Of a stretch of 39,229 nucleotides of DNA, positions 1 through 39,229 are shown in pieces; position 1 is the stretch's first letter; every line of letters begins with the position of its first letter. This DNA comes from a virus. The notes under the pieces are model-generated. The model was given only the letters and a program-made list of their open reading frames with translations, ran no database searches and was not told the DNA's origin. The position numbers and the translations under genes were made by a program. Location of the stretch: positions 1 through 39,229 of IMG/VR virus record IMGVR_UViG_3300023179_000242; one strand, written 5' to 3'.

Positions 1-650
1 GTCATCGTGCCACCCGATAAACTTAATTTGCCGCCCAATCCTGTATCAACATAGCCTTTGGTAGCAGCATCAGTTGATGCAGATGGACTTGAAAGAGCGG
101 TAATTGCATTGTTGCCCATGTTCAGCGAACCAGTCATCGTGCCACCTGATAAACTTAATTTGGCAGCAAGGGCAGTATCGACATACCCCTTGGTAGCGGC
201 ATCGGTGTTGTTGGTAGGTGTGCCAAGATTCTCAACCATTTGGCCACCCATGTTGATATCCCCCGACATCGTGCCGCCCGAAGTATCTAACTTGCCAGCA
301 AGATTGGTGTCCACATAGTCCTTGGTAGCGGCATCATCAGGTGCAGAAGGTACAGCAAGGTTTTGAAGTTCGTGGCCGCCCATATCCAAGTCCCCTGTCA
401 TCGTGTCCCCTGTTTTCTGCACCGCCGTACCAACTTGGCTTAATGCGTTGTTCGCTGTTGCAAGGGCATTGTTTGCGTTCGTGTTGGCAGATGCCGCCGT
501 ACTTGCTGCGCTGTTCGCTACCGCCAAGGTCGAAGCCATTAGCAGTTGCTTGGTCGTTTTCTTTGATACCCCAGCCTGCACCACATAAAGCAGGTCGGCA
601 TCGTTGCTGGTAGTCGCAGCAGTTAATTGTGTTAGCTTTTGGTTTGCCAT
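1..650 (-). CDS. Tail fibre protein with phage-fibre repeats (N-terminal part, runs off the left edge)
   Basis: Open from ATG at 650 to the window edge, about 216 codons. The first 75 residues are Ala/Asn/Thr-rich and end in a run of A-N repeats that probably forms a trimeric stalk. They are followed by units of about 42 residues built on the pattern SGGTMTGxLxMG, LGTPTNNTDAATK, YVDTxLxxK, the signature of Phage_fiber_2-type repeats of L-shaped tail fibres. The start codon overlaps the stop of the upstream gene (TAATG), so the two are translationally coupled. The frame has no stop at the edge. The same repeat resumes at the right end of the window in a register that needs 17 missing bases (or 17 plus multiples of a unit). 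I infer one gene split by linearisation of a circular or permuted molecule. Confidence 0.85.
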   Translation of the reverse strand, partial: MANQKLTQLTAATTSNDADLLYVVQAGVSKKTTKQLLMASTLAVANSAASTAASANTNANNALATANNALSQVGTAVQKTGDTMTGDLDMGGHELQNLAVPSAPDDAATKDYVDTNLAGKLDTSGGTMSGDINMGGQMVENLGTPTNNTDAATKGYVDTALAAKLSLSGGTMTGSLNMGNNAITALSSPSASTDAATKGYVDTGLGGKLSLSGGTM

Positions 651-1297
651 TAGATTTCGATAAAGTCGTTTGTTTCTGTTAAAATAAAATCGCCGCTTTC
701 AAGCAGCAGAAGGTCGGCAATCGTAGGACAAGATGCACCTACAATGCAGTTCAGGTCGCCCGTAATTGTCAGGTCAACCTCAAGCATCGCAGCCGCCATA
801 TCAAGCGGCAGCCGAAGGTCGATGTTGTCGAACACCCCGTCCAGCGTTTCAGCACCGTACTGCCGATTGGTTACCACCGTTTTGATGCGGTCAAGGCCAA
901 GAATTGCCCGAAGGCTTGGGATATTGTCCACCGTAATTGCCTTTTGCAATGCAAGCAAAATGTACTGTTCAAGGTACTGCGTATCGTTCTGCCACGTGCT
1001 TCGTGTACCAATCCAATGAAACTTCAGGGGGATGGTAATTTGCACCCGTTCTTTGTTGGCACGAACCCGATCCAGCAATTCAATATCTTCTGCCCCGTTC
1101 TTCAGCCAAAAGGACATACCCGTGCGCCAGTCAAACCTTGTGATGTAGTCAAGGTTGCCTTTGCCGTCATAAATAGCTGGGAAGGTACGCAGGTTGCCGT
1201 CCTTGCCCGTTTCTTCAACAAGCTGGCACAACGGCCTTGCAACTGCCGAAATGTTGGGCAGCTGTGCGTTCAAATAAGATAAAATGTCCGAAATCAT
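650..1297 (-). CDS. Phage structural protein of the neck/tail-completion region, 215 aa
   Basis: A 215-residue protein starting MISDILSYLN with no signal peptide or membrane segment. I do not recognise a named family. It lies in a tightly overlapping run: its ATG overlaps the previous stop (ATGA at 1294-1297) and its stop overlaps the fibre start. Position between a gpG/gp10-like gene and the tail fibre suggests a tail terminator, baseplate or fibre-attachment component. The C-terminus contains short alternating hydrophobic/acidic stretches (LLLLESGDFILTETNDFIEI). The virion role is an inference from context only. Confidence 0.6.
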   Translation of the reverse strand: MISDILSYLNAQLPNISAVARPLCQLVEETGKDGNLRTFPAIYDGKGNLDYITRFDWRTGMSFWLKNGAEDIELLDRVRANKERVQITIPLKFHWIGTRSTWQNDTQYLEQYILLALQKAITVDNIPSLRAILGLDRIKTVVTNRQYGAETLDGVFDNIDLRLPLDMAAAMLEVDLTITGDLNCIVGASCPTIADLLLLESGDFILTETNDFIEI

Positions 1298-1797
1298 TTG
1301 AACAAATCTACGACAATTTGCTCGGCCCTTTCGGTAAATTCTTTGCGTTCAGCGTCCGAAAACTTGAAAGCATCGCCATATTTGTCCAAAAGCCCATCAA
1401 CTTTGCCTTTTGGGTTGCCAGCGTTGTACGTCATGCCTGTCGCTATAACAAACCCAGTGTCGCTAATTCGCAGTTCAGGGTTGACAATGGATTGCAGATA
1501 CATTTGGCTGAACAAACGAAACAATACCATCTTGCCCCTGCCTAATGCACGTTTGAATTCTTTGTAGCCACCTTCATAAAACTTTGCCGTTGATTTTTCA
1601 GGTGTTTGATTGGGCCCGATGTATATCGGATTAGTGCTGTACTCAGGTTTAATCGGTGCGCCCTCAGCATCCAACCCCTTAACAAACACCCGTTTGAACT
1701 GCTTACGGCCAATCTGCGAAGACAATCCAACAAACCGCTTGCCGTTGATTGCCCGTTCGGCCTTGTTCAGCTTTGCAATGTAGTCCTTGGTAGTCAT
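1294..1797 (-). CDS. Neck / virion morphogenesis protein (HK97 gp10 or Mu gpG-like, tentative), 167 aa
   Basis: A basic 167-residue protein with an N-terminal helical region (residues 1-30) and a central Gly/Lys-rich part (SSQIGRKQFKRVF, GRGKMVLFRLF). Size, charge and the position ahead of the tail-completion genes resemble gp10/gpG-type neck proteins that join head and tail, but I see no diagnostic motif. It overlaps both neighbours by 4 bases (ATGA), so it is part of one translational chain with the genes at 2021 and 1297. Confidence 0.5.
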   Translation of the reverse strand: MTTKDYIAKLNKAERAINGKRFVGLSSQIGRKQFKRVFVKGLDAEGAPIKPEYSTNPIYIGPNQTPEKSTAKFYEGGYKEFKRALGRGKMVLFRLFSQMYLQSIVNPELRISDTGFVIATGMTYNAGNPKGKVDGLLDKYGDAFKFSDAERKEFTERAEQIVVDLFK

Positions 1798-2021
1798 TTA
1801 CCCGTGATGCGGCGTATTTCGGCTTCGACTTCGCTTAAAAGTTCGTATCGGTAGTAGCTATCAACCCCGTCAATATGCTTCACCCCATACTTCAATTTAT
1901 CGCTGCCGTCATAGCAAATGGTAACAACGATGGCTGGGCTTTCGGGGTCAATCTTGGCGAAGACAATATCGCCGGGCCATAGGTCGTTGACTTCAAGTAA
2001 TTGGTTCACGTGGTCTTGCAT
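1794..2021 (-). CDS. Small conserved phage protein, 75 aa
   Basis: I chose the ATG at 2021 (MQDHVNQLLEVNDL) and not the upstream in-frame ATG at 2087, because 2021 sits 2 bases after the stop of the preceding gene, whereas the longer form would overlap it by 64 bases. The protein has a beta-rich core (GDIVFAKIDPESPAIVVTIC, then KYGVKHIDGVDSYYRYELL) that looks like a small SH3-like barrel. Function is unknown. Overlap of 4 bases with the next gene indicates coupling. Confidence 0.55.
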   Translation of the reverse strand: MQDHVNQLLEVNDLWPGDIVFAKIDPESPAIVVTICYDGSDKLKYGVKHIDGVDSYYRYELLSEVEAEIRRITGK

Positions 2022-2023
2022 AA

Positions 2024-2296
2024 TTATAGTTTTATTTTGCCAAAGAATGGTTTGTCGCTTACCGATTTGTTGCCAAGGCACGACCAAAGTTCACGTGCCC
2101 AATAGTTCGCACTACCTTTGCCGCTACCTTCGATGCCTTGCGACCTTGCGCAATAGCTATCCCCAGCCGATGTGCCGGGTTTGATTCGGTAGCCGCTTGC
2201 CCCGAAATGCACGGCGGGGTTGTCGCCGCATTGTGCTTTGTACTTTTTGCCCTTGCGGTCAGAGGGGCCAATGTTGCAACCTTTGTATTCTGCCAT
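2024..2296 (-). CDS. Small cysteine-containing phage protein, 90 aa
   Basis: Begins MAEYKGCNIGPSDRKGKKYK and contains four Cys (CNIG, AQCGDN, SYCARS, WSCLG) scattered through a basic, Gly/Ser-rich protein with no membrane segment. The Cys spacing is not a classical zinc ribbon. It is the first minus-strand gene downstream of the tRNA-like cluster. Its start region lies next to the divergent plus-strand promoter at 2318-2348. I do not recognise a family. Confidence 0.55.
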   Translation of the reverse strand: MAEYKGCNIGPSDRKGKKYKAQCGDNPAVHFGASGYRIKPGTSAGDSYCARSQGIEGSGKGSANYWARELWSCLGNKSVSDKPFFGKIKL

Positions 2297-2317
2297 GTGT
2301 TAAAAATATGTAATTCG

Positions 2318-2348
2318 TTTGGAAGTGATTTAATTTTATTTAGTTTTG
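2318..2348 (+). promoter_or_regulatory. Consensus Bacteroidota promoter for the tRNA-like cassette
   Basis: TTTG at 2318-2321, a 19-base spacer, and TAGTTTTG at 2341-2348 match the Bacteroidota -33 TTTG / -7 TAnnTTTG consensus exactly. The predicted start lies a few bases downstream, directly before the first tRNA-like element at 2355. It points to the plus strand, against the surrounding late genes. Confidence 0.7.
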
Positions 2349-2354
2349 TTTCAC

Positions 2355-2456
2355 AGTCAGGTGGCGGAATTGGTAGACGCACGCATGGCTCGGCAGTAAC
2401 GTGAAGAGAGCCTGTAATTAAGTTACTGCGTACAGGTTCGAATCCTGTCCTGACTG
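2355..2456 (+). tRNA. tRNA-Leu-like element with abnormal anticodon domain
   Basis: A perfect 7-bp acceptor stem (AGTCAGG 2355-2361 with CCTGACT 2449-2455), a Leu-type D arm (GCG, loop GAATTGGTAGA, CGC) and a perfect T arm (ACAGG TTCGAAT CCTGT) are present. The 51 bases between D and T arms contain no 5-bp stem with a 7-base loop. Instead ACGCA pairs with TGCGT and AGTAAC pairs with GTTACT around a 10-base bulge and a 21-base loop. GGCTC in the bulge is complementary to GAGCC in the loop. At 102 bases it exceeds a normal tRNA-Leu (about 85-88). It could be a tRNA with an inserted segment, a tRNA mimic, or a decaying pseudo-tRNA. No anticodon can be assigned. Confidence 0.6.
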
Positions 2457-2471
2457 CTAAAAATCAAACTT

Positions 2472-2720
2472 ATGTATCTAAAACAAAAATACATTATTAC
2501 CGACAATGAAGAAATAATTGTATTTACTGAATTATTACAGCATTCAAAGTTTAGAAATTTCAACCCAATAAGTGCTGGGTTTATATCATTTGCGATTAAT
2601 AAACAAGGAAATCCAACTTGTTCTTGCTATGGTGAAAGTATTAGTTTGGGTTTAGAATCAAGACCTGAAAAAGATACCATTATAGCTAAAAGACAGCTTG
2701 GTATGTTAGATGAATATTAA
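2472..2720 (+). CDS. Small unknown protein between two tRNA-like elements, 82 aa
   Basis: An AT-rich plus-strand ORF starting MYLKQKYIITDNEEIIVF and ending AKRQLGMLDEY. It begins 15 bases after tRNA-like element 1 and ends 7 bases before element 2, so it fills the space between them exactly. It has one CSC motif (PTCSCYGESISLGL) and no membrane segment. It is probably transcribed from the promoter at 2318-2348. I recall similar small proteins in Bacteroidota phages and genomes but can name no function. Confidence 0.65.
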   Translation: MYLKQKYIITDNEEIIVFTELLQHSKFRNFNPISAGFISFAINKQGNPTCSCYGESISLGLESRPEKDTIIAKRQLGMLDEY

Positions 2721-2727
2721 AATACAT

Positions 2728-2815
2728 AGTCAGGTGACGGAATTAATTAGACGTAATTAATAGGAAAGCAATCAGCACAAACTGGTTTATGCAGGTTCGA
2801 ATCCTGCCCTGACTA
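2728..2815 (+). tRNA. Degenerate tRNA-Leu-like element
   Basis: Same acceptor stem as element 1 (AGTCAGG 2728-2734, CCTGACT 2808-2814) and a perfect T arm (GCAGG TTCGAAT CCTGC). The D loop reads GAATTAATTAGA, so the G18-G19 pair that contacts the T loop is missing. The 36 bases between D and T arms give no convincing anticodon stem; only a small AAAC-TG-GTTT variable-arm-like hairpin is visible. Total length of 88 fits tRNA-Leu. Probably a pseudo-tRNA or tRNA-like RNA. Confidence 0.5.
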
Positions 2816-2818
2816 CAC

Positions 2819-2889
2819 AGCCCGGTAGTGTAACTGGTAACACCCCGATTTTTTCTTGGGAGATATGGGTTCGACCCCCATCTGGGCTA
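2819..2889 (+). tRNA. tRNA, anticodon uncertain (best fold gives TTT, Lys)
   Basis: A cloverleaf of about 71 bases: acceptor AGCCCGG/CTGGGCT (one G-T), D arm GTGT-AACTGGTA-ACAC with the GG pair, anticodon arm CCCGA-TTTTTTC-TTGGG, T arm ATGGG-TTCGACC-CCCAT, discriminator A. The 7-base loop places TTT at 34-36, with an unusual T at 37 and no base 26, so the identity is not secure (TTC, Glu, is the alternative). It is antisense to, and ends one base before, the stop codon of the large terminase gene. It lies 3 bases after tRNA-like element 2. Confidence 0.65.
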
Positions 2890-4209
2890 CTACCTAAAAA
2901 TAAATTGCTTATTGTTGGCATGAAGGTCATACCGAAGGCAGTCCAAGGCATCAGCACGTTTATCAACCTTCGCCCGGCTACCTTTATCAACACCGCCATC
3001 AGGTAACGCTTTCACGAATTCGCAATCACGTATCAGCACCTTGCACTTGGGGTTGATTAGTATTTCATCGTAGTTACTGAAGATGCTATTGCATAGCCGC
3101 CGTGATTCTTGGTGCGGTGGGTTCGACCTCGGCACAAGTAGATTGTTGGTGCTGATTCGCATCCTGTCCACAATTTCCGACCACATATTTTGCCCGACCT
3201 TGGCGATGACCGACTGCTGGCGGCCTGACGCATCCCCCGTTACAAAGTACAGCCTGTTCTGCACCTGTGCTGGGGTTCGCCTAAATATTTCTTCAACCAT
3301 AGCTTCAATGAAGGTCTTGCCGTGGATATGGTCCGCCGTTAGCGTTATTTCATCGAAGTAGTGAATGAACTGCTTGCCGTCTTGGTGTCTGCCCCGATGC
3401 GCCAAGATAGCCGTGAATGGGTTGTTGTTGAAGTCAATCGAAACGTAAACTGGCATGGTGGTGTCGTAGGTTGCCTTGCCACCCACGTGCTTTTGACGGT
3501 CAAACGAATACAGCCAATTTAGCCCCGACATGGTAACCCGATTGGCCAGCACTTCACGTTTGAAAGTCAGGCTATCGTAGGTCTTTTCTAACTGTTCGAT
3601 ATAGCCTTCGGGCAGATTCGATTTATTGTCATACGTTGTGCCGATGGTGTGAGCAATCTGCTTTTCGCCCCAAATCAGTTCATCGATTTCTGGGTTGTCC
3701 ATTGGCGGTGTCATTGTCCACAAGGTTCGGGGAAACTTCGCCCCCGACATCCGGCCCATGACAATGTTCAGGCTATCAATGGCAGCGTCCTGTACTTCAT
3801 CGCCCCAGCACCAACCAAGTTCAATACCCCGTATCATTGTTTCGATGCTGAACGTAATTACCTGCGCCCCGTTCATAAACGACCAAACCCCGTTGTGCTT
3901 TTCAAACTTTGACTTGTAACCAAAGTAGCGTTCGGGGTCTTTGTTCGCCACATAATGCTCACCTTTCAATAGGCCATACGCTTCAAGTACGCCAATAAAT
4001 TCAGATAGCGTTGCCGTGTTCAGCTGGCTAACCGTATTGCTAAAAATGCCGCCCTTGATTTCGGGTTGATGAATGATATTGTGTAATGCCCAATGCGCCC
4101 CGGTTATGGTCTTGCCTGAACGAATGCCGCCGACATAAGCATACAGCCGTTCGGTTTCGCTGGCAATTAAGGTTTGGTGCTGCTTGTGGTTAAGTTCAAA
4201 CTTCTTCAT
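2890..4209 (-). CDS. terL: Terminase large subunit (packaging ATPase-nuclease), 439 aa
   Basis: The motor that pumps DNA into the prohead and cuts it. The ATPase domain shows Walker A GGIRSGKT at residues 27-34, a Walker B-like WGDEVQ at 135-140 with Asp137-Glu138, and a coupling motif TMTPP near 165-169. The C-terminal half has acidic stretches of an RNase H-like nuclease (VSIDFNNNP; VTGDASGR), as in Terminase_6/Terminase_3 families. Length is typical. It overlaps the small-subunit gene by 14 bases, and its TAG stop abuts the tRNA on the other strand. Confidence 0.93.
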   Translation of the reverse strand: MKKFELNHKQHQTLIASETERLYAYVGGIRSGKTITGAHWALHNIIHQPEIKGGIFSNTVSQLNTATLSEFIGVLEAYGLLKGEHYVANKDPERYFGYKSKFEKHNGVWSFMNGAQVITFSIETMIRGIELGWCWGDEVQDAAIDSLNIVMGRMSGAKFPRTLWTMTPPMDNPEIDELIWGEKQIAHTIGTTYDNKSNLPEGYIEQLEKTYDSLTFKREVLANRVTMSGLNWLYSFDRQKHVGGKATYDTTMPVYVSIDFNNNPFTAILAHRGRHQDGKQFIHYFDEITLTADHIHGKTFIEAMVEEIFRRTPAQVQNRLYFVTGDASGRQQSVIAKVGQNMWSEIVDRMRISTNNLLVPRSNPPHQESRRLCNSIFSNYDEILINPKCKVLIRDCEFVKALPDGGVDKGSRAKVDKRADALDCLRYDLHANNKQFIFR

Positions 4210-4558
4210 CGTTTTTCACGATGTTGAAGGTAAAGTTGCTTGGCCATTTCACGTTCTCACGCTTTTCTTCTAACGGCCGATTGTACCCCCGTGCCTTGCC
4301 TTTGCTGTTCAGGTAGAATATTATGGCGGTCGTATCGCCTTTGTTGATGCGGTCAATTAGCTTGTTTTCGACAAAGTCAAGTTGTATTTCGCTGATTTCG
4401 TTTACTTGCCGCCTGTATTCTTCATCGTTCTTCAGCCATTCATAGTGGCAATCCCTTGAAATGTTTGCCGCCTTGCAAGCGGTTGTAACAATGCCAAGCG
4501 ACTTTTCAAGGGCATCCAATAGCAGTTTTTTTCTAATGTCGGTTTTGTTGTTTGGCAT
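4196..4558 (-). CDS. terS: Terminase small subunit-like DNA-binding protein, 120 aa
   Basis: An all-helical protein with an N-terminal helix-turn-helix region (LGIVTTACKAANISRDCHYEWLK, roughly residues 21-43; TTACKAANISRDCHYEW holds the HTH core) followed by a long helical oligomerisation segment. This is the layout of small terminases of the phBC6A51 type, which recognise the packaging site and present DNA to TerL. It starts one base after the stop of the ParB-like gene and overlaps terL by 14 bases. Assignment rests on the HTH, the size and adjacency to terL. Confidence 0.8.
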   Translation of the reverse strand: MPNNKTDIRKKLLLDALEKSLGIVTTACKAANISRDCHYEWLKNDEEYRRQVNEISEIQLDFVENKLIDRINKGDTTAIIFYLNSKGKARGYNRPLEEKRENVKWPSNFTFNIVKNDEEV

Positions 4559-4559
4559 A

Positions 4560-5054
4560 TTACTTCATTAAAACATTAAAACCTCGGCCTTTCAGTTCAT
4601 CGAAAAGGCCTTCTAAGGTTATGACATCGCCCTCCACGATTAAGCTGTTAGCGTCCTGTTCTTCGGGTTCATTTTTGGGCAGTTCGGCATCAAAGTTCGG
4701 TATATCCAACCCCCACCGTGTAAGTTCTTCGGCATCCCATTCATTGGCTAATTGCTCCCAATCCCATTCGCCAAAACCGACATTGTCCTTGATGATAAAT
4801 TCATCCTTTTGCGCATCGGTCAATCCTTCGGCAACCAATATCGGCACTTCTTTCCACTTCAGTTCTTGCATGGCCTTTAACCGCATATTGCCGCCAAGTA
4901 CGGTCATGGTTTCATCGACCACTATAGGACGAAGAGTAGCCATCTCAGGAAACTCCACAAGCGATGCAACCAGCTTTTTAAATTTTTCATCCCTGATAAA
5001 TCTTGGGTTGCGGCTGTTTCCCTTCACCGACCCTATTGGTACAAGTTTAAGCAT
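4560..5054 (-). CDS. ParB/sulfiredoxin-domain protein, 164 aa
   Basis: Residues 1-90 form a ParB N-terminal (ParB/Srx) domain: IGSVKGNSRNPRFIRDEKFKKL at the start, then LRPIVVDETMTVLGGNMRLKAM, the conserved GGxxRxxA-type motif. The region after it (IIKDNVGFGEWDWEQLANEW) is typical of phage and plasmid ParB-like proteins that sit beside terminases or DNA methyltransferases. It lacks a methyltransferase domain, so it is a stand-alone domain. A role in packaging-site recognition or nicking is plausible by position. It overlaps the VRR-NUC gene by 8 bases. Confidence 0.8.
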   Translation of the reverse strand: MLKLVPIGSVKGNSRNPRFIRDEKFKKLVASLVEFPEMATLRPIVVDETMTVLGGNMRLKAMQELKWKEVPILVAEGLTDAQKDEFIIKDNVGFGEWDWEQLANEWDAEELTRWGLDIPNFDAELPKNEPEEQDANSLIVEGDVITLEGLFDELKGRGFNVLMK

Positions 5055-5391
5055 TTTTCACAATTTCGTTAATTAAATTTACAAAGTTATCCAAGGTGCG
5101 TACAATGTAATAACGCCCCCCGTTCGCTTTCAGCATTTGCTCAAATTCTTTTTGCTCATCACTTTGCCGCCCGTTGCCCATTTTCAGTTCGATGCCGTGT
5201 AACGTGCCTTTGTAGAAAAATAGCAAGTCAGATACCCCAGCCACTACACCCATGCCTTTGAGCACACCGCCGTTTGATGCGTTGATAGCACGGCCGTTCG
5301 TATGCCATAGGTTACGATACAGGTCAGGGTAATACTGCCTGAATAACCTTACACAGGCTAATTGCAAAAGATGTTCACCGACTTTGGGCAT
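5047..5391 (-). CDS. VRR-NUC domain nuclease, 114 aa
   Basis: A stand-alone VRR-NUC protein of the PD-(D/E)xK fold. The catalytic set is visible: Glu6 in an N-terminal helix, Asp55 in GVSDLLFF, and Glu68-x-Lys70 in GIELKMG, followed by the helix QSDEQKEFEQML. Phage VRR-NUC proteins act as structure-specific nucleases on replication or packaging intermediates. Length is normal for the single-domain form. It lies in the replication-to-packaging operon. Confidence 0.85.
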   Translation of the reverse strand: MPKVGEHLLQLACVRLFRQYYPDLYRNLWHTNGRAINASNGGVLKGMGVVAGVSDLLFFYKGTLHGIELKMGNGRQSDEQKEFEQMLKANGGRYYIVRTLDNFVNLINEIVKNA

Positions 5392-5400
5392 AGGGCAAAT

Positions 5401-5616
5401 TTAGGCCATTAACTTCATGTGTGCAAGTGTAACCTTGTGCAGCCGTTCGTAATATGGCAAAAATAAATAAACCCCAGCGTTGTATTTCAATATTGAGATA
5501 TGCGATTTGGTGAACACGCCAAGGTCTTTGATGCGTTCGCCCCCTATGTTGATTTCGGGTTGCGGCTTGCTAAAGTCCACACTTTGCCAATAGGCTTCTA
5601 TTTCGGTGATGTTCAT
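5401..5616 (-). CDS. Small conserved protein, DUF6965-like (tentative), 71 aa
   Basis: Starts MNITEIEAYWQSVDF and continues with a pattern (INIGGERIKDLGVFTKSHISIL ... YLFLPYYERL, quoted in two parts) that reminds me of the DUF6965 family of short phage and Bacteroidota proteins; this is from memory and unverified. No catalytic motif. It overlaps the DnaC-like gene by 4 bases (ATGA) and ends 9 bases before the VRR-NUC start. Confidence 0.6.
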   Translation of the reverse strand: MNITEIEAYWQSVDFSKPQPEINIGGERIKDLGVFTKSHISILKYNAGVYLFLPYYERLHKVTLAHMKLMA

Positions 5617-6389
5617 TGTGGCCGTTTTATGTTACCCCAAAAAGCCTTGCGCATTTCATCGGCCTTGCTGGGCGGTGCTTCAACTACCCGATTGGCAATG
5701 ATGCCCAGCTTTTCGTAAATCTCAGCACGAAGATGATCAGGGCATGGCACACCTAAATCTTCGGCTTCGGCTGGCAAAACAACCTTTGGCCATTCAGCAA
5801 GCGGCATCACTTCAGCCTCGCCCCGAAGGTCATCGCCGGGCATGATAATCGTTTCCCATTTTTTTAACCGGGACATAAGCCGTGCGTCAGGTTGGCCGTC
5901 CGTCCCGAACCTTGACAAAATTTGGGACAAGGTATTGTTTGAAATTATGCCTGTAATGAACCTGCTGTCCATTCGGCTTTCGATAATGTCGTACAAAATC
6001 GTATTCTGCCGACCAAACGCACCGACCGCTTCATCTGCGCCAACGTCATCAAGTATCAAATGCCCGTATTTGGTTTTGTGGATGAAGGCCAAGATGAATT
6101 CATCAGGGTTTTTCATTGCCGCATACTCACGAAACAAATGCCGCATGTTGTAGAAGGTAAACTGCTTTTCGGGTTGGGCCGCCAAGAATAACCGTGTGTA
6201 GATTGTCTTGCCCGTGCCCGTGTCCCCGGTCAAGAAAAAAGATTTGTTGGTGTCAAATGCGGTGCATAGCTTTCGCACGGCGGCGGCCCGTTCATTGGTT
6301 AAAACCATTTTGTTGGGTTGAAATACGATGTTAGCCAGTTCGATTGCCCGGCGGTCAAGGGTTTTTTCGGTTAGTGTGTAGGTTTTCAT
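5613..6389 (-). CDS. DnaC/IstB-like AAA+ ATPase, probable helicase loader, 258 aa
   Basis: Residues 51-170 form an AAA+ core: Walker A GDTGTGKT at 55-62 and Walker B LILDDVG at 111-117, and a sensor-like segment (FITGIISNNTLSQIL, with Arg in SRFGTDGQ). This matches DnaC-type loaders that place the host or phage DnaB helicase at an origin. No phage DnaB is seen in the window, so recruitment of the host helicase is likely. The gene follows the putative initiator by 20 bases, the usual initiator-loader order. Confidence 0.85.
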   Translation of the reverse strand: MKTYTLTEKTLDRRAIELANIVFQPNKMVLTNERAAAVRKLCTAFDTNKSFFLTGDTGTGKTIYTRLFLAAQPEKQFTFYNMRHLFREYAAMKNPDEFILAFIHKTKYGHLILDDVGADEAVGAFGRQNTILYDIIESRMDSRFITGIISNNTLSQILSRFGTDGQPDARLMSRLKKWETIIMPGDDLRGEAEVMPLAEWPKVVLPAEAEDLGVPCPDHLRAEIYEKLGIIANRVVEAPPSKADEMRKAFWGNIKRPQ

Positions 6390-6409
6390 GGTGCTAAGGT
6401 ATAAAAAAA

Positions 6410-7186
6410 TTAAAACGGCATATCAGGTGAAGGGTTGGCCAAGGCATCTAAACGCTTTGTGCTGCGTTCTGCTGCGGCTATGGTTGCCGGGTCAAGCCAA
6501 GGCTTACCCGCTGGCAAACTTGTTGATGTGCCTTTGGCTTGTTTATCTTTTCGGCCGTATAGCTGCGCCCAGTTCTTTTCTGCTGCCGACATAATTGCGG
6601 TGTACATTTCGGCTGGCGTATGCCCGGCAATTTCTTTTTTTGAAATTAACATACTTTGCTTGGTGATGACCTTCTTTTTTTTCAGCCACATCATCGTTAC
6701 TTCACGAAGGTTTTCATCGGTTTTGAAATCACCAAGCAAATCATTACAAAAATTTTCACGGGTGTATGTGCCCTTATTCTTCTCTTCTCTACTCTTATTC
6801 TTATTCTTCTCTTCTCTACTCTTCTCTATTGAACATTCGTTGAACGTATGTTGAACATTCGTTGAACTTGTGTTGAGCCTACGTTCAGCACTTGCCTTAC
6901 CAGCGTTCGACATTTTTTCACGCTTTTGTTGGCCTTCACTGAACTGAATATCAAGAAATTTGATGCCAATACCATCATCATAAACCTCAACCATCTTTAA
7001 GGCAATTAGCTTTTCAAGGTAGCCATCGGTTTCAAGTTCGGCATGCTCATACCTCATAACGCATTCGGCATTCCAATATATGCAGCAAAGCCTTAAAAAA
7101 GCCACTTGAACCTCGCAAGATTGCCGGGATATTCTGCCCATCATCCAGTCGGCCGGGCTAAATTTGAACCACGGTAGTTGTTTCAT
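6410..7186 (-). CDS. Replication initiator / replisome organiser-like protein with internal iterons, 258 aa
   Basis: The N-terminal 95 residues (MKQLPWFKFSPADWMMGRIS onward) resemble the DUF1376/phage replisome-organiser winged-helix domain. A Lys/Glu-rich linker holds a tandem repeat (SREEKNKNK, SREEKNKG), and the C-terminal domain is helical, like DnaD-type domains. The linker DNA contains five to six 11-bp repeats (6829-6894), as lambda O contains its own origin. It overlaps the preceding gene by 4 bases and is followed by the DnaC-like loader. I infer that it binds the repeats and starts phage replication. Confidence 0.7.
   Translation of the reverse strand: MKQLPWFKFSPADWMMGRISRQSCEVQVAFLRLCCIYWNAECVMRYEHAELETDGYLEKLIALKMVEVYDDGIGIKFLDIQFSEGQQKREKMSNAGKASAERRLNTSSTNVQHTFNECSIEKSREEKNKNKSREEKNKGTYTRENFCNDLLGDFKTDENLREVTMMWLKKKKVITKQSMLISKKEIAGHTPAEMYTAIMSAAEKNWAQLYGRKDKQAKGTSTSLPAGKPWLDPATIAAAERSTKRLDALANPSPDMPF
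6774..6823. repeat. Tandem 23-bp pyrimidine-rich repeat beside the iterons
   Basis: A 23-base sequence beginning TTATTCTTCTC and ending TACTCTT occurs at 6774-6796 and again, identically, at 6801-6823 (27-base period, 9 codons). On the plus strand it is almost entirely C/T. It directly precedes the iterons and is the easiest-melting, asymmetrical part of the region, so a DNA-unwinding element is possible. Confidence 0.7.
6829..6894. repeat. 11-bp iterons, putative replication origin
   Basis: Consecutive 11-mers: TTGAACATTCG (6829), TTGAACGTATG (6840), TTGAACATTCG (6851), TTGAACTTGTG (6862), TTGAGCCTACG (6873) and a weaker TTCAGCACTTG (6884). The period is one helical turn and is not a multiple of three, so the repetition cannot come from a repeated peptide. 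It is a DNA-level signal within the initiator gene. Confidence 0.7.
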
Positions 7187-7752
7187 AACAAGTCTTTTAA
7201 TTGTTGAATTTCAAGGGGGCTAAATTTACGTTTAATTGCATTACAAAAAGCATTGACATCTACCGGGATTGTAACTTTTTCTTTTTCAAGTCCAGCTTCA
7301 ACCATAGCACGGTTTGCAGAAATCTCCTTACGAATCACTTTTTCGGCATACTCAGGTGCGTCCCTTTTTAGCTTTTTTAATTTGTAATTCCTTGAATTTC
7401 CCCTTTTTAGGAGGTTACATGTAACCTCCTCTTTTGAGTGTTGATTAGTTCCATGTTGATTAAGTGCAGCAGCCTCTTTTTCGATTTTTTCCCATAAATC
7501 AGGTCTTTCTGTTTCAATAAACGCTTTTAAAACACTATCTGTCCATCCAAGCCCCCAAGGTGTTCTGTATAATACAAAGTCCTTAAATGTATCAAATTTT
7601 ACAACAGATAGGCCGGGTATTGACCTTACCTTCCAAACCTCTGGGGAATGATAAAGCAAGTTTAATTTAGAAGCAGTATCTGCCCTTGAATTAAAATTCG
7701 CTTGATGTGTAAGCGAGTCAATTATCTTTTCGTAATCAATTATATTTTTCAT
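7183..7752 (-). CDS. KorB/ParB-like DNA-binding protein, 189 aa
   Basis: The C-terminal half carries the pattern RGNSRNYKLKKLKRDAPEYA followed by VIRKEISANRAMVEAGL, which I know from cyanobacterial, phage and plasmid proteins with a ParB/KorB-like helix-turn-helix (GNS-Y-L-RL-RDAPE-GEISA-A-AG). The N-terminal half is unassigned (GLSVVKFDTFKDFVLYRTP). It has lower GC than the initiator that follows, and overlaps the helicase by 17 bases and the initiator by 4 bases. It may be a DNA-binding accessory to the HNH-helicase or to replication. Confidence 0.6.
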   Translation of the reverse strand: MKNIIDYEKIIDSLTHQANFNSRADTASKLNLLYHSPEVWKVRSIPGLSVVKFDTFKDFVLYRTPWGLGWTDSVLKAFIETERPDLWEKIEKEAAALNQHGTNQHSKEEVTCNLLKRGNSRNYKLKKLKRDAPEYAEKVIRKEISANRAMVEAGLEKEKVTIPVDVNAFCNAIKRKFSPLEIQQLKDLL

Positions 7753-9619
7753 GATAATTGTTTAAATTTTTAGCTAATTGAAGTTTTCTTTTGAGAATCT
7801 CTAAATCATCGCATAAAGGTGAAGATTTATATTTTGGATAAACTCCGCTTTCTTTGTTTAGTCGATTATGAGTTTCTTTTATATAAAACTGCCTCATTTC
7901 TTGGTCACTAAATTTTGAATAAACGTATTTTTTTATTTGATCGTTTGTATCTTTTCTTACCGAATCAATCATTTCACGTTTAGTTTGAATTTTTTGAGGC
8001 TGCGGCTGTTTTTTTTCACCTATTCCCATAAAGTTTAGCTGTTCTGCAATCATCCTTACAAAATGAGCTTGTTGTACTGCATCATAATCTTTAATAGAAT
8101 TTTTAACAGAAGGGCACATTGTATATCCTGCGTTCATTACATTTAAATCTCCAACAGTTACCGGAACATTTTGATTGTCAAATAAATTTAACCTTTCAGA
8201 ATATTCTCCCCTTTCTCTTTTCTCTGTATATTCTTGTTCTTGGGCAGAAATTATATGCCTAATTTCATTTTCTATTTCAATGCAATGCTCAACAATTGGC
8301 AGATAATTTGGCATAAAAAAATGGCAATGGTCTATTACGCCGTTTATGTCTTTTCTGTTTCTAATGCCCCTTCCAGTAACCTGAGAAAAAAAGGTTTTCG
8401 TTGTAACATCTGTCCAATACACTATAACCCTAAGCCTTGGAATATCTACGCCTTCAGAAATCATTTGAACAGAAATAACCCACTTTGTCGTGCTTTCGGC
8501 AAACTTATCAATGTCTTCAGATGTCTGTGCTTCAGATGTAATTAAAACTGAATCGTTTGGAAACATAGCATGCAACATTTTGGCAGATTCAATACTTTGG
8601 CAAACAACAAGACCTCCAGCATTAGGCATAAAATTATTTCTAATGTCATCAAGGGCCTTGTTAGCATCATTCATAGCCCCTAAAATCCAATCATTTTTCT
8701 TAAGCAAATTGCTTAAAACGATTCTATGTTTTTCATTTTGTTTGTCTATAAATCCATCGGCAGTATATTCAGATTTTGCGTCAATGATGTTAAACAAAAT
8801 TGGGCAACAAGTTTTATCCATTACTGAGTCTCCATAGGTGTATTCAAAATCAGGTTTGCAAGTGTATGTTAAAGAATCCTTTGATTCAACATAATTAATA
8901 AAAGGTATCCTTTTAGAATCAGAACGGCTTGGTGTCCCTGACAGAGAAAGAATATATCCTGCCCTTTCGCCAATTTTTATTGCAGCCTCAGCCCAAGCAT
9001 TTTGCTCTCCTAAATGATGAACCTCATCTAAAATTACAAGTGTTTTAGGCCCTACGATATGCCCTAAAAGAACATTTAGGTTAATATCGCTAAGAGACTG
9101 ATAACTCATTGAAACGCCTTGAAATGTATTTAAAAAACTTTTAAAGTTAAATTTCTCATCAATATCTATGTCAGAAATTTCTTTAAACTTATCAGACCAA
9201 GTTTTAACGACTTTAATTGTTGGAGAAATAATTAAGTAATTCCAGCCTGCAAACTGAGGCAGCGAAGAAGCTATAATTGAAGCAATGGTTTTACCGCTAC
9301 CAACACCAGCCATACAGCAAAAAAACTTTCGCTGTTCATTGTCTTTTGTGTACTCATTATACCTTTGAGAAAATTGATTGACAAACCTTTCTTGCCAATC
9401 TCTTAAGTGAATTTGATTTTTCATTTTGTTTGATTTAGATAAATTGCATTTTGAACATAGGGCTTGGCCATTTTTAATATCCGTTTGGCCTCCCAAAGAA
9501 AACGGTATAACGTGGTCGGCATGCCAACCTTTTTCAAGTAGGGCATTGCAAACCCTACATCTTCCTCCTGCCTGAAGGAACAGCTGCTTTTTTTCATAGT
9601 CATTAAAGAATCTACGCAT
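7736..9619 (-). CDS. HNH nuclease fused to SF2 helicase, 627 aa
   Basis: Residues 1-66 are an HNH domain with CRVC (Cys21, Cys24), the catalytic-type HADH (His33, His36) and CSKC (Cys55, Cys58). From residue 72 an SF2 helicase follows: Walker A GVGSGKT 105-111, LIISPT (Ia), LDEVHHLG (II), SLSGTPSR (III), GGLVVCQSIESA (IV), SEGVDIPRLRVIVYW (V) and VTGRGIRNR (VI). All motor motifs are intact. The gene is distinctly AT-rich compared with flanking genes. Likely roles are remodelling or cutting DNA in replication/recombination, or an anti-host or anti-phage nuclease. The start at 9619 is the ATG directly before the HNH helix. Confidence 0.85.
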   Translation of the reverse strand: MRRFFNDYEKKQLFLQAGGRCRVCNALLEKGWHADHVIPFSLGGQTDIKNGQALCSKCNLSKSNKMKNQIHLRDWQERFVNQFSQRYNEYTKDNEQRKFFCCMAGVGSGKTIASIIASSLPQFAGWNYLIISPTIKVVKTWSDKFKEISDIDIDEKFNFKSFLNTFQGVSMSYQSLSDINLNVLLGHIVGPKTLVILDEVHHLGEQNAWAEAAIKIGERAGYILSLSGTPSRSDSKRIPFINYVESKDSLTYTCKPDFEYTYGDSVMDKTCCPILFNIIDAKSEYTADGFIDKQNEKHRIVLSNLLKKNDWILGAMNDANKALDDIRNNFMPNAGGLVVCQSIESAKMLHAMFPNDSVLITSEAQTSEDIDKFAESTTKWVISVQMISEGVDIPRLRVIVYWTDVTTKTFFSQVTGRGIRNRKDINGVIDHCHFFMPNYLPIVEHCIEIENEIRHIISAQEQEYTEKRERGEYSERLNLFDNQNVPVTVGDLNVMNAGYTMCPSVKNSIKDYDAVQQAHFVRMIAEQLNFMGIGEKKQPQPQKIQTKREMIDSVRKDTNDQIKKYVYSKFSDQEMRQFYIKETHNRLNKESGVYPKYKSSPLCDDLEILKRKLQLAKNLNNYHEKYN

Positions 9620-9767
9620 TTAATAAAAAAGCCATTTGGCCGGGGGCGGTAAGTAAGGCTAAGAATTGGCCAAGGCGGGCCTCCTTTCTCACGCAACCCC
9701 CGAACAAACGGCTCGGTTAATTTTGATTTTTACCTATCATCGGCTTCTTAGTGCCTTCACAAATATA
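9620..9767 (-). promoter_or_regulatory. Leader and candidate promoter of the helicase-replication operon
   Basis: The minus-strand sequence TATATTTG (9767-9760) matches the -7 consensus TAnnTTTG; a -33 TTTG at the normal distance is not clear. About 140 bases of non-coding leader follow before the helicase start. The leader is GC-richer than the gene and contains short inverted repeats (CCGA/TCGG, and GGCC paired with GGCT before a T run directly ahead of the ATG). I see no known riboswitch. Confidence 0.4.
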
Positions 9768-9778
9768 CAAAGAATCCG

Positions 9779-10312
9779 TCAAATATTGCACCATTCAGCA
9801 CCTACTTTGATAGCATGTACCATCCTCAGCATGTACTCAAAAGCATCGTGAAACGGCATTGCATTTGCATTGGCAACCACTTCTTTGGTCATGCCTTCGA
9901 TTGCCAACCAGCGTGCATCTTCTTGGTAGCCGATGCTCCATTGCTTGTTGCTGTAAATTAGCATAAAATCGCTGTCGCTTATAAATGAATACCAAGCCAC
10001 ATCTTGCTGCGGTTCGCCGCCGAAATTGCTTAATTCAAGTCTGTACTCATCATTTGAAAATGTTGAAAGTGGGTACACATCTTCGCCGATTACGGTTGTG
10101 CCTTGCCTGATACCTTGTTCGTGCTTTTCGGTGTCAGCACCATAGGGGTAGCTTTTAATGGCGTAGTCAAAGGCCACAATAGCAACATGGTCAGGATAGC
10201 TTGAAACGAAGTCCACAAGCCCTTTGCCGTTCATTTGCATGGCCATCATTACTTGCATCTTGTCTTGGTTGTAGGCGATGCCGATTTCGATTAGTGATTT
10301 TGGTGTGTTCAT
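9779..10312 (-). CDS. Unknown protein, 177 aa
   Basis: An acidic soluble protein starting MNTPKSLIEIGIAYNQDKMQ, Met-rich near the N-terminus, with a beta-rich middle (WYSFISDSDFMLIYSNKQW). No membrane segment or known motif. Its start is preceded by the ACACACACC leader common to early genes of this phage. It is the second gene of the short operon driven by the module at 10585-10638. Confidence 0.6.
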   Translation of the reverse strand: MNTPKSLIEIGIAYNQDKMQVMMAMQMNGKGLVDFVSSYPDHVAIVAFDYAIKSYPYGADTEKHEQGIRQGTTVIGEDVYPLSTFSNDEYRLELSNFGGEPQQDVAWYSFISDSDFMLIYSNKQWSIGYQEDARWLAIEGMTKEVVANANAMPFHDAFEYMLRMVHAIKVGAEWCNI

Positions 10313-10330
10313 GGTGTGTGTAATTAAAGA

Positions 10331-10561
10331 TTAAATGTTAGTAGGGTTTGACCAGTCAATCCGGTAGCTTGAATCGCTTTGCTGTTCGACTTTGAAGCCG
10401 TTGGTTCGCAGCTTTTCAATATCTTCATCAGAAATCGGGTTGAATACCCAGCAATACATTTCGCCCTGCTTGGCTTTTTCAAGGCACATGGCTTCGATTT
10501 GGGACATGGCGATTCTTGGCTTGCTGGTTGCCAAGTTGTGAAGTAGGTTTGCGTAAATCAT
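10331..10561 (-). CDS. Unknown small protein, 76 aa
   Basis: I set the start at the ATG at 10561 (MIYANLLHNLATSKPRIAMS), because the longer frame would run through the promoter at 10585-10592 and because this ATG directly follows an ACACACACACC leader as at several other early genes. The protein is helical then beta (GEMYCWVFNPISDEDIEKL). No family recognised. First gene after the operator-promoter module. Confidence 0.6.
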   Translation of the reverse strand: MIYANLLHNLATSKPRIAMSQIEAMCLEKAKQGEMYCWVFNPISDEDIEKLRTNGFKVEQQSDSSYRIDWSNPTNI

Positions 10562-10584
10562 GGTGTGTGTGTTTTTGTTTACTG

Positions 10585-10638
10585 CAATATTAAATAGAAT
10601 ATCAATACGAAAATCGGCATTAACACTTTTTAACACTT
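10585..10638 (-). promoter_or_regulatory. Early operator-promoter module, copy 1
   Basis: In the sense direction: paired half-sites AAGTGTTAA-AAAGTGTTAA at 10638-10620, the conserved block GATTTTCGTATTGA ending near 10602, then TAATATTG (10592-10585, close to TAnnTTTG). The leader to the first ATG contains ACACACACACC. The module lies immediately after a terminator. Confidence 0.65.
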
Positions 10639-10645
10639 GGGCATA

Positions 10646-10677
10646 AAAAGAAAAAGCCCCAACCTTTCGGCCGGGGC
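10646..10677 (-). terminator. Intrinsic terminator after ssb
   Basis: Minus-strand hairpin GCCCCGGCC-GAAA-GGTTGGGGC (9 bp with two G-T pairs, GNRA loop) followed by TTTTTC and more T. It ends the recombination operon just before the next operator. Confidence 0.85.
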
Positions 10678-10701
10678 AATTTCACACCTAACACCACTAT
10701 C

Positions 10702-11067
10702 TTAGAATGGCAGGTTATCGCCATCGGTTTGCAGTTCAGGTAAGCGGCCGCCGCCAGTTTCGGTGCGCATGCTGCCAAGCAGTTCAACTTGGTTCACAAG
10801 TACCTTGATGTCGTTGCCGATTTTGTCGTTGCCTTCTTTGTCCTTGTAAACGTCAAGAACAGGCCGACCGCTGATATACACTTGCGTGCCCTTGCTTAGG
10901 TATTTGGCAACCCCGGCTGGATTGCCGTCTTTGCCAAAAAGCGTGCAGCGAAACCATTGGGTTTCTTCGCCTTTGCCGACCGCCACCGAAAAGGTGGTGA
11001 TGTCTTTGTTTTTGCCGACTAACTCAGCATCTTTGCCGATACGGCCGATTAATTGTAGTTGTAACAT
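10702..11067 (-). CDS. ssb: Single-stranded DNA-binding protein, 121 aa
   Basis: An OB-fold SSB: MLQLQLIGRIGKDAEL at the N-terminus, WFRCTLFG and KYLSKGTQVYISGRP in the core, all typical SSB positions. The C-terminus ends DGDNLPF, a variant of the acidic tip that binds partner proteins. It is short, with little linker. As the last gene of the ERF/exonuclease operon it would coat strands made by the exonuclease. Confidence 0.95.
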   Translation of the reverse strand: MLQLQLIGRIGKDAELVGKNKDITTFSVAVGKGEETQWFRCTLFGKDGNPAGVAKYLSKGTQVYISGRPVLDVYKDKEGNDKIGNDIKVLVNQVELLGSMRTETGGGRLPELQTDGDNLPF

Positions 11068-11070
11068 GGT

Positions 11071-11379
11071 TTATTTGGTTTTGATTAGTTTCTTACGTTG
11101 AATTGCTTTGCTTACGATGTGCTGGCCGATTTCTTTGCCGTCCATTGACAGCCAAGATAGCAGATGTTTAAGGTCGGCCGACTGGTTGGCGCACGTGCCT
11201 ATAATCAGTTCGCCCTTCTGCTCATTTTGGGTAATAGCAATCGAAGCGGTTGCCGTTTCTTTGTCGGGGTATGACCTGACAATAATCGGCACATCTAAAT
11301 AGGTTGGCCGAATCATTTGTGCCCAACTGCCGTCTTTGACTTGCTCAAAGCCCAGCTGTTCTAATTGGTTTTTGTTCAT
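11071..11379 (-). CDS. Unknown small protein, 102 aa
   Basis: Starts MNKNQLEQLGFEQVKDGSWA, with a beta-rich middle (TYLDVPIIVRSYPDKETATA) and a basic C-terminus (RKKLIKTK). No recognised family. It sits 3 bases before ssb in the recombination operon and its start follows an ACACACA-type leader, which may give it independent translation. Confidence 0.6.
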   Translation of the reverse strand: MNKNQLEQLGFEQVKDGSWAQMIRPTYLDVPIIVRSYPDKETATASIAITQNEQKGELIIGTCANQSADLKHLLSWLSMDGKEIGQHIVSKAIQRKKLIKTK

Positions 11380-11391
11380 GGTTTGTGTGTG

Positions 11392-11862
11392 TTAATTGTA
11401 ATTAATTGATGTGAAGGTAAAGTTATTTTTATTCAAATCCAATTCTTGCATGACCATTTTTATATGCTCGCAAAATTCGATGCACTTCATGTAATATTGG
11501 GGGTCGGCCAGTATTGAATCCTGCACAAATTTCATGCTGTGCATAACCGTTGCATGGCCGCAGTTCAGCATCTTGCCGATTTCTTGTAGGCTCATTGACG
11601 TAGCGCAGCGCATCGCAAACCTCATGGCATGCTTGAAATGTTTAACCTCTCTAAACCTTCGCTTACTGTATGCGGCCTCATAAGGCAGCCTCCAGTAATC
11701 GGCAGCGGCTTTGATAACCGCCCGTTGATGTTCGGTTTTCAGGTGCATCTTAAAATACTCATCGTTCCGGCTGTTGATTATCCGGTCAATTTCAATGCGA
11801 ATTTCAAGCAGCCTATCGTTGTTTTGTTTTAACAAATAGCGTTCAAATTGTCGGTCTGTCAT
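11392..11862 (-). CDS. DnaA domain IV-like DNA-binding protein, 156 aa
   Basis: Residues 45-115 resemble the C-terminal DNA-binding domain of DnaA: SKRRFREVKHFKHAMRFAMR aligns with the helix SRKREIVxARQIAMYLxR, and SLQEIGKMLNCGHATVMHSM (91-110) with the DnaA signature SLxEIGxxFGGRDHTTVLHA. The AAA+ domain is absent, so it cannot hydrolyse ATP. It may bind a DnaA-box-like origin sequence or regulate host or phage replication. It overlaps the exonuclease gene by 4 bases. Confidence 0.75.
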   Translation of the reverse strand: MTDRQFERYLLKQNNDRLLEIRIEIDRIINSRNDEYFKMHLKTEHQRAVIKAAADYWRLPYEAAYSKRRFREVKHFKHAMRFAMRCATSMSLQEIGKMLNCGHATVMHSMKFVQDSILADPQYYMKCIEFCEHIKMVMQELDLNKNNFTFTSINYN

Positions 11863-12470
11863 TGCAATTGTGGTAAAAGTTCAATTTTGATAATGTTTCG
11901 GCACATCTGCACTCGTTCGTAGATAGCCTGAATTGTCGGCTCATGGTAGTAGATGTCAAATACCTTCAACCGATATTTGGCTGGGATATTTGTCAAGTCA
12001 ACCTGAATGCCGCCAAGTTCTTCAGGGGTTGGCATTAAAACGTACACCAGCTGGGCCCGTTTAAGCCCCAACAGGTGCATGTACCCCTGCAATTGATACC
12101 AATATCCCTTCGGTGGGTTTCGATCCCACATTGGGAAGGTAAACACATCCCAAGGGCATTTGATGTCAACAACGGTGTTGCCGTGAATAACGTCAGGTGT
12201 CCCGGTCAAGAATTCGTTTTCAAAAAGGGTTTCGTTTTTCTCAGGCATAAACCAATTCAGATGTTGCCCGGCGAATTCAATGGCGGCATCTTCGACCATT
12301 CGGCCTTTTTCCATTGGTCGGCTGTCAATCTGCCTGCGCACCCCGTATATCTGCTCCACAATCCAATCTTGTAGGTACGAATAGCACGTTGCCCCGGCGG
12401 TGTCCTTCCCCCTGCCATTGGCCATAATTTGACCAATGGCAGAACATCTGATTTTGAAATCTTGCATCAA
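11859..12470 (-). CDS. YqaJ/lambda-exonuclease-type recombination exonuclease, 203 aa
   Basis: A PD-(D/E)xK nuclease: Glu60 in the helix EKGRMVEDAAIEF, Asp93 in LTGTPDVI, Asp102-x-Lys104 in VDIKCPWD, and Gln128 in YWYQLQGYM. It degrades one strand of duplex ends and hands the remaining strand to the ERF annealing protein, the classic two-gene phage recombination pair. The second catalytic acid is Asp and not the usual Glu. It overlaps both neighbours by 4 bases. Confidence 0.88.
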   Translation of the reverse strand: MMQDFKIRCSAIGQIMANGRGKDTAGATCYSYLQDWIVEQIYGVRRQIDSRPMEKGRMVEDAAIEFAGQHLNWFMPEKNETLFENEFLTGTPDVIHGNTVVDIKCPWDVFTFPMWDRNPPKGYWYQLQGYMHLLGLKRAQLVYVLMPTPEELGGIQVDLTNIPAKYRLKVFDIYYHEPTIQAIYERVQMCRNIIKIELLPQLQ

Positions 12471-13108
12471 TTCAATTGTTTGATGTAGATGTCGATTGCC
12501 TTCTTCACCGTTGCCTCATCTTTCGCCCAAGATTTGACGTAAATGCAATCGGCATCTACAAACGGGTTAGCCTTTTCTTTGCTAACCTCAGGCAGTTGCT
12601 GGCTGATGTCATATAAGGTGTTGACCAGTTCTTGCTGGGGATCAGGCAGCGTCAAGAAATCAATCACTACTGGCTTGGCCGCAACCTCATAAGTATTGGC
12701 ATCTGCATCCTTTAGTTCTTCGGTAGGTATCAACAGCATCTGCATCAGGCAGTATTTCAACGCTGCGCTCATGGCTTTGTTCGTTGATTTGTCTGCACTG
12801 TCCATTGCCTCGCCTTCGGTAACGCTTGATACAAAGCTGCCGTCCGATGCGTAAAAGGTAAATTTGACGGTCAAAATGGTGTAAATCAAAACACCGCCCT
12901 TGGCCGTAGTGCGTTCTTCACGATGCCGCCCGATTACTTCGCTGGTGATGAATACACCATGTTTTGCAAATAGTGGGTGAATGGCATTGTAAAGGTCATC
13001 GATACCTCTAAAGTTGTAGCCTTGTTGCTGGTTTTTCTTGTTTTTGCCGATTGCTCCGCAGTCAGCCATGATTGCCGTTAAGGCTTCAAAGATTGGTGTT
13101 GTTTTCAT
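12467..13108 (-). CDS. erf: ERF family single-strand annealing protein, 213 aa
   Basis: The N-terminal 140 residues match the ERF family: an opening helix, GYNFRGIDDLYNAIHPLFAKHG, then SVTEGEAMDSADKSTNKAMSAA (two quoted segments of the core) and LKYCLMQMLLIP. ERF proteins anneal complementary single strands in phage recombination and genome circularisation. The C-terminal part is variable. It sits upstream of the exonuclease, overlapping it by 4 bases. Confidence 0.92.
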   Translation of the reverse strand: MKTTPIFEALTAIMADCGAIGKNKKNQQQGYNFRGIDDLYNAIHPLFAKHGVFITSEVIGRHREERTTAKGGVLIYTILTVKFTFYASDGSFVSSVTEGEAMDSADKSTNKAMSAALKYCLMQMLLIPTEELKDADANTYEVAAKPVVIDFLTLPDPQQELVNTLYDISQQLPEVSKEKANPFVDADCIYVKSWAKDEATVKKAIDIYIKQLN

Positions 13109-13299
13109 GGGTGTTGTTTGTAAAAGGTGATTAAATTAGAAAGAACGATGTTTGCTTGCCGCATTACCATTTCGCTGGGTATCAACGGGGGCTGCGACCT
13201 GAATGTTGCGAATAGTATCGGCCTACCTTTGTCGGGCTTGCCGATGATTTGGATTTTGTTGCCGCCAACAAGCGGCGATTCGATTAGGGTGATTTTCAT
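13105..13299 (-). CDS. Unknown small protein, first gene of the recombination operon, 64 aa
   Basis: Starts MKITLIESPLVGGNKIQIIG, a basic beta-rich N-terminus followed by a helix (EMVMRQANIVLSNLITFYKQ). No membrane segment or known motif. It is directly downstream of operator-promoter copy 2 and overlaps erf by 4 bases. Confidence 0.6.
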   Translation of the reverse strand: MKITLIESPLVGGNKIQIIGKPDKGRPILFATFRSQPPLIPSEMVMRQANIVLSNLITFYKQHP

Positions 13300-13318
13300 G
13301 CTGTGTTATTTTGTTCTG

Positions 13319-13373
13319 CAAACCTAATAGTTATTTCAACACGAAATCAACAACAAGTGTTAAAAAGTGTTAA
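13319..13373 (-). promoter_or_regulatory. Early operator-promoter module, copy 2
   Basis: Sense direction: TTAACACTTTTTAACACTT (13373-13355, the operator pair in inverted orientation relative to copies 1 and 4), GATTTCGTGTTGAA (13348-13335), then TAGGTTTG (13326-13319), a match to TAnnTTTG. It drives the 64-aa/ERF/exonuclease/SSB operon. Confidence 0.7.
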
Positions 13374-13376
13374 AAC

Positions 13377-13406
13377 AAAAAAGCCCCAACCTTTCGGGAG
13401 GGGCTT
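13377..13406 (-). terminator. Intrinsic terminator after the 148-aa gene
   Basis: Minus-strand hairpin AAGCCCC (13406-13400) with GGGGCTT (13387-13381), extended inward by CCC/GGT pairing around GAAA, followed by TTTTTT. It lies immediately before operator copy 2. Confidence 0.85.
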
Positions 13407-13424
13407 GCTTTTTATCTTGCTTAT

Positions 13425-13871
13425 TTAATTGTTAAGATATTTTCTGAACGCCTGAATTATGTCTATAAACAAGTTGGTCATCCTTGTTTCATGATTAATC
13501 ATTTTCAACAAAAATTCTTCAGCGTTTAAGTCGTTTTTGGTTTCTGCATTAGAATCAGTCTTAATGTTTTTTTCTTCTTGCTTAGGCTTTGTTTTGTAAT
13601 TGTGGTTTAATTTTTTTTTGTAATGATAATAATCTGCTGCCGAATTAACAATAAGTTCGTTTTCTTTTTTCTGGTCCATTTCTACCCAATGATCGCAATC
13701 GTTTATCCTTTCAATAAGGCCTTGTTTTTGCATGATTCTAATTAAAGCATCTCCAACTTGGGCAGCCCTTGCTATTTCTTTTCTTGACAAACAGGTTGGC
13801 AAATGCTTTTGGGACTGCGTCAAAGTTTTGACGACTTGAATCCTTTCGTTTAGCGGTTTTTTGTTTTTCAT
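13425..13871 (-). CDS. Possible winged-helix regulator, 148 aa
   Basis: A Lys/Asn-rich protein from AT-rich DNA. Residues 10-55 (QKHLPTCLSRKEIARAAQVG then DALIRIMQKQGLIERI) read like a winged helix: SRKEIARAAQ-type recognition helix and a QGLIE turn. The middle is a charged low-complexity linker, and the C-terminus (EEFLLKMINHETRMTNLFID) is helical. It is alone in its transcription unit, between operator copies 2 and 3, which is where a phage regulator of the circuit might be expected. Function is inferred. Confidence 0.55.
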   Translation of the reverse strand: MKNKKPLNERIQVVKTLTQSQKHLPTCLSRKEIARAAQVGDALIRIMQKQGLIERINDCDHWVEMDQKKENELIVNSAADYYHYKKKLNHNYKTKPKQEEKNIKTDSNAETKNDLNAEEFLLKMINHETRMTNLFIDIIQAFRKYLNN

Positions 13872-13907
13872 TGTGTGTGTTTTTAATGGTTAATGAAATT
13901 TGTACTG

Positions 13908-13952
13908 CAAACCTAATAGTTATTTCAACACGAAAATGTTAAAAAGTGTTAA
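13908..13952 (-). promoter_or_regulatory. Early operator-promoter module, copy 3
   Basis: Sense direction: TTAACACTTTTTAACATT (13952-13935; the second half-site differs by one base), ATTTTCGTGTTGAA (13937-13924), TAGGTTTG (13915-13908), then a leader with ACACACACA before the ATG at 13871. The core of 20 bases around TTCAACACG-ACCTAATAG is identical to copy 2. Confidence 0.7.
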
Positions 13953-13954
13953 AA

Positions 13955-13980
13955 CAAAAAAGCCCCGATGCGGGGCTTCG
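13955..13980 (-). terminator. Intrinsic terminator after the holin gene
   Basis: Minus-strand hairpin AAGCCCCG-CAT-CGGGGCTT (8 bp) followed by TTTT. It closes the head/holin transcription unit and abuts operator copy 3. Confidence 0.85.
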
Positions 13981-14024
13981 TAGTATTAAAATCAGGTTTG
14001 CCCTGACAAATGCGATATAAGGGC

Positions 14025-14447
14025 TTATTCTTTGATTTTTGATACAATCCCCTTGCCCTTGCGAATGATGTCGTATAACCGCTTTAAAAGGGTTGTGCCA
14101 GTCATTTTTTCGATATTCTCATCAATGCTCTTGAATTCAATTCCGATTAACGCAACCCCGACTGCCTTGGTAAGAACAAAAGGTGTGTTTACAAAATGGC
14201 CAAGAAGGTCACCAACAATGAAAACGTCCATAACAAAGAAGGTCAATACTACGCTTTGATACATAACCATTTTCCAAACCACTCGGCTCAGTTTCTTGCT
14301 TTCGATTTTCTCACCTAATTTCTGGGCGGCCATCATGCCAAGCAAGGTGTCAAGTGTAATAAATGCCCCAACGGCAATCATGATGCCAGCAACTGGTGCA
14401 AAAAATGCAAGTATTGATGCTGATATGTATGCAAAGGTAGATTTCAT
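14025..14447 (-). CDS. Holin, phage_holin_4 family, 140 aa
   Basis: Three membrane segments are visible (about residues 7-35, 60-82 and 90-108): ISASILAFFAPVAGIMIAVG, MVMYQSVVLTFFVMDVFIVG and FVLTKAVGVALIGIEF. They are followed by SIDENIEKMTG, the conserved ISxxEN-K-G end of the Cph1/TcdE-type holins. It forms the inner-membrane hole that starts lysis. The amidase and spanin-like genes lie 22 kb away in the window and are not in the same operon. Confidence 0.85.
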   Translation of the reverse strand: MKSTFAYISASILAFFAPVAGIMIAVGAFITLDTLLGMMAAQKLGEKIESKKLSRVVWKMVMYQSVVLTFFVMDVFIVGDLLGHFVNTPFVLTKAVGVALIGIEFKSIDENIEKMTGTTLLKRLYDIIRKGKGIVSKIKE

Positions 14448-14448
14448 T

Positions 14449-15459
14449 TTATGGGATATTTACTCGGTTTACGACCATTGGGGTGCAGGTGTAGCACCTG
14501 TCATTTGGCAATCGCAAATTGGCCAACAAGGTCTGCATTTCGGTGTTGTAGTATTGCACGTAAAGGCTGCGCTTTTCGTTTGCATCTTCTTTGTTAATCG
14601 TGGTTACGTTGTTTAGGCGGTCGCTGAAAAGAATCTCATCCATCAATTCAACACCCGAAGCGTACAACATAGCCCGGCGAAGCCTGTTTGAAAACTGGCA
14701 AAGCCAAGTTGAATCATCGCATTCAATCGAATAATTAAGGCTAACCCCATGCGTGTAACCAATTCCAACCAAATTTGTGTCAGTTAGCGAACCTGTTTTG
14801 CTGGTTTCAACCGCCCTTGTAAACAACAAGTCGCTGAATCTTGACCGCCGCCCTTTGGTGCAGCTTGCACAAGCGGTTGGGTTAATCCAAGTGTCAAATG
14901 CCGCAGATAGGCCAGCGTCAACGGCAATCATTAAATGAAGGTCTTGGCCGTTTGTAGGGTAGCTTTTGTTAATCAGCACATCAGTAATTTGCCCGGCAAC
15001 CGAAGTGAATGGTATGGTATCGATTATTGTGCCTTGAATTATGTCAATTATGTAGATGTTATCGGTAACTGCCCCGGCGAAGAATATCGAAACGCTGTTT
15101 AGGTTGAATTTCAGGTATGGGTAATCGCTGACCAGAATCTCAACCCCAGCATATTTACCAACCTTGGCCGCATCGTTTGACTTGTTTTCATCGAAGAACC
15201 CGATTGTGCCTTTGTCAACTACCGAATTGAACCTGCCTTTGATGTCCATAAAAGACCGAAAATCGCTGACAATTTTATCCCCGGCACGTTCAACGGCAGC
15301 GGTCATTACATCGTAGCCGCTGGATTGCTGGGCATCACTTACATAATCGGCTTGATACAAATCAAAGCCGGGCAGCGTTGCCAATGATACCTTGTTGCTG
15401 GGTGTTGACGTGCAGCCATCGGGCACAAAGATTAAGTCGGTTAGACAAGTTATTGGCAT
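14449..15459 (-). CDS. Virion structural protein downstream of the capsid, 336 aa
   Basis: Begins MPITCLTDLIFVPDGCTSTP and contains Cys pairs (NPTACASCTKGRRSRFSDLL; DRCYTCTP at the C-terminus). Beta-rich, soluble, no signal. It follows the major capsid gene and a tiny ORF and precedes the holin by 1 base. Its position suggests a head-completion or decoration protein, or a second capsid-related protein. I can name no family. Confidence 0.6.
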   Translation of the reverse strand: MPITCLTDLIFVPDGCTSTPSNKVSLATLPGFDLYQADYVSDAQQSSGYDVMTAAVERAGDKIVSDFRSFMDIKGRFNSVVDKGTIGFFDENKSNDAAKVGKYAGVEILVSDYPYLKFNLNSVSIFFAGAVTDNIYIIDIIQGTIIDTIPFTSVAGQITDVLINKSYPTNGQDLHLMIAVDAGLSAAFDTWINPTACASCTKGRRSRFSDLLFTRAVETSKTGSLTDTNLVGIGYTHGVSLNYSIECDDSTWLCQFSNRLRRAMLYASGVELMDEILFSDRLNNVTTINKEDANEKRSLYVQYYNTEMQTLLANLRLPNDRCYTCTPMVVNRVNIP

Positions 15460-15465
15460 ATCAAA

Positions 15466-15537
15466 TTATTTTCGACCACCACAATTGCAGCCTCCGGGCC
15501 GTGATGTCGGTTTTGGTTTTGGCTTGTATTTTTTCAT
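15466..15537 (-). CDS. Tiny basic Cys peptide, 23 aa
   Basis: ATG at 15537 to TAA at 15466 encodes an N-terminal MKKYKPKPKP, then TSRPGGCNCGGRK. It fills the gap between the capsid terminator and the next gene (6 bases spacing), has a Lys-Pro repeat and a CNCGGRK end. The neat fit and biased composition support a real peptide, but length is too small for certainty. Confidence 0.4.
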   Translation of the reverse strand: MKKYKPKPKPTSRPGGCNCGGRK

Positions 15538-15539
15538 GG

Positions 15540-15570
15540 GTTAAAAATAAGGGGGGATTGCTCCCCCCGT
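15540..15570 (-). terminator. Terminator-like hairpin after the major capsid gene
   Basis: GGGGGG (15551-15556), loop ATTGCT, CCCCCC (15563-15568), followed on the minus strand by TTATTTTTAA. It could reduce read-through from the highly expressed capsid gene. Confidence 0.7.
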
Positions 15571-15591
15571 TATTTGTGAATTGCAGGTCGA

Positions 15592-16659
15592 TTAAACTCC
15601 TACGAATTTCAAGATGCCATTAACACCTTCCAAGCGGTCACCAGCTTGGTACATGTCGGCAGGAAGGAAGATGAAGTCGTGGTTTAACGCTACTTCAAAG
15701 TTCCAAACCTTGCTGTTAGCACCGTTGCAAGTGTACTCGGCACGGTAGTCAAAAGTCAATGGTAGGTTCGGATCAGGATGCTGCAAAGTACCCTGTACCA
15801 AAGTGCTGTCGTTCATCTCCAAAATGCCTTTGAATTCGTTGAACGAAATCATTTGAACAGCACCGGGGATGATTGAATAAGCAGCAGTTGGGTCTAAGTC
15901 GTTCAGCTGAATTCTGCGGTCATAACCGTAGGTGATGCCTGATTGCTGGGCGTAAAGTCCAGTTGACAAACCTCCATCAGTAAATGCAGGGGGTGCAGCA
16001 GCGTTTAACGCTTTGATGTACTTCCACCAAGCCTCACCACCGAAAACGTAAGGCATTCCGGCAAATTCGTTTGCCATGTTCTCAAAAGCAATTACTTCGG
16101 TAGCATCGTAGTTGGGCCCTCCAGCATTCAAAACCGTATCGGCGTTTTTGCTGGTGCTTGTGCCGGGTGCAAGACCGTTGTCCACGTCAGATGCGAAGTT
16201 ACCGCCGTTTGCGATGATTTGAATGGCAGCGTTAGTGGCAACTTTGCGGGCCAATACGTCCATCATTTTGAAAACCTCTTTGGCGATGTAGTTGGTGTCG
16301 GCCTCGCAACGCTCCTCAAGTTCGGATGCAGTCAGTTTGAAACCAACGTGGTAACCGTCAGAAGGGGTAAGCGAATACAAAACCGAAGTTTCGCCATCGT
16401 TAGACCAAGTGCCGCAAGTTACACGACCGCCGTTTTGAACCATCGATTCTAAGAAACGCTGGCCATAAACTACCTCAACAGTTTTGCGACCGTGGTCACG
16501 AAAGTTCAATTGGTTTTGAATAACATCGCTGCGGTTAGGCGCAGATAAAATAAAAGAAAGCAAGGGCAAAGGCTCGGCTTTCAAGTTGTCAACCCCGAAG
16601 GAGTCGAAAAGTGATAGCTGCACGTTTGGGCAAGCTATGAATGAAGATAATGCTGACAT
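15592..16659 (-). CDS. Major capsid protein (probable), 355 aa
   Basis: A 355-residue soluble protein of the right size for an HK97-fold capsid, located after a coiled-coil scaffold and the portal. Its C-terminal half shows segments expected for virion shell proteins (FNEFKGILEMNDSTLVQGTL; VWNFEVALNHDFIFLP). The long helix EERCEADTNYIAKEVFKMMD followed by VLARKVATNAAIQII resembles the spine helix. Codon use and GC are like the portal and scaffold. It is flanked by its own terminator. No diagnostic motif, so assignment rests on size, context and fold impression. Confidence 0.7.
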   Translation of the reverse strand: MSALSSFIACPNVQLSLFDSFGVDNLKAEPLPLLSFILSAPNRSDVIQNQLNFRDHGRKTVEVVYGQRFLESMVQNGGRVTCGTWSNDGETSVLYSLTPSDGYHVGFKLTASELEERCEADTNYIAKEVFKMMDVLARKVATNAAIQIIANGGNFASDVDNGLAPGTSTSKNADTVLNAGGPNYDATEVIAFENMANEFAGMPYVFGGEAWWKYIKALNAAAPPAFTDGGLSTGLYAQQSGITYGYDRRIQLNDLDPTAAYSIIPGAVQMISFNEFKGILEMNDSTLVQGTLQHPDPNLPLTFDYRAEYTCNGANSKVWNFEVALNHDFIFLPADMYQAGDRLEGVNGILKFVGV

Positions 16660-16773
16660 TGTATTTGGTTTTTAATTGTCAATTTGTTTGTGCTGCCTAC
16701 TTATTCGGGGGCAACTTCACCCGACAATGCGCCATTTTGGTTCGGCAGCGCAGCCGACTAATACAAATTTACC

Positions 16774-16802
16774 AACAATGCGCCAATTGCATTGTTTTTT
16801 TT
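16774..16802 (+). terminator. Strong plus-strand hairpin with T8 upstream of a plus-strand gene
   Basis: AACAATGC (16774-16781), loop GCCAATT, GCATTGTT (16789-16796), T run 16795-16802. This is an intrinsic terminator in form. It ends only 14 bases before the ATG at 16817, so it either insulates the gene from upstream plus-strand transcription or is an attenuator. Confidence 0.65.
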
Positions 16803-16816
16803 ATCAATTTTGCTAC

Positions 16817-17104
16817 ATGGATAATGAAATACCACAACCAAGCAATCCCGGCATCACGTTTTTTGAACAATACGGGGGCAGAAATTGCCCAGATGGCGAA
16901 CCAACCACAAACTATCAATGCGCACCAAGGGCACATCTAAACAGCATCAAAGCAGCATATAGCAAACGCATTGAATTTGCCGTTGAAATGTACGATGAAT
17001 TGCGGCGGCACGGCATGAATAGGTATCAGGCAGCCACCGAAGCGGCCACCGCCTACGATATTAACGAAGACAAATTGCTGCGGATTGCAAGAAAAACGCT
17101 ATAA
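16817..17104 (+). CDS. Unknown plus-strand protein in the head module, 95 aa
   Basis: I place the start at ATG 16817 (MDNEIPQPSNPGITFFEQYG), downstream of the terminator hairpin, in preference to the longer frame, which would read through the hairpin. The N-terminal half has NCPDGEPTTNYQCAP, and the C-terminal half is a helical, HTH-like segment (RHGMNRYQAATEAATAYDIN, EDKLLRIARKTL). CAATTTTG lies 4 bases before the ATG, a near match to TAnnTTTG, suggesting a leaderless transcript. Possibly a small DNA-binding regulator. Confidence 0.6.
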   Translation: MDNEIPQPSNPGITFFEQYGGRNCPDGEPTTNYQCAPRAHLNSIKAAYSKRIEFAVEMYDELRRHGMNRYQAATEAATAYDINEDKLLRIARKTL

Positions 17105-17122
17105 TTGGGTAAAACTACCGTT

Positions 17123-17245
17123 ATGCCGTTCAAAAGTGAAGCCCAACGCAGATTTCTTTACGCAACCAACCCGAAATTGGCTGCCGAATTTGAAAAGAAA
17201 ACCCCAAAAGGAATGAAGTTGCCGAAAAAATCGCCTAAGAAATAG
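17123..17245 (+). CDS. Small basic phage protein (MPFKSEAQRRFL family), 40 aa
   Basis: ATG 17123 to TAG 17243-17245 encodes MPFKSEAQRRFLYATNPKLA followed by AEFEKKTPKGMKLPKKSPKK. The opening MPFKSxxQRRxL and the pattern NPxLAxEFxKxTPKG are common to a widespread family of very short phage proteins of unknown function, usually near capsid or tail genes. It is 18 bases after the 95-aa gene and overlaps the convergent minus-strand gene by 11 bases. Confidence 0.75.
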   Translation: MPFKSEAQRRFLYATNPKLAAEFEKKTPKGMKLPKKSPKK

Positions 17246-17420
17246 GGGTTATATTGCCCTCAACACTAATAAAGCGATCAATAAGTTCAATATGAAAGTT
17301 TGCTGTCAGCAGCATACCCCTTATTGCCTGAATAATATCCTCAATCCCCGAATCATTGGGCATTTCAACCGATACCTCAGTATCATAACTTCTAATTGTA
17401 ATTTTCATTTTGTCGTTCAT
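17235..17420 (-). CDS. Small conserved phage protein, 61 aa
   Basis: Starts MNDKMKITIRSYDTEVSVEM and continues PNDSGIEDIIQAIRGMLLTA, a beta strand pair plus amphipathic helix. Similar short proteins (MKITIKSYDxxVSVExPND) are frequent in Bacteroidota phages near capsid genes; function unknown. It has a candidate promoter (TAGCTTTG, 17444-17437) 16 bases upstream. Convergent with the 40-aa gene. Confidence 0.65.
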   Translation of the reverse strand: MNDKMKITIRSYDTEVSVEMPNDSGIEDIIQAIRGMLLTANFHIELIDRFISVEGNITPIS

Positions 17421-17436
17421 GGCGAAATATTTTAAT

Positions 17437-17444
17437 CAAAGCTA
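17437..17444 (-). promoter_or_regulatory. Candidate -7 promoter element before the 61-aa gene and capsid
   Basis: Minus-strand TAGCTTTG fits TAnnTTTG; the -33 position lacks a clear TTTG. Because a terminator at 17603-17628 stops transcription from the scaffold, this is the most likely source of the transcript that reaches the major capsid gene. Confidence 0.45.
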
Positions 17445-17602
17445 CAAATTTTTGTCAGTATTTTAATCTACTGGCATTTTTAAGTTCCTCACCATTGGTT
17501 AGATAATTCGCCAAAAAGTAAATAAGAATTGACCTTTGGCAGAATATACCCTATCGGTGATTGGCCTTGCGATATTGATTTGGGATATACCCGAACGGGC
17601 AT
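17445..17602. other. Intergenic stretch without recognised feature
   Basis: Between the candidate promoter and the scaffold terminator. AT-rich; the frames open across it lack a family match and cross the terminator. I see no RNA gene or repeat. Confidence 0.4.
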
Positions 17603-17628
17603 AAAAAAAGCCCCACCGAAGTAGGGCT
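17603..17628 (-). terminator. Intrinsic terminator after the scaffold gene
   Basis: Minus-strand hairpin AGCCCTAC-TTCG-GTGGGGCT (8 bp, UUCG-type loop) followed by seven T. Almost the same hairpin occurs at 24080-24104. Confidence 0.9.
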
Positions 17629-17648
17629 GTTTAATCAGTTCAGGCCGC

Positions 17649-18458
17649 TTAGATTTTGATGCCTTGGGCACGTGCCTTTGCCAGCCATGCCTCCTTGGCA
17701 GCCGCCACCGCCGGGTTCATTTCTTTGCCGTTCACCGTTGTAGTAGTGTTCGGCTTGCCGTTTTGACCTTGGCCGCCGTTGTTCAGCTTGTACCGCTTGG
17801 TTTCCTTCAAGGTCTTTTCAAACAACTGTTCAGCAGTTAATTGCGAAGTCGTGCCGCCAGTTACGATGTTGCCCTCCATATCGTACACCAACAGCTTGCC
17901 GTTTTCTTTGCGAAAATCGTACTTGCCTTGAATTTGCGTTATCCAAACACCTTGCTTGACAATGGCATCGGCATCATCAACCCAGTTGCTGGCATCAAAT
18001 AAGCGTGCAACCTCGGCCTCGGTTTGAGCCTTTTCAAGCTGCCTAACCGCATCCGACTTGGCATTTTCAACAGCCGCCAATAGTTCGGCTTCTTTGGCCT
18101 TGGCCGCCTCGGTCATTTCCCGAAGTTGGTCACGTTCTTTTTTGATTTGCTCAATATCGGGCTTCGACTTGCCAGCCTCAATTGCTGCTGCCAATTGATC
18201 ATTCAAGGTTTGGATTTTGGCAGGCACAAGTTCGACAAGTTCATCGAAGGATTTGCCCTTGCCCTCATCACCAATCAATGCCTTTAGCTTATTCTCGGCT
18301 GTGCCTCGTGCTTTGCCGAAGGTAGCGTTGATTTCTTTCAGGTGCGTTTCCCGGTCAATAAAGCGTTCGCCAAGGGCGGTTCTAATCGTGTCCTCGTTGG
18401 CATCTTCCGGTACTTGGATGCCTGTCAGTTTTTCAAAGATTTCTTTATTGATTTCCAT
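17649..18458 (-). CDS. Capsid scaffold protein (gp20-like), 269 aa
   Basis: The layout of a phage scaffold: an acidic helical N-terminus, a long heptad-rich coiled coil (residues about 85-155: IQTLNDQLAAAIEAGKSKPD, IEQIKKERDQLREMTEAAKA), then a compact domain (WVDDADAIVKQGVWITQIQG) and a Gly/Gln/Asn/Thr-rich tail before a basic C-terminus that could contact the capsid protein. It assists prohead assembly and is then lost. Located between portal and capsid, as is usual. It overlaps the upstream gene by 14 bases. Confidence 0.8.
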   Translation of the reverse strand: MEINKEIFEKLTGIQVPEDANEDTIRTALGERFIDRETHLKEINATFGKARGTAENKLKALIGDEGKGKSFDELVELVPAKIQTLNDQLAAAIEAGKSKPDIEQIKKERDQLREMTEAAKAKEAELLAAVENAKSDAVRQLEKAQTEAEVARLFDASNWVDDADAIVKQGVWITQIQGKYDFRKENGKLLVYDMEGNIVTGGTTSQLTAEQLFEKTLKETKRYKLNNGGQGQNGKPNTTTTVNGKEMNPAVAAAKEAWLAKARAQGIKI

Positions 18459-18843
18459 CGGTCGTTGTTTTTTGGTTACGTACTTTTTTGCTATTTTCTA
18501 ACTGCGCCTGCAGTTCGGCAATTCTTGCTTGCAATTCAGCCTCCTTGCGTTCGGCATCGGTCAACCTGTTTTCAAGCGAAGTCATTAGCTGGCTTTGCTG
18601 CTCAACTTGGTCAATGAACTTGCGGTCAATGTTGTAGCCGTTGAAGTTTTTCGCCTCCCAATCTTCAACAAGCATGTAGCCCAATGCACCAAATTTGGCT
18701 TTCATTTCGGCTATATTCGGCCATGCCCGTTTTGGGATTTCAAGTTTTCTGCCGAAGTTGGCAGGTTTGCCGGGGTTGTGCGTCCTTTCGGCTTGGTGTT
18801 TCGCCACCCTGATAAAGGTGTAGCTTTCTCGAATTTGCGTCAT
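18445..18843 (-). CDS. Coiled-coil protein between portal and scaffold, 132 aa
   Basis: The N-terminal half is basic (RVAKHQAERTHNPGKPANFG; IPKRAWPNIAEMKAKFGALG) and the C-terminal half is a coiled coil (LMTSLENRLTDAERKEAELQ, ARIAELQAQLENSK). No membrane segment. It may be a minor scaffold or a head-assembly accessory. Family not recognised. Confidence 0.6.
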   Translation of the reverse strand: MTQIRESYTFIRVAKHQAERTHNPGKPANFGRKLEIPKRAWPNIAEMKAKFGALGYMLVEDWEAKNFNGYNIDRKFIDQVEQQSQLMTSLENRLTDAERKEAELQARIAELQAQLENSKKVRNQKTTTDGNQ

Positions 18844-18885
18844 ATTTAAGCGTTTAATTACGCTAAGTTAAAACCTTCGGCTGAC

Positions 18886-20691
18886 TTAGGCAAATCCACC
18901 CAATGCCGCTTGGCCGTCAATCGGTCTGCTTTTAAACGGCTCGGCAATTTTGGTCGCAATACCAAGAACGATTTCACGTTGCTGGGCTGTTTCAAGTTCA
19001 TCAAAGTTTTCGTTTTCATCGTATGCCTGATTCAGGATGGTAACGAAACTATTGTGCAGAATAACCTCGGCCTCGGTTGCCGTGCTGCCAAGCATACCCC
19101 TAACGGTCAGGTCATCTTTTGACCAAAGCCTGTCAAGTTTAATCTGCAACTTAATCATTTTCTCAACCTTTGGCGAAGCGTTGAACCTTGTGCCAACGTA
19201 CTGATACAGCAAAGATGCTACTGCGCTGTCAGGTAACGACTGTTCTTTGGCCGTGCCGATTTCGGTTGTAATATCTTCGTAACTTCTAAAGTTGAACGAT
19301 GTCGGTACTTGGATGCTTGGCTTTTCAAAGGCAGCACCATAACGCATCCAGCCGATTGCCTCGATTGCCATGTCCATCAAAGCAAATAATTCACGTGCAA
19401 ACTGCACCATGAAGGTCTGCCATTCTTCCTTTTCAATCTGCTTGCCTGTGGCGGTTGCCGAATTGGCTTGTTCGGGTTCGAAGAACATTCCGAACGCTGA
19501 CCGCCGCCTTGCTTCGATTTGGTCGCTTGTGTACTTTAGAATTTCGCTTGGGGGTGCAGCAAACTGAACGGGGGGTGACATGGCCAGCTGATTAGTTTCG
19601 CCCATTCGGGTTGTGGCCGCAACTTCGTATATCCCCGTTGGGCTGTGGTTTAAGTTCTTGCCTGTGCCGTTACATTTGCCGCAAGTAGAATAGCCGTTTG
19701 ATTCGTTATTCCAAACCTGACCGCCATCGCAACCAACGGCATCGCACCTATCAACAACGGCAATGATAATCGGGAAAGCTAACCGATACGTGGACATCAT
19801 TAGGTTGCTCTCCAGCCGAATAACGGTGTTTAGGTGTGGGATTGCATCGGCAAAGGCTGACCGATACAAAACCTCGCCATCCATCATCTCAGGCTTGCCG
19901 CCTAACTTCCATGCTGGCAAATATCCCCAGCCGTGGCGAAATGTTTCAACCACTTCAAAGGTCAGGTTGCCTTTGGCATCTTTGCCGTTCACGTAGGCTT
20001 CGTAAATGGACAATTTATCCACATACTTAAAGCCAATTTTGTCCCCATCCTTGCCGTTCCAAAGCAAGGCATATTCCCCAGCCTTGTAGCCTGCAATGTG
20101 CTTTTCTTCGTAGATTTTGGCAACTGGCGAAATCAACTCCGACTGGTCCACCACTTCGTATTCGTTGCCTTCTTCATCAATAGCCACCTTCAGCGGCAGA
20201 TATTCAGGGCAAACAAGTAGCAATTGGTTCGGGTAGTTTATCTTTCGTTCACGTACGATGTCAAAAAAATAGGCTTCGATGCTGTAGTATTCAGGATAAA
20301 GCCCGTAAAAATACTCCTTCTGTTCATCGTTTGGCCACTCAATTGAATAGTTTTGGCTATTGGCAACTGCCTTGGTTCTGTTCAATGCCCTGTTCCATTC
20401 GGTGTTGGTAGTCGGTTCGTAAAGCCCCTTTTGATATTCCCATTCTTCGGGCTGCTGGTTAGGTGCTTTTGACCGCAGAATTTCGTATGGGAATTGGTTG
20501 GCCTCAGCGTGTACGCAAACTGAATTATGTTCACGTATCGTGAACGGATATATTTCTGTGAACTCAGGTAAACTTTCGTAGTATGCCTCGGTTTGAAAGG
20601 TTTTATCGTACTTGCTGGGCATGCCAACAATGTTTCGCTTTTTGCGAATTTGTTTTGCGGCGTGGTCAATTAAGGCGAAAATATCTGCCAT
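18886..20691 (-). CDS. Portal protein with a zinc-ribbon-like insert, 601 aa
   Basis: The dodecameric ring at the head vertex through which DNA passes. Support: size, position upstream of scaffold and capsid, an alpha/beta body with the typical aromatic-rich N-terminal region, and a C-terminal helical segment (EEWQTFMVQFARELFALMDM, then EAIGWMRYG) like the portal stem/crown. Residues 316-344 contain Cys316, Cys321, Cys337 and Cys340 (CDAVGC ... CGKCNGTG), a DnaJ-type zinc motif inserted in the wing. A candidate promoter (TATTTTTG) lies 18 bases upstream of the start. Confidence 0.75.
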   Translation of the reverse strand: MADIFALIDHAAKQIRKKRNIVGMPSKYDKTFQTEAYYESLPEFTEIYPFTIREHNSVCVHAEANQFPYEILRSKAPNQQPEEWEYQKGLYEPTTNTEWNRALNRTKAVANSQNYSIEWPNDEQKEYFYGLYPEYYSIEAYFFDIVRERKINYPNQLLLVCPEYLPLKVAIDEEGNEYEVVDQSELISPVAKIYEEKHIAGYKAGEYALLWNGKDGDKIGFKYVDKLSIYEAYVNGKDAKGNLTFEVVETFRHGWGYLPAWKLGGKPEMMDGEVLYRSAFADAIPHLNTVIRLESNLMMSTYRLAFPIIIAVVDRCDAVGCDGGQVWNNESNGYSTCGKCNGTGKNLNHSPTGIYEVAATTRMGETNQLAMSPPVQFAAPPSEILKYTSDQIEARRRSAFGMFFEPEQANSATATGKQIEKEEWQTFMVQFARELFALMDMAIEAIGWMRYGAAFEKPSIQVPTSFNFRSYEDITTEIGTAKEQSLPDSAVASLLYQYVGTRFNASPKVEKMIKLQIKLDRLWSKDDLTVRGMLGSTATEAEVILHNSFVTILNQAYDENENFDELETAQQREIVLGIATKIAEPFKSRPIDGQAALGGFA

Positions 20692-20708
20692 GTGGCTATG
20701 CTTTTAAG

Positions 20709-20716
20709 CAAAAATA
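20709..20716 (-). promoter_or_regulatory. Candidate -7 promoter element before the portal gene
   Basis: Minus-strand TATTTTTG (20716-20709) fits TAnnTTTG and lies in the gap between the glyco-fusion stop (20723) and the portal ATG (20691). The -33 region falls inside the upstream gene and is not a clear match. Confidence 0.4.
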
Positions 20717-20722
20717 CGCAAT

Positions 20723-22480
20723 CTACTCTATATGCTTCAAAAGTTCTTTTAATGGCAACCTAATGACCGCATCGGTGTAGTCGTGATGCCCAGCCAAAAT
20801 CAGGCAATTGCCATCGGCATCAATCTCCAAATGGCTGGGGAAGGTTACGAAATCCAGCATCGGCTTCCGCCAAGTGTGCGGTGCTGGCGGTATGTCCCTA
20901 CTATCCACAAACGTGGCCTTCCAAAGCGGTTTTCTGCTCCATCGCAAAGCCTTAAATGGCGGTTTGGCCTCCAACTCCATTAGCCCTGCCCAATATAAAT
21001 TGATAGCGTTCACCTTTTGCCGGACGTGAAAGATGGTGTAAAGTTTGCCGCCATGCTCAACCAACTGTGTGCCGCCCCTAATATGCCCTGTTGTCAAGGT
21101 AGGTATTTCGGTTTTGTATTCGGCAACGGGTTCGCCAAGGTCGTACTCAACAACGTGGCCGGGAGCATACAAAACGTGAAGCCGCCCATAATAAAAAACA
21201 AATGGTGACCAGTTCTTTTCTCGGCCATCGTAGTCTTTCGGCCTACTTGCTGGCGGTTTCATCTGCCAGCATTCTTGCGTGTCAATATAACCAAAATACA
21301 TCTTGCCCCCATCGTTGAACACCAAGGCTGGCCGCCCGTTGAATTCAAAGCATCGGGGATCTTCGGCATGCCCGTTTTCGGTCTTGAAATTTAGCAGCTT
21401 CGGTGTTGAAAGGTTGCCGTCTGCCCAATCCATTACGGCCAATTTGCGGTCCTGAAAAAACCTTGGTTTGTCAAGGCGGACCACATACTTGCCATGAACA
21501 ATTGAACCGTTGAAAGCGTTAGTAAATGGCTTGGGTGCAGCCTTGCCGTATGGTATCAACTGCATCTCAGGTGTCAAGGCTGGCACAATGGCATCGTAGT
21601 GAATTTTATGCACATCTGCTGGCGGCTTTTTGGTTGGCTTGCTGACCGCAAACTTGGCTTTCATTAGGTGATGCGACTTGCTGGCGGTATAACTGCCGTA
21701 TAATTGTTTCTCACAATAGGCCACAATGCGGTCGTACATATCATAGGTGTATCGGGCCTCGGTGCTGAACTGCCCATAGCACCCAACGAAGTAATGGCTT
21801 TTGCGAAGTTCGTTAATGTCGGGCAGCTTGGCCTTAAACTGAATGGGGATCATGCCAAGGTCAGCGTTAATTTGCGTTTGTGCCAATGCTACATTGAACG
21901 CAAGTTCATCGGGGAAACTATGCCCCCAATGCTTGGTTGCCAAATGCTCACGGTAATTGTCCTTTGCATGCCACCAAAACTTGGCCGTTTTGTCGGTCTT
22001 TCGCCAATAAATAAATGAAGAATTTATCTCAGGTATTTCGCCTTCGCTTGGCAGATTGTATTCGGCCTTGACTTCAGGCAGCGGCAACCAAAGGCACGGC
22101 CACTTGTCGGCAGTTAGCGGCGATTTTGAAACCACTTGCGTAGCAATATCAAAACCAGCGCAAAACTCCCATAGGGATTGCAGTTCTTGTACAGCCACCC
22201 CATCAATATCAAGATACATTGTTTCATCGTATGGTGAATAAAGGTCTAAATGAAGTTTGAATTTGCCGGGTGCAATTCGGCCTATCGCATCGTTCAAATG
22301 GTCGGGGTTAATACCCAAAACCTTGTCGATGTACTTTCGTTCACGTTCGGGCAGAAGGTTAATATCGCCAACAATTGAAATGGGTATTTCGGGTGAAAAA
22401 TGCGCCAATGAATTAACCATATTTTTCGCCCATTGGCCGTAACTTGAATTGCCTGATAAGAAAATTAAATATCCTTTCAT
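20723..22480 (-). CDS. Glycosyltransferase-like domain fused to a GH130-like beta-propeller, 585 aa
   Basis: Residues 1-265 look like a nucleotide-sugar glycosyltransferase: KGYLIFLSGNSSYGQWAKNM opening strand, a DxD in YLDIDGVAV (Asp91, Asp93), INSSFIYWR (152-160) and FPDELAFNVAL, as in GT8-like enzymes. Residues 300-585 form a repeat-built propeller with GH130-type motifs: EDPR (373-376), KNWSPF (422-427), RGGTQLV (468-474), FPSHLEID and GHHDYTDAVIRL (564-575). GH130 enzymes are phosphorylases or hydrolases of mannosides. The fusion could transfer and trim sugars, or the propeller may only bind glycans. TAACTTTA 4 bases before the ATG suggests its own leaderless promoter. Confidence 0.7.
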   Translation of the reverse strand: MKGYLIFLSGNSSYGQWAKNMVNSLAHFSPEIPISIVGDINLLPERERKYIDKVLGINPDHLNDAIGRIAPGKFKLHLDLYSPYDETMYLDIDGVAVQELQSLWEFCAGFDIATQVVSKSPLTADKWPCLWLPLPEVKAEYNLPSEGEIPEINSSFIYWRKTDKTAKFWWHAKDNYREHLATKHWGHSFPDELAFNVALAQTQINADLGMIPIQFKAKLPDINELRKSHYFVGCYGQFSTEARYTYDMYDRIVAYCEKQLYGSYTASKSHHLMKAKFAVSKPTKKPPADVHKIHYDAIVPALTPEMQLIPYGKAAPKPFTNAFNGSIVHGKYVVRLDKPRFFQDRKLAVMDWADGNLSTPKLLNFKTENGHAEDPRCFEFNGRPALVFNDGGKMYFGYIDTQECWQMKPPASRPKDYDGREKNWSPFVFYYGRLHVLYAPGHVVEYDLGEPVAEYKTEIPTLTTGHIRGGTQLVEHGGKLYTIFHVRQKVNAINLYWAGLMELEAKPPFKALRWSRKPLWKATFVDSRDIPPAPHTWRKPMLDFVTFPSHLEIDADGNCLILAGHHDYTDAVIRLPLKELLKHIE

Positions 22481-22493
22481 GGTTTAAAGTTAA

Positions 22494-22517
22494 AGAAAAA
22501 GCCCCATCGCTGGGGCT
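22494..22517 (-). terminator. Intrinsic terminator upstream of the glyco-fusion gene
   Basis: Minus-strand hairpin AGCCCCA-GCGA-TGGGGCT (7 bp) followed by TTTTTCTTT. It ends the small-moron transcription unit. Confidence 0.85.
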
Positions 22518-22557
22518 AATCCGGGTTCTAAAAAACGTAACTAAATAACTTTACTTT

Positions 22558-22824
22558 TCATTCATTTTGTAAAGGTGTGGCTTGACTTGTGGTCGCATAT
22601 TGCGACCCCTTACGATTGTCTGCATTTGATTTATCAACAGTCGCTCCAACAATTTCGTACAATTCACTATACTCAAATGTTTTCAAATATGCTTCCGCAT
22701 CCTTTTTGCGAAAGAATAATATACCAACAATTATTTTGCTGTCATCTACAAACGAAACTTCTCTATCAAAGTACATATTGTCCAAAATGGTCGCCCCTTT
22801 TCTTTTAATTAAAAAAACTCTCAT
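22558..22824 (-). CDS. Unknown small protein flanked by direct repeats, 88 aa
   Basis: Starts MRVFLIKRKGATILDNMYFD and has the core FVDDSKIIVGILFFRKKDAE, AYLKTFEYSELYEIVGATVD, consistent with a small alpha/beta domain. AT-rich. A 19-base direct repeat (18 of 19 identical) lies just inside its 3' end and just upstream of its start. Family not recognised. Confidence 0.55.
   Translation of the reverse strand: MRVFLIKRKGATILDNMYFDREVSFVDDSKIIVGILFFRKKDAEAYLKTFEYSELYEIVGATVDKSNADNRKGSQYATTSQATPLQNE
22568..22586. repeat. Direct repeat, copy A
   Basis: TTGTAAAGGTGTGGCTTGA, overlapping the 3' end of the 88-aa gene. Copy B at 22827-22845 differs only at one base (C to G). Confidence 0.75.
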
Positions 22825-22826
22825 AA

Positions 22827-22845
22827 TTGTAAAGGTGTGGGTTGA
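22827..22845. repeat. Direct repeat, copy B
   Basis: TTGTAAAGGTGTGGGTTGA, 2 bases upstream of the start codon of the 88-aa gene. Together with copy A it brackets the gene, as expected for a past insertion by short homology or slipped recombination. Confidence 0.75.
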
Positions 22846-22877
22846 ATGTTTCGCCTATACATTAGTTATGTGCAAGG

Positions 22878-23132
22878 CTAACTGACTGCTTCGTAAGTAG
22901 CTTCAAATATTGACTTTTCAACAAGCCAGCGTTCGCCTTTTACACCAACACAAACATAATGCTGACCAAATTCACCTTTATGAAATTGGTTTTCTAATGT
23001 GCTTATGTATGGCACTAAATCAGGTTGTGTTCCGTATTTATCACGGTGAACAAAACCATCTTCATCACCTTTTTCAAATAGTTTAGCCTTTACTGTGGCT
23101 GTTTTTCTGTACTCTTTAAACATCGTTTTCAA
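22878..23132 (-). CDS. Conserved small phage protein, 84 aa
   Basis: Residues carry the pattern KTATVKAKLFEKGDEDGF, PYISTLENQFHKGEFGQHYV, CVGVKGERWLVEKSIFEATY, which I recognise as a recurrent moron protein of Bacteroidota and other phages (possibly a PGDYG-like small domain). Function not known. It stands alone, and a GTGCTG/CAGCAC hairpin lies in its 5' region. Confidence 0.65.
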   Translation of the reverse strand: MKTMFKEYRKTATVKAKLFEKGDEDGFVHRDKYGTQPDLVPYISTLENQFHKGEFGQHYVCVGVKGERWLVEKSIFEATYEAVS

Positions 23133-23221
23133 ATTAAATTTTGTGCTGACAAGCCGTCCAGCACGTAGCGGTTATTTGTTTTCGTGTGAACCAAAACCAT
23201 TGTTATGCTTTTATTGAAGCC
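23133..23221 (-). other. Short intergenic region with hairpin
   Basis: Contains GTGCTG/CAGCAC with a 10-base loop near 23142-23164, followed on the minus strand by AAAATTTAATTT. It could be a weak terminator or a 5' leader structure of the 84-aa gene; no promoter match is clear. Confidence 0.35.
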
Positions 23222-23491
23222 TTAACGCTGGGCAAAAGCATCAATATGATTCTTCAAATGCGTCAAATCTTTAATCGGTATGCGGTCAAATATGTGTCCG
23301 CATTCGGGTTCAATCACCAGCAATTCGCAAAGCCGTGTTGTTTGATCCCAGTCCAGCATAATCGTTGGGGTAAGCATCTTCGTGAAGATTGTGTACGGAT
23401 AGCCGTGTTCGTCGAAAAACACTTGGTCGTGCCCGTCTTCAGCTGTAAAGCCAAGTGCCATAATGTCGCAGTAGTTAATTTGTTGTTGCAT
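23222..23491 (-). CDS. Unknown small protein, 89 aa
   Basis: Starts MQQQINYCDIMALGFTAEDG and ends IKDLTHLKNHIDAFAQR. Soluble, acidic, alpha/beta in appearance, with PECGHIFDRIPIKDLTHL. It is preceded by a short A/T-rich leader and followed by a second small operon. No family recognised; a phage moron of the accessory zone. Confidence 0.55.
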   Translation of the reverse strand: MQQQINYCDIMALGFTAEDGHDQVFFDEHGYPYTIFTKMLTPTIMLDWDQTTRLCELLVIEPECGHIFDRIPIKDLTHLKNHIDAFAQR

Positions 23492-23502
23492 GGGTTATTT
23501 GT

Positions 23503-23757
23503 TTAAAAAAGTGTTAATTGATTGATTTGTTTTTTGTCTTTTGGTAGGCCATAGCTTTCGATGTAGCTTATGTGCATTCGTTCTGCTAAATGGTCAAAGG
23601 CGAACATGCCGATAATAAAGCTGGTGCAGTATTTATCTTCTATGCAATCCCTTGCGTATTCTTTAGCATCAATAAGGCTTTTGAAAACAATACCATCGTG
23701 TTCTTTGTAGTTGTTATCAAGAAGAAACAAAATGTATCTTGGCTGAAAATCTTGCAT
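23503..23757 (-). CDS. Unknown small protein, 84 aa
   Basis: I use the ATG at 23757 (MQDFQPRYILFLLDNNYKEH), because the in-frame upstream ATG would translate through the terminator hairpin at 23769-23791. The core FKSLIDAKEYARDCIEDKYC resembles small proteins that read host or phage settings, but nothing specific is visible. It ends 12 bases before the 89-aa gene. Confidence 0.55.
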   Translation of the reverse strand: MQDFQPRYILFLLDNNYKEHDGIVFKSLIDAKEYARDCIEDKYCTSFIIGMFAFDHLAERMHISYIESYGLPKDKKQINQLTLF

Positions 23758-23768
23758 AAGACATTGAT

Positions 23769-23791
23769 TAAAAGGGGCGGTTGCCCGCCCC
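23769..23791 (-). terminator. Intrinsic terminator after the 58-aa gene
   Basis: Minus-strand hairpin GGGGCGG-GCAA-CCGCCCC (7 bp, GNRA loop) followed by TTTTAAT. It separates the 58-aa gene from the 84-aa gene. Confidence 0.75.
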
Positions 23792-23800
23792 CGTTGATAA

Positions 23801-23977
23801 TTAGAATTTGAAATCAAGATTTTTTGCCATTGCCCTTTTTTGCATTACCTTTTCTATGCCACGCTGTTCGGCTTCGGGCAGGCTTAGTTTTTCGTATTTG
23901 ATTGCAAAGTCAACATTAGCCTTAAACAATGCTTTTTCTACCGAATTGAAGTTGAATTTTTGTGCGATTGCGTTCAT
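23801..23977 (-). CDS. Unknown small helical protein, 58 aa
   Basis: ATG 23977 to TAA 23801 encodes MNAIAQKFNFNSVEKALFKA, then NVDFAIKYEKLSLPEAEQRG and IEKVMQKRAMAKNLDFKF. It is helical and basic. It follows an early-type leader (ACAAACACACACAATT before the ATG) and is the first gene after operator-promoter copy 4, which strongly suggests that it is expressed and under the same control as the early genes. Confidence 0.7.
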   Translation of the reverse strand: MNAIAQKFNFNSVEKALFKANVDFAIKYEKLSLPEAEQRGIEKVMQKRAMAKNLDFKF

Positions 23978-24008
23978 AATTGTGTGTGTTTGTGTTTGTT
24001 TGATGAAG

Positions 24009-24073
24009 CAATATTAAGGCTTTTTTCAATACGAAAATCAGCACCCCCACTATTTTAACACTTTTTAACACTT
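24009..24073 (-). promoter_or_regulatory. Early operator-promoter module, copy 4
   Basis: Sense direction: AAGTGTTAAAAAGTGTTAA (24073-24055), GATTTTCGTATTGAA (24039-24025), TAATATTG (24016-24009), leader rich in CA. Copies 1 and 4 share the same operator orientation and the same -7 element although they lie 13 kb apart. Confidence 0.7.
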
Positions 24074-24079
24074 GGCAAC

Positions 24080-24104
24080 AAAAAAGCCCCACCGAAGTGA
24101 GGCC
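24080..24104 (-). terminator. Intrinsic terminator after the 176-aa structural gene
   Basis: Minus-strand hairpin GGCCTCAC-TTCG-GTGGGGCT (8 bp with G-T pairs) followed by six T. It lies immediately upstream of operator copy 4. Confidence 0.85.
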
Positions 24105-24129
24105 CTTTTGATAACCATGAAAACAACGC

Positions 24130-24660
24130 TTATTCAAAGATGCCTACTGGGGCATTGTAAAGTACCGGGAATTCATTTGGGGCAGATTGCCAACCGAAGG
24201 TAACAACGTACTGCTGAACATCATTCTCATCAGCCTTGGCAGGTTTTGCGATGCAACGAACTGGCTGCTCAACAACACGAATTTCGTCCTCCTCATAATA
24301 GAACCAAGCCAATTTATACTTGCCAATGGTGTTCAAAGTTTCGTAGAAGCTGTCGTTGCTGCTGTCCACGTTGGCATCCATCACCGACAAAGTGTGGTTG
24401 AACTTGGTCAAGATGTCAGGTGTACCCCTGCGTGGGTTGGTTATAGTAACCTCTTCGGCTTCGGGGTAGTTGGCCTTAATTTCTTTGATAATGGCAACAT
24501 CACCAGCGGCGATTGCGGCAGTCCATTCGGCAGCGTCGGTGTAGTCCAAAAAGGTGTAATCGTTGTCAATTACAGCAACGGCAGATATGCCCGTTAGCCT
24601 ATTTACTTCGCAGACGTTTTCGCTGTAAACGGGCAGGTTGTCAAAACAAGAATAACTCAT
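24130..24660 (-). CDS. Putative virion structural protein (possible tail tube), 176 aa
   Basis: A beta-rich 176-residue acidic protein starting MSYSCFDNLPVYSENVCEVN, with NPRRGTPDILTKFNHTLSVM and ending in FPVLYNAPVGIFE. It has its own promoter (TAACTTTG 24688-24681) and its own terminator, the arrangement of a highly expressed virion protein. Its size suits a tail tube subunit, and no other tail-tube candidate is obvious in the tail module. The family is not recognised. Confidence 0.55.
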   Translation of the reverse strand: MSYSCFDNLPVYSENVCEVNRLTGISAVAVIDNDYTFLDYTDAAEWTAAIAAGDVAIIKEIKANYPEAEEVTITNPRRGTPDILTKFNHTLSVMDANVDSSNDSFYETLNTIGKYKLAWFYYEEDEIRVVEQPVRCIAKPAKADENDVQQYVVTFGWQSAPNEFPVLYNAPVGIFE

Positions 24661-24680
24661 AGTGTTTAATTTTAGTTTAT

Positions 24681-24688
24681 CAAAGTTA
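24681..24688 (-). promoter_or_regulatory. Promoter -7 element for the 176-aa gene
   Basis: Minus-strand TAACTTTG, an exact TAnnTTTG match, 20 bases upstream of the ATG at 24660. The -33 TTTG is not clear. Confidence 0.55.
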
Positions 24689-24730
24689 AGAACGCATACC
24701 CATACTTTCGTTTAATTGTCGCTATAAATG

Positions 24731-24738
24731 TAACTTTG
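24731..24738 (+). promoter_or_regulatory. Promoter -7 element for the plus-strand regulator-glycosyltransferase pair
   Basis: TAACTTTG, exact TAnnTTTG, with TTCG about 20 bases upstream. Only 5 bases separate it from the ATG at 24744, so the mRNA should be leaderless or nearly so. Confidence 0.55.
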
Positions 24739-24743
24739 TCGCT

Positions 24744-25103
24744 ATGGACATCAGCCATTTGTCGCTTGCTGAACTTTTTGACCTGAAATCTGCGGTCAAT
24801 AAGGCTATAAATCACCGCATTTCATCCGCCGCCGATGACTTTATTTGGCAACTTTGCGCCCATTACGGCGTTGAACTGAGCCAATTCAAGCAAGCAAGTA
24901 GGCGGCAGTATGCGGATATTAAGCGAATCGCATCGTATTACTTCGTGTCAATGAAAGGTTTAAGCCAAACCGAAGCGGCAGAAATAATCGGCATCAGCCG
25001 GGTAACGGTTGCCCAGCACGTGGCGAAGGTTCAACATTACAAGCGTTCAATCCCCGGCAAATGGTTTGCCATATTCAACACAATCCAATCCGTAACAAAA
25101 TGA
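24744..25103 (+). CDS. DnaA domain IV-like / HTH regulator, 119 aa
   Basis: Residues 50-100 (ASRRQYADIKRIASYYFVSM, then GLSQTEAAEIIGISRVTVAQ, HVAKVQHYKR) align by pattern with the DnaA C-terminal domain: basic helix, GLS-x-EI-x-IG turn, and a T-V-x-H recognition helix. No ATPase domain. Residues 1-45 are helical. It overlaps the GT8-like gene by 4 bases (ATGA at 25100-25103). It may regulate the glycosyltransferase or the divergent structural gene. A second protein of this type is at 11392-11862. Confidence 0.65.
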   Translation: MDISHLSLAELFDLKSAVNKAINHRISSAADDFIWQLCAHYGVELSQFKQASRRQYADIKRIASYYFVSMKGLSQTEAAEIIGISRVTVAQHVAKVQHYKRSIPGKWFAIFNTIQSVTK

Positions 25104-25732
25104 AACCAGTAGCAGTAACCCTCGGCATCGGCGATTATTTGAAATACGCTGAAAAATCGGCAGAACTTGTCCGCAAACACATGGGCCTTGAAACCCGAAT
25201 AATAACAGATGAACACCTTGGCCATGCCTTGCGAATGTCTAAATTTAATCATTCGGTTTGGACGCTAAAGTATAAGATATGGGATATTTTCCCCGACCTT
25301 GACTTGGTGATGTATCATGATTGCGACTGGCGGCCTGTTCGGGATTTTGATTTGGCAGATTATTTGCCCGATTTTAAGGACGTTTACTTTTGCCTTGATC
25401 GGGACAATGACCATACCCGTAGCCTTGAACAGCAATACCGACTAAAGCCTTCAACCTATTTCAATGCCGGCTGGTTTGTAGCCAACCGCAAGCATAAGCC
25501 TGTCTTTGATTTCTGTTACAAAAACTACTTTAGATACGAAAACAAATGGGGTGACCAATGCGTATCAAATCAGGTCTTTAAATACTTGGTAACGCTGGCA
25601 GATAAACGATTGAATGTAATGGATATTGGGACAAATATCCCCAATGAAGAAGTGCTGGCTTTTCACTCAGCATTAAACTACGCTGTTTACGAAGGCAAAG
25701 AACCCTGCCAAATTACTGGCAAATTTATTTAA
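25100..25732 (+). CDS. GT8-like glycosyltransferase, 210 aa
   Basis: Start set at the ATG at 25100, overlapping the upstream stop, because the sequence before it lacks homology to the enzyme. Family marks: strand KPVAVTLGIGDY, metal-binding DCD at Asp74-Asp76 (LVMYHDCDWRPV), STYFNAGWFV (118-127), DQ at 152-153, and a C-terminal FHS. It would transfer a sugar from a nucleotide donor, probably to a virion or host surface target. It is read convergently against a DUF115-like gene with an 8-base overlap. Confidence 0.7.
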   Translation: MKPVAVTLGIGDYLKYAEKSAELVRKHMGLETRIITDEHLGHALRMSKFNHSVWTLKYKIWDIFPDLDLVMYHDCDWRPVRDFDLADYLPDFKDVYFCLDRDNDHTRSLEQQYRLKPSTYFNAGWFVANRKHKPVFDFCYKNYFRYENKWGDQCVSNQVFKYLVTLADKRLNVMDIGTNIPNEEVLAFHSALNYAVYEGKEPCQITGKFI

Positions 25733-26270
25733 GCCAATTCACCTTTATTCGATTTTGCTTGCAGGCCTTTAGCATCATAACCGTATGCCTATATTGATAA
25801 TCCATTCGTTCGCCCGGCAGCATACCATATAGCGTCCCGTCCGTTTGGTTGCATCCGATTAGCGTTATTTCTTTTGCCCCTTGTATTAGCACATAGCAAA
25901 TGGCAAGGTGAAGAATAGTCCAAAACTGAAAGTATGGCCTGTCCTTTTTTTTAATCGCATCTTTTACCATTTGAAGAACAAGCCTGTACGGTTGGTCTTT
26001 TGTCGTATCAATTAAGGCGTGACCAATTCTAAACGCCGGGTATTTAATATCGATGCAATCTTCAAAAGGCGTGTCAGGTATTATTACGTTGGTAGTATAG
26101 CCGTTTTGGTATATGAATTCAAGCGAATCCCAATGCCCTGTCATTGCGTACTTCGTGCCGTAAATATACGAAGCATCGTTCAGGCCAATGCTGTTTACGT
26201 TTGGCCAGTCAGCCAGCCCTTTGTATTCTAACCCCCTTGGGTGTTTGCCAATAATATACCAATGGCTCAT
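25725..26270 (-). CDS. DUF115/Maf-like or sialyltransferase-like protein, 181 aa
   Basis: Opens SHWYIIGKHPRGLEYKGLAD with a Rossmann-type IIGKHPRG, has SIGLNDASYIYGTKYAMTGH (a pattern of the DUF115/Maf and GT42-like folds, where the donor is bound) and GAKEITLIGCNQTDG near 135-149. These proteins are linked to glycosylation of surface proteins (Maf acts on flagellin). Likely related to sugar transfer. It overlaps the minor-head gene by 4 bases. Confidence 0.6.
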   Translation of the reverse strand: MSHWYIIGKHPRGLEYKGLADWPNVNSIGLNDASYIYGTKYAMTGHWDSLEFIYQNGYTTNVIIPDTPFEDCIDIKYPAFRIGHALIDTTKDQPYRLVLQMVKDAIKKKDRPYFQFWTILHLAICYVLIQGAKEITLIGCNQTDGTLYGMLPGERMDYQYRHTVMMLKACKQNRIKVNWLK

Positions 26271-27154
26271 TCTTCTTCAGGTGTGTAAAAGCCTTCTGCA
26301 ATTGCCCGGTTAAGTACATCTTCGGGCACATCTTCGGTGGCAACTGGTATAATTTGGTGGCCGCAATTGTAACCGCCCCGGTAGGCGAAGATTGTGGATT
26401 CATCCGTGCCCCTCATTTTGCCCTCCCATTTTATATTCGCCCAATCTTGGATTTCTTGCTTGTGAAATATCTTGTTGTTTCTTTCTCTGCAAAATGACCT
26501 TGTGCCCTTGACATCAACCCCAATGTATTCGTAGAACTCAAACCCGTAGTCCTCGCTAACTTGCCGAATGTACTGGGCATTGGATATGCTGTAAAAGTCG
26601 TATGCGTTCTGCTTGGCGTAACGCTCCATTCGGCCAGCGAATTCAGGTGTACCCTCAATGTTGTTTCGGATATTACGAATGACTTGCTGAAAATTTTCGC
26701 CAGTTGATATGCTGGTGTTCAATATCTGCTTAAACGATTCAACCGAATCATTAACGGCGGCGTTTGCAAGCAAATCGAACACCGTAGTTTTTGCGTTTGA
26801 TAAGATAGCCCCAGCCGTTGCACTTTGCACAAATGCCTCCTTGGTAATTATGCCCATTAGCTTTTCGGTATCTCCAGCCGTTGCATCTATACTGCCAACA
26901 AAATCACGAATGGCCTTGCTGTAATCGTTGTTCATATATGCCGCTTTCATCTTCTTAACAAGGGCATCTATCTTGTTGAAGTTGCCTTGGCTTACTAAAA
27001 TATTGCCAGCGTCATCGGTTGCCAGCGTTGCTATCTCGCTAACTATTTGTGCAAAGGCCTCACGCTGCGCCTTTTTAACCCCCCGAAAAAAGGCATCAGG
27101 CGCATCCTCCATTGATTGCACAATCTTCTTTATTAGCCTTTCTTTGGCGGTCAT
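26267..27154 (-). CDS. Minor head / head morphogenesis protein, Mu gpF-like, 295 aa
   Basis: A helical N-terminus (KERLIKKIVQSMEDAPDAFF), a long helical middle, and the diagnostic C-terminal block: DYGFEFYEYIGVDVKGTRSF, CRERNNKIFHKQEIQDW and AYRGGYNCGHQIIPV, the RGGYNCxHxxxPV motif of Phage_Mu_F/SPP1 gp7 proteins. It binds the portal or capsid during prohead assembly. It is placed 6 kb from the portal, across the glycosylation genes, unlike the usual portal-adjacent position. Confidence 0.88.
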   Translation of the reverse strand: MTAKERLIKKIVQSMEDAPDAFFRGVKKAQREAFAQIVSEIATLATDDAGNILVSQGNFNKIDALVKKMKAAYMNNDYSKAIRDFVGSIDATAGDTEKLMGIITKEAFVQSATAGAILSNAKTTVFDLLANAAVNDSVESFKQILNTSISTGENFQQVIRNIRNNIEGTPEFAGRMERYAKQNAYDFYSISNAQYIRQVSEDYGFEFYEYIGVDVKGTRSFCRERNNKIFHKQEIQDWANIKWEGKMRGTDESTIFAYRGGYNCGHQIIPVATEDVPEDVLNRAIAEGFYTPEEE

Positions 27155-28902
27155 TACAGCGGATTCACAATAAAGCGTTGGTCACGTTTGGCAACCTCAA
27201 CCGTGCAAGGTGCAATTTCGGCATCGTTTGAGTAATCAGGTTCGTACTCCCCAATCTTAACATACTGCACCCCGTTGATGTAGAAATTTCGGTGCATCAA
27301 CCCGACCGCCACCGATTGGTGGACCGCTGGCCAAACCGCATCAATGGCAAGTTCTTCTACCTTTCTGCCGTTGCTGAAGAACGAACGCTGGTAAGAATCA
27401 ACCCCCTTGCGTTCTTCGTGGGCTATGCTGGTGATCTTCCCGTTCAGTAATCTGCCGTCAAGGTACATCATATTGGTATAACCTGTGCTGTAAACGTGGC
27501 CGAAGGCATTGGTGTCATTATCCCACTCCAATTTCATTTCGCAGTTGATTGGCTTTACATGGTAGCACTCCGAACAGGCAAAAGTTTGGGCTTCAAAATT
27601 CAATATTCGGAAGCGTAGGGTGGCGCATAGCGTTACGTTGTTGCTATGGGCTTTGATAATGATTCGCTTTGGGCCCGGATTCATACCAAAGTTCGACACC
27701 GTAAAGATATGCACCCCGTTGCTGGCGTGTGGGTTTGAACAAACCTCACTTGACAAGTCGGTGTTTTGTATGCAAACCTGAATATTGCCAGTTCCGTGGC
27801 CGCTAATGGTCAGTTCAAAACGAATGTTGGTAACAATTTCATCGATGTCGCAGCCAATTTCTTCTGCATAGGCAAAATTCCCTTGGCTGCTGCCGTTAAA
27901 ACAGACGCTGCTGCCTTCAATTGTAATTCCAGCGGCTACGTTGGTGCTCCAATTCCCAACATCGCCTATTGTTTGAAAATTGGCACATTGAAAAGCATCG
28001 CCAAGGCATACCGAAACATCACATCCTGTTGGTAAATCAATGCACTTTTCAATGATGCCCCTGTTTCGTGCCGCCCCTGTGTAGGTAAAAGAAGTCCACT
28101 CGCCATCGTTTATCTTGTAGGCATAGGTGTCTTCCATTAAATAAGCCTCGCTTTCGCATAAACAAATGCAACCCGTGAACGGCCTTGTGGTAACAAATTC
28201 AATACGCTGAATGTTTAACGGCTCGCCAAACCACCAGTCAAAGTTGCCGGGCGATTCGATTGGTAGGGTGTAATTTGTAAGCCCTTGCGATGCCTGAAAA
28301 TACCCAGCCCCTTGTGAATAACTGCAAATGTTGAAGGTGGCCCTGTACCAATTTGTAATTACCCCTATTGGGAAATCGAATTGAATGCTGCCGCTAAAAT
28401 TGTCAAAGCAAATGCTGTGGTCGGCATTCATCGAAACGCTATCAATCTCAGTAATTGAAACGGACGTTAGCCAAATGCTGTAAATAGCATAGCCTTGGCC
28501 ATTGGTAAACGCACTTGCGCCGCTTGGTGTACCAACCAAGGTCAAGGTAGTGGCAGTAACACCGCCCGTAGCAACCGCAAAGGTATCGCCCGTTGTGGTG
28601 TTTCGCACCAGCTGATATTGGGCAACCCCGCCCGAAACAAAATTTGCACCCGAATCCACCAAGGTACTTGCGCTGCCACCCGTTGCCGTGCCCGTATCAA
28701 ACGGCTGACAAACAATAAGGTTGCTGCCCGTTTCGCCAGCCTGAAACTGAAAACAAAACGGCTCGCCTTCTTCCCAAGGCAGGCACATGGGCGAACCAAA
28801 GAAGTCGCATAGCTGGTCTATTTGTTCGTTGTAGGAAAGTTCGCCCTCCCCGTAGAAGATTGGGCTGCTATATGGTATTGGTTGGGGTGTGCGTATCGGC
28901 AT
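27154..28902 (-). CDS. Distal tail / structural protein, 582 aa
   Basis: Starts MPIRTPQPIPYSSPIFYGEG. A beta-rich protein with many Cys (for example FTGCICLCESEAYLMED and FACSECYHVKPINCEMKLEW), unusual for a phage tail protein. The C-terminal part (RKVEELAIDAVWPAVHQSVA, FYINGVQYVKIGEYEPDYSN) reads like a receptor- or hub-contact domain. It follows the other large tail protein and overlaps the Mu-F gene by 1 base. TACCTTTG lies 4 bases before the ATG. Exact role unknown. Confidence 0.7.
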   Translation of the reverse strand: MPIRTPQPIPYSSPIFYGEGELSYNEQIDQLCDFFGSPMCLPWEEGEPFCFQFQAGETGSNLIVCQPFDTGTATGGSASTLVDSGANFVSGGVAQYQLVRNTTTGDTFAVATGGVTATTLTLVGTPSGASAFTNGQGYAIYSIWLTSVSITEIDSVSMNADHSICFDNFSGSIQFDFPIGVITNWYRATFNICSYSQGAGYFQASQGLTNYTLPIESPGNFDWWFGEPLNIQRIEFVTTRPFTGCICLCESEAYLMEDTYAYKINDGEWTSFTYTGAARNRGIIEKCIDLPTGCDVSVCLGDAFQCANFQTIGDVGNWSTNVAAGITIEGSSVCFNGSSQGNFAYAEEIGCDIDEIVTNIRFELTISGHGTGNIQVCIQNTDLSSEVCSNPHASNGVHIFTVSNFGMNPGPKRIIIKAHSNNVTLCATLRFRILNFEAQTFACSECYHVKPINCEMKLEWDNDTNAFGHVYSTGYTNMMYLDGRLLNGKITSIAHEERKGVDSYQRSFFSNGRKVEELAIDAVWPAVHQSVAVGLMHRNFYINGVQYVKIGEYEPDYSNDAEIAPCTVEVAKRDQRFIVNPL

Positions 28903-28906
28903 TTCA

Positions 28907-28914
28907 CAAAGGTA
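28907..28914 (-). promoter_or_regulatory. Candidate -7 element directly before the 582-aa tail gene
   Basis: Minus-strand TACCTTTG, exact TAnnTTTG, 4 bases from the ATG at 28902, suggesting a leaderless transcript within the late operon. Confidence 0.4.
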
Positions 28915-28919
28915 TTAAA

Positions 28920-31094
28920 TTATTCTTCGCCTTCTTCTTCGGGGCCTCCGCCGCCGCCAAGGTTTTCAAATTCAGGCGGCACTTCATCAACAAGTCGGCC
29001 AGTTAGCTGCGCCTCGGTAACTCCCGACAATAGGTTTCTTGTCATATCCAATACCCACATATTTCGCTGCTCACCAGCGTCATTAACTTGGTAGCGTAAC
29101 ATGCTGAATGGTGCGGCCAAAATCTGCTGCCAGTTCGGTAGTGGCACATTGCCCGTCCATTCGTTTTTCAATAGGTAGTTGTTGCCGTCTTGAACCTCAA
29201 CAATTTCACCACCTTCAACATTGGTGAAGGTTAATGTAAAGTGGCTATTTTGATACATGTATAGTTCAACCCCAGCAACGGTTGTTGAAAATTCAAGCGT
29301 TAAGAATATCTTTTCGGTTGCATTAAATAAAGTGGGGATAGTATTCGACAATTGCATTGTAATTGGTCTAACTGTTTGGCCAGTTATTGGATCAACAAAA
29401 GTGTACCCTGAACTTGAATCCAAATTACCATTAAACTGAATAGAATTACCTGTACTATAAGAAGAATCAGTTCTCCACAAATATAGCTTTAAAATACTGC
29501 CACTAAATGCCAAATTCAATATACTATTGTTAATAAGCATGTCAAGAACAGCATTGAAAGTGTAAAAGCCAGTTGTTGGTATGGTGTATTCAAATGTAGT
29601 ATTGCTATAATTGCCTCCACCATCATAAGCCGGGGCAACAGAATCATTATCAAATTGCAGATAAAACTGATTTGTAGGTACTACGCCTGTGCCAAAATTA
29701 CCTGTGCTTGTGCCGTTCCAATTTATGCCGCCAGCAGCAGTTGTGGCAATCAACTCAAGTAGGTTATTAGCATATTGTGTTGTAGATAATGCTGGTTGCT
29801 GAATATATGGCCCGGTTGAATTGGCATAAAAGCCAGTTGTGAAAATGTTAATGTAGCTTTTAAAGATTGTCGCTGGCAATCCGCTAAAATTGTTAATCAA
29901 CACATTCAAATTGCTAATGTCGGCGTTCAAATAATATTCGCCGCTAAAATACAATGCGCCCTTTTCATCCCAATCAATCCCGTTATATCGGCGGCAAATG
30001 ATGTAAAATACCTCATCATCGTTTGTGCTATCGGGATTGACAAGCCCCTGTTGGGTTTGAGTGTAGTAAATAAGGTTAGTATCGGTTATGAAGGCTTGCA
30101 TCTGCAAGTTCAATTCTTTGTTGATGTTTGACTTGTACGACATTGCGTACTGCTCCTCAAAGGTTGAAAGAAATGGCGTAAATGTAAAGTACCCGTCAAG
30201 GTCTTGTTCTTTGCTACCAAGAATAACCGTGCTGTATAAGGTGTCGCTATTGACCATTTCGGCAACGCCAGTATCAACATGCTCAGTCAAAATAACATTG
30301 GATTGCCTGATGTCATCAAAGCGTTCAATGCGAAGCCTTATATTGCCGTTGTTGTCCCTTTCAATGTACTGAACCAAGTTGTATAGCTTGGCCAAATCAC
30401 CATAGCAATACTCAAAACTAATATTAGGGCCGTATTGTTTCGGCCCATCCCTTAACGCTTCGCCGCTAAACAAAAAGCCGTTATTCAGCACGTTTTGAAC
30501 CGGGTCTAAATAGTCTTGTAAGAAGTCCGAATAAAAGCCCACTTCATTGTCGGTCATGGCCGCCACAAGAAACTTCATTGCCTCGTATCTGCTCCAGCCA
30601 GTTACCGTGTTTGGCAAGTAAGTAAGCGGCGGCGTTGGCAAGTTGTCCAGCACCTTTATTTGTGTGCTGGTTGCCACGTTGCTGATGTCAACCCCATTCT
30701 TTGACCTGCCCGATCCGATTACAAATTCAATGCCCTTGTTATTCTCAATCTTGGCGAAGTACGAATTGTCCACCAGCTGAACCTCGACCGTTTGGGCATA
30801 CAAATCGAACTTGCAGTCGGTCACGAAAATAAGCCCATGCAATACGGTTTCCCAAACGCCAGCATAGTCATCGAACCTTGACAAGGTGGATGGTACTTGG
30901 GTATCGTAATTGGTGCGAAGTAGGTTTTGAAAGTATCGAAATCCTTCGCCTCCCAAGGTAACCGTGCCCGTAATCTCTTGCAGAAAGGCTTTTCTTTCAA
31001 CATCGTACCAAATATGTTCGGCAAGGTCGTTAAGGTCGCTTAGGACATCAGGCGTGTAGTTCGTGCCGTTGATGAAGATTCGTGCTGCGTTCAT
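28920..31094 (-). CDS. Tail hub / distal tail-like protein, 724 aa
   Basis: Follows the tape measure with a 4-base overlap, the usual place of distal tail and hub proteins. N-terminus NAARIFINGTNYTPDVLSDL, then DLNDLAEHIWYDVERKAFLQ: features compatible with the baseplate hub fold. The middle (FVIGSGRSKNGVDISNVATS) and the very Asn/Thr-rich C-terminal 300 residues (TGFYTFNAVLDMLINN) look like beta-sandwich carbohydrate-contact domains. The C-terminus ends GGGGGPEEEGEE. The assignment rests mainly on gene order. Confidence 0.7.
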   Translation of the reverse strand: MNAARIFINGTNYTPDVLSDLNDLAEHIWYDVERKAFLQEITGTVTLGGEGFRYFQNLLRTNYDTQVPSTLSRFDDYAGVWETVLHGLIFVTDCKFDLYAQTVEVQLVDNSYFAKIENNKGIEFVIGSGRSKNGVDISNVATSTQIKVLDNLPTPPLTYLPNTVTGWSRYEAMKFLVAAMTDNEVGFYSDFLQDYLDPVQNVLNNGFLFSGEALRDGPKQYGPNISFEYCYGDLAKLYNLVQYIERDNNGNIRLRIERFDDIRQSNVILTEHVDTGVAEMVNSDTLYSTVILGSKEQDLDGYFTFTPFLSTFEEQYAMSYKSNINKELNLQMQAFITDTNLIYYTQTQQGLVNPDSTNDDEVFYIICRRYNGIDWDEKGALYFSGEYYLNADISNLNVLINNFSGLPATIFKSYINIFTTGFYANSTGPYIQQPALSTTQYANNLLELIATTAAGGINWNGTSTGNFGTGVVPTNQFYLQFDNDSVAPAYDGGGNYSNTTFEYTIPTTGFYTFNAVLDMLINNSILNLAFSGSILKLYLWRTDSSYSTGNSIQFNGNLDSSSGYTFVDPITGQTVRPITMQLSNTIPTLFNATEKIFLTLEFSTTVAGVELYMYQNSHFTLTFTNVEGGEIVEVQDGNNYLLKNEWTGNVPLPNWQQILAAPFSMLRYQVNDAGEQRNMWVLDMTRNLLSGVTEAQLTGRLVDEVPPEFENLGGGGGPEEEGEE

Positions 31095-34000
31095 GCACCC
31101 CGTAGTTTTTTGCGTGTTATTTTCATACTATGAAAGCCGTCCCGAAGTACGGCGGTTTGTTCTTTAAGGTCACGATGCAATCGGTAGTCATCGAAGTTGG
31201 CCGCCATTTGCAAGGCCATTGATGCCGCCAATCGGTCGGCAAAATCTTCTTCTGCTTGCCGTTGCTGTTCCATCAAGGCAGGCCGAACAAAGTTGTTGTT
31301 GATGTAGCGGTCAAGATTGCCGTCAATCCATGATTGTGCAAGGCCCGGATATTGCAGATTGTTTCGTGTCGGGATAATTGCCTCACCTTCATGTGCCATA
31401 ACCGGGATGGTATCTCGGCCTTTGGGATTATCGCCAAGTTGAAGGTAGGGTGTACCATCGTAGAACTTGTACGGGTTCGGTTGTGCGGCAATGATACCGA
31501 TTTGCAACGCCCCGAATGCCCCGGCAACGGCGGCGGCAGCGGATGCAAGTCCGGGCCCGACAATAGGTATTGCGGCAGTTGATGCGAATGCGTTCAATGC
31601 GGCCTGTGCTGCCGACATCGTGGCGTTAATGATTTGTTCTGCACGGCCAATCTCAAACTGCTCGGCCATAATTTGGTTTTTCTTCTTTTCGTATTCTTCT
31701 TCTATTTTCAGTCGTTCCTCGGCAGTCAATTTTTCGTTTGAAAGCCTTTTGTTTTTTTCTAATTCAAGCCTTTGCAGGTTGGCATCGAAAAATGAATTGA
31801 GGGCATCAAACGCCGGGCCCGTTACCGAAGTTATTGCAGCACTAATTTGGTTAAATTCATCTTGTATTTCTTTTACATCTTCAATAATTTCTTGTTTTAT
31901 TTCCTCTGCACTTTTTTCATCTTTTTTCAAAGTAACCGTAACATTTGCTTCAGGCACTTTTGTCAAAGACAAATTTGAAATTGTAACTGGTTTTTCCGGA
32001 ACAATTTCAACAGGCTTCATGGCATCCTCGGCAGCTTTCTTGTATTCTTCTATTGAAGTTTTAAGATGGTTTAATCTGCCTTGCAATACACCAGCAGCGG
32101 TTGCCGCTTTTTCAGCACCAACATAATCACCTTTTGATGCAAGCGTTTCTGCCTCTTGGGTTAGCTTTTGAATTTCGGCAACTACTTTCTCAATAGCCGT
32201 CTTGGCCTTTTCTTTTTCTTTGGTGTTTTCTTTGTCGGCATTGGTGTTTGTATTGGTTGTCGCAGTCAGTTTTTTTAATTCGGCTTCTTCTGCCTTTGTT
32301 AATTTTTCTTTTAAATAGTGTTTCTTGGCCTGCAAATACATTAACTGTTCTTCATCTTTTGTCCTTGTTATTACATTTTGGGCAGAAGATTGTGCCAATG
32401 TTTTTTCAATGTTGCTTAATTCTTTGCCAGCCTCCGCACTTAATTTTATTGATTCGGCATAGCCATCAAAAGCGTCAATGTTGTTGCTTGCTTGCAAAAA
32501 TAACTTGGCTGCTTCGTTGCGTGAAAACCCCATTTCCAATCCAATCCGTCTAAACACTTCAGGTATGTTGCCGAAAAATCCTGTGCGAACATTCCCGGCC
32601 TCTATTTCTTTTCTAAATTGATTAAGAACTTTTTGATTAACAGCACCATTCTGCATCAAAATTTCCGTGCTTTGTTCAATAGCTTTTGCCTCGGCTTCGA
32701 TTTGCTTTTGGCTTGCTGCTTGTGCCACCGCCTCGGCTGCTCTTAATTTAATTCTTTGTGTAAAAGATTGGTTGGCCGTATCAAGGGCTGATTTTAATTG
32801 CGTGTTAAACTTGGCTTCATCTTGCAGGTCTTTAATCGCTGTTGGTGAAAGTTCATTAAACCTTTTAAGAAGCCTTGTTCGTTCTTCGCTGCCCGGGTTT
32901 GTTTTGGCTAATGCTTCAGCTACCAAATTAAGTTCGCCTTGTTCTTTGCGTAGGTTTTCGGTTGCCTCGCTTGATACTTGCTGCAATTCTTTTTGCAGTT
33001 CGGTAACGCCACTAAACATATCAATAAGGTCAGGGCCGTAAGCAATAAGCAACGAAACCGCAGATGCAATCAGGCCAAATGGGTTTGACATTACTGCTTT
33101 GTTTAAGCCATGAACGCCCCCGGTAACGCCTTTTAATACTCCAGTCAAGCCGCCCATATCCTTAATAATGTTGCCTAACTTGAACGCCCCAAAGGCTGTT
33201 GCTGCAAAACCAATGGCCTTGGCAAATGAAAGCACGTCTTCAGCGTCAAGATCACCCAAAAATTCATTCAAGCCTTTTAATGCAGCGTTAAATGTAGGCA
33301 GCAACTTCTGCCCTACTTCTGTTTGCAAGTCTTTGAATGTAGCCTCTAATATCCGTTGTTGGTTGGCAACCCCTCCTGATGTTAAAATAAAATTGCCTTG
33401 CGCATCGGTTGTTTGTTTGAATATTGCCGAATTAGCAGCCAATACTTTGTTTTGCGGTGTCAACGCCTCTTTGGTTGTTTTAATCAACCCCAATGCTAAT
33501 GCCTCTTGTTTTAATGTAGCGTCATCAAGAAGTACCCCAAACCTACGAATAGGTTCAGCCTCCCCCCTTAACGCTGCGCCCAAGGCCAATGCCGCTTCTT
33601 CAGGCGAAGTGTTATTGAAAGATGCAAGGTCGGCAGATAAACCAACAAGGTCTGTACTAAATGATGCAAGGTCTTGACCTGTTTTGCCAGCAGATTTTCC
33701 AAATACGCCAAATGAAGCTGCGGCATCAATGGCCTCTTTCCTTGACATACCAAACTGCTTGGCCGAATTGCTGGCAAAGTTTTCAACGGCTGTACTTGCT
33801 TGGCCAAAAATTATTCGGCTTTTATCTAATGTTTCGTTGAGGTCGGATGCCGCATCAATGGTCTGCTTGGTGAACCGTATTATTTCCCGGGCAGCGAAGG
33901 CCGCAGCTATCTGTTGCCCAAGGTTTTTAATTGTGTCCTTTAGGCCGTTGGCATTTTTGCCGACATCATCAAGGGCTTTGCCAGTGTTTTTGCCAGCATC

Positions 34001-34108
34001 CTTGGCGGCAGTTTCAACATCGCCTAACCTACTTTTTAGGTCGTCTAATTCCTTTCTTAGCCTTGTTGTTTCCGCTTGAAACTCCAGCACTATTTTGTCG
34101 ATGGCCAT
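31091..34108 (-). CDS. Tape measure protein, 1005 aa
   Basis: Determines tail length and is ejected with the DNA. N-terminal coiled coil with heptads (IVLEFQAETTRLRKELDDLK), a Gly/Ala/Asp-rich region (AAKDAGKNTGKALDDVGKNA), hydrophobic stretches near residues 345-365 (SNPFGLIASAVSLLIAYG) and 860-885 (IVGPGLASAAAAVAGAFGAL), and long Glu/Lys/Ala helices between. By the usual 1.5 angstrom per residue the tail would be about 150 nm. The DNA near 31.7-33.8 kb is AT-richer than the 3' end. The start at 34108 is supported by the coiled coil, although the upstream frameshift ORF overlaps it by 80 bases. Confidence 0.9.
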   Translation of the reverse strand: MAIDKIVLEFQAETTRLRKELDDLKSRLGDVETAAKDAGKNTGKALDDVGKNANGLKDTIKNLGQQIAAAFAAREIIRFTKQTIDAASDLNETLDKSRIIFGQASTAVENFASNSAKQFGMSRKEAIDAAASFGVFGKSAGKTGQDLASFSTDLVGLSADLASFNNTSPEEAALALGAALRGEAEPIRRFGVLLDDATLKQEALALGLIKTTKEALTPQNKVLAANSAIFKQTTDAQGNFILTSGGVANQQRILEATFKDLQTEVGQKLLPTFNAALKGLNEFLGDLDAEDVLSFAKAIGFAATAFGAFKLGNIIKDMGGLTGVLKGVTGGVHGLNKAVMSNPFGLIASAVSLLIAYGPDLIDMFSGVTELQKELQQVSSEATENLRKEQGELNLVAEALAKTNPGSEERTRLLKRFNELSPTAIKDLQDEAKFNTQLKSALDTANQSFTQRIKLRAAEAVAQAASQKQIEAEAKAIEQSTEILMQNGAVNQKVLNQFRKEIEAGNVRTGFFGNIPEVFRRIGLEMGFSRNEAAKLFLQASNNIDAFDGYAESIKLSAEAGKELSNIEKTLAQSSAQNVITRTKDEEQLMYLQAKKHYLKEKLTKAEEAELKKLTATTNTNTNADKENTKEKEKAKTAIEKVVAEIQKLTQEAETLASKGDYVGAEKAATAAGVLQGRLNHLKTSIEEYKKAAEDAMKPVEIVPEKPVTISNLSLTKVPEANVTVTLKKDEKSAEEIKQEIIEDVKEIQDEFNQISAAITSVTGPAFDALNSFFDANLQRLELEKNKRLSNEKLTAEERLKIEEEYEKKKNQIMAEQFEIGRAEQIINATMSAAQAALNAFASTAAIPIVGPGLASAAAAVAGAFGALQIGIIAAQPNPYKFYDGTPYLQLGDNPKGRDTIPVMAHEGEAIIPTRNNLQYPGLAQSWIDGNLDRYINNNFVRPALMEQQRQAEEDFADRLAASMALQMAANFDDYRLHRDLKEQTAVLRDGFHSMKITRKKLRGA

Positions 34109-34288
34109 CGGCTTCTTTTGTTTTAAGTTTTAATAAGCGAATAAAGTCGTTAATCGTGCCCGAAGCCATCAAATCAACAAACTGCGAATGTTCGCCGTTA
34201 CACAAAAATAAGCAATCGGCATCGAAATCGCTTAACCAATTGAAGACCTTATCTCGCCAAGAATTGACTTTAAGATGTCCTTCTTTTT
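34029..34288 (-). CDS. Frameshift extension of the tail assembly chaperone (-1 frame)
   Basis: A reading frame in -1 relative to the 217-aa gene continues past its stop and ends at 34029, 80 bases inside the tape measure gene. It encodes KEGHLKVNSWRDKVFNWLSD, FDADCLFLCNGEHSQFVDLM, then a basic tail. The only in-frame ATG after the upstream stop is at MASGTINDF, too late to include the best part. C AAA AAG at 34289-34283 is the most likely slip site. This is the gpG/gpGT arrangement of long-tailed phages. Confidence 0.6.
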
Positions 34289-34885
34289 GCTTTGAAACTG
34301 GTCGCTGGCTTGCCATAGCCGCTGCCATACGTCTGCCAGTTGCTCGGCATTGGGTAAGAATTCGTTCATGCCAGCGGACAAAAAAAAATCGTGGTTCACA
34401 AATTCACGTTTGAATAGCCGTAACTTTTCGGCCTGAATCGTTTCGTTTATCTCAAACGGGTTTTCATCATCTCGGATCAGGTTCAACGCTGCCAGTTCTA
34501 CAATCAGGTCGGTATGCAACCCCAGTTCTTTGTGCCTACTTTCGGCCTCCTGAATCGCCCAAAGGCATTGTTGCAGACCTTTGCCCCTATCCTTTCGGCT
34601 TTGCCCTTCAATGGCAGCAACCACGCTTTCACGTGCAATTTGTAAAATGCTAGTCAGTTCATCGGATGTAAGCCGATTATCTAACTGAATTAAGACAGCC
34701 TGAATTTCTTTGTAGCGGACCAACGGCACGTCACCGCTATCCCGAAACTTGTAGTATTTATGGCCTTCAATATCCACCATGAATTCGCAGCCAGCTTTCC
34801 AGTTCTTGGCATCAGGTTTCAATGCTACCAACACCGCATCGGGGTAGTATTTAACCAACCACTTTGTTAATTTGCTTACGACCAT
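34232..34885 (-). CDS. Tail assembly chaperone (gpG-like), 217 aa
   Basis: Directly upstream of the tape measure. Starts MVVSKLTKWLVKYYPDAVLV, soluble, helical in the C-terminal half (EFLPNAEQLADVWQRLWQAS). The gene ends at TAA 34232 but an overlapping -1 frame continues, matching the two-product chaperone that holds the tape measure protein during tail assembly. Larger than lambda gpG (140 aa), so it may carry an extra N-terminal domain. It overlaps the upstream membrane protein gene by 10 bases. Confidence 0.6.
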   Translation of the reverse strand: MVVSKLTKWLVKYYPDAVLVALKPDAKNWKAGCEFMVDIEGHKYYKFRDSGDVPLVRYKEIQAVLIQLDNRLTSDELTSILQIARESVVAAIEGQSRKDRGKGLQQCLWAIQEAESRHKELGLHTDLIVELAALNLIRDDENPFEINETIQAEKLRLFKREFVNHDFFLSAGMNEFLPNAEQLADVWQRLWQASDQFQSKKKDILKSILGEIRSSIG

Positions 34886-35172
34886 TTGGCAAGTTTTAAG
34901 ATGATACCATTAAGCCCAGCAAGGCACAAAACAAATATAGGCCAGCCGATAGCCGTCAGCGCATCAACGGGTTGGTTTGCGATAATCACATCCCCCCAGT
35001 ATGCAATCGTGCCGTACACCGAAGCCATGCAAGTAGGGCAGTCAATTACGGGTTTGGCAAGTTCGGGAAACTGCGAAATAAACCGCCAGCGAAGGTCATC
35101 TAAAATCATACCCTCGGCAGATGATAGCCACAGGCCAAAGATGAAAAGCGAAGTTAAAAGAAGTGTTATCAT
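34876..35172 (-). CDS. Small membrane protein with CPTC motif, 98 aa
   Basis: Two hydrophobic segments: residues 1-16 (MITLLLTSLFIFGLWL) and about 72-92 (AIGWPIFVLCLAGLNGIILK). Between them is CPTCMASVYGT, a CxxC pattern seen in small membrane proteins related to DUF1360 (from memory). Role unknown: possibly an accessory to lysis or superinfection exclusion. Placed before the chaperone, so transcribed with the tail genes. Confidence 0.65.
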   Translation of the reverse strand: MITLLLTSLFIFGLWLSSAEGMILDDLRWRFISQFPELAKPVIDCPTCMASVYGTIAYWGDVIIANQPVDALTAIGWPIFVLCLAGLNGIILKLAKWS

Positions 35173-35191
35173 GGGTTGTTGTTGTTTTTAC

Positions 35192-35212
35192 TTGTTCGGT
35201 TTTTCCGAACAA
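35192..35212. repeat. Perfect inverted repeat in an intergenic gap
   Basis: TTGTTCGG (35192-35199), loop TTTTT, CCGAACAA (35205-35212), in the gap between the 124-aa gene and the membrane-protein gene. There is no T run after either arm, so it is not a simple terminator; it could be a protein-binding site or an mRNA processing hairpin. Confidence 0.6.
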
Positions 35213-35221
35213 CTTGGTTGT

Positions 35222-35596
35222 TTATTGCGGTTGAATCATTTGTGTTGAAGGTGCGGCCGTGTCGCTGCGCCAAAAGGTTAGCAAGAAGCCATCGTATGCC
35301 CCGTCAATCTGTACGAAGTTCGCCACGTCATCACCATTGGCCACTACGAATAAGGTGTAGGTTGCGGTGTCGTTGAAGAATAACGGGTTGACCGTCAAAT
35401 CAATGGTAAGCATACCACTAACGCTGCTTACTATATCATACTTTAACACCTTTTTTGAACCGTTATGAATGATAAATACGTCATAAGCGGTGCTTGGATT
35501 GGCCGTGCCGATTTCAAGGTCGGCAGTCAATTGGCAATTCGTAGGTGCAGCCAACACCTTGGCTGGTGTTAAATCTTGAAGGCAAATAGGGTTCAT
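35222..35596 (-). CDS. Unknown beta-rich protein, 124 aa
   Basis: I chose the ATG at 35596 (MNPICLQDLTPAKVLAAPTN), which overlaps the stop of the spanin-like gene by 3 bases (ATGA), rather than the distant upstream start that would overlap it by 139 bases. The protein looks like an immunoglobulin-like or fibre domain (TAYDVFIIHNGSKKVLKYDI, LTFWRSDTAAPSTQMIQPQ), with no signal peptide. Probably a virion decoration or tail protein. Confidence 0.6.
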   Translation of the reverse strand: MNPICLQDLTPAKVLAAPTNCQLTADLEIGTANPSTAYDVFIIHNGSKKVLKYDIVSSVSGMLTIDLTVNPLFFNDTATYTLFVVANGDDVANFVQIDGAYDGFLLTFWRSDTAAPSTQMIQPQ

Positions 35597-36171
35597 TGTG
35601 CTTTGCTGAATTTGTTCAAATATACAGAAGAATCGGCAAAACATGGTGATGAAATTTTTACATAGGCATCTTTCTTGCCAAGTATCGCACTCCACAACTT
35701 GCCTCCCCACCATTTGCCGGGACGCTGCCAATATCCCACCACGTTCAATTGGTAATCGGTTTCAATGGTAACAACTGCCGGGCTGTCAGGATGCACAATT
35801 GCGGCAAATTTCATGCACATTGTGTCAAGTTTGAATGACTGAATCGGGCATGGCAAGGTTTCGATATGCCACCTATCAACCTCCACCTCAAAGGTATCGA
35901 TCTTGGTGCGCCACTTGGTGCGATGAACGAATTCAACACGACTACCTTTGATGTTCAAGCTATCAAGTAACTGCTGATTTTCTTCCCGTAATTGCTGATT
36001 TGTCAAGGTTAATGTTCGGGCGGTTGCCGATGCCGTCTGCTGAATTGCATCGTAATTGCTGGCATGCCGTTCGGCCTCGGCCTTGTAATTGCATGACTGC
36101 TTACCTAATATGAAAGCGGCAATCAAAGCAATAATGCCCCAATGCTTAAATATAAACCCCGTCCAGTTCAT
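35593..36171 (-). CDS. Inner-membrane spanin-like (Rz-like) protein, 192 aa
   Basis: An N-terminal membrane anchor (residues 7-25, IFKHWGIIALIAAFILGKQS) followed by a coiled coil (residues 30-75: YDAIQQTASATARTLTLTNQ, QLREENQQLLDSLNI) and a C-terminal soluble domain. This is the shape of an i-spanin that bridges the cell wall in the last lysis step, but the family is not certain and no outer lipoprotein gene is evident. It overlaps the phosphatase gene by 4 bases. Confidence 0.55.
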   Translation of the reverse strand: MNWTGFIFKHWGIIALIAAFILGKQSCNYKAEAERHASNYDAIQQTASATARTLTLTNQQLREENQQLLDSLNIKGSRVEFVHRTKWRTKIDTFEVEVDRWHIETLPCPIQSFKLDTMCMKFAAIVHPDSPAVVTIETDYQLNVVGYWQRPGKWWGGKLWSAILGKKDAYVKISSPCFADSSVYLNKFSKAQ

Positions 36172-37202
36172 CGTACTTTGCGATTGTCAATTCTAAAGTT
36201 CTCAACGCTGAAGTTGCCATCATCTTCAACCTCAACAATAGCCGCACCGTGATTCCACTTGGTAAATGCGAATGGCCGATACGCTGGGCGAAGGTCGCAA
36301 AGGCAACCCGTAGAAAAGCAAGCAACCCCTTTGCCGTTCAGGTCGCTTTCGTGATGCTCAGATGTTTGGTGATTGTGCCCTGCCAAGGTAGATGCTTTGC
36401 CACGCAAGAACAATCCCCGTGCTGGGTTTACCGGGCTGAATATGCTATCCCCAAATTCGTGGCCGTGAATCACGTTTAGTTTGCCGAACTTGGCCACTTG
36501 TTTGCTGTCGATAATTTCGATTTCAAATTCATCCAAGCCAAGAACCTTTTTTAGTTGCAACCCGTCAAGGCCGTGCAGTTCAGGTGCGTTTTGCAAGATG
36601 TAACGCTCCCACCTGTCCTCATGGTTGCCCAACTTGTAGTAAACATCAACCCCCAAATTGGCAATCCCCTCAAAGAAGTTTCTTGCCATGCCAACCTCAA
36701 CAACGGCAGAAGTAATGGCTGGGTCTTTTTCCCAACGGCTAATCTTGGCGAAGTCAATCACATCACCGTTCAGGTAAATACCGTCAATGCCTGAATTGAA
36801 CCCGTAATCAATAGCCGTTTCTAATGCTTCTAATGAATGGTAGGGGATATGTATATCGGATAGCACCAACACCTTTTTGTGAACCTTCGGCAAATGCCAA
36901 TCGGGTTTGTTGGTAACTTCGCCACGCTGCAAGAAGTTCGCCATATATTCGCTGGGCTTCATTTCATCACGAACAAACTCAGGGCGTAGTTTGCCTGAAT
37001 TGTTGGCAATTTTGCGTTTTAATTGTCCGTTAGCCCCTATGCGATACCTAATGTTTTTTCGCACGTTGTCAATTTCTTTGTCGGTTTGCTCAAAGATGCC
37101 GGGGTTTTCGGCCACGATTTTACGTGCTAATGTTCTTGTAAAGAAGCCCGGTTGTTGTTCATCAAGATATTTCTCAATGATTTCACTTTTTTGTTTACTC
37201 AT
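36168..37202 (-). CDS. Calcineurin-like metallophosphatase, 344 aa
   Basis: The two-metal phosphoesterase motifs are present: SDIHIP (Asp116, His118), NGDVIDF (Asp147, Asp150), LGNHEDRW (Asn193, His194, Glu195, Asp196), HGHEFG and AGHNHQT. The first 105 residues form a separate helical, HTH-like domain. Phage enzymes of this type may act on nucleotides, DNA ends or host signals. Substrate unknown. It has an exact TTTG-N17-TACTTTTG promoter upstream. Confidence 0.85.
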   Translation of the reverse strand: MSKQKSEIIEKYLDEQQPGFFTRTLARKIVAENPGIFEQTDKEIDNVRKNIRYRIGANGQLKRKIANNSGKLRPEFVRDEMKPSEYMANFLQRGEVTNKPDWHLPKVHKKVLVLSDIHIPYHSLEALETAIDYGFNSGIDGIYLNGDVIDFAKISRWEKDPAITSAVVEVGMARNFFEGIANLGVDVYYKLGNHEDRWERYILQNAPELHGLDGLQLKKVLGLDEFEIEIIDSKQVAKFGKLNVIHGHEFGDSIFSPVNPARGLFLRGKASTLAGHNHQTSEHHESDLNGKGVACFSTGCLCDLRPAYRPFAFTKWNHGAAIVEVEDDGNFSVENFRIDNRKVR

Positions 37203-37222
37203 GTTATCCCGTTAGGTTTAGC

Positions 37223-37251
37223 CAAAAGTAGCAAAAATGCAATAGGCCAAA
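37223..37251 (-). promoter_or_regulatory. Promoter of the phosphatase-spanin operon
   Basis: On the minus strand TTTG (37251-37248), a 17-base spacer, and TACTTTTG (37230-37223), followed by 20 bases to the ATG at 37202. Both elements match the Bacteroidota consensus. Confidence 0.65.
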
Positions 37252-37257
37252 CTTTTT

Positions 37258-37683
37258 TTAACATTTCTTAACGGTTGCCCACCATTTACGTGCGTCAAAA
37301 CAAGGGCAGGCTTTGGCCACGTTTGGGAAGTCCCGATGCCCCAATACCTCAGCACTTGGGAATTGCTTTGCAAGTTTGTTCACCAATTCAGCCATTGCCT
37401 TACGCTGTTCTTTGGTGCGGTTGTCGGTAGGGTTGCCAATTGCATCAATGCCGCCAATGTAACTGATGTTGATGCTGTCGTGATTATGCCCCTTCACCCC
37501 GTTGCTTGGTTTAGTGATTGGCCAGTTCTCAACGATTGTGCCGTCCCGTTCAATGATGAAGTGGTAGCCGGGCGATTGCCAGTTCAGCACCTTTTTGTGG
37601 TAGCGGTTGATACTGTCTGCCGTTGCCGTTATTGCGCTGGCGGTCGTGTGTAAAACAATGTGGTTAATTGGTCGCATCTTCAA
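37258..37683 (-). CDS. N-acetylmuramoyl-L-alanine amidase (endolysin), 141 aa
   Basis: An amidase_2 / T7 lysozyme-type enzyme: zinc ligands His12 (IVLHTTAS), His116 (LGHRDF) and Cys126 (KACPCFD), catalytic-type Tyr40 (GYHFIIERDG) and Lys124. It cleaves the link between muramic acid and the stem peptide to lyse the cell. No signal peptide, so export needs the holin, which is located far away at 14025-14447. It overlaps the preceding gene by 20 bases. Confidence 0.93.
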   Translation of the reverse strand: MKMRPINHIVLHTTASAITATADSINRYHKKVLNWQSPGYHFIIERDGTIVENWPITKPSNGVKGHNHDSINISYIGGIDAIGNPTDNRTKEQRKAMAELVNKLAKQFPSAEVLGHRDFPNVAKACPCFDARKWWATVKKC

Positions 37684-37936
37684 ATGGGTTTATTGGTTTA
37701 GCGGAAATCCAAGGTATCAACGGCAAGTCCTTCACCCACATAAATTCTTCGTTTACCGTTTGGTCGATTTCTTCAACCGAAATCACCCAGTTGGGGGGTT
37801 CGTTGCCGTCTTGAATTGGGTTAAAATAACTGTCAGGGGCGTATAACTGCCCGGCAAGTTTGTCCTTTTGTTCGATTGTCAGCAAGCCTACGAATTGCGT
37901 TTCTTGCCCTTGGGGTATTTCGCTGCGTGTTATCAT
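37664..37936 (-). CDS. Unknown small protein, 90 aa
   Basis: Starts MITRSEIPQGQETQFVGLLT and includes LAGQLYAPDSYFNPIQDGNE and WISAKPINPF. It resembles short tail-fibre accessory proteins found between receptor-binding and lysis genes in Bacteroidota phages, but I cannot name the family. It overlaps the upstream gene by 4 bases and the amidase by 20 bases. Confidence 0.55.
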   Translation of the reverse strand: MITRSEIPQGQETQFVGLLTIEQKDKLAGQLYAPDSYFNPIQDGNEPPNWVISVEEIDQTVNEEFMWVKDLPLIPWISAKPINPFEDATN

Positions 37937-38715
37937 ACTTGGCGGCCTAATGTGGTTTGGAAAGCCTGAACAACTGTGTAATAATTAATAACATCTATGG
38001 TGCTAATGCCATCTCCTATTGATGCAAATGCGGATTGTTTGTCGCTAAAAAATGATGGCACACCGCTATCATTTCTTGCAGCAATAAATATATTTAAACT
38101 TGGGTATAAAGTTGTGTTGTTTGTTGTTACAAAATCCGTTAATGATGCGTTTTTAAATCCTTTTCTTGATGCAGAATTTTCTTTAGTCCCAGTCCAAAAT
38201 CCTTGTGCGTTAACATTGCTTAATGAAACAATAAGCAAATCTCCAGCAATATAATTCACAGCAGCTCTAACATGAAAAACATTGTTCCCGATAGCGCAAC
38301 CAATTTCAACTCTAACACCAGCAGTAGATGAAGTTCTTGAATAATATGAAAGGTGATTGCTTGTATTTGCAAGCATTGTGTTTGCGTTTAAAAAGGTGTC
38401 TGCATATGCATTTGTGCCATTTGGCTGCGCACCATTTGCTGAATGCGTCCAACCGCCAGCAAACACAAGCCTAAAAGCTGCGTTTGTGTCTTGTGGGTCT
38501 TTCAAATTAAACTTATGCGTTGTTGCTGTTCCCCCAACAAATGGGTATATGGCTTTCATTTTAGACCAAAGGCCATAAAATTTCAAGTCAGTAACCAAAG
38601 TGTCAATGGCTGTTGTTATTGTGCCATCAGTAATCCCAGCAGCAGTCAAAAAAGCAACCGCATCGGGGTCTAAAGGTACACCCCCAGCCATCATTTGTAA
38701 CCTAAGCCTCCTCAT
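37933..38715 (-). CDS. Receptor-binding / fibre tip-like protein, 260 aa
   Basis: Start set at ATG 38715, which overlaps the fibre stop (TAATG), giving MRRLRLQMMAGGVPLDPDAV. The N-terminal 60 residues contain a helix (GITDGTITTAIDTLVTDLKF), then YGLWSKMKAIYPFVGGTATT, and the rest is a jelly-roll-like, Asn/Ser/Thr-rich domain (FLNANTMLANTSNHLSYYS). The DNA is clearly more AT-rich than the fibre gene upstream. The protein probably sits on the fibre end and contacts the host surface. Inference from order and composition. Confidence 0.7.
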   Translation of the reverse strand: MRRLRLQMMAGGVPLDPDAVAFLTAAGITDGTITTAIDTLVTDLKFYGLWSKMKAIYPFVGGTATTHKFNLKDPQDTNAAFRLVFAGGWTHSANGAQPNGTNAYADTFLNANTMLANTSNHLSYYSRTSSTAGVRVEIGCAIGNNVFHVRAAVNYIAGDLLIVSLSNVNAQGFWTGTKENSASRKGFKNASLTDFVTTNNTTLYPSLNIFIAARNDSGVPSFFSDKQSAFASIGDGISTIDVINYYTVVQAFQTTLGRQV

Positions 38716-39229
38716 TAAACCGCTGGTGTTATGATGTACCCTACATTCGTGCCGCCCATCCAAAAGAACACAATCAGGTTCACTTTGGTAAGGTCGTAGT
38801 TAATCGGCCCGAACTTTACAGCCGAGCCGCCCGTTACCACAATCACAGGCGCAACGCTGTCATCGTGGTACACAATTTGGTCAATACCCCGAACCGCATT
38901 TGTCAGGCTAACCGCTATGTTGCCAGTTGATGGGGCTGCATAAGTCCCGTATTCTTTCGGAGTGTCAAGCGTTATGAATGTGCCCGTAGTGGTCGCAACG
39001 GTGTTTTGTTTGCCACCCAATGCCGTATCAACGTATGTTTTAGTAGCAGCATCGCTGTTATTTGTTGGCGTGCCAAGGTTAGTAAGACTTTGTGTGCCCA
39101 TATTCAGCGCACCAGTCATCGTGCCACCCGATAAACTTAGTTTGGCAGCCAATGCAGTATCAACGTAGGTTTTACTTGTAGCATCGGTGTTGTTGGTAGG
39201 TGTACCAAGATTAGTGAGGCTTTGTGCAC
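38715..39229 (-). CDS. Tail fibre protein, C-terminal part (enters at the right edge)
   Basis: The frame is open from the right edge to the stop at 38715. It carries one and a half more units of the 42-residue repeat (LGTPTNNTDATSKTYVDT; SGGTMTGALNMGTQSLTNLG), then a 75-residue domain (TPKEYGTYAAPSTGNIAVSL ... FFWMGGTNVGYIITPAV) that caps the shaft. It is the other end of the gene at 1-650. It is coupled to the receptor-binding gene by a TAATG overlap. Confidence 0.85.
   Translation of the reverse strand, partial: AQSLTNLGTPTNNTDATSKTYVDTALAAKLSLSGGTMTGALNMGTQSLTNLGTPTNNSDAATKTYVDTALGGKQNTVATTTGTFITLDTPKEYGTYAAPSTGNIAVSLTNAVRGIDQIVYHDDSVAPVIVVTGGSAVKFGPINYDLTKVNLIVFFWMGGTNVGYIITPAV

Follow-up and report, generated by a model that had tools for sequence, protein, structure and literature searches.

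Paired AAGTGTTAA half-sites before phage operons as candidate sites of a host RprY-type regulator

Host OmpR-family regulators at phage and bacterial promoters

Bacteroidota are a dominant phylum in the gut and in wastewater, and transcription control in their phages is poorly known. The nearest known case to the promoters described here is the use of host PhoB by cyanophages, in which the host regulator binds Pho boxes of the phage (Zeng and Chisholm 2012, as cited in PMC10976474), with S-PM2d cyanophage as a further example (PMC10976474). As is proposed here, cyanophage genes carry sites of a host OmpR-family regulator and are thereby under the control of a host two-component system, which was shown for PhoB by gel shift and RNA-seq. 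Cyanophages rely on PhoB under phosphate limitation, whereas here the regulator would be RprY-like, the phylum is Bacteroidota, and the operons are those of Erf, SSB and a helicase. Unlike the cyanophage Pho boxes, the sites described here fall into helical-turn spacing classes and are widely spread over viral contigs. The ArcA boxes of Escherichia coli are comparable in that ArcA belongs to the OmpR family and that the boxes are direct repeats spaced by roughly a helical turn; phylum, promoter type and regulon differ.

Among bacterial regulons, that of the OmpR-family regulator PhoP of Riemerella anatipestifer shows further similarities. Its DAP-seq motif, in which TTTAACA is most conserved, resembles that of ArcA; the protein binds ahead of moxR and of the operon that encodes it, and Bat operon genes are lowered in a phoP mutant (PMC9603813). 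Family, TTTAACA motif and targets (own operon and moxR/Bat) are thus alike, with the differences that this is a bacterial regulon rather than a set of phage promoters and that orthology to RprY is putative. RprX/RprY of Bacteroides fragilis, where rprXY is essential (PMC4072883), and RprY of Porphyromonas gingivalis belong to the regulator family that we link here to the box. The P. gingivalis protein differs in being without a linked kinase and in being described mainly as a repressor, binding its own promoter and stress genes (PMC3646045; PMC5706477). No RprY binding-site sequence was found in the literature searched, and the present analysis supplies a likely RprY box for this essential, little understood two-component system.

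The sites in question lie in a stretch of viral DNA of 39,229 nucleotides, analysed at its full length and called the window below. We consider it very probable that the paired AAGTGTTAA half-sites in this window, placed before phage operons, are bound by an RprY-type OmpR-family regulator of the host (the output half of RprX/RprY), which activates these operons. Host RprY or a local equivalent, partly active in the infected cell, would occupy the half-sites as a tandem dimer, on the side of the helix that RNA polymerase also faces, and would recruit the polymerase to phage promoters that have a -7 box without a good -33 box. The phage would have placed this operator ahead of its recombination and replication operons and a few other genes. 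This yields a testable rule, namely the operator of a host stress regulator at set helical-turn distances from the -7 box, ahead of phage replication operons.

Promoter modules in the window and their genes

Direct reading of the sequence confirmed that the repeats are real. Four modules (M1 to M4) are found, all on the minus strand, which is the coding strand of nearly all genes in the window, and each runs in the order intrinsic terminator, 19-mer, spacer, CGTRTTGA, nine bases, -7 box and gene start. The 19-mer consists of two TGTTAA half-sites spaced 10 bp, present as AAGTGTTAAAAAGTGTTAA or its reverse complement. A preliminary description of the site at 10585-10638, which is M1, had claimed that four copies share an upstream terminator, paired half-sites with 10-base spacing and a CGTrTTGA core, and that copies 1 and 4 have the operator in the opposite orientation to copies 2 and 3; we recover each of these features in all four modules (M1 and M4 forward, M2 and M3 reverse). 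It missed a fifth, degenerate module, M5, in which the operator reads CGTTAA-N4-TGTTAA. The terminators of M1 to M3 are in the terminator listing, while the hairpin of M4 was read from the sequence, as were the cores and -7 boxes of M2 to M4, the -7 box of M5 and the 58-aa gene below. The features are as follows.

10656..10677, minus strand: intrinsic terminator upstream of M1, closing the SSB operon
10620..10638, minus strand: M1 operator AAGTGTTAAAAAGTGTTAA, forward, 27 bp to the -7 box
10602..10609, minus strand: M1 core CGTATTGA, 17 bases ahead of the -7 box
10585..10592, minus strand: M1 -7 box TAATATTG (Bacteroidota consensus TAnnTTTG)
13355..13373, minus strand: M2 operator TTAACACTTTTTAACACTT, reverse, 28 bp to the -7 box
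13336..13343, minus strand: M2 core CGTGTTGA
13319..13326, minus strand: M2 -7 box TAGGTTTG
13959..13979, minus strand: intrinsic terminator upstream of M3
13934..13952, minus strand: M3 operator TTAACACTTTTTAACATTT, reverse (the reverse complement of the 19-mer with one change), 18 bp to the -7 box
13925..13932, minus strand: M3 core CGTGTTGA
13908..13915, minus strand: M3 -7 box TAGGTTTG
24055..24073, minus strand: M4 operator AAGTGTTAAAAAGTGTTAA, forward, 38 bp to the -7 box
24026..24033, minus strand: M4 core CGTATTGA
24009..24016, minus strand: M4 -7 box TAATATTG
37258..37276, minus strand: M5 operator AACCGTTAAGAAATGTTAA, degenerate, forward, 27 bp to TACTTTTG, without a core
37223..37230, minus strand: M5 -7 box TACTTTTG
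10331..10561, minus strand: 76-aa gene, first after M1
7736-9619, minus strand: gene for a 627-aa fusion of an HNH endonuclease with a ResIII/DEAD-type helicase
10702..13299, minus strand: M2 operon, with a 64-aa gene, Erf annealing protein, exonuclease, DnaA-C-domain protein, a 102-aa gene and SSB
13425..13871, minus strand: 148-aa gene under M3
23801..23977, minus strand: 58-aa gene, the first one downstream of M4, with the next operon following on from it
36168..37202, minus strand: metallophosphoesterase gene after M5

The -7 consensus TAnnTTTG is matched exactly in M2, M3 and M5, with TAATATTG in its place in M1 and M4. The usual place of a -33 TTTG, some 19 bases ahead of the -7 box, is taken by GATT, TGAT, CATT and GATT in M1 to M4, which fits activator-dependent promoters. 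Half-sites AAGTGTTAA with at most one mismatch occur 29 times in the window, compared to 14.1 +/- 4.2 in shuffles. For a relaxed box (at least 10/12) with an in-phase -7 box, 0.25 occurrences are expected in shuffles, and the window holds five modules at 11/12 or better.

With operon extents inferred from gene order and terminators, M1 to M4 mainly target DNA recombination and replication genes, which appear to be plugged into a host signalling circuit. Downstream of M1, to about 5.6 kb, the 76-aa gene is followed by genes for the HNH-helicase and for DnaD-like and DnaC-like loader proteins, and M4 heads a run of small genes. A recognisable DNA-binding domain was looked for in the 148-aa protein under M3, and none was found. 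The 156-aa protein of the M2 operon (11392-11862, minus strand) has a Bac_DnaA_C DNA-binding domain without the ATPase part.

Helical phasing and conservation in related phages

Between the end of the 19-mer and the -7 box, the distance d amounts to 27, 28, 18 and 38 in M1, M2, M3 and M4, respectively, and in the modules of relatives it is limited to 18, 27, 28, 38 and 49, values (18, 27/28, 38 and 49) that correspond to steps of one helical turn. That the operator moves relative to the box by whole turns only had escaped the preliminary description. Forward and reverse sites each keep a separate, constant phase, with half-site centres at 30/40 for forward and 34/44 for reverse sites; both would fit a single protein face if the protein mass were offset by 2-3 bp from the half-site centre.

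Conservation was assessed in SSB loci of relatives, picked by SSB protein and not by motif (36 contigs). An identical 19-mer follows SSB in 34 of these 36 contigs, with diverging flanking bases; the relatives therefore keep the repeats and not the genes alone, the opposite pattern having been named beforehand as one that would speak against the modules. At this orthologous promoter d is either 27 or 49, that is, two turns apart. The remaining contigs (L129 and L131) have no 19-mer at the place of M1 after SSB; another insert, which has a hairpin of its own, is present there. There is good support for the earlier proposal of a coordinated regulon, taken as a set of promoters with a common operator.

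The -7-like element had also been placed at a fixed distance of 16 bases from the core. We observe that the distance is constant in M1 to M4, the figure being 17 bases start to start. The CGTRTTGA core is kept in, and specific to, this phage group, mainly as GTATTG; it is absent from M5 and from host promoters, with no counterpart at those of rprX, and it may be a second operator. Searching for the core together with a -7 box at the correct gap gave many scattered matches. A reading of the core as a TTTC-N5-GAAA palindrome (a CI-type repressor site) was rejected, since the arms seen in the window are not kept in relatives. Replication-origin iterons were likewise set aside, as there are two copies per site, each directly ahead of a -7 box and a gene start.

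DNA comparison found no relatives among named phages. The phage terminase shows only distant similarity, to Salinibacter and other phages, and a prophage search of host genomes with this protein gave matches of 31-32%, in one genome only.

The operator in host genomes and in other viral contigs

The exact 19-mer was found in 95 stretches across 84,980 species genomes, mostly of Bacteroidota and intergenic. These host 19-mers stand upstream of -7 boxes at 18-19, 26-29, 38-39 and 49 bp, with 27 non-redundant boxes compared to about 4-5 expected from background density, and they are phased (Rayleigh p=1e-5 at a preset 10.5 bp). Several precede histidine-kinase genes followed by genes for OmpR-family regulators, and another lies ahead of a MoxR-like ATPase gene (L191). 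For the five linked regulators, the best NCBIfam match is RprY, at 220-320 bits, which in all five is below the curated RprY cut-off of 370; the next best matches score 148-179, and the RprY scores are well ahead of those for PhoB. An RprY-type regulator is present in 46 of 60 sampled Bacteroidia genomes.

When RprY operons were sampled over Bacteroidota, TGTTAA-N4-TGTTAA was found at 11/12 or better in 24 of the 38 rprX upstream regions with a callable kinase start, compared to 0.2 expected from shuffles. The boxes are nearly always located 27-29 bp ahead of TAnnTTT(G/A), and several further rprX regions have a 10/12 box in the same place. As controls, we used six non-RprY kinase promoters, a small set, and, as a second one, a set of 387 upstream regions from two-component loci; 26 of the 387 have the box, and 25 of these 26 are rprXY. 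A strict search for the 19-mer with a -7 box in 395 genomes of the phylum returned two seed genomes only, because host boxes are more degenerate, which the TGTTAA-N4-TGTTAA form resolved.

A different host OmpR-family regulator, such as PhoB, could also be the partner, as PhoB-type proteins likewise recognise direct repeats with a spacing of one turn, and PhoB is the host regulator used by cyanophages (PMC10976474). We consider this highly improbable, since rprX promoters mostly carry the box, whereas only one PhoB-like gene with a box occurs among the 387 upstream regions and 15 PhoB upstream stretches gave best matches of 8-11/14, with no strong site.

The link to RprY-type regulators is also seen in a blind scan of 119 Bacteroidia genomes for the forward box, 27 bp and TANNTTTG, which gave 20 matches, 15 of them directly before rprX, which encodes the kinase of RprXY (14 assigned by sequence and one by its position ahead of a known rprY), compared to 2 matches for a control shifted by 5 bp (d=32). 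The reverse box at d=28 gave 15 matches, seven of which are ahead of moxR-like ATPase genes (L812, L814, L816, L817, L818, L825 and L826), which suggests that what would be the same regulator has moxR operons among its conserved targets. The phage distances of 18, 27, 28, 38 and 49 share the host spacings, 27-29 forward at rprX and 28 reverse at moxR. Forward sites at 27 bp (M1) copy the geometry of the host rprXY promoter, and reverse sites at 28 bp (M2) that of the host moxR (Bat) stress promoter.

UP elements are A/T-rich subsites for the C-terminal domains of RNA polymerase alpha, spaced by a helical turn, and displaced UP subsites act in helical steps too. The box at d=27 sits at the classical UP position, so helical-turn spacing could be explained in this way. 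This is extremely doubtful, since G and C positions are conserved, both orientations are present, each with its own spacing rule, and UP elements would be expected at many promoters per genome, whereas the 119 genomes hold only 20 occurrences of the strict pattern, with 15 at a single operon. The narrow host target set (rprX and moxR) thus argues against a general polymerase element.

A host regulator could also bind these sites and repress, which would silence phage operons under host stress, in line with the description of P. gingivalis RprY as a repressor of chaperone genes (PMC3646045). We regard this as unlikely. The sites are found at whole-turn steps ahead of the -7 box, the promoters have no -33 box of good quality, and loss of phoP in Riemerella lowers the Bat operon (PMC9603813), in which moxR has the reverse d=28 geometry in Bacteroidia. 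Activation by an RprY-type regulator agrees better with these features. Phage expression would then be timed by the host regulator, with a possible benefit such as sensing of host state or infection stress.

The box is not restricted to this phage group. At least 120 stretches of IMG/VR carry the forward box with d=27, compared to 30 at 32 bp, and at least 119 carry the reverse box at 28 bp, compared to 4 at 23 bp; each total is a minimum, and the contigs listed include some that are closely related to one another. Among the matches listed, 118 of 121 forward sites are intergenic and 103 lie ahead of an ORF within 160 bases (47 protein families), whereas only 2 of 30 shifted (32 bp) sites do so; for reverse sites, the matches listed have 80 downstream families. 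No kinase-like genes were found downstream of the boxes among the matches listed, and sampled box-bearing contigs have terminase, portal, tape-measure or primase genes. On a separate phage contig (L014), a reverse site with d=18 precedes an Erf gene. For named isolates, 3 of 11 have any match to the d=27 pattern at up to two mismatches: in Parabacteroides phage PM682P3 there are four sites, at one or two mismatches, and an annotated gene begins shortly after each of them, while B124-14 and P12024L have one site each, with two mismatches. Parabacteroides merdae and PM682P3 thus form a laboratory pair with such sites. Many further Bacteroidota phages seem to use the same host circuit. The broader proposal is that wiring to host RprX/RprY is a widespread and repeatedly acquired strategy of Bacteroidota phages, including those with large genomes, with expression following, and perhaps triggered by, the host envelope or oxidative stress response; we see the case for and against it as evenly balanced.

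The preliminary description had named a phage protein as the probable controller, and on this point its interpretation, partly supported as a whole, is not supported. A phage-encoded regulator (the 119-aa HTH protein, the 148-aa protein or another) that binds AAGTGTTAA pairs in a private regulon would account for sites recurring before several operons of one phage, and the 119-aa protein has an HTH_3 match. Nevertheless, the operator matches, in geometry and sequence, the site found at the same distance before bacterial rprX and moxR; the same box precedes unrelated genes in many other phages; and the 119-aa HTH gene adjoins different repeats, TTGTCGCTAT. Furthermore, a profile of five RprY-type regulators found no OmpR-family regulator in six frames of the window and related loci, nor did a search of the window with the RprY-type DNA-binding half alone. 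A phage regulator is therefore very unlikely; judged by sequence, the operator very probably belongs to the host, and the controller is most likely a host response regulator.

The 119-aa HTH_3 protein is encoded on the plus strand, and the two TTGTCGCTAT repeats (approximately 24713-24745) lie right before its gene start, possibly as an operator of this protein. The few plus-strand genes also include one with a glycosyltransferase family 8 match (25061-25732). In addition, ARAGORN and Rfam both call a tRNA-Lys (2819-2890, plus strand). A further tRNA-like gene (2355-2456, plus strand) is called by Rfam only, at 37.9 bits, and follows a promoter with -33 and -7 boxes that has a weak half-box (2295-2303).
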